Assembly: GCA_011958945.1 (NCBI GenBank)
Contig: BLLT01000014.1
Span: forward strand, 1-37,819
Direction of reading: 5' to 3'
Length of the DNA: 37,819 bases
Origin: Lachnospiraceae bacterium
GTDB taxonomy: Bacteria; Bacillota; Clostridia; Lachnospirales; Lachnospiraceae
In this document: positions 1 through 37,819 of the stretch, in pieces
Position numbering within the stretch: the stretch's first letter is position 1
How the letters are laid out: the number at the start of each line of letters is the position of its first letter
Position numbers and translations under genes: made by a program
The notes under the pieces: model-generated
The model's input: the letters and a program-made list of their open reading frames with translations, nothing else
The model's database searches: none
What the model was told of the DNA's origin: nothing

Positions 1-75
1 CTTGCTGCGCGGTTAGCAGCCAATGAATTGGAGAAGCCAGGAATCCGGAAGGCAAAACTGTTACAACTGCTGTAA
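1..75 (+). CDS. C-terminal end of an upstream CDS (…LAARLAANELEKPGIRKAKLLQLL*), product unknown
   Basis: Open frame from base 1 to TAA at 73-75; truncated by the window edge. Confidence 0.5.
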   Translation, partial: LAARLAANELEKPGIRKAKLLQLL

Positions 76-92
76 AAATTTGGATATTATAA

Positions 93-109
93 TTGACAAT
101 AATTGTCAA
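93..109. promoter_or_regulatory. Candidate operator/promoter palindrome TTGACAAT-A-ATTGTCAA upstream of the GH127 gene
   Basis: Perfect 8-bp inverted repeat around one base, overlapping a TTGACA hexamer; a further GACAAT half-site follows at about 115-120. Confidence 0.45.
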
Positions 110-202
110 ATAAGCGACAATTAAATTAACTATTAATATACAATGTGCTGGGTATCAATGGGTGCGTATGAAGTCAGGAGGCCGGATAAATGAAAAGGAA
201 AG

Positions 203-2239
203 ATGAGAAACGATATTATGGCAATCACACCAATTGAAAGAACAAATGTTGGAAAAATAGTATTTGAACAGCTGCCTGATATATCCCAGCCGGAAAGAAA
301 GGAATGTGCTCATATGGAAAAGAAGAAATGGGAAACGATACCTTTAGGAAATGTGAAAATAAAGGACAATTTCTGGTCGCCAATTCAAAACCTGATGATT
401 GATAAAGTAATCCCCTATCAGGAGGAAATATTAAATGACAAGGTGCCGGGGGTGGAGAAGAGCCATGCCATTTCCAATTTTAAAATTGCGGCAGGGATGG
501 AAGAAGGGGAGTTTTACGGCATGGTTTTTCAGGATTCGGATGTGGCGAAATGGCTGGAAGGCGTTGCCGATTCGCTTGCAGTGAAACCGGATGCTGATTT
601 GGAGAGGCGGGCGGATGAGGTAATTGAAATTATCGAAAAAGCCCAGCAGGAAGACGGCTATTTGAATACTTATTTTACGATTAAAGAGCCGGAGCATAGA
701 TGGCAGAACCTACAGGAGTGCCATGAACTATATTGCGCAGGCCACATGATGGAAGCGGCAGCTGCCTATTATGAAACAACGGGTAAGGACAGGCTGCTGC
801 GCGTGATGATGCGGATGGCGGACCATATAGAGGAAAAATTTGAAAAAGAGCTGGAACACGGTATTCCGGGGCATCAGGAAATTGAAATTGGTCTGATGAA
901 GCTGTACCATGTGACAGGGGAGGAAAAATATTTAAGGAGGGCTCTTTCTTTTATTGAGGAAAGAGGGAAAAATCCGGATTATTTCGTTGAAGAGAGCAAA
1001 AAGAGGGGATGGGTTCACTTTGGCGCTGACCCTGAAGACAGGGAGTATAACCAAGTGCATGCCACAGTATATGAACAGGATAAGGCGGTAGGGCATAGCG
1101 TCAGGGCGGTTTATATGTATACGGCCATGGCGGATCTGGCGGGCACATTAGGGAACGAAAAGCTGTATGGGGCGTGTGAGAAGCTTTGGGATAATATGAC
1201 GAAACAGAGGATGTATCTGACTGGGGGAATCGGATCCACCGCAGAAGGGGAAGCATTCACGGTGGATTATCATTTGCCTGCGGACAGCATATATGCGGAG
1301 ACTTGTGCGTCTATCGGTTTGATTTTCTTTGCCAGGCAGATGTTGGAAGCGGAACCGAAAGGGATTTATGCGGATGTGATGGAACGGGCTTTTTATAACG
1401 GAACCATCAGCGGAATGCAGCTGGACGGAACCAAGTTTTTCTATGTAAATCCGTTGGAAGTAAATCCAGGGGTTTCCGGGAACGTACCGGGATACCGGCA
1501 TGTGCTGCCCCAAAGGCCAGGCTGGTACCGCTGTGCGTGCTGTCCGCCCAGTTTAGTTCGTCTGGTCACTTCGTTAGGAAAATATGTATGGACGGAAAAG
1601 GAAGATATCATTTATTCCCATATGCTCATGGGGCAGGAGGCGGAACTGAGAAAGGCCCGGGTACGGGCAGAGAGTGAATACCCTTGGAATGGCCGCATTA
1701 CGTACCACATAGAGGCCAGGACAGAGGAGGCTTTTACAATGGCATTCTTTATTCCTTTCCATGCCAGGAATCTGGCCATTCTTTTAAATGGGGAAGAAGT
1801 TAACGGGCAGGGAATCTGGAAAGAAGGATACTGGCATCTGACGAAACAATGGGGCAAAGAGGAAAAACTGGAAATTCGCTTCGATATGCCGGTACGGAGG
1901 ATATATGCAAACCAGAAAGTAAGGGATTGTGCAGGGTGCGTTGCTCTCATGCGGGGGCCGGTAGTGTATTGCTTTGAGGAGGCCGATAACGGGGGAGGCT
2001 TACAGTCATTGCGGGTAGCGAAATCGCTGGAAGAGGAAATTGACACCTGCCAGGATGGCGTTTTGAAAGGAAAGTATTTGTTAAAGGTGAACGGATACCG
2101 ATGCACCGGAGGGGAGGACCTGTATACGGAAGAAAGGCCGCATATGGAAAAAACAAGGCTTACAGCGGTGCCGTACTATGCCTGGGGAAACCGCGGCATT
2201 GGGCAGATGAGAGTATGGATGTTGGAGGATGGTGATTGA
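203..2239 (+). CDS. GH127-type (beta-L-arabinofuranosidase/DUF1680-like) glycoside hydrolase; alternative start at 314 ([12 protein letters not shown])
   Basis: Family-like motifs [39 protein letters not shown]. The ATG at 314 has a better-spaced AAAGGA ribosome site. Confidence 0.85.
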
Positions 2240-2240
2240 T

Positions 2241-3491
2241 ATGGAACGAGTAATAGAAAACTTTCTGGAGTATGTAAAAATTGACACGGAATCGGCGGAA
2301 GGCAGCGAATCGATCCCTTCTACACAAAAGCAGCATGACTTGGCGCAAGTGTTGGTGAAGCAGCTGGAGGGAATGGGGGCGGAGGAAATCACCTATGATG
2401 CGGAGCATTGTTATGTATATGCTTCCATTCCGGCATCGGCCGGATGTGAATCGGCTCCGGTGTTAGGGTTTATCGCCCATATGGACACTTCCCCGGCGGT
2501 GACAGGGGCGGGGGTGAAGCCCCGGATGATAGAGGATTATGACGGAGGGGACATCGTGCTGAACGAAGAAAAGCAGGTTGTCATGAAAGTGTCCGATTTC
2601 CCGGAACTGGCATCCTATGAGGGGAAAAGGCTGATTGTCACCGATGGGAACACCTTGCTTGGGGCGGATGACAAAGCAGGGGTGGCAGAGATAATGGCCA
2701 TGGCGGAATATCTGCTGCAGCATAGGGAAGTCGCCCATGGCAAGATTCGGGTGGGCTTTACGCCTGACGAAGAAGTAGGGGCCGGCGCAGACCATTTCGA
2801 TGTGGAACTTTTCGGAGCGGATTATGCCTACACGGTGGACGGCGGCAGGCTGGGCGAAATGGAATATGAGAATTTCAATGCGGCAGGGGCAAAAGTGACC
2901 GTCCACGGCAGAAGCGTGCATCCGGGGGAAGCGAAAGGGAAAATGCGCAATGCAATTCTCATGGCGCAGGAATTCCAGTCACAGATCCCGGAACTGGAAA
3001 ACCCTATGTATACCAGCGGATATGAGGGATTTTATCATCTGGACTCCATAAAGGGTACGGTGGAAGAGGCGGTGGCGGAATATATTATCCGAGACCATGA
3101 CAGGGGGAAATTCGAGGAGAAAAAGGAGAATTTCCTACGGATCGGCAAGCTGCTAAATATAAAATATGGTATGGAAGCTTTCGAAATAGAGATGAAGGAC
3201 TCCTATTACAATATGAAAGAAATCATTGAAAAGAATATGCATCTCGTGGACAATGCCAAAGCTGCTATGGAAGAACTGGGTATCGAACCTATAGTAGTTC
3301 CTATCCGGGGCGGAACGGATGGCGCAAGGCTTTCTTACATGGGGCTGCCCTGCCCTAATCTTTGTACCGGAGGGCAGAATTTCCACGGAAGGTTTGAATA
3401 TGCCTGTGCGGATGAAATGGAAATCATAGTGAAACTCCTGGTAAAGCTGGCGGAGAAGTACGGGAATTTTTTTCAGGAAATGCAGCCATAG
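2241..3491 (+). CDS. pepT: Peptidase T (M20 tripeptidase)
   Basis: Motifs [80 protein letters not shown]. Confidence 0.93.
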
Positions 3492-3548
3492 TTCGACTAT
3501 GACAAACTATACCCGTCATATATTAGTTACAACAACAAAAACGGGTGT

Positions 3549-4391
3549 TTGTGGAATATGAAACAATATAGGAAAGGAATCGTGCCAAAGATGAATGAGG
3601 GGCAGGCAGGAGAGGAAAACAGGAGCGAGAGGATCGCGAAGTGGGCGAGCGCGTTTGTTTTTCTTCTGGCTGCCCTGGCTATTATGCGGGGAGTGATGCT
3701 TAGGCTGCCCGGTTCCATTACCGTGAGCAGCAGCGTGAACGGGCAGCTGCTTCCTATCAGCAGCGTGGAAACGGAAAAAAAGCAAGTGGCGCTTACGTTT
3801 GATGCGGTAGAAGGGAATGGGGATACGGCTCAAATATTGGAAACGTTAAAGAGGCATGATGTCCATGCCACATTTTTTCTGACCGGGGGGTGGGTGGAAG
3901 CATACCCGGATGAGGTCAAGGCTCTTCTGAATGCAGGGCATGATCTAGGGAATGGGAGCGACAGCCACAGGAGCATGCCCCAGCTGACCGCAGAGCAGTG
4001 TATGGAAGAAATACAGCAGGCTCATACAAAGGTGCAGGAACTCACTGGTTATGACATGTTCCTGTTCCGGCCGCCGTATGGGGATTATGATAATCAGGTG
4101 ATAAGCAGTGCGGCCCAAAGCGGCTATTATTCCATTCTCTGGGATGTGGATTCCCTGGATTGGAAAGATTATGGAATAGAATCCATCCTCAATAATGTGC
4201 TAAAGAGCGGAAACCTGCAAAACGGCTCCATTATCCGCTGTCAAAATGGGGCAAAATATACTGCGGATGCTCTGGAAAAGCTGATTGACGGATTGGAAAA
4301 GCAAGGTTACGAAATTGTGCCGGTTTCCCAGCTTATATATAAAGAGAAGTATCATTTGGACAGGGAAGGGCGGCAGATGGGGAATAAATAA
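3549..4391 (+). CDS. Polysaccharide deacetylase family protein (NodB domain) with N-terminal membrane segment
   Basis: VALTFDAVEGNGDTAQILETLKRHDVHATFFLTGGW … FRPPYGDYDNQV … WDVDSLDWKDY. Confidence 0.88.
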   Translation: MWNMKQYRKGIVPKMNEGQAGEENRSERIAKWASAFVFLLAALAIMRGVMLRLPGSITVSSSVNGQLLPISSVETEKKQVALTFDAVEGNGDTAQILETLKRHDVHATFFLTGGWVEAYPDEVKALLNAGHDLGNGSDSHRSMPQLTAEQCMEEIQQAHTKVQELTGYDMFLFRPPYGDYDNQVISSAAQSGYYSILWDVDSLDWKDYGIESILNNVLKSGNLQNGSIIRCQNGAKYTADALEKLIDGLEKQGYEIVPVSQLIYKEKYHLDREGRQMGNK

Positions 4392-4836
4392 AGCACGGAT
4401 AATTTATTACAGAGTATGTGTGTTGGGGGAACAGACATATGATTGTGCCGTGGAGGTCTATTCTGCCGGGGAAGAAAGCCATGCAAGGGTAAATCCTACA
4501 GGAAAAAATCTGAATGGAAAAAAGAAGGAAAATAACAGGGGCAGGCTCTTGGCGGGGGCTGCCTGTTGGCGATGGGACTTCAGTGGACAGGTGAACTTCC
4601 GTACGCAAAGGGAAAAGGTGATAAAGTCGAAGTTTGTACTGGAAGAAGACAGGAAGAAGCCAATGAGCATGGATTTGGAATCGGGATTCCCTTGTTCCCA
4701 AAACTGTCAAAAAAATTCCAAATCTGTAAGAATTATAAAAATAAGAGACCAAGATGCCGATAAATAAACGAAAACAAATTTTTTGGGCAAACCGCCAGAG
4801 CATTGTAAGCTGCAAAGAAAGGAGGAAAGGTGTAAA

Positions 4837-5277
4837 ATGAAGGAGGAAAAGGCGATAGGGCAAAAGCTTACAGAGGCCCATGCCAACAGTGGAAAAATTT
4901 TGCTGCGGACTGCACTTCGCATTTTGCTGGCTGGGGTCATCATACTGGCCGGTGTGAGGGGAAACCCGCCGCAGGGGAAGCCTGTCAGTCTTCTGGCTGG
5001 TTTTTTGGCAGTGCTTATCGCTTTAGGCGCTGCAGTGTGGGTATTTTTTCCTATGATTCATTGGAGGGATTGTGTGCTGTTTTATGAAAACGGCATTGTG
5101 GCTGGCGGAAGAAAATGGACTTTAGACGAACTGGGAGAGATTTCCTTTAAGGATATAAGGTCCAGCTATTCGGTATTTTCCCGGACTTATATGTGCACGG
5201 CAGTGAGGAATTTCGATATGACGTATATAAAAGACGGGAAAATGAATTTTAACCGTGCATATTTTGATACGCTCTAG
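4837..5277 (+). CDS. Hypothetical membrane protein (two predicted TM segments)
   Basis: ORF with AAGAAAGGAGGAAAGG ribosome site before ATG 4837 (MKEEKAIGQKL); hydrophobic segments. Confidence 0.6.
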   Translation: MKEEKAIGQKLTEAHANSGKILLRTALRILLAGVIILAGVRGNPPQGKPVSLLAGFLAVLIALGAAVWVFFPMIHWRDCVLFYENGIVAGGRKWTLDELGEISFKDIRSSYSVFSRTYMCTAVRNFDMTYIKDGKMNFNRAYFDTL

Positions 5278-5439
5278 TATTCTGTATCGAAATTCCTTGT
5301 GTAAATATTCTGGTCTATTTTCCCGATAGCACATGTCAAAAATGCTCATCGTAGCACCACTACGATTCCGCTTTTGACATGCACTCTCGAAAAAATATCC
5401 TCAGAAATTTGCACAGGAACTTCAAGTACGGAGTACTAG
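5274..5439. repeat. 166-bp long imperfect inverted repeat (MITE-like / long hairpin) with CTAGTA…TACTAG ends
   Basis: Left arm CTAGTATTCTGTATCGAAATTCCTTGTGTAAATATTCTGG… matches the reverse complement of the right arm; core CATGTCAAAA (5332-5341)/TTTTGACATG (5372-5381) and ATCGTAG (5348-5354)/CTACGAT (5360-5366). Confidence 0.85.
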
Positions 5440-5543
5440 TCTGGCTGGCGAATGGTGCTAGAATTCTCATATGCGGGTTTAAGGATAGTTAAGTAGAGTG
5501 TACAGGAAAGAAATGAGAACTGGAGGAAAAGGAGAGAAATTAT

Positions 5544-6131
5544 ATGACAAATTATATTATTATCGGGGTTGTGGCAGTTGTAATTCTTTTTGTGATTGTA
5601 TATATAAAGATGACAATTGACGAGAAAAAGGGGGCAAACAGTGAAGAAAAGCAGAAGGTAAAGGATATTGTGAAAAAGGTGGTGCCAAACAGCGAAGCTT
5701 ATACAGCAGCCTATGGTACCAGGGAAGAATATTCCTTTGGCGGAGGCGGAAGAACTGTGACTTCTACCACGAAATACTGGTACTATGGCGTGGCATTTAA
5801 ACCGGGAGATTTGTATCTGGTGCCGTTGTCTTTTGAAGGCGGAGATGTCAGCTATAGCGAGCCGCTCCATTTCCAGAAGGGTGATCTGGGTATGGCGGAG
5901 ACAAAGAACGGCCTGCTTGTTTTGTATGGCAAAGACAGGAAAGAATTGATGAATCTTTTCGTGGTAGCCAGCAATACCAAGGAGGATAAGTATCATCCGG
6001 TGAACATCCAGCAGAAGGAAGAGGCGGAAGCTTTTGCACGGTTTGCCCAGGCTTTTGCTCAGGATGTCAACGCGGCGAATGGCATTACCGATATTAAGGC
6101 GGCGAAGAAGGAAGCGCGGAAGAATGGGTAG
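5544..6131 (+). CDS. Hypothetical protein with N-terminal TM anchor
   Basis: GGAGGAAAAGGAGAG ribosome site, hydrophobic N-terminus (IIIGVVAVVILFVIVYI). Confidence 0.65.
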   Translation: MTNYIIIGVVAVVILFVIVYIKMTIDEKKGANSEEKQKVKDIVKKVVPNSEAYTAAYGTREEYSFGGGGRTVTSTTKYWYYGVAFKPGDLYLVPLSFEGGDVSYSEPLHFQKGDLGMAETKNGLLVLYGKDRKELMNLFVVASNTKEDKYHPVNIQQKEEAEAFARFAQAFAQDVNAANGITDIKAAKKEARKNG

Positions 6132-6212
6132 GATGTTGCTCCAGGACGAAGAAAACGGAAATATTGAATCCCGGGCAAGGGGATGAATTGTGAACTCAAG
6201 AAGCTGATATAG

Positions 6213-6258
6213 AAGCGGCAGGGAGGTGGCGTTTATGTGCCATTCCCTTGCCGCTTTT
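6213..6258 (+). terminator. Rho-independent terminator-like hairpin
   Basis: AAGCGGCAGGGA…TCCCTTGCCGCTT followed by TTT. Confidence 0.7.
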
Positions 6259-6412
6259 AATCTCCGGAATTTTTAAATATTAATCTGTGTAAATCGTACT
6301 TCCGTTTTTGGGAAAATATACCATATCGTTGTGTGAAAAATCCTGCCTTTTCTGGCGAATTACCCTATCGAATGACAATTTTATTTAACAGAAATGTCAA
6401 AATGGATAAAAT

Positions 6413-7060
6413 ATGTATAATAATACCCAAGGAGAAGGAAATAAGATATGGAGAAAAGCGGAAGAAAAATTGAATGAATGTACTACAACTGCCATCAGCA
6501 ATGCCCTGCATCTAAGCCGAAACCTGACTTCCCAATATTTGAATGGATTGCTGGAAAAGGCGGATCAGGGAGTCTTATTTATCAGCAACGCTTCATCCCT
6601 GGGAATGGAATGCCAGAAAAAAATAGCGGAATATCTGGAGCGGAGGGCGTATGGGAATCCCGGGCAGAAGGAGAAAAAACTGTCCAGGGCAAGGCTGATT
6701 TTCTCGGTCACACCGGAATTACATATGCACATGAACAAAGAACTGCTGACTCAGATTCCGGTAGTGTGCGATATCCCTTCTTTGCAGAACCGCAGGCCGG
6801 AAGAAAAGGAAATGCTGATTATGAAATTTTTCCGGGATGAGGAGGAGGCGCTGAAACGGGATATTCAGGTGAGCAACCAGGTGTTCCGGGCGTTAATGGA
6901 CTACTTGTTTCAGGAAAATATTTCACAGTTGAAAAATTGCATTAAAGTAATATGCGCCAATGCATTTTTCCGCCAGGAAAATGAAAAAAAGATGAAGGTG
7001 CTGCTCTATCATCTGCCAGAATCCATGCTGGCACAGACGGATTTGGAGTCGTTATATTAG
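6413..7060 (+). pseudogene. Internally deleted LevR-like (sigma-54 AAA+/PRD) regulator remnant: HTH joined to the distal part of the AAA+ domain
   Basis: HTH-like ISNALHLSRNLTSQYLN runs directly into LLEKADQGVLFISNASSLG…, then IPVVCDIPSLQNRRPEEKEMLIMKFFRDEEEAL (compare LevR-type IPM…LPPL.ERT.EE…FF..E). No Walker A segment; the ATG with the best ribosome site (6448) is out of frame. Confidence 0.55.
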
Positions 7061-7142
7061 AGGATTATAGGCTGTAGTTTCAAAAATAACTTATCAAAAA
7101 ATAGATTTTAATTAACAAACTTTGAAAAACAGTTAACAAATG

Positions 7143-7171
7143 TTGACAAGATAGAATACCCTGGATAAAAT
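7143..7171 (+). promoter_or_regulatory. Sigma-70-type promoter TTGACA-17-TAAAAT
   Basis: TTGACA 7143-7148, 17-bp spacer, TAAAAT 7166-7171. Confidence 0.65.
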
Positions 7172-7200
7172 AGAATCACTTTCAAAAGGAGAGTTGTATT

Positions 7201-7860
7201 ATGCAGGCAGATGATTTGAAAAATTAGTGGCAGATATTTGCAATAAACAATCGGAATCGCAAAATATAGAAGTAAAAGCTGCCGTACAGGGATGCCCTAC
7301 TCGTCTTTTTGATACATTGTCTTCGTTTTCTAACCAGGATGAAGGCGGCGTAATTGTTTTTGGCTTAGAAGGGAAAGAGGGATTTTCTATAAAAGGGGTC
7401 TATGATTCCCAGGATTTGCAAAAAAGGGTCACCGAGCAATGTAAACAGATGGAACCTTCCGTCCGTGCATTGTTTACAATTTGTGAAATAGGAGGAAAAG
7501 TTATTGTTTCTGCGGAGATTCCGGGACGATATCAGAACTATAGATAATTCGAAAATGCAGCTGGTCGATGAGAGTCGGATGAAAAATTATATGGATGCAG
7601 TAAAAGCCGAAAGAAAAAATCTTGCGGATAATGTTTCGCAGGAAGAAATTTTGGAACTGATGGGGATTACTGCGGAAGGTGTTCCCACGCTTGCCGGCCT
7701 TATGACTTTTTCAAAATACCCGCAGACTTACTTTCCCCAATTATGTATTACAGCGGTGGCCCTTCCCGGAACGGAGATGGGGACTGTTGGAGATGGTGGA
7801 GAGCGGCAAGCTGAAACTCATTTTGCCGGAAAAACCAAAGAGTTCAAAACAGAAATATGT
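7201..7860 (+). pseudogene. Schlafen/AlbA-type ATP-binding protein pseudogene (frameshift, internal deletion, 3' truncation)
   Basis: ATG 7201 MQADDLK then a stop; adding one A to the poly-A run at about 7218 restores …KKLVADICNKQSESQNIEVK. Frame changes again near 7540 (SAEIPG / DDIRTIDNSKMQLVDE) and the C-terminal part is missing after PQLCITAVALPGTEMG. Confidence 0.75.
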
Positions 7861-7922
7861 GAAAATATAGCAATAGATAAATCAGTGAATTCCCATAAAA
7901 AGATGGGAGGATTGGAGCACTT

Positions 7923-8507
7923 ATGAATTTCTTAGAAGAACGTATACAAAAAGATGGGATAGTAAAGGAGGGCAATGTGCTAAAGGTGGACAGTTTCCTG
8001 AACCACCAGATGGACATCGAGCTGTTCGAGCAGATGGGGCAGGAATTCGCCTGCCGGTTCAAAGATGCCCAAATTGACAAAATACTCACCATCGAGGCTT
8101 CGGGAATCGGGATTGCCTGTATTGCGGCCAGGTATTTCGGCGTACCGGTAGTGTTCGCGAAAAAGGCAAAGAGCGTGAACCTGGAAGGGGAGATGTACAT
8201 AGCGGAAGTGGAGTCCTTTACCCATAAATGTAAGAATCAGGTTATTGTATCCAGGAAATATCTGTCAAAAGGAGAGCATATTTTAATCATCGATGATTTC
8301 CTGGCCAACGGATGCGCACTGCAAGGGCTGATTTCCATCGTAAAGGAAGCCGGGGCCACGGTGGAGGGGATTGGCATTGCCATAGAAAAAGGTTTCCAGG
8401 TGGGCGGCAGGGTAATCAGGAATCTGGGCTATCATCTGGAATCCCTGGCGATTATAGAGGACATGGACGCGGCTTCAGGGGAAATTACGTTCCGGGAGCA
8501 GCAGTAA
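7923..8507 (+). CDS. xpt: Xanthine phosphoribosyltransferase
   Basis: 194 aa, [12 protein letters not shown]…[28 protein letters not shown]…[17 protein letters not shown]: typical Xpt PRPP-binding motif. Confidence 0.95.
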
Positions 8508-8559
8508 GGGGCTAAAAGGAATTCACCGTTATTTCCGCGATGCAGTACTAGGTTATTGA

Positions 8560-10146
8560 CTACCACTGCTTCCAGGTCATATAAATAATGGCAGATAGAA
8601 TGAGGGTAGCCCAAACCGCGATGCGGGTGATGCGGCTAAGTGCGGCAGCCCGGGAATTTTCAGGATACAGCCTTCCGCTGTCGGACAGCCCTATGGCAAT
8701 ATATATGAGACAAACTACAATATACCGGAAATCGCTGCTGCAGGTATAGGGATATTTGATGGAAAAGGCAGCAAAACTGAGCAAAAAGGCCAGATAGCCG
8801 CCGGAGAGGAAGAGGGCTTCCTGCTGCTGGGGGGCGGTTGTTGTGGCCATTTTTGGTTTAGCAACTTTATTTCCCCACTTTTGATATTGGACAGCAAAGA
8901 AGAGAATGGCGCTTGCCAGGGCGGTGAGGATAGCGAGGGGGTATACGAACCGGCACAGCATCAGCGGAAGGCCGGACAGCTCGGTAGGGTATACTTCCGC
9001 GAACAGGGAAGTCTGGAACATGATGACCCAGGTATTGTGAATCACATCCCCGCTTAACGGATGAAAGGGGAAGGAAAAATGCCAGTGGGAGAATGCCGGG
9101 ATTCCGATTCTGGCCCAGACGCTGTAATTTCCGGTATACATCACAGAGGCTTCGGTTGCGGAAGAGATACCGGGCTTTACGTGAAACAGTATCAGATTGC
9201 GTATAATCCAGGATAGTCCTATGGAGCCTGAAACGAGGGCAAACAGGAGATAATTTTTCGCAGCCAGCCAGAATTTTTTGAGGAAATTCCCTTCCTGGCG
9301 GCGTATTGTATGGATAAAGTCCAGCAGGAAAAGCAGGCCGGTAGGGAGGGCGATAATGGCCGTGTTGATTTTGCAAAGCATGCCAAAACCGATGGAGAGA
9401 GCGATGAAAATAAGGTTTTTCAGCGATTTATCCCTAATCCAGCATAAAACGGTATAGATGCAGCAGGCTAACAGTAAAGTGGAAAGCATGTCATTGTTGA
9501 TGCTGCCTGACATGATGGTCAAGGAGGGGTGCAGGGCGATGAGAAGCAGCCCTGTAAAAAGGGAGTTGCCGCATGCACCCGTTTTTTTCAGGATTCGGTA
9601 GGTAAGGAGCATAAGCAGGCCGGAATAGAGAAGCGGCAGGGCCTGCAGATTTTCAAAAGCCAGGTCTTCGGGCATGCCAAGGGAAGTAAGGAAAATCAAC
9701 CAGATGCCGGAGAGGGCATAATGAAGCGGAGGATGGTAATAGGAAAAAAGCTGGTAAGGATTCATATCCGGCAGCTTGCGGAATTTATAAATATATTCGA
9801 TATAACCGATATGTCCGGGGTTTATCTGGCTGGTGGCGATGCCGGTATAAACCCCTTCATCATGCTGCCTGTCGTACAGGCCCGATAACAGCACGTAGCA
9901 GCAGTGAAATATCATGCCTGCCGCAATAATTATCCACACGATTCTTTCCTCTGTCAGTTTCCCCTTTTTATGCAGAAAAAGTAATAGAAGCAAAAGAAAG
10001 AGAAGCATCAAAAAGGTGCCGTTCCATATGTATCTGCGAGGAACTTGGGCCAATGCCGGGATGCCTTGCATAAGGACGGTGATAAAGCAAAAGACAAGGA
10101 CTGTTATCAGAATAAAAGGTTGGATTTTTTTCTCTTGTAAATTCAT
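8560..10146 (-). CDS. Polytopic membrane protein, GT-C/PMT-like glycosyltransferase
   Basis: 528 aa, many TM segments; DEGVYTGIATSQ and HPPLHYALSGIW motifs typical of GT-C-like proteins. Confidence 0.7.
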   Translation of the reverse strand: MNLQEKKIQPFILITVLVFCFITVLMQGIPALAQVPRRYIWNGTFLMLLFLLLLLLFLHKKGKLTEERIVWIIIAAGMIFHCCYVLLSGLYDRQHDEGVYTGIATSQINPGHIGYIEYIYKFRKLPDMNPYQLFSYYHPPLHYALSGIWLIFLTSLGMPEDLAFENLQALPLLYSGLLMLLTYRILKKTGACGNSLFTGLLLIALHPSLTIMSGSINNDMLSTLLLACCIYTVLCWIRDKSLKNLIFIALSIGFGMLCKINTAIIALPTGLLFLLDFIHTIRRQEGNFLKKFWLAAKNYLLFALVSGSIGLSWIIRNLILFHVKPGISSATEASVMYTGNYSVWARIGIPAFSHWHFSFPFHPLSGDVIHNTWVIMFQTSLFAEVYPTELSGLPLMLCRFVYPLAILTALASAILFFAVQYQKWGNKVAKPKMATTTAPQQQEALFLSGGYLAFLLSFAAFSIKYPYTCSSDFRYIVVCLIYIAIGLSDSGRLYPENSRAAALSRITRIAVWATLILSAIIYMTWKQW

Positions 10147-10255
10147 GATATTCGATGGGACCTTTCTTTAGGTGGTATTGGTAAATAAAACCTTGTAATA
10201 GTTTTGCAAAGGTATTATAGCATAATTTCATTTTTTTTTGTATAATGAACTAGAA

Positions 10256-12418
10256 ATGAAAACGGACGGAAGGAAAAGTAGATTAGGTATGGAAATGGAT
10301 AGCAGAAATAGAAGCAATGGCAGTGGGCAAAACGGTGGGGCGGAAAATCAATGGAAGAGGGGAAAGCTTAGGAAGTGGGCACCTGTTTTGCTTATTTTAG
10401 CGGCGGTATTGGCGGCGGAAATTTTAGTATGTAATTTTTCGGCGTGGAAAAGTTTGTTTTATGAGAACAGGGTTATCTTTGAAAATGTGGAAATGGGAGG
10501 GGGAACCGCTATCGAAGGAAGCCCTGGGGAATATTGGGTGGAGGAAGGGATTTTTACCATACATATTTCTCAGGTAGATATGGATGTGCATAATTTGTTT
10601 TTTGCGTTTGATTTTTCGAAAAATGAGCCGGTTTCTTATACAGTGACGTTGACGGATGATGGGAATGCTTATCCTTATTCTTTGCCGGAGAGGGTGTTGA
10701 TGCCGGGAAACCGAAAATCGCTTTATACCAATTTGTACCCTTCGGGGAAGGTTGGGGAGATTGGGGTGCAGTTTGCCGTTCCGGCAGGAAGTGTGGTAAC
10801 GGTGAATGGAGTTTGCGCCAATGCCCGGATTCCTTTTGTTTTCAGTATAGGGAGGGTATTGGTTATGCTGGGGGCGGCGCTGTTGCTGTATGGAACAGTT
10901 TGCCGGGAAGAATGGCAGGGCAGGAGTGCGCAAGGCCATCGGGAAAGTGCAGCTGCCGGCATGTGTACAGGAAGCAGAGGGCAGCGGGCGATAACAATGG
11001 TTGTAATATTCCTGCTGATAGGTATGGCCTGGAAGCTGGCGCATGTGAACCCTATCTGTGTGGCATCGCCCTGGCCTCATCATAAGCAGTATCAGGAACT
11101 GGCGGAGGCTATGGAGAAGGGGCATGTCTTTCTGGAACATGAACCATCGGAGGGGCTTTTGAATGCGCCGAATCCTTATGATACCATTTATCTTCAGGCA
11201 AATGGGATCGATTACCGGGCGGATTATGCTTATTATGAGGGCAAGTATTATGTTTACTTCGGGGTAGTGCCGGAACTTTTGTTGTATTTGCCCTATTATC
11301 TTCTGACAGGGGAGCATATGTTTAATTATGTGGCTGTGTTTCTGTTTTACAGCGGTTTCATCCTGGCCGTATTTGCCTTGTATTGGGAAATCATTAAAAG
11401 GTGGTTTGCCAAAGTTCCTTTTTTAGCCTATCTTTTGGTGAGTGCGCTTACGGTTTGCGGCGGTAACTATTTGTTTATTATTGCACGCCCCGATTTATAT
11501 GATACGCCGATTATGGCGGCCAATATGTTCACTGTGGCCGGAATCTGGCTGTGGATAAAGGGGAAATATACATTGCAGGTAAAGGGGAGGCGGGTATGTT
11601 ATTTCCTGGGCTCGCTGTGTATGGCCCTGGTGGCGGGATGCCGCCCTCAGATGCTGTTGTTTTCGTTTTTGGCCATTCCCCTGTTTTGGGATGAGGTAAT
11701 ACGGACAAGGGAATTGTTTGGGAAAAAGAATTTGTGGGACACTTTATGCATTTGCCTGCCCTATGTGCTGATAGCGGCCGGAGTGATGTTTTATAACGGG
11801 ATCAGGTTCAGTTCCCCCTTTGACTTTGGGGCAACCTATAGCCTGACCAGCAATGATATGACGAAAAGAAGCTTTAACATGCATCAGGCCTTGCTCGGTT
11901 TATGGCACTACTTTTTACGGCCTCCGGTGGTGGAAAGCGGGTTTCCTTATTTACAAGGGGTACAAATCGAATCCGGTTCTTATATGGGGAAGCTGAATGC
12001 GGAATATACCTATGGAGGGCTTTTTGCGGGCAATGCATTTTTGTGGGTATTGCTTTGTGTGGGAAAAGCGAAGGAGAAGCTAAAGGAAAAGGGATTGTAT
12101 GCCCTTGTCTGGGTGAGCGCGGCGGTATCTGTCATATTAGGACTTGTGGATGTGACCGGGGCGGGTATTTTGCAGCGTTATATGGTGGATATGGTTTGGG
12201 GAATCTGGTTTGGAGCTGTACTTACCTGGTTTGCCATGATGGAGAATGGGAAGGAAAAAGGCTGGCTGAGGACGGTCATGGTCTGTCTGGCAGTTGTTTG
12301 CCTGCTGCAGGCTGTTTACGGTTTTGGGGTTGTATTGGGAAATGGGGATTTGAGCGTTAATGTGAGGGGGAATAATCCGGAATTGTATTATTATTTGGAG
12401 GGGTTATTGCGGTTTTGA
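10256..12418 (+). CDS. Large polytopic membrane protein, possible glycosyltransferase-like
   Basis: Long ORF with many TM segments. The ORF-track start (TTG 10238) overlaps a TATAAT, so an ATG at 10256 or downstream is likelier. Confidence 0.65.
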   Translation: MKTDGRKSRLGMEMDSRNRSNGSGQNGGAENQWKRGKLRKWAPVLLILAAVLAAEILVCNFSAWKSLFYENRVIFENVEMGGGTAIEGSPGEYWVEEGIFTIHISQVDMDVHNLFFAFDFSKNEPVSYTVTLTDDGNAYPYSLPERVLMPGNRKSLYTNLYPSGKVGEIGVQFAVPAGSVVTVNGVCANARIPFVFSIGRVLVMLGAALLLYGTVCREEWQGRSAQGHRESAAAGMCTGSRGQRAITMVVIFLLIGMAWKLAHVNPICVASPWPHHKQYQELAEAMEKGHVFLEHEPSEGLLNAPNPYDTIYLQANGIDYRADYAYYEGKYYVYFGVVPELLLYLPYYLLTGEHMFNYVAVFLFYSGFILAVFALYWEIIKRWFAKVPFLAYLLVSALTVCGGNYLFIIARPDLYDTPIMAANMFTVAGIWLWIKGKYTLQVKGRRVCYFLGSLCMALVAGCRPQMLLFSFLAIPLFWDEVIRTRELFGKKNLWDTLCICLPYVLIAAGVMFYNGIRFSSPFDFGATYSLTSNDMTKRSFNMHQALLGLWHYFLRPPVVESGFPYLQGVQIESGSYMGKLNAEYTYGGLFAGNAFLWVLLCVGKAKEKLKEKGLYALVWVSAAVSVILGLVDVTGAGILQRYMVDMVWGIWFGAVLTWFAMMENGKEKGWLRTVMVCLAVVCLLQAVYGFGVVLGNGDLSVNVRGNNPELYYYLEGLLRF

Positions 12419-12527
12419 TTCCCGCAGTCAACGAGCCAAGCAGCCGTGATTAAACGAACCTTTGGTTGGATTGGATAGTTGGTGCTGACTGGTGTTGCGG
12501 AAAACAAATTTCACGGGAACGAACGGC

Positions 12528-12649
12528 GAGTAGGGGAAAAGTCTTTCCCTGCCCTGGTTGTCTGTGCACACGGGCGTCTAAATGAAATGTGTCAGCAAGC
12601 TGACGGACGCCCGGCGCACGAGTAGGGGAAGATGGAACTTCCCTACTCG
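12528..12649 (+). ncRNA. Structured intergenic element (multi-hairpin, GAGTAGGGG modules)
   Basis: GGGCGTC 12572-12578/GACGCCC 12606-12612 enclosing GTCAGC-AA-GCTGAC 12591-12604; CGAGTAGGG 12619-12627/CCCTACTCG 12641-12649; flanking TGTGC/GCGCA. Confidence 0.5.
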
Positions 12650-12760
12650 ATTTGACCCAAAATTATGATAGGGGAACGGACGGCGGGGTCAGTGAAGGGA
12701 TAGTATCCTGTTATACAGGGGGATTATACGATAGTAAAGGCATGCATTAATGAGGAATTT

Positions 12761-13012
12761 GTGCAGATTCAAAGGGAGGAAAATAGGAAATTACACGGGA
12801 CCAAAGAAATGACCAAAGAAATGACCAAAGAAATGAACTCGGCGATAAAAATGCTTATGAAAGAGAATCCAATGATAAGTGCCAGCGAAATTGCAAAAAT
12901 TCTAAGTGTTTCAGCAGAGTCTGTTAGATATCGGATTAAGATTATGAAGAGGGCCGGGGAAATCCAGAGAAAAGGGTCAACCAAAAAAGGCAGATGGGAA
13001 ATCATGACTTAG
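12761..13012 (+). pseudogene. Small winged-helix ORF resembling the C-terminal tail of Schlafen/AlbA-type ATP-binding proteins
   Basis: MKENPMISASEIAKILSVSAESVRYRIKIMKRAGEIQRKGSTKKGRWEI is the usual C-terminal HTH signature of that family; preceded by MTKE x3. Confidence 0.5.
12799..12834 (+). repeat. 12-bp tandem repeat GACCAAAGAAAT x3
   Basis: Read directly; encodes TKEM x3. Confidence 0.9.
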
Positions 13013-13140
13013 ATTTATATGCCGTGGGTCCAACTGATTACCGTTTGTCGTGTTTGCTATCAAAACCTCATTGACAAAAATCCCCCTATATGTTACCATA
13101 ACTTCACAATATTCGTGGATAAATTATTAATGACGTGAAA

Positions 13141-13190
13141 CCTATCTATTGGAAAATGAATTCTAATGGATGGGTTTTTTGTGTTTTTTT
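13141..13190 (+). terminator. Terminator/attenuator-like hairpin just upstream of the surface-protein gene
   Basis: CCTATCTATTGGAA 13141-13154 / TTCTAATGGATGGG 13161-13174 (14 bp incl. 3 G.U), then TTTTTTGTGTTTTTTT. Confidence 0.7.
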
Positions 13191-13229
13191 AATCTGATAA
13201 AAATAGTGCGAATGAAAAGGAGATAATGG

Positions 13230-15974
13230 ATGAATAAAAATAAAAGAAAATCGATAAAAGTGAAGCTTGCCGCAGTAATTGCTGCAGTGATGATGGCGAT
13301 GCCTTTTGGAGCATATGCGGAAGAAATGACAGCAGTCCAAAAAATACACCATGTCCATGTTGGCAGTTCGGAAGAAGGGGGAGCATGCTATGAGAAGGAA
13401 GTAAAACACGTTCATGAGGGAAGTGGGGAAAACGGCGGAGACTGCTTTCGCACCCCGGTTTACCATGCCCATGAGGGGAGCGCGTCAAAAGGCGGAGCAT
13501 GCTATCAGACGGAAATTTTTCATACACATAAAGGAACGGAAGCGAATGGAAAGGGCTGCTATGGTGAGCCGGTATACCATCAGCATGACGGGAGTATAAA
13601 CGCCGGGGGCGGCTGTTACAAGAAACCGCTCTATCATAGCCATACAGGAAGCAGCGCTGGAGGAGGCTGTTACGGAAAGCCTGTTTACCACAGTCATACA
13701 GGGAGCAGTGCCGGGAGCGGCTGTTATGGAACTCCGGTTTACCACCAACATACGGGAAGCGCCTCGGGAGGAGGGGGCTGCTATATCACCCCTGTTTATC
13801 ACAACCATACAGGAAGCGAGGTTTCAGGGGGCGGCTGCTATAGTCCGGTTTACCATCAGCATAGCGATGCCTGTTATGAGGAAAAGCTATGCGTGGCGGA
13901 ATATGTCAGTGGTTTAACGGTGATAAGGACATGGACGGAATATTGCTATCACCATAAAAATACACAACATGCAGCTATTGGAGGTATTTTCCGCCATACC
14001 GCATGCGGTGCAGGGGATAAATACGAAGAGGAAAGTATCTGCTGGGCCTGCCAGATATTAAAAGTGAGGCACAATTACTCGGAGATAATTTGCGGGAAGA
14101 CAACGGATACAGTGGAAGGCTACGAGAGGACATGCGGGAAAGATACAAACAGCATAGAATCCATGGCTTTAGGTTGTGGGAAAAACGAATCCAGCATCGA
14201 ACAATACGGATTAAGCTGTGGGAAAAATGAACAGACGGTGGATTCTTACCAAATAAACTGCAACAAAAATGAAAGCACTATAGACAGTTATGCCTTAAAC
14301 TGCAATAAAACGGAGTCTTCTATAGAAAATTATTCTTTAAACTGCGGACGGACCGAAGAAGATGTAGACGCTTACGAACTGGACTGTGAAAAAGATGATA
14401 AAACCATAGACGGCTATGCTCTTTCCTGCGACAAAACAAACGATACGGTGGATAGCTATGAACTTTCCTGCGAAAAAAATGAAGAGGATGGCTATGCGGA
14501 ACTTTTCATTATCAATAAAACTGCCGGATGGACGGACGGGAAAGTGGTCTTGCAGGCATCTTATAAGGATGAGCAGGGATTTCTGGAATTATCGAATCCC
14601 CCTTTTATTTGGGAAGGGGATGGGATAGAAGGAGAAAACGGCGACGAAGTGGAGGTGTCATCTAATGGAATTTATAGAGTACGCTTAAATGTAGGGAATG
14701 ACGATATCAGTCAGGAAGAGTTGGTCTGCAGCCTGGAAGTGAAGAATATGGATTTTACCCCTCCGGTCATTGATGAGGCAGAGTGCATAGAAAAAGACGG
14801 AATAGTGACAAATATACTCCGCATAACAGCAAAGGATTTGCAGCCGGATGGAACGGAAGGCAGCGGCTTGGCTGAGGAAGCCTATTCTTTTGACGGAGGG
14901 AAAACATGGCAGCAGAAAAATGAAATGGAACTGGAGAAAAATGGGGAAATATTCATTGCGGTGAGGGATATCTGCGGAAATATATCCGTTCGGGCAGTAG
15001 AAGTGTCACATATTATAGGAGAAAAAGAGCCGGAAGGGGATGGAAATGGCACGGATACGGAGAATGAAGATAATATCGGCGGGGGTACAGGAGACGGAGA
15101 AGATACAGGAAACGGAAATGGAACAGGAGACGGAGAAGATACAGGAAACGGAGATGGAACAGGAGACGGAACAGATACAGGAAATGGAAATGACTCCGGA
15201 GATGGCGGGAATTCGGAAAATAACAAAGATGAAGGGACAGATAGCGGTTCCGGGGAAAATTCCGGCCAGGGAGGAAATTCCGGTTCATCGGGAAATGCAG
15301 GTAAGAACCATTTGGACGAGGAAGATGGGAAAAAGTTGGAAGATAGCCTGGAGAAGGATAAGCAGCTGTTGGAAAACAATAAGCAGCCATTGAAAAAGAA
15401 GGGAGATTCTTCCCGGAAGGATGGAAACGGGAAAGAAAATGGAAAAGCCCGATGGAACAGGGCGGATGAATACGAAATCGCAATGCCAAAGAAAAATGAA
15501 ACAGCGATAACCGATGAGGACGAAGGCTTCCAAAAGGAAACAGGGGAAATAGAGGCGGCAGAAGCGATGGCAGGGCCTCAGGCCGGGGAAAGGCTGCTGA
15601 TGGCAAAAAGGGCTGAAACAGTGGAAAAAGTTGTAAAAGCTGTTACTTTTACAGTAAGTGGAATCATGCTGGCAGCAGGGCTGCTTTACCTGATTTATCT
15701 CATGTTCCGCAGCATACAGATTTTTGACTGCGATGGGGAAGGGAATACCAAATATGCTGGGAGCTGTATTATGAAAAAGACAGAAGAAGGGTTTGAAGTG
15801 AGAATTCCGGATATGATCTGGGAGCATTCCGCTACGGGTCAGTATAGCCTAAAGCCAGGGAAGCTGTTTGCAAAGAGAAATAAAGGAAAAGAATTGATAG
15901 TAATGATGGGGAATAGGAAGGAAGCGGTATGGATTGATAAGGAAATTCCCCTTAGGGTTTCTGTATGTGCATAA
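13230..15974 (+). CDS. Predicted secreted, membrane-anchored surface protein with two Cys-rich tandem repeat arrays
   Basis: Signal peptide (VKLAAVIAAVMMAMPFGAYAEE), repeats, Gly/Asp/Asn-rich linker, C-terminal TM (TFTVSGIMLAAGLLYLIYLMF) and about 90-aa tail. Confidence 0.85.
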   Translation: MNKNKRKSIKVKLAAVIAAVMMAMPFGAYAEEMTAVQKIHHVHVGSSEEGGACYEKEVKHVHEGSGENGGDCFRTPVYHAHEGSASKGGACYQTEIFHTHKGTEANGKGCYGEPVYHQHDGSINAGGGCYKKPLYHSHTGSSAGGGCYGKPVYHSHTGSSAGSGCYGTPVYHQHTGSASGGGGCYITPVYHNHTGSEVSGGGCYSPVYHQHSDACYEEKLCVAEYVSGLTVIRTWTEYCYHHKNTQHAAIGGIFRHTACGAGDKYEEESICWACQILKVRHNYSEIICGKTTDTVEGYERTCGKDTNSIESMALGCGKNESSIEQYGLSCGKNEQTVDSYQINCNKNESTIDSYALNCNKTESSIENYSLNCGRTEEDVDAYELDCEKDDKTIDGYALSCDKTNDTVDSYELSCEKNEEDGYAELFIINKTAGWTDGKVVLQASYKDEQGFLELSNPPFIWEGDGIEGENGDEVEVSSNGIYRVRLNVGNDDISQEELVCSLEVKNMDFTPPVIDEAECIEKDGIVTNILRITAKDLQPDGTEGSGLAEEAYSFDGGKTWQQKNEMELEKNGEIFIAVRDICGNISVRAVEVSHIIGEKEPEGDGNGTDTENEDNIGGGTGDGEDTGNGNGTGDGEDTGNGDGTGDGTDTGNGNDSGDGGNSENNKDEGTDSGSGENSGQGGNSGSSGNAGKNHLDEEDGKKLEDSLEKDKQLLENNKQPLKKKGDSSRKDGNGKENGKARWNRADEYEIAMPKKNETAITDEDEGFQKETGEIEAAEAMAGPQAGERLLMAKRAETVEKVVKAVTFTVSGIMLAAGLLYLIYLMFRSIQIFDCDGEGNTKYAGSCIMKKTEEGFEVRIPDMIWEHSATGQYSLKPGKLFAKRNKGKELIVMMGNRKEAVWIDKEIPLRVSVCA
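13344..13893 (+). repeat. About 10 protein repeats, consensus [VI]YHxHxGSxxxGGGCYxxP (18-19 aa)
   Basis: HHVHVGSSEEGGACY, VKHVHEGSGENGGDCF, VYHAHEGSASKGGACY … VYHNHTGSEVSGGGCY, VYHQHSDACY. Confidence 0.95.
14091..14468 (+). repeat. Nine tandem 14-aa (42-bp) protein repeats, consensus CxKxExTIDSYxLx
   Basis: CGKTTDTVEGYERT CGKDTNSIESMALG CGKNESSIEQYGLS CGKNEQTVDSYQIN CNKNESTIDSYALN CNKTESSIENYSLN CGRTEEDVDAYELD CEKDDKTIDGYALS CDKTNDTVDSYELS; all exactly 14. Confidence 0.97.
15087..15188 (+). repeat. 36-bp tandem repeat in the Gly/Asp-rich linker
   Basis: ACAGGAGACGGAGAAGATACAGGAAACGGAAATGGA begins at 15087, 15123 and (diverged) 15159. Confidence 0.85.
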
Positions 15975-15999
15975 TTGTGGAAAAAATGAATATTTATGC

Positions 16000-16028
16000 T
16001 TGATTTTCACGAACGAACGTGATATGCT
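16000..16028 (+). promoter_or_regulatory. Promoter TTGATT-17-TATGCT with operator-like IR TCACG-AACGAA-CGTGA in the spacer
   Basis: TTGATT 16000-16005; TCACG 16007-16011/CGTGA 16018-16022; TATGCT 16023-16028. Confidence 0.55.
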
Positions 16029-16163
16029 GGCGTATAGAAAAATTGTCGAGCTAAAGGTGGCGGGAGAATATCTGCCTTAAAGCGTTTAAAGGTTACATAG
16101 GCAGAACGGACCGGAAACCGGAGGCAGCAGGCAAATTTCAAGTTAAAGTACACAATGATAGAA

Positions 16164-16242
16164 CAAGTTTGTGCCTGCGCGGCATCCACAAACTTGATAT
16201 GTGTAAAGTCCCGGCAATGCCGGACCGCAAAAGGCCGCGCAG
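16164..16242 (+). ncRNA. Interleaved inverted-repeat (pseudoknot-type) element, copy 1
   Basis: CAAGTTTGTG 16164-16173/CACAAACTTG 16187-16196; CTGCGCGGC 16175-16183/GCCGCGCAG 16234-16242; L3 holds hairpin CCGGC-AAT-GCCGG 16211-16223. Confidence 0.7.
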
Positions 16243-16254
16243 AAATGAGGAGAA

Positions 16255-16328
16255 GATTGAATTTTTTCAATCCCAAGTTTGTGTCTGCGCGGCGTCCACA
16301 AACTTGACATGCGCACAAAGCCGCGCAG
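16255..16328 (+). ncRNA. Interleaved inverted-repeat (pseudoknot-type) element, copy 2, with upstream hairpin
   Basis: GATTGAA 16255-16261/TTCAATC 16266-16272; CAAGTTTGTG 16274-16283/CACAAACTTG 16297-16306; CTGCGCGGC 16285-16293/GCCGCGCAG 16320-16328; then ribosome site and ATG 16343. Confidence 0.75.
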
Positions 16329-16342
16329 AAACGAGGAGAAAT

Positions 16343-17257
16343 ATGAAAAAATTTTTAGCAGCAATGATGACAGCAGTGTTGTGCATGGGTCTGTTAACGG
16401 CCTGTGGAAGCGCAGCGGAGGAAACAGCGGAGACGACGGAATCCGTAACAGAGGCAACGAATGAGGCCGAGTCTGCAGAGGAAGAAACAGCCGAGCCGGA
16501 AGCAGCAGAAGAAGCAGCACAGCCGGAAGAAGAAGCAGCACAGCCGGAAGCAGAAGCCGCGGTATCGGAAGCATTGGCGGATGGCGTTTTGAATGTGGGA
16601 ACTAATGCGGAATTCCCTCCCTTTGAATATGTGGAGGACAATGGGGAGCCGGATGGATTCGATATCGCCCTGATTAAGGCAATCGGCGAGAAGCTGGGTG
16701 TGGAAGTCCAGGTGGAGAACATGGAGTTTAATTCACTGGTAGCTTCTATTGGCGGCAAAATTGATGTTGCCATTGCCGGTATGACCGTTACGGATGAGAG
16801 AAAAGAAATGGTTGACTTCTCCAATTCCTATTACACGGCAGTTCAGTATGTTATTTTGCCGAAAGACTCTGAAATAGCTGCGGCAGCCGACCTGGAAGGA
16901 AAAGCAATCGGCGTGCAGCTGGGTACTACGGGCGACTTTATTGCCGAAGAAATCGCAGGGGCTGAGGTGGCTCAGTATAACAAGGCATTGGATGCGGTAA
17001 ATGATCTGGTAAACGGCAGGCTGGACTGCGTTATCATAGATAAGAACCCGGCGCTCGTTTTCGAGTCGAAATTTGCAGACCAGGTAACGGCAGTGGATGG
17101 CGCACAGTTTAATTTTGAAGCAGAAGAATATGCGATTGCCATCCCCAAAGGAGATACGGTATTGGCAGAACAAATCAATTCGGCTTTGCAGGAAATGATA
17201 GACGACGGCACTTTTGATGCACTGGTGGAAGAATATATCGAAGGCAGTAATGAATAA
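16343..17257 (+). CDS. Amino-acid ABC transporter substrate-binding lipoprotein
   Basis: Lipobox MKKFLAAMMTAVLCMGLLTACGS; LNVGTNAEFPPFEYVEDNGEPDGFDIALIKAIGEKLG; SBP family 3 pattern. Confidence 0.93.
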   Translation: MKKFLAAMMTAVLCMGLLTACGSAAEETAETTESVTEATNEAESAEEETAEPEAAEEAAQPEEEAAQPEAEAAVSEALADGVLNVGTNAEFPPFEYVEDNGEPDGFDIALIKAIGEKLGVEVQVENMEFNSLVASIGGKIDVAIAGMTVTDERKEMVDFSNSYYTAVQYVILPKDSEIAAAADLEGKAIGVQLGTTGDFIAEEIAGAEVAQYNKALDAVNDLVNGRLDCVIIDKNPALVFESKFADQVTAVDGAQFNFEAEEYAIAIPKGDTVLAEQINSALQEMIDDGTFDALVEEYIEGSNE

Positions 17258-17278
17258 ATAGTACGATAAACGGTGGGA

Positions 17279-17304
17279 GGATAGCGGGTATCCGCTATCC
17301 TTTT
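17279..17304 (+). terminator. Terminator/partial terminator between SBP and permease genes
   Basis: GGATAGCGG-GTAT-CCGCTATCC-TTTT, perfect 9-bp stem. Confidence 0.8.
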
Positions 17305-17438
17305 GCCGCCTTATGGAAAACTGCTTCGTAGAATGTATATATTTGAGAATGCGAAGCGCCTTATATAGGGAAGTCCGTTATCAGACGGATATAAACTGAC
17401 GAAGAACCGAATCTTCACAATCTTTTTTATGGGAAAGG

Positions 17439-18152
17439 ATGACAAGAAAGATGCAGGCATGGTTTGAAAAAACAGAGAAAATGTTTGACGCTGCGTTTAT
17501 TAGCGGTGATAGGTGGAAGCTATACTTAAGCGGCCTGGGGGTAACGCTGGAGGTGGCTTTTTTTGCCGCTATTCTGGGTATGATAATCGGTACGATACTG
17601 GCATTTATGAAGTTGTCGGTAAGGAGAAACGGGAAGAAAACAATATTGACAGTAATTGCCAATATATACATAGATGTCATCCGGGGTACGCCATCCGTAC
17701 TTCAGCTGATGATTATGTGGTTTATTATTTTTTCCAATGCGAAGAACGGAGTATTGGTAGCGATTCTTTCCTTTGGTGTGAATAGCGGCGCCTATGTGGC
17801 AGAAATTGTCCGGGCAGGTATCCTGGCTGTGGATAAGGGGCAGATGGAGGCCGGGAGGGCCTTGGGGCTGTCCAAAACACAGACCATGATATCGGTCATT
17901 ATCCCTCAGGCAGTAAAAAATGTGCTCCCTCCCATCGGAAATGAATTTATTGTTCTGCTAAAGGAGACGGCCATTGTAGGATATGTGAGCCTGACGGATC
18001 TGACAAGGGCTGCCAATCAGATTGCCTCCAGGACTTATGAACCTTTTATGCCTTTAATTGGCGCGGCGGTAATTTATTTTGTGGTAATTAAAATATTGAC
18101 CATTTTGCTTGGGATTCTGGAGAGGAGGCTGCGTAAAAGTGATAATCGTTAA
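17439..18152 (+). CDS. Amino-acid ABC transporter permease (HisM/GlnP-type)
   Basis: [76 protein letters not shown]. Confidence 0.93.
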
Positions 18153-18861
18153 GGACTTACACAAAACATTCGAAAATAACCATGTATTGCGCGGGGTGAA
18201 CTATCATGTGCACCAGGGGGAAAAAATCGTAGTTATCGGGCCTTCCGGTTCGGGAAAAAGTACTTTTTTGCGGTGCCTGAATCTTTTGGAAACACCCACC
18301 AGCGGCGAGATATGGTTTGATGGGATTAACATTACCGATCCGAAGACGGATATTGATAAAGTACGGGAACATATGGGAATGGTGTTCCAGAATTTTAACC
18401 TGTTCAACAATTTGACAATCATGCAGAATATTACATTGGCGCCGGTGAAACTGAAAGTAATGGGAAAAGAAGAAGCCGGAGAAAATGCTCTGAAGCTGTT
18501 AGAGCGGGTGGGGTTAAAGGAAAAAGCGGACGCTTACCCCAGTCAGTTGTCCGGCGGACAAAAGCAAAGGGTGGCAATAGTACGTTCCCTTGCTATGAGT
18601 CCCCGTGTAATGCTGTTTGACGAGCCCACCTCCGCGTTGGATCCGGAGATGGTAGGCGAGGTTCTGGACGTTATGAAGGGGTTGGCAGACACTGGTATGA
18701 CGATGGTAGTAGTTACCCACGAGATGGGCTTTGCCAGGGAAGTGGGAACAAAGGTGCTATTTATGGACGAGGGAATCATCATGGAAGAGAATACCCCCCA
18801 GGAATTTTTTAGTAACCCGAAAAGCCAGCGGCTTCAGGATTTCCTGTCCAAAGTATTATAA
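18139..18861 (+). CDS. Amino-acid ABC transporter ATP-binding protein (GlnQ-type)
   Basis: Walker [10 protein letters not shown], signature [11 protein letters not shown], Walker [17 protein letters not shown] start overlapping the permease end. Confidence 0.94.
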
Positions 18862-20603
18862 CTCTTGACAAAGGGCAGGAGAAGATAAAGCGGGAGCGCA
18901 TAGGCCAGGGAATAGGCATAGCGGAATTCCGAGGCAACAGGGGTTGCCGCCAATAAAGTCAAAATAAGGCCCAGACCAGGCAGGAACAGGATAAGGCATG
19001 AATATTGCTTTTTGGCGGAGACAATGGCGATACAGCAGATAAGTGCCCAGAACATGGCGCCCATACTGAAAAGAAGTCCGTAAAGCGGGAGCATATCGCC
19101 CAGCTTTTGCAGGATTTCTTTTGCTTTTACTATCAGCGGCCCGCCGATGAGGGGACGGCTGAAAACACCGGTTTCATTGGCGATGATGCCGTCAATATCC
19201 CCCACGGTATAGTATACATCGGGATACCAGAAACCGATTGTCTGGTCGATATATGCCCTCAAATAGGTGGCGGGGTATTTGATCCCCAGGGAAAGCCAGA
19301 GCATAAAGTATTCGCCTTTGTGCTCAGTCAAATAAGCGGGGTCGCCTGCCCTTACAAGTTCTTTCATGTTGTCGGCAAAGCCAGGGTCATACAATTTCTT
19401 AATATAAGTAGTATCAATCACCTTATGGACACTTTCCCACTGCGCCGGTGTCAGTTCCTTATCTTCGCAAAGGACTCGGCTTGTCTGCTGAAGCGGGATG
19501 CAGATGGATTCCACAAAGTCCGGCTGAGTTACATGATATGCGTTCATCACAGGAACCTTTATGAGTAAAACGGCAGCGAGAATGGCAGCATGCAGGGGAA
19601 GCATTATTTTTAAACTATGCCGAAAGGCGAATAGCAGGAACGGCAGGGAAAATAAGAATGCATACCATCCATTGGAACGGAACAGGCAGACCATAAGGCC
19701 GGCCAAGCCATAAATAACGTAAGAAACTTTATCCTGAAAGAAATAAATACGGGCCAGGGCTGTGGAAAAGAGCAGGAAAGCCCCGGAAAACAGAACATCC
19801 TTCCATATGGTGACCACAAAGACACCATGGTAGGGGAGCAGTGCGTAAAAGGCGATGATAAGGCAGCAGAGGATCTTGTTTATATGCAATTTCTGCAAGG
19901 TTGCGATGAGCCATGCAACGCAGCCGGCCATAAACAGCATCTGAAATACGGTAAAAAAAGCCAAGGATGCGTTAGGGCTGCCGGTAAGGGAATATCCGAT
20001 GGAATAAAACGCCTTTATCACCATGGTATGTGCCCAGGGGTGGTGATTGCTGTAAGGCACCATATGTAACACCTGCTCCAGCTGATTGATACTGTCCGGT
20101 GTCATGATAGCAGGATATTCATACAGAAAATATGGAAGCCAGCCAAACATACAGGCCAAAAAGGAAAAAAGAGGAAGATGCTTGACTTGTTTCCCGCTTT
20201 CTGTCAAAGTATAAGGAACTGCAAAGAAAAGCAGCAGGGAAAGGGCGGCGGTAATAAGGAAAAAAGCACCAATTCCGCTGGCAGCAATAATTATCAGCTG
20301 GAATAGCCGGTTGGTGAGCCCTTCTGTCAGGGAAGGGGACTCTGCCAGAAGAAAGAGCAGGGTAAAAAACAATCCGCATATGCGGGCAACTGCCAAGACA
20401 TGCTTCGTAAAAACCTCCGGTTTTTCTGCCTTTAGTTTAAATATGTAACGGAAGGACAGAAAAAAAGCACCGAATAATATAGGGGCCAGAAAACTTTTAG
20501 TAGTGATATGGCATGCACGGCATACGGCCCAAAGGGCGAAAAAACTTTCTATAAAAAGCTTGTAAGGAGCAAAAGATTTGTTATAATATAATTTTTTAAA
20601 CAT
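18834..20603 (-). CDS. Polytopic membrane protein (DUF6020-like, GT-C type)
   Basis: 589 aa, many TM segments; [32 protein letters not shown] motif. Confidence 0.7.
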
Positions 20604-20713
20604 AAATCCCCCTGCTAATATATAAATAGGATGTATTAGTCATAGTTTATATGGTATAATGGATTGCGTCAATGGGCAATTTTACCAGCCAGGTTTTTTC
20701 TGCAAAAGAAGAG

Positions 20714-20867
20714 GGAACAGGAAAAGGTGCTGGAAGGGCATGTGCGGAACTGGAAAACAGCACTTGCCCGTACAGCGCCTAAGAAAATTTACGGACGCGT
20801 AAGCGGCCGGGAATTTTCTGCAAATGGAACAGGAAAAGGTGCTGGAAGGGCATGTGCGGAACTGGAA
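20714..20867. repeat. 42-bp perfect direct repeat (20714-20755 and 20826-20867)
   Basis: GGAACAGGAAAAGGTGCTGGAAGGGCATGTGCGGAACTGGAA occurs twice; upstream TTTTCTGCAAA is also shared with a 6-bp indel. Confidence 0.95.
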
Positions 20868-20877
20868 TAGGAGCAAA

Positions 20878-20958
20878 GATTGAAAATTGAAGATTTTCAA
20901 TCTCATGTTTGTGTCTGCGCAGCATCCACAAACTAAATAAGCGCAAAAAGCTGCGCAG
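20878..20958 (+). ncRNA. Interleaved inverted-repeat (pseudoknot-type) element, copy 3, with upstream hairpin
   Basis: GATTGAAAA 20878-20886/TTTTCAATC 20894-20902; GTTTGTG 20907-20913/CACAAAC 20927-20933; CTGCGCAGC 20915-20923/GCTGCGCAG 20950-20958; ATG at 20961/20973. Confidence 0.75.
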
Positions 20959-20972
20959 AAATGGGGTTAAAT

Positions 20973-22001
20973 ATGATAACAATAAGTTTATGCATGATTG
21001 TAAAAAATGAAGAGAAAAATTTAAAACGCTGTTTATCCTGTGTTGCGGATTTAATGGACGAGATTATCATAGTGGATACGGGCTCCGTGGATAAAACAAA
21101 GGAGATTGCATCGGGATACACGGATAAGGTGTATGATTTCAAATGGACAGGTGACTTCGCGGCCGCACGTAACTTCGCTTTTTCAAAGGCGACCGGGGAT
21201 TATATTTATTCGGCAGATGCGGACGAAATCCTGGATGAAACAAACAGGGAGAGATTCCGCATTTTAAAAGAAAACATGTACCCTGAAATAGAGATTGTTC
21301 AGATGTATTATACCAATCAGTTGAAATTCCGTACCATATATAATTATGATAAAGAATACCGTCCAAAGCTGTTTAAGCGGGTAAGGAACTTTACATGGAT
21401 TGACCCCGTGCATGAGACGGTGAGGACTAAACCAGTAGTCTTCGACAGCGATGTAGAGATTATCCATGAACAGGAAACCAACCATGCAAAAAGGGATTTG
21501 GAAGCGCTCTGCCAGGCCGGAAGGGAAGGCAGGCTCTCAGAGAGACTATTTGAGATGTACGCCAGAGAATTGTACTTTGCGGGGGATAGGGAAGACTTTG
21601 AAAATGGGGTTGAATTTTTTGAGGCGGCATGCAAAGACGATGACAGTGACAGCGATAAACTGAAGATAGCCCTTGCTATTATGGTAAAGGCGGCGCGGGT
21701 GCTAAGTGACGAAAGAAAATTCTTTAAGTATACCGTAAAAGCCATTGCCTTTGAGTGCGTTTCGGAAATCTGCCTGGAACTGGGAAATTATTACATGGAG
21801 CAGGAAGACTATGAAGAGGCGGCCTTGTGGTATTACAATGCGGCTTATGAAACCGAAAGCATAATCGATGCCCGCAGCAGGGGCGATATCCCCCTGAATA
21901 AAATGGCGGAATGCTGCAGAAAGCTGGGGCATGAGGAGAAAGCAGAATACTACGAAAAGAGTGCAAAAGACTGGCACATACAAAGTGAAAGGGAACAATA
22001 A
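20973..22001 (+). CDS. Glycosyltransferase family 2 with C-terminal TPR-like region
   Basis: ISLCMIVKNEEKNLKRCLSCVADLMDEIIIVDTGSVDKTKEIA…DYIYSADADE. ORF-track start 20961; 20973 also possible. Confidence 0.88.
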   Translation: MITISLCMIVKNEEKNLKRCLSCVADLMDEIIIVDTGSVDKTKEIASGYTDKVYDFKWTGDFAAARNFAFSKATGDYIYSADADEILDETNRERFRILKENMYPEIEIVQMYYTNQLKFRTIYNYDKEYRPKLFKRVRNFTWIDPVHETVRTKPVVFDSDVEIIHEQETNHAKRDLEALCQAGREGRLSERLFEMYARELYFAGDREDFENGVEFFEAACKDDDSDSDKLKIALAIMVKAARVLSDERKFFKYTVKAIAFECVSEICLELGNYYMEQEDYEEAALWYYNAAYETESIIDARSRGDIPLNKMAECCRKLGHEEKAEYYEKSAKDWHIQSEREQ

Positions 22002-22106
22002 AGGGGGCTTGCGGAACTAAAAACAGCAAGGCCCCAGAGAGCGCAAGAAGAAAGGGCACTGGTAGGACCTTTCGGAACTAAATAAAAAGGAGAATAACAA
22101 CCACAA

Positions 22107-23165
22107 ATGAACTGGGAAGAGAATGTCCGTAAAGTGACCCCGTATGTACCGGGCGAACAGCCGGATGATATAAACGTAATCAAATTAAACACCAATGAAT
22201 GCCCTTACCCTCCGGCTCCTGGCATAAAAGAAAAAGCGGAAAGCTTTGAGTATGGCAGGCTGCGCCTGTACCCTGATACCGAGGCGGGAAAGCTGGCGGA
22301 TGCCCTTTGCGAATACTATAGTATCGGGCCGGAGCAGCTTTTTATAGGAGTAGGGAGCGATGACGTTCTGGCAATGGCGTTTTTAACATTTTTCAATTCG
22401 GGGAAGCCGGTTTTTTTCCCGGATATTACCTATTCTTTTTATGATGTGTGGGCAGAACTTTACCGCATTCCATACGAGTGCAAGAGTTTGGATGAGAAGT
22501 TTCATATAAAAAAGGAAGATTACAAAAAGGAAAATGGGGGAATTATTATCCCCAACCCTAACGCGCCTACCGGGCTGGCGGAGCCGCTTAAGGCGCTGGA
22601 GGACATTATAGCTTCCAATCCGGGCAGTGTGGTCATTATTGATGAGGCTTATGTGGACTTTGGGGGGGAAAGCTGCCTGCCGCTTATTGATAAATATGAT
22701 AATCTTTTGGTAGTACAGACTTTTTCCAAGTCCAGGGCACTGGCAGGACTGCGAATCGGGTTTGCCATGGGGAATCCCCGTCTGATAGGTTATCTGAAGG
22801 ATGCAAAATTTTCCTTCAATTCTTATACTATGAATATGCTTTCGGTGGAATTGGGGGCGGAAGCGGTAAGGAACGCAGATTATTTTAAAGATACTGTCAA
22901 TAAAATAATAGCTACAAGGGAGAGGATAAAAGGGGAATTGCTGGAATTAGGTTTTACGTTTCCTGATTCTAAGGCCAATTTTATTTTTGCATCCCATGAG
23001 AAAATACCGGCGAAAATCATCTTTCAGGAATTGCGCAAAAGAGGGATTTATGTCCGGTACTGGGAGAAGCCGAGAATTGATAATGCTTTGAGGATAACCA
23101 TAGGCACGGATGAACAGATGGATGTGCTGATAAAAAATTTAAAGGAAATAATAGAAAAGGAGTAA
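22107..23165 (+). CDS. hisC: Histidinol-phosphate aminotransferase (class I/II PLP aminotransferase)
   Basis: IKLNTNECPYPPAPG, NPNAPTG, VIIDEAYVDFGGES, TFSKSRALAGLRIGF. Confidence 0.9.
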   Translation: MNWEENVRKVTPYVPGEQPDDINVIKLNTNECPYPPAPGIKEKAESFEYGRLRLYPDTEAGKLADALCEYYSIGPEQLFIGVGSDDVLAMAFLTFFNSGKPVFFPDITYSFYDVWAELYRIPYECKSLDEKFHIKKEDYKKENGGIIIPNPNAPTGLAEPLKALEDIIASNPGSVVIIDEAYVDFGGESCLPLIDKYDNLLVVQTFSKSRALAGLRIGFAMGNPRLIGYLKDAKFSFNSYTMNMLSVELGAEAVRNADYFKDTVNKIIATRERIKGELLELGFTFPDSKANFIFASHEKIPAKIIFQELRKRGIYVRYWEKPRIDNALRITIGTDEQMDVLIKNLKEIIEKE

Positions 23166-23174
23166 GGGTTGAAA

Positions 23175-24020
23175 ATGATAAAAAATGTTTTAAAAGGGAT
23201 TGTAATCGGGTTGGCCAATGTAATTCCGGGGGTCAGCGGGGGAACTATGATGGTGTCCATGGGGATTTATGATAAATTGATCCATTGTATCACCCATTTG
23301 TTTTCGGAATTTAAGAAGAGCCTGCGGTTTCTGGTTCCTATTTTTATCGGTATCGGAATTGCTGCGGTGGTGGTGCCCTTTGGTATCGAATTTCTATTTG
23401 CCAATTATCCGTTCCAGACGAACCTGCTGTTTATAGGCTTGATTATTGGCGGCCTTCCGGCTGTTTGGAAAAAGGTGAAAGGCAGTTCCGTGAGGGTTGG
23501 GCATATCATCGCCTGCATTCTGTTCTTTGCCCTTGTGGCCGGGCTGGCTCTGGTAGGGGAAACGGAAGGGAATGCGGCGGATTTGTCCTTTAGTTTGATT
23601 TCAGTAATTAAACTGTTCGGCGTGGGTATTGTGGCGTCCGCAACGATGGTAATTCCTGGTGTCAGCGGCTCCATGATGCTTCTGCTGATGGGCTATTATC
23701 ATCCGATTTTGGAAACAATTACGAATTTTATTAAGGCAGCGCTGGCTTTCGATATGAACGGGATTCTTGCGGGCATGGGAGTGTTGATTCCCTTCGGTAT
23801 CGGTGTGGTTGTGGGTATCTTTGCAATTGCTAAATTGATCGAAATTATTTTTGTGAAATTTCCCCTTTATGCTTACTGGGCGATTATCGGCCTGATTATT
23901 TCTTCGCCGGTGGCAATCCTTGTAGTCGGTGGGATTGGAACGGTGACGGTGTTTTCTGTAATTACAGGGGTGGCAGCATTGGGAATAGGGTTCGTCATCG
24001 CGCTGAAGCTGGGGGATTAA
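23175..24020 (+). CDS. DUF368 domain membrane protein
   Basis: LANVIPGVSGGTMMVSMGIYDKLI and MVIPGVSGSMMLLLMGYY are the family signature repeats. Confidence 0.88.
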   Translation: MIKNVLKGIVIGLANVIPGVSGGTMMVSMGIYDKLIHCITHLFSEFKKSLRFLVPIFIGIGIAAVVVPFGIEFLFANYPFQTNLLFIGLIIGGLPAVWKKVKGSSVRVGHIIACILFFALVAGLALVGETEGNAADLSFSLISVIKLFGVGIVASATMVIPGVSGSMMLLLMGYYHPILETITNFIKAALAFDMNGILAGMGVLIPFGIGVVVGIFAIAKLIEIIFVKFPLYAYWAIIGLIISSPVAILVVGGIGTVTVFSVITGVAALGIGFVIALKLGD

Positions 24021-24093
24021 GAAATATTATAGGAATCCATGGATGCTGCCTGGCGGCATTTCAAATCTTTTTGGCCAGAAAGGAGCATAATGA

Positions 24094-25047
24094 ATGGAAG
24101 CATATACAGGTTTTGCTGATGTGTATGATATCTTTATGGATAATGTGCCTTATGAAGAATGGGCGGAATATATTGATAGACTATTGAATAGGTACGGAGT
24201 ATCCAAGGATGGGGGTTCGGCTTTTCCGGAAGAAAAAATGTCAGGCGAAGGAATGCCGGCATCAAGAGGGGGAATTCCAGGAGGGGAGAAGCCGGTGCCG
24301 GAGCGGGAAGAATTACCGGAAGAAGAGCGGGTGCACCGGGAAGCTTTGGCTGCAGAGCGCAATGTGGTGGTGGATTTGGGCTGCGGAACGGGAACGCTGA
24401 CGGAGCTTTTGGCGGATAAGGGCTACGATATGATTGGGATTGACAATTCCCAGGAAATGCTGAATATTGCCCAGAGGAAAAAGGAAAGTTCGGGGAAGGA
24501 AATCCTGTATCTGATGCAGGATATGAGGGAACTGGAACTGTATGGGTGCGTAGGAGCCGTGGTGAGCGTGTGCGACTCCCTGAATTATCTTTTGGAGGAA
24601 GAGGATATTCTGGAGACATTCCGACTGGTGAATAATTATTTGTGCCCGGGCGGGCTCTTTATTTTCGATTTCAATACGGTTTATAAATACGAAACGGTTA
24701 TCGGGGATGCCACGATTGCAGAAAACAGGGAAGACTGCAGCTTTATTTGGGAAAATTATTATGATGCCGAGGGGCAGATGAACGAATATGATTTGACTAT
24801 TTTTGCCAGGATAGAGGATGGGAAGGACGGGAAAGAAAAGGGGGAAGAATGCTTCCGGCGCTTTACGGAAACCCATTATCAAAGGGGGTATACCTTGGAG
24901 CAGATGCGGGGGATGACAGAGGAAGCAGGGCTGGAATTTGTCATGGCAGTGGATGGGGATACCCATGGAGAGGTGACGGCAGAAAGCGAACGGGTTTATG
25001 TAGTGGCGCGGGAATGTAAAAAGGGAACAAAAGGCATCTTGCCATGA
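24094..25047 (+). CDS. Class I SAM-dependent methyltransferase
   Basis: VVDLGCGTGTLTELLADKGYDMIGIDNSQEML. Confidence 0.88.
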   Translation: MEAYTGFADVYDIFMDNVPYEEWAEYIDRLLNRYGVSKDGGSAFPEEKMSGEGMPASRGGIPGGEKPVPEREELPEEERVHREALAAERNVVVDLGCGTGTLTELLADKGYDMIGIDNSQEMLNIAQRKKESSGKEILYLMQDMRELELYGCVGAVVSVCDSLNYLLEEEDILETFRLVNNYLCPGGLFIFDFNTVYKYETVIGDATIAENREDCSFIWENYYDAEGQMNEYDLTIFARIEDGKDGKEKGEECFRRFTETHYQRGYTLEQMRGMTEEAGLEFVMAVDGDTHGEVTAESERVYVVARECKKGTKGILP

Positions 25048-25143
25048 TTTTTTTGCTGCCCGTGCCGCTGAAACGGGATGGTGGGGAGCGGACAAAGGGT
25101 GCTTATGCAGATAGCGGTGGACTAAAATCGGAAAAGGAAGGTC

Positions 25144-26028
25144 TTGGAGATGGAAGGAAGAGGAGACTATATAGTAAGGGCTACGGCAGCGGGGGCGCAG
25201 ATACGGGCCTTCGCGGCGACTACCAGAGGGGTGGTGGAGGAGATGAGGCAGATTCACAACACCAGCCCGGTGGTCAGTGCGGCTTTAGGCAGGCTTTTGA
25301 CAGGAGGGGCCATGATAGGGGCTATGATGAAAGGGGAGGAGGACTTGCTCACTCTTCAAGTAATAGGAGACGGCCCCGTAGGTGGGATGACAGTGACTGC
25401 GGATTCCCATGGATATGTAAAGGGATATGCCAATGCCCCCCAGGTGATATTGCCTGCCAGCGCCCAGGGCAAGCTGGATGTGGGAAGGGCCGTAGGGAGC
25501 GGAAGCTTGCGTGTGATAAAGGATATGGGGTTAAAAGAGCCATATGTGGGGCAGACTATGCTCCAGACAGGTGAAATTGCCGAGGATTTGACTTACTATT
25601 TTGCAATTTCGGAACAGGTGCCTTCTTCGGTAGGGCTGGGAGTTCTGATGGAAGGGGATAATACGGTAAAGCAGGCCGGAGGGTTTATCTTACAGTTGAT
25701 GCCCTTTGCGGAGGAAGCTACAGTGGCGCAGCTGGAAGAAAATTTGCAGAAGTTCTCTTCGGTAACCGCGGTCTTGGAAGAGGGGAATTCCCCGGAGCAA
25801 ATGTTGGAAATGCTTTTGGACGGACTTTCTATGCAGATAGCAGATACCATGGAGACAAGGTATCGCTGCGGATGCTCCAAACAGAGGGTGGAAAGGGCGG
25901 TTGCCAGCATAGGAAAGAAAGATATTGAAGAAATGATAGCGGACGGGAAGGATATCGAGGTGGACTGCCATTTCTGCAATAAGAAATATGTGTTTTCTGT
26001 GGAAGAATTGAAACGTCTAATAGTGTGA
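25144..26028 (+). CDS. hslO: Hsp33 redox chaperone
   Basis: DYIVRATAAGAQIRAFAATTRG and C-terminal zinc motif CGCS…CHFC. Confidence 0.94.
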   Translation: MEMEGRGDYIVRATAAGAQIRAFAATTRGVVEEMRQIHNTSPVVSAALGRLLTGGAMIGAMMKGEEDLLTLQVIGDGPVGGMTVTADSHGYVKGYANAPQVILPASAQGKLDVGRAVGSGSLRVIKDMGLKEPYVGQTMLQTGEIAEDLTYYFAISEQVPSSVGLGVLMEGDNTVKQAGGFILQLMPFAEEATVAQLEENLQKFSSVTAVLEEGNSPEQMLEMLLDGLSMQIADTMETRYRCGCSKQRVERAVASIGKKDIEEMIADGKDIEVDCHFCNKKYVFSVEELKRLIV

Positions 26029-26059
26029 GGCAGTATGGAAATGAACATGGAAGAAAGGC

Positions 26060-27994
26060 ATGGATATTGGCATGGAACATGGATTTGTGAAGGCGGCGGC
26101 GGTAACGCCGCAGATAAAAGTAGCGGATACGGTATATAATGCGGAGCAGATTATATTAGGGATAGAAGAAGCGGCAGCTGCTGGGGCGAAGATTATCGTT
26201 TTCCCGGAGCTATGTATCACAGGATATACTTGCGGGGATTTATTTTTGCAGGGGCTGCTGCTTCAAAAGGCGCTGGACGGGCTTTTGATGATAGCGGGGC
26301 GGACACGGGAAATCGAAGCGCTGGTTTTTGTAGGGCTGCCTTTAGTGCGGGAAAATAAATTATATAATGTAGCCGCCATACTGTACCAGGGAGAAATCCG
26401 CGGATTTGTTCCCAAGGCTAATATCCCGGCTTATGCGGAATTTTATGAAAGCAGGCATTTTGAGGAAGGCAACAGGAAGCCGGTGGAGTATGTGCTGAAA
26501 AACGGGGAAGAGGAGCAGGCGGTTCCATTTGGAACGAACCTTTTATTCGAGATAGATGCGGTGAAAGGCTTAAAGGTGGGCTGTGAAATATGCGAAGATA
26601 TCTGGGTGGCCGATTCTCCGGCCAATTCCCATGCAAAAGCAGGGGCCACGGTAATCGTGAACCTTTCGGCATCGGATGAAACGGTGGGGAAGGATGAGTA
26701 TCGGGAGATGCTGGTGAAGGCTTCCAGCGCCAGAAATATTGCAGGCTATGTATATACCAGCGCTGGGGAAGGGGAATCCACCCAGGATTTGGTATTTAGC
26801 GGCCATAATATTATCGCGGAAAACGGAACGGTGCTGGCACAGTCGAAAAGATTTGCGAACCAGACAGTTTATGGAGATATAGACATCAGCAGGATATGCC
26901 ATGAGAGGCGGAGGATGAGCACCTTCCGCCAGGAAGAGGATGGATCATACCGTACGGTGAAGATTACCATGAAAAAAGAAAAAACGGAAATTTCCCGGAA
27001 GTTTAGCTGTCTGCCTTTTGTTCCGGAGGATAAGGAAAAGAGGAACAAACGGTGCGATGAAATTCTTTCCATCCAGTCTTTTGGGCTGAAAAAGCGTTAT
27101 GAGCATACAGGCTGCAAAAAGGCGGTAATAGGGATTTCCGGCGGGCTGGATTCCACATTAGCCCTGCTTGTGACGGCCAGAACCTTCGATATGCTTTCTA
27201 TAGAAAGGCATAATATTGTCTCAGTGACCATGCCTTGCTTTGGCACAACAGACAGGACTTATGATAATGCCTGCAAGCTGGCCAGGGTTTTGGGGACGGA
27301 TTTGCGCGAGATTCCCATTAAAGAGGCAGTGGCTCTTCATTTCGAAGAAATAGGGCATGATATGGATAATCATGATGTGACCTACGAAAACAGCCAGGCC
27401 AGGGAACGGACGCAGATTCTGATGGATGTGGCCAATCAGGAAAATGCATTAGTGATCGGAACCGGGGATATGTCCGAACTGGCTCTTGGATGGGCTACGT
27501 ATAACGGTGACCATATGTCCATGTACGGGGTGAATGCCGGGGTGCCTAAGACATTGGTAAGGCATCTGGTGCAGTATTATGCGGATACCTGTGGCAATGG
27601 AGAACTAAAAGAGGTGCTGCTGGACGTATTGGATACGCCGGTCAGCCCGGAACTGCTGCCGCCTGTGGACGGGGTCATTGCCCAGAAGACGGAAGACTTG
27701 GTGGGGCCTTATGAACTTCATGATTTTTTCCTTTATTATATGCTCCGGTGCGGATTTGAGCCGGATAAGATATATCGTATTGCCTGTATGTCCTTCGTAC
27801 AGCAGTATGAAAAAGAAGTAGTGCTGAAATGGTTAAAAACCTTCTACCGAAGATTTTTTAACCAGCAGTTTAAACGCTCCTGCCTGCCGGATGGGCCAAA
27901 GGTGGGGAGTGTTGCCTTATCGCCCAGGGGAGATTTACGCATGCCGTCGGATGCCTGCGGGCGTATTTGGCTGGAGGGGTTGGAAAATAAATAA
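26060..27994 (+). CDS. nadE: Glutamine-dependent NAD+ synthase
   Basis: N-terminal nitrilase (FPELCITGYTCGDLF), C-terminal GISGGLDSTLALLV synthetase loop, LPDGPKVGSVALSPRGDLRMPSDA. Confidence 0.95.
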   Translation: MDIGMEHGFVKAAAVTPQIKVADTVYNAEQIILGIEEAAAAGAKIIVFPELCITGYTCGDLFLQGLLLQKALDGLLMIAGRTREIEALVFVGLPLVRENKLYNVAAILYQGEIRGFVPKANIPAYAEFYESRHFEEGNRKPVEYVLKNGEEEQAVPFGTNLLFEIDAVKGLKVGCEICEDIWVADSPANSHAKAGATVIVNLSASDETVGKDEYREMLVKASSARNIAGYVYTSAGEGESTQDLVFSGHNIIAENGTVLAQSKRFANQTVYGDIDISRICHERRRMSTFRQEEDGSYRTVKITMKKEKTEISRKFSCLPFVPEDKEKRNKRCDEILSIQSFGLKKRYEHTGCKKAVIGISGGLDSTLALLVTARTFDMLSIERHNIVSVTMPCFGTTDRTYDNACKLARVLGTDLREIPIKEAVALHFEEIGHDMDNHDVTYENSQARERTQILMDVANQENALVIGTGDMSELALGWATYNGDHMSMYGVNAGVPKTLVRHLVQYYADTCGNGELKEVLLDVLDTPVSPELLPPVDGVIAQKTEDLVGPYELHDFFLYYMLRCGFEPDKIYRIACMSFVQQYEKEVVLKWLKTFYRRFFNQQFKRSCLPDGPKVGSVALSPRGDLRMPSDACGRIWLEGLENK

Positions 27995-28000
27995 TTGTAA

Positions 28001-28042
28001 AATCCAGCCCGTTAATATTTGCTTTTGGCAAAGGGCTGGATT
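28001..28042. terminator. Bidirectional terminator between convergent genes
   Basis: AATCCAGCCC 28001-28010 / GGGCTGGATT 28033-28042, perfect 10 bp. Confidence 0.75.
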
Positions 28043-28067
28043 CTTATATGCAGCAGCGACTGCTGCT

Positions 28068-28544
28068 TTACTGCCCGTCGGCAGCAACCGCATTTGCCGC
28101 AGCGGCGGCCTCGGCTTTTTGAAGGGAGGATTTAATCGCATCAAGCAGAACCATGGAAGTATATTTGTTATCGTCCGAATAGGTAATGCCGTCCAGGGAT
28201 TGGTTTTCGCATATCTGCGATGCCAGGTCTTCGAAGGCCGGCTCGATGAGAGGGTACATGGCAGCTACCGCGTCATCCAGGTTGACAATACGGATGCTGT
28301 TTATATTTGCTTCATCTACCGTTACCTCAATATCCACAACGTTATCATTCAGCACGAGAGAAGTCGTATAGACGCCGGGCATATAAGAGTTCGCCGGCTG
28401 TATGGTACTGGAGTCTTTATCCTTATTCTTGGGGAGGAACATAATAATTAAAAGTATAATAAAGAGTATCCCAAGAACGGCAAAGATGCCGGTATATATT
28501 AATTCTTTTAGGTGAAGCACAACAATTTTGGTTTTGGAACTCAT
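28068..28544 (-). CDS. Hypothetical single-TM secreted protein (possible FMN-bind-like fold)
   Basis: N-terminal TM ELIYTGIFAVLGILFIILLIIMF then a conserved-looking extracellular domain. Confidence 0.6.
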   Translation of the reverse strand: MSSKTKIVVLHLKELIYTGIFAVLGILFIILLIIMFLPKNKDKDSSTIQPANSYMPGVYTTSLVLNDNVVDIEVTVDEANINSIRIVNLDDAVAAMYPLIEPAFEDLASQICENQSLDGITYSDDNKYTSMVLLDAIKSSLQKAEAAAAANAVAADGQ

Positions 28545-28640
28545 AGCAATATTCCCGCCTGTTTTCTTTTTACTATCATATTAATGTATGATGGGTTTTA
28601 TGACTATGGGAATACGAGACGGGAAAATTTTAAATTGGTA

Positions 28641-28714
28641 TTGACAATTCCATCTAACACTTGCTATTATAATATGAGACAAAGGCGTTCTTAAGGGTAG
28701 GAACGTCTTTTTTT
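28641..28714 (+). promoter_or_regulatory. glnA promoter and leader terminator with AxxGxx hexaloop (candidate ANTAR target)
   Basis: TTGACA 28641-28646, TATTAT/TATAAT 28665-28673; AAGGCGTTC-TT-[AAGGGT]-AG-GAACGTCTT then T7. Confidence 0.65.
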
Positions 28715-28768
28715 ATTACGCCACGGCGTTGTCAGTACTAGGAATTGGCCGCCGAACCAATTCTTTTT

Positions 28769-28849
28769 ATGCGCAGGCCCGCATATGGAAGTCGGCTGCC
28801 AAGCAGCATGTGGGACGCGCATTGAGTAGGGGCAAAAATTTCCCCTGCT
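28769..28849 (+). ncRNA. Structured glnA-leader element related to the 12.5-kb element
   Basis: ATGCGC 28769-28774/GCGCAT 28817-28822; CCCGCAT 28778-28784/ATGTGGG 28808-28814; GCTGC-CAA-GCAGC 28795-28807; AGTAGGGG 28825-28832/CCCCTGCT 28842-28849. Confidence 0.55.
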
Positions 28850-28929
28850 TAATTGCACAGTTCCATGCAAGGCGATTGCGCATATTGCGTGAAAGGTTTC
28901 AGGATTTTGAAAGGAGCATAGTTATTAAG

Positions 28930-30264
28930 ATGAAGAGAAATTATACAAGGGAAGATATCATGAATCTGGTAAGGGAAGAGGATGTAGAATTTATCCGGCT
29001 GCAGTTTACCGATATGTTTGGGAATCTGAAAAATGTGGCGATTACATCCAGCCAGCTGGAAAAGGCATTGGACAATAAGTGTATGTTTGACGGCTCTTCG
29101 ATAGAAGGGTTTGTGAGGATTGAGGAATCGGATATGTATCTTTATCCGGATTTTAGCACATGGCAGATTTTCCCATGGCGGCCTCAACGGGGAAAGGTGG
29201 CAAGGCTCATTTGCGATATTTACCGGCCAAACGGGAATCCTTTCGAGGGAGACCCAAGATATATTTTGAAATGTGCCATACGGGAAGCGGAAAAGCTGGG
29301 ATATCATTTTGAGGTTGGGCCGGAATGTGAGTTTTTCCTGTTCCATACGGATGAAAATGCCCTTCCTACCACAATTACCCATGAACAGGCAGGATATTTC
29401 GATTTAGGCCCGGTGGACTTTGGGGAAAATGCAAGGCGGGATATGGTACTTACTTTGGAGGATATGGGATTTATTATTGAAGCTTCCCATCATGAAGTTG
29501 CTCCGGCACAGCATGAAATTGATTTTAAATATGACGAGGCTCTTTCTACCGCGGACAATATTATGACATTTAAGCTGGCGGTGAAGACGATTGCGAAACG
29601 CCATGGCCTGCATGCCACATTTATGCCCAAACCGAAATTTGGCGTTAATGGTTCGGGGATGCATATTAATATGTCATTGTCGAAAGAAGGGAAAAATATT
29701 TTTGCCGACCCTTCCGACGAATTGGGCTTAAGTAAGGAAGCATATTACTTTATCGGAGGCATTATGAAGCATATGAAGGGGATGACAGCGATTACCAATC
29801 CGTTAGTTAATTCCTATAAGAGGCTTGTGCCTGGGTATGAGGCGCCTGTTTATATTGCCTGGAGCGCAACCAATCGAAGTCCGTTAATCAGGATTCCGGC
29901 GTCCAGGGGAGAAGGGACCAGAATAGAACTTAGATGCCCGGACCCGTCAGCAAATCCTTATTTAGCACTGGCGGTATGTTTAAGGGCTGGCCTGGATGGC
30001 ATCAGCAACCGGATTATGCCGCCAAAGAGTGTGGACAGGAATATATTTACGATGACGCCGGACGAACGGAAAGAAGCAAAAATCGAAGCGCTTCCCGGAA
30101 CACTGATTGAAGCGGTGCATGAACTGGAAAAAGATGAATTTATCCAAGCGGTTCTCGGAAAGCATGTGAGCGATAAGTACCTTGAAGCGAAAAAGGCGGA
30201 ATGGGCGGAATACAGTTCCCAAGTGACTGAATGGGAAATAGGGGTGTATCTGAACAAATTTTAG
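28930..30264 (+). CDS. glnA: Glutamine synthetase type I
   Basis: [84 protein letters not shown]-terminal ORF extension to 28729 covers the leader and is rejected. Confidence 0.95.
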
Positions 30265-30413
30265 TGTTCTGGCCGATTGTCAGTTCGATATGTTCCAGCT
30301 ATTGACGGAAGGTAATCAGTTCAGCACACGAATGTGTAGATGTGACAAAGACTCCGGCCCTTTTGCCGCAGATATAACTTGAAATGGCTGGATGGAAGAA
30401 AGGGGGTGGGGAT

Positions 30414-30959
30414 ATGGCTGGTATCATTGTGGCATTTCCGAAAGAGGAGGATGCCAGAAAGATAAAAAACCTTCTGGTAAGAAATGGGTTTTCTGTATCG
30501 TCGGTTTGCACAACAGGGGCACAGGCTATCGGATTGGCGGATAGTTATAGCCAAGGCATTGTAATCTGCGGTTACCGCCTGCCGGATATGATGTATCAGG
30601 AACTTTACAATTGCCTGCCTTCAGGGTTTGAAATGCTGCTTATGGCATCCCGACATATACTTGCCGAATGTATGGATAACGGTATTGTTTGCCTGGCTAT
30701 GCCGATGAAGGTGCTTGATCTGGTAAATACTGTAGATATGCTGCTGCACACAGTACAAAGGCGGCACGGGAAAATGCGGGAAAAGCCAAAAGAGCGCAGC
30801 GGGGAAGAAATCAGTCTGATTCATGAAGCCAAGTATTTGCTTATGGACAGGAATCATATGACGGAAGACGAAGCATACAGATATATTCAAAAGTGCAGCA
30901 TGGACAGTGGAACAAAAATGGCGGAAACAGCGCAGATGGTGCTGGCTATGATGAAATAA
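30414..30959 (+). CDS. ANTAR-domain (RNA-binding antiterminator) regulator
   Basis: Receiver-like N-terminus and C-terminal ISLIHEAKYLLMDRNHMTEDEAYRYIQKCSMDSGTKMAETAQMVLAM, typical ANTAR helices; directly downstream of glnA. Confidence 0.85.
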   Translation: MAGIIVAFPKEEDARKIKNLLVRNGFSVSSVCTTGAQAIGLADSYSQGIVICGYRLPDMMYQELYNCLPSGFEMLLMASRHILAECMDNGIVCLAMPMKVLDLVNTVDMLLHTVQRRHGKMREKPKERSGEEISLIHEAKYLLMDRNHMTEDEAYRYIQKCSMDSGTKMAETAQMVLAMMK

Positions 30960-31200
30960 GAAGGAAACGTGCTTGAAAGATGCGGGATGAACTTTCGGGT
31001 ACGTTTATTTCTTTGCCCTATAGGAATAGGGGGGGAACTGGGCCAATTCTTTTTACTTGTGTAATAGTTCAAGCTTGACTTTTTATGGGATATAGACGAT
31101 ATTATTTATATAGTACAGAGGTATGGCGGATTTTTGTATAGGAATACGAAAAGCAGACGGCCAGTAGGGCGGGAAAGAATAGAAGGGGGCGCATTTTTAA

Positions 31201-31793
31201 TGAAAATCGGCGAGGCGCAGCATATTTATAGAAAACAAGTGAGCGATTACAGGGAGCAAAGGGCGGCAATATCTAAGAGGCTGGAAACTATCCGTTCAAA
31301 GATGGATGCATCTCCTAATAATAGGGAACAGTTTGAATCGGAGGCGGCGGCTTTGGAATTGACCTTAGATTCGTTGGATGAGAAACAGGCAGAGTATGAA
31401 AAATACTTGGAGCAGCTGTCGGAGAAATATTGTGCGTACTGGAATACAACGGTAGCCGAGCAGCAGGCGGATGCCATGGAAGAGTATGCTGTGGATATGG
31501 GTAAAATCATGGAAGTGGCACGGCGCATTATGAAAGGGGCAATTGTTCCGGCATCGGATGAAAAGAAATTGATGGAATTCAGCAATGAAATGTACCAGAC
31601 AGCAAAAAGCGTAGGAGCCATGATACGGCGGCAAAAGCGTGAAAAATATGATACCCTCTGGGGCGAAGAGGAGGAGAAGGAATATGAAGACCCCAAGGAG
31701 GCAGCAGAGAATGCACAGGCGCCAAGCGGCGCTCCAGCAGTAGTGGATGCGGCGGAAAGCATGCCATCTGCAGGAGGAGAAGACATGCAGTAA
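31201..31793 (+). CDS. Hypothetical coiled-coil protein
   Basis: ORF from ATG 31201 (MKIGEAQHIYRKQVSDYREQ), high helical/charged content. Confidence 0.65.
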
Positions 31794-31991
31794 TTGGAAA
31801 GTTATGGACAGCTATGTATATCATTTGAAAAGGGAGTTGTTTTTATTAAAAAAACTGATATAATTGTAATATCAAAGGGCAATATAAAATATTCGATATT
31901 CTTATGGGTAATCAGCTGTACAGGCGGCCTGGGAGAAGAAAAATATATAGCGATGGTCGCGAGACGAAAGACCTAAGGAGGAAAAATAAAC

Positions 31992-34577
31992 ATGGGTATC
32001 CATGATCAGGATAAGAAAAGAAGCCATACAACACATTTTTTGGTGGGGAGCTTTACCTGTCTTATGATTATAAGTGCGGTGGCATTTTTATGCTTGGGAT
32101 ATTATATGAGCCAGGTGAGCAAGGATGCCATTAATGATGTGGGCAATTTATATATGATGGGTATGAATGAACAGATTACTGCTCATTTCCGTACGATAAT
32201 GGACTTGAAGCTGGAGCAGGCGGAAGCCGTAGTAGAAACAGTTTCCGGAGATGGGGATGAACAAGATGTAGAGCAATTATATGAAGAATTGATTTACAGG
32301 GTTCAAATCAGAAATTTTAATTATCTTGCGCTCTATTCTGAAAGCGGGAAGCTGGAAATGGTGTATGGGGATCAGATCAGCCTGGATGACCCGGAGCCGT
32401 TTTACCAGTCATTAAAGAATAAAGAAAAGAAAATTGCAGTGGGAAGGGATAGCGCTGGAAATGAAATAGTGATGTTTGGCATTAGCGCAGATTACGAGAT
32501 GAGAAATGGTGAGAGGAGTATGGCAATAGTCATGGCTCTTCCTATTGAGTATATCAGTACAATGCTGGAAACGGAAGAAGAGGATGCATTGATGTACTCC
32601 CATATTATCAGACAGGATGGCAGCTTTATTGTGAGCGGCATGAACGATGAATATGATGATTATTTCAGCAGTCTTTACGGAAGGTATAAAAATGATGATC
32701 CCAAGAAAATAGAGGCATTTGTTGAAGAACTTACTGATGCTATGAAAAAAGGGGAAAATTATGCGGTGATACCTGATTTTGACGGAAGCAGGCAGCAGAT
32801 ATATTGCACTTCCCTCCCCTATTCGGAGTGGCATCTGATTACAATACTGCCATTTGGAATATTAAATGAAACGGTGGAGAGTTTAAACGAAGACAGGACG
32901 ATTGCTACTATGTCGGTCTGTGCGGTGATATTGCTTGCTTTGCTGCTGATTTTTTATGTATATTATAGAATGACCTGCCAGCAGCTGGCGGATTTGGAGG
33001 AAGCGCGTCAGGATGCTTTACATGCAACGAAAGCCAAGAGTGAATTTCTTTCCAACATGAGCCATGATATCCGTACGCCGATGAATGCAATTGTAGGGAT
33101 GACGGCAATTGCAACAACGCATATTGATGATAAAGAGCAAGTAAGGAACTGTTTGAAAAAGATTGCCCTATCCGGCAAACATCTTCTGGGGCTGATTAAC
33201 GATGTACTGGATATGTCCAAGATTGAAAGCGGAAAAATGACGCTTACAGCAGAACGCATTTCCCTAAGGGAAGTAGTGGAAGGCATTGTAAGCATCGTGC
33301 AGACGCAGGTGAAAGGAAAAGGGCAAAACTTTAACGTACATATTGATAATATTATGGTAGAGGATGTGTACTGCGATAGTGTACGCCTGAATCAAGTGTT
33401 ATTGAATTTGCTGTCCAATGCGGTGAAGTATACGCAGGAAGGGGGTACGATACAATTATCCCTGTTCCAGGAGGAGGCACCGCCGGAAAAAGGGAATACG
33501 TTTGTCAGAACACATGTTACGGTTAGAGATAATGGAATCGGTATGGGGGCGGAGTTCCTGGAGCATATTTTTGACTCATATTCCAGGGCAGATAACAAGC
33601 GCGTTCAGAAAACGGAAGGGGCCGGACTGGGCATGGCAATCACAAAATATATTGTGGATGTGATGCAGGGCAGTATAACGGTAAACAGTGAACCGAATAA
33701 AGGAACGGAATTCCATTTGATTTTGGATTTGGAGAAAGCAACGGAGGGGGAAATGGACATGGTACTGCCGGCATGGAAAATGCTGGTGGTGGATGATGAT
33801 GAGATATTATGCCGTACAGCGGTGGATGCGCTGGATTCGATCGGTATACAGGCCGACTGGACATTGAGCGGGGAGAAGGCCATCGATATGGTGACAAAAC
33901 ATCATCAAATGAGGGATGACTATCAGATTGTTATGTTAGACTGGAAGCTTCCCGGCATGGATGGCATCTTTGTTGCAAAGCAGATTCGGCGCATTATAGG
34001 CGATTCCATGCCAATTATTTTGATTTCGGCTTATGACTGGAGCGATTTCGAAAAGGAGGCAAGGGAAGCGGGCATTGATGGATTTATTGCGAAGCCGTTA
34101 TTTAAGTCAACGCTGTTTTATGGTTTGAAGAAATATATGGGCGTGGAAGAAGAGCATAGCAAGGAGCAGAAGAATCAGGACTTGTGCGGATGCCATATAT
34201 TAGTTGCGGAAGATAATGATTTGAATTGGGAAATATTGGAGGAACTGCTGTCCGATGCGGGCATGGAACTGGAATGGGCGGAAAACGGTAAAATATGTGT
34301 GGAGAAACTTCAATCATCAGAGCCTGGAACCTATGATGCGATACTCATGGATGTGCGTATGCCTATTATGAATGGATATGAGGCTACCAGGGAGATCCGG
34401 GCATTAAATCATCCAGATGCACAGAATATCCCTATTATAGCCATGACGGCAGATGCTTTTTCAGAAGATATTCAGAAGTGCCTGGAAAGCGGCATGAATG
34501 CCCATACGGCTAAGCCGATTAATCTGGATGAAGTGCTCTCCTTGCTGAAAAGGTTTATCATGCAGGAAAAAAACTGA
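31992..34577 (+). CDS. Hybrid sensor histidine kinase with two receiver domains
   Basis: HisKA KSEFLSNMSHDIRTPMNAIVGM; HATPase NLLSNAVKYT, DNGIGMG, GAGLGMAI; REC1 LVVDDDE…MLDWKLPGMDG; REC2 LVAEDND…LMDVRMPIMNGYEATR. Confidence 0.95.
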   Translation: MGIHDQDKKRSHTTHFLVGSFTCLMIISAVAFLCLGYYMSQVSKDAINDVGNLYMMGMNEQITAHFRTIMDLKLEQAEAVVETVSGDGDEQDVEQLYEELIYRVQIRNFNYLALYSESGKLEMVYGDQISLDDPEPFYQSLKNKEKKIAVGRDSAGNEIVMFGISADYEMRNGERSMAIVMALPIEYISTMLETEEEDALMYSHIIRQDGSFIVSGMNDEYDDYFSSLYGRYKNDDPKKIEAFVEELTDAMKKGENYAVIPDFDGSRQQIYCTSLPYSEWHLITILPFGILNETVESLNEDRTIATMSVCAVILLALLLIFYVYYRMTCQQLADLEEARQDALHATKAKSEFLSNMSHDIRTPMNAIVGMTAIATTHIDDKEQVRNCLKKIALSGKHLLGLINDVLDMSKIESGKMTLTAERISLREVVEGIVSIVQTQVKGKGQNFNVHIDNIMVEDVYCDSVRLNQVLLNLLSNAVKYTQEGGTIQLSLFQEEAPPEKGNTFVRTHVTVRDNGIGMGAEFLEHIFDSYSRADNKRVQKTEGAGLGMAITKYIVDVMQGSITVNSEPNKGTEFHLILDLEKATEGEMDMVLPAWKMLVVDDDEILCRTAVDALDSIGIQADWTLSGEKAIDMVTKHHQMRDDYQIVMLDWKLPGMDGIFVAKQIRRIIGDSMPIILISAYDWSDFEKEAREAGIDGFIAKPLFKSTLFYGLKKYMGVEEEHSKEQKNQDLCGCHILVAEDNDLNWEILEELLSDAGMELEWAENGKICVEKLQSSEPGTYDAILMDVRMPIMNGYEATREIRALNHPDAQNIPIIAMTADAFSEDIQKCLESGMNAHTAKPINLDEVLSLLKRFIMQEKN

Positions 34578-34641
34578 CGGCAATAGAAGGATGATGCTGT
34601 TACAAAGTTCTGCTGATATTTTCTTGTAAGATTGGTATAAA

Positions 34642-34678
34642 ATGAGTTCCGGGTGCTGTTTCATGCCCCGGAACTCAT
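34642..34678. terminator. Strong hairpin between HK gene and decayed region
   Basis: ATGAGTTCCGGG 34642-34653 / CCCGGAACTCAT 34667-34678, perfect 12 bp. Confidence 0.65.
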
Positions 34679-35127
34679 AATTCTGCAAACAGCTTTCGGA
34701 AATCTTCGTTTACCCCTATCATTGCAATGATATTGACCTCGCTGTTTCCCCAGGGAAGAGCCTGTTCGCTAATGGCAACAGAGATAAAGCTGGTCTTTGT
34801 ATTCTTGGATAAGGAATGGGGAACAGCAACATTGCCGAAGGCGGTGCTGGACATATTTTCCCTGGTATGCATATCCCCCGAAAGAGAATCGGATGCATAT
34901 CCCAAATGGATGACATCCTCCGCCATTCAGTTCCGTATCATTGATAGACACCTGACTTTGCAGCATCCTTCCAGTATGTATTGGCTGCGGATGCGGTCGA
35001 TGACTATAACTGCTTTTGCACTGGTGTAATTACCTGTCACATTATCCATAATCTGAATTCTTTCCATTTTCCGTAATTGCCCTGACGCTGTACAAGGATA
35101 TGGACTTATTGGCACTGCCATATCCAT
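34675..35127 (-). pseudogene. Remnant of PTS EIIA_2-containing regulator (BglG/MtlR-type C-terminus)
   Basis: REN MSSTAFGNVAVPHSLSKNTKTSFISVAISEQALPWG.SEVNIIAMI matches the EIIA_2 active-site region (xGxAxPH); no intact upstream PRD domains; upstream frame broken. Confidence 0.65.
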
Positions 35128-35146
35128 AAGTTTCTGAAAAATGCCA

Positions 35147-35190
35147 CAAAAAAACAGGGAAACAAATCTGAATCATCAGTTATTTCCCTG
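35147..35190 (-). terminator. Rho-independent terminator of the Rpn gene remnant
   Basis: Minus strand CAGGGAAA…TTTCCCTG followed by T7. Confidence 0.75.
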
Positions 35191-35232
35191 CTTCAATGCT
35201 AAAATATAAAATTTTCACTCTGCTTTGATAGT

Positions 35233-36031
35233 CTACACCGTTTGAAATCCTGCAAGCTGTTCTACTTCTGTTACGCTGAGTTCAGAACATTCTGCAATTT
35301 CCTCAATTGTGAGTTTTCCCATTTTTAACAGTTTAATTGCTGTTTTTTTCTTTGCCAGGTCTATTCCCTGATTTAAAATCTTTCTTGCCTCTGTTTCAAT
35401 CAATGCTCCGCCCATCATATCACCTACACCTTTCTGCACATTCTCATATTTTTGTGCAATCTCCTTAATCACGTCACTGGAAAGCTCTATGATCGTGCGT
35501 CTATCAAACGCCCCGATCACTCCCTGCTGTTCCAGTTCATCAAGCCTTTCTAAAATTATCTGATACTCTGCCTTCAATTCCGCCAGTTTCTGTTCATTAC
35601 TATTATACTCTGGAAAGCCTTTCTCATGTGAAAAAATGTAAAACGGAATCAGCATCAGCAGACGTTTTTCAAAAATATCGTCAAGCGAATATTTCTGTAC
35701 TTTCATAATCGGTATGTCATACTGCACCGTTCTGCCCGGTGTGACAATCACATATTTCATTTTGTCCGGTGTTTTTTTGTAAGTCCGGCAGGCTGCTTTC
35801 ACACTCTACATGGTATTTCTTCGGTATCTTTCCGAAAACCGTAAAATTTGTGTCCGTAATCCGTTCCCTGTCCGCTTCGTCCTGCTGGTCTAAAAAATGC
35901 TCATTGGGGAAAAACCGGATTTCTTCCTCCCCTGTATATGCTTCGCCGAAAATTTCATTAATTACGGGAATTATCAGCTTCCGGCAGTCATTCAGGATTG
36001 TCCGGAATGCCCCGTCATATATATTCGCCAT
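35233..36031 (-). pseudogene. Rpn-family (PD-(D/E)XK) recombination-promoting nuclease/transposase-like, frameshifted with internal deletion
   Basis: N-part MANIYDGAFRTILNDCRKLIIPVINEIFGE…KKYHVECESSLPD and C-part YKKTPDKMKYVIVTPGRTVQYDIPIMKVQKYSLDDIFEKRLLMLIPFYIF lie in different frames; the intervening catalytic segment is absent. Confidence 0.8.
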
Positions 36032-36095
36032 ATCTTAATTCCTTCCTTTTTGTGTCTTTATCATATCATTTTTTCACCCCAATTTCAACATTATT

Positions 36096-36340
36096 TCACG
36101 CTGGTTCATCCCTCAATATGCCTGAAGCATTCTCCATATTTGCCCTTCCTTTGTCTGTCCGGTAATTTTTCCCTGAAAAAGCAACAGGAACACACCTCTC
36201 CATGATGCGGTCATAGATGCGCCCATGTTTCAAATCTGCCGGATTGCGCAGTTCTTCCAGTGACAGGTTTGTTGTAATGATAAATGGTTTCCCGCTTTTG
36301 TAGCGTTCATCAATCACAAGATAATTCCCATGCGCAGGAT
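36096..36340 (-). pseudogene. C-terminal fragment of DnaC/IstB-like ATPase
   Basis: YLVIDERYKSGKPFIITTNLSLEELRNPADLKHGRIYDRIMERCVPVAFSGKNYR, without Walker A. Confidence 0.75.
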
Positions 36341-36551
36341 ACCCTTATGACGATTTATTCGGAACTGAATATAGCTAATCATTTAATCAGCATTTATGAA
36401 CGGATTATTTTGGATATCAAGAATAAGAACTAAAGAGGAGAATGGTAATGAATATAAAACAAGCACCAACAGGATTCCCGAAAAATTTTTTCCCTTTTTG
36501 GAATTGTGTACTCACGTAAAAAAACTTATAAATTTGCATTGTAAATAGCAG

Positions 36552-37819
<1,268 letters not shown>

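Follow-up and report, generated by a model that had tools for sequence, protein, structure and literature searches.

Hairpins with two antiparallel arms are known from the SMC and Rad50 proteins, whose coiled coils are joined by a hinge or a zinc hook. A pair of His residues arranged as HxH on a strand, as in carbonic anhydrase, is a classic metal chelate. In phage fibres, HxH motifs form iron sites, and in the homotrimeric needle of T4 gp37 each iron is held by six His residues (PMC11705849). Among surface proteins, the stalks of fibrillar adhesins are exported, built from repeats and held at the surface by a wall or membrane anchor (PMC9210967), and BAD-1 of Blastomyces is a surface adhesin with short tandem Cys repeats, in which a disulfide between conserved Cys residues closes the loops (PMC3708853). 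The module described here, which is part of a predicted surface protein of a Lachnospiraceae bacterium, can be compared with each of these systems. As in the SMC/Rad50 hairpins, its arms match in length and the turn is made by a constant element, but whereas their arms are coiled coils with at most one metal site, those of the module are two unlike Cys/His repeats with a possible site at every rung. In the T4 gp37 needle and related fibres, tandem HxH motifs similarly have a demonstrated or proposed role in holding metal along the fibre (PMC11705849); however, the unit of the module adds a Cys, it has a matching Cys unit in the same chain and there is no sequence match between the two. The protein carrying the module resembles fibrillar adhesins in its predicted export, its repeats and its predicted anchor, but the sequence of the module matches no known stalk domain and its stabilisation is proposed to be by metal. 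Lastly, its tandem Cys repeats are short, as in BAD-1, but its units have one Cys each, which would be paired with the other arm.

The window analysed in this work, by which we mean the whole stretch of 37,819 nucleotides, contains an open reading frame of 914 aa (13230..15974; all features of the window are on the + strand) whose product is predicted to be exported and C-terminally membrane-anchored. Its signal-peptide-like N terminus (aa 1–30, 13230..13319, ending in AYA before EE) is followed by an H-arm (13344..13877) consisting of ten units of the form HxH-x-G-S-x3-G-G-x-C-[YF], a Cys/His-rich cap (13878..14090) with the motifs CYHH, HxxCGxG, CWxC and HNY, and a C-arm (14091..14477) consisting of ten 14-residue units with the consensus C-G-K-x-E-x-T-V-E-x-Y-x-L-x. 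Beyond this module there is an Ig-like/PKD-like region (aa 424–602, 14499..15035), recognised by weak profile matches only and containing a BNR-like SFDGGKTW sequence, then a low-complexity spacer of Gly, Asp, Glu and Lys (15036..15638) that probably spans the cell wall, one transmembrane segment (aa 804–826, 15639..15707) and, at the C terminus, a conserved domain of some 85 aa that is predicted to be cytosolic (15711..15971). Because the protein has a signal-peptide-like start and one C-terminal transmembrane stretch, both recognised by eye, its initial annotation as a surface protein is reasonable. Pfam searches of the window protein yielded just a sub-threshold BNR repeat and no adhesive domain, and the signal-peptide-like segment, the repeats, the spacer and the membrane anchor were all recognised by eye. 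The gene is present in a single copy in its own genome, where the one other match (E = 0.09) lies outside the module. At the syntenic locus of another genome (G052; L046 7664–8152), the C-terminal domain is the sole part of the protein that is retained, forming together with a transmembrane segment a protein of 162 aa.

The initial annotation had drawn attention to a His/Cys array in the N-terminal part of this protein. Ten HxH units are indeed present there in frame (aa 40–215, nt 13347–13874), with a period of about 18–19 aa and one Cys per unit that is followed by Tyr or Phe; the last unit (13854–13874) is a short form, HxHxxxC. The ten observed matches to H.H...C[YF] compare with a mean of 0.1 and a maximum of two when these residues were shuffled 10,000 times. 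Among 442 H-units from 104 homologues, the His pair was HxH in 414, HxxH or HxxxH in 27 and HxC in one, so that HxH or its spaced variant was kept in 441 of them, and C[YF] was kept in 435. The sole HxC unit (VHNCTDAC in L134), where a His is replaced by Cys, is compatible with the swap of one ligand for another. In the G005 orthologue (L009), a Cys replaces the Tyr ahead of HxH in three H-units (VCHTH, VCHVH and VCHSH), and the extra Cys is therefore found on one arm only.

The array, although real, is only half of the module, as the cap and the ten-unit C-arm had been overlooked. The C-arm of the window protein has ten Cys residues spaced exactly 14 residues apart (aa 288, 302, 316 and so on to 414), and the ten H-units are thus matched by ten C-units. 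The same comparison was extended to 104 distinct homologues, all from a single family and representing three protein architectures, in which equal numbers of H-units and C-units were found at n = 1, 2, 3, 5, 7, 10, 12 and 13, where n is the number of units per arm. The count is ambiguous in the first ORF of paralogue L062. A first automatic counting rule, which miscounted Cys residues of the cap and of the parent domain, gave equal arms in 80 of the 104, and a second rule gave exactly equal arms in 89, its share being high across n = 2, 3, 5, 7, 10 and 13. The other 15 (n = 1, 2, 3, 5 and 12) are equal by eye when a Cys of the cap or of the parent domain, or an extra HxH in the cap, is discounted; these counts were made with the pattern already known, which is a weakness. 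For three of the 89 (L054, L057 and L059) the rule had picked the wrong Cys, and by eye their arms are also equal, at 2/2, 2/2 and 3/3. The variation in repeat number, which the initial annotation had proposed to check among strains, was followed across species: H-units range from 1 to 13, with the second arm always varying along. A tree based on the cap region shows at least nine changes of n, each of them affecting both arms. The length of the cap, measured from the Cys of the last H-unit to the first Cys of the C-arm, is independent of repeat number, amounting to 73 residues at n = 7, 10 and 13 and to 70–74 at n = 5.

The equality of H-units and C-units by which a two-arm ladder is recognised is thus present in the module. 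Because every H-unit is matched by one Cys unit beyond a constant cap, the chain likely folds back as a ladder, and as the cap length is nearly constant the tips of the arms should meet at the cap whatever the value of n. The idea that the H array by itself is the functional unit is for the same reason not borne out. A very different explanation is that the array is a flexible, low-complexity sequence with no defined fold, the equal numbers resulting from descent or from chance coupled duplication. The Gly/Ser-rich loops are in keeping with this, as is the very low confidence of AlphaFold2, which gave a mean pLDDT of 37.5 for the 385-aa module and 31.4 for a 153-aa piece containing three rungs; both were run with an input limited to five sequences, and because of this the models are too poor to interpret. 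We consider a flexible array very improbable, since equality has been kept through at least nine changes of n and in three architectures, the ligands are nearly invariant and the units covary in nested order.

This order was examined by computing the APC-corrected mutual information for each H-unit/C-unit combination and ranking all one-to-one pairings. For n = 5 (34 sequences), the nested pairing, in which H_i is paired with C_(n+1-i), ranked first of 120 under nearly all settings, and it kept this rank with weighting and with reduction to 29 sequences. It was also first of two at n = 2 (39 sequences) and first of six at n = 3 (nine sequences). For 15 sequences from the window's genus (n = 7, 10 and 13), with seven units anchored at the base, it was first of 5040 pairings when the top 30 column pairs were used and 18th with the top 5; when the units were anchored at the cap it was weak, ranking 629th or 1962nd of 5040. 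Parallel pairing had no high rank in these sets. Raw mutual information without APC left the nested pairing mostly unremarkable, the ten n = 10 sequences taken alone gave no covariation signal and the correlation between H- and C-unit lengths was uninformative on pairing. As drawn from small sets of related sequences, the covariation lends support to, and is not proof of, an arrangement with H-unit i beside C-unit n+1-i. An antiparallel arrangement is further preferred because the cap is of near-fixed length at any n, whereas a parallel connection would lengthen with n. Parallel arms were rejected on account of their poor covariation rank and because the cap, with its roughly 73 residues, would need to bridge anywhere from 5 to 13 rungs.

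Known domains and PDB sequences provided no counterpart for the module. The search with profile models that the initial annotation had called for retrieved no named domain, there being no convincing match in Pfam, NCBIfam or PHROGs over the H-arm, cap and C-arm; at E<=10 the module profile matched none of the PDB sequences, and a literature search found no description of it. A classical C2H2 zinc finger (C-x2-4-C-x12-H-x3-5-H, about 30 aa) was considered and rejected, since the H-unit has one Cys, the His residues are spaced as HxH and the second Cys is in the other arm; there was also no Pfam zinc-finger match, ADD_DNMT3 appearing at E = 4.4 only. The module would therefore seem categorically new, a judgement based on the libraries searched and on general knowledge; its structure is itself a prediction. 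The least probable of the explanations we have weighed is a trimeric iron needle like the tip of T4 gp37, in which three chains would together supply the HxH motifs for octahedral iron sites. Its attraction lies in the repeated HxH motif, in the known iron sites of this kind in phage fibres (PMC11705849) and in the long coiled coil that precedes the module in one architecture, but a conserved Cys in each unit, matched by a Cys unit elsewhere in the chain, has not been described for the T4 needle, and phage records and viral contigs, like the PDB sequences, yielded no match to the module.

The explanation that we favour, with a probability of roughly two in three, is that the module is a metal-stapled, antiparallel two-arm ladder, or hairpin stalk, probably with Zn(His2Cys2) sites. 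The outgoing N-terminal arm would contribute n units of the form HxH...CY, after which the chain would turn at the constant 73-residue Cys/His cap and come back as n Cys units. Since H-unit i is taken to lie beside C-unit n+1-i, each rung would bring together two His and one Cys of the outgoing arm and one Cys of the returning arm in a tetrahedral His2Cys2 site, most likely with one Zn(II) per rung. The product would be a stiff, length-adjustable stalk forming the part of surface proteins that lies farthest from the membrane, in carriers that are anaerobes seemingly without disulfide-forming enzymes. Of the two chemistries suggested by the initial annotation, metal binding through H-x-H...C is in our view the best reading. 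Zinc would be the first choice of metal on the basis of the HxH motif, the His2Cys2 set, the cobW-type neighbours described below, the zinc-linked subgroup of COG0523 and the absence of DsbA and VKOR; iron, cobalt and copper are possible too.

The other suggestion, an inter-repeat disulfide, is less likely because there is a single Cys per H-unit, the HxH is conserved as strongly as the Cys, one His has been exchanged for Cys and the carriers examined have neither DsbA nor VKOR. The profiles of these two families, DsbA (PF01323) and VKOR (PF07884), which were the ones searched, had matches in none of eight carrier genomes in which control profiles did match. The conservation of HxH, the exchanged His and the missing enzymes also speak against a disulfide ladder, in which the hairpin is retained and each rung joins an H-arm Cys to a C-arm Cys, the His pairs serving for example in pH sensing or surface metal binding. 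Equal numbers of Cys in both arms and an extracellular location suit disulfides as well as metal, enzymes of the DsbA/VKOR type occur in some clostridia (PMC12453122) and further oxidants or thiol enzymes could form such bonds. However, obligate anaerobes tend toward excluding Cys from exported proteins (PMC12453122), and the cobW neighbours in one genus also count against a disulfide ladder, which we therefore regard as unlikely.

The cobW neighbours are found in another genus, in which the module proteins are of a coiled-coil type. At 40 of 42 loci, a cobW/COG0523 gene begins 67–280 bp downstream on the same strand; this neighbour is limited to that one genus and one architecture, and the window has none. 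Two of the cobW pairs were profiled: the first gene has PF02492 and CobW_C, with a GCICC (GCxCC) motif and long His runs, and the second has PF02492 and DUF1980_C. Proteins of the COG0523 group are cytosolic, and some use metals other than zinc. They are putative metal chaperones, a large subgroup of which is tied to zinc limitation (PMC2770081), and their position beside module genes suggests metal supply, although they are not homologous to the module.

We put at about even odds the broader scheme in which two unlike repeat arms of one chain are kept equal in number by a zinc at each rung, an H-unit and a C-unit are gained in pairs, metal substitutes for disulfides, and a leader RNA in two genera and a cobW-type chaperone gene in a third belong to the system. 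If a metal-stapled ladder is the correct structure, this would amount to a repeat architecture whose two unlike arms are held in register and at equal number by metal, and the rule of two His and two Cys per rung would predict the stoichiometry, topology, growth and shrinkage of such proteins. It would also bear on how extracellular proteins are stabilised in strict anaerobes without disulfide enzymes, and would point to a structure on the surface of gut bacteria that could be dependent on the availability of zinc. The short members (n = 2 or 3) permit the ladder idea to be tested directly.

The leader RNA lies upstream of the window gene, where a sigma-70-like promoter (TTGACA-N17-TACCAT, 13071..13099), aligned in most of the genus, precedes a conserved 5' leader of 78 bases (13105..13182), identified by alignment and a covariance model, ahead of the start codon. 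The leader ends in a hairpin resembling an intrinsic terminator (13137–13178); it aligns genus-wide, with two-sided changes in 3 of 14 pairs, and was upstream of the module gene at all 13 genus loci tested. Its covariance model has one match in the window's own genome, one in a second genome (G001) and, in a third (G015), a match at the module gene plus one weak additional match. A leader is also found, weakly, upstream of the module gene in much of the genus of G317; there it begins CACTTACCGCT and occurs once per genome in five genomes. Rfam gave no credible match, and the leader is a candidate attenuator or riboswitch-like element specific to the module gene in two genera. The possession of its own terminator-bearing leader points to regulated expression of the gene, which would suit a metal store or buffer whose arms capture many zinc, copper or iron ions at the surface, stiffness being of no concern. 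Such a store is also compatible with as many as 13 potential sites in a protein and with the cobW/COG0523 pair adjoining the gene in one genus, but it needs neither strictly 1:1 arms nor a nested order nor a near-constant cap, and no metal transporter gene was recognised next to the window gene. We hold a metal store to be quite improbable, less probable than the disulfide ladder.

Orthologues of the window gene are present in 14 of 15 other genomes of its genus (15 of 16 with its own), and at most loci examined the gene order is conserved, with a membrane-protein gene on one side and an amino-acid ABC transporter (SBP_bac_3) on the other. The named relatives, 28-4 and 526-35 among them, are bacteria of the Lachnospiraceae. 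Profile searches detected the module in other genera of the same family; it was present in 10 of 397 genomes of the family, in 8 of 295 from the order, all belonging to the one family, and in 2 of 300 from the phylum, both again from this family. Two additional genera often carry it, one in 45 of 79 genomes and the other in 36 of 38. No relatives were found in phage records, plasmids (by tblastn) or viral contigs, including by a DNA pattern search. On account of the conserved chromosomal synteny, the idea that the window gene is cargo of a mobile element was rejected.

The module occurs in three architectures. In the first, that of the window protein, a signal, the module, an Ig-like region, a spacer, a transmembrane segment and the C-terminal domain follow one another; in the second, an N-terminal transmembrane segment and a long coiled coil precede the module. 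In the third, the module interrupts an ALK/LTK glycine-rich domain (PF12810) toward its end, and the Gly-rich motif of that domain continues beyond the module. Such an insertion is expected for a unit whose ends are close together, and the two ends of the module are therefore likely to be so. In one genome (G401), three module paralogues are found in or beside a glycine-rich domain of this type, two of them in tandem (L172 4147–6699; L058). A coiled-coil module protein of another locus (L045 6373–8649, - strand) is encoded among MobL relaxase, T4SS-DNA_transf, Toprim and helicase genes, and because it adjoins conjugation genes, a mobile element may likewise make use of the module at the cell surface. 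Lastly, the cobW genes at five loci (L093, L094, L096, L100 and L101) themselves encode tandem His/Cys stretches of variable length, e.g. HEHCCHHHHDDDED, which are likely a second repeat-type metal-binding array beside the module gene.
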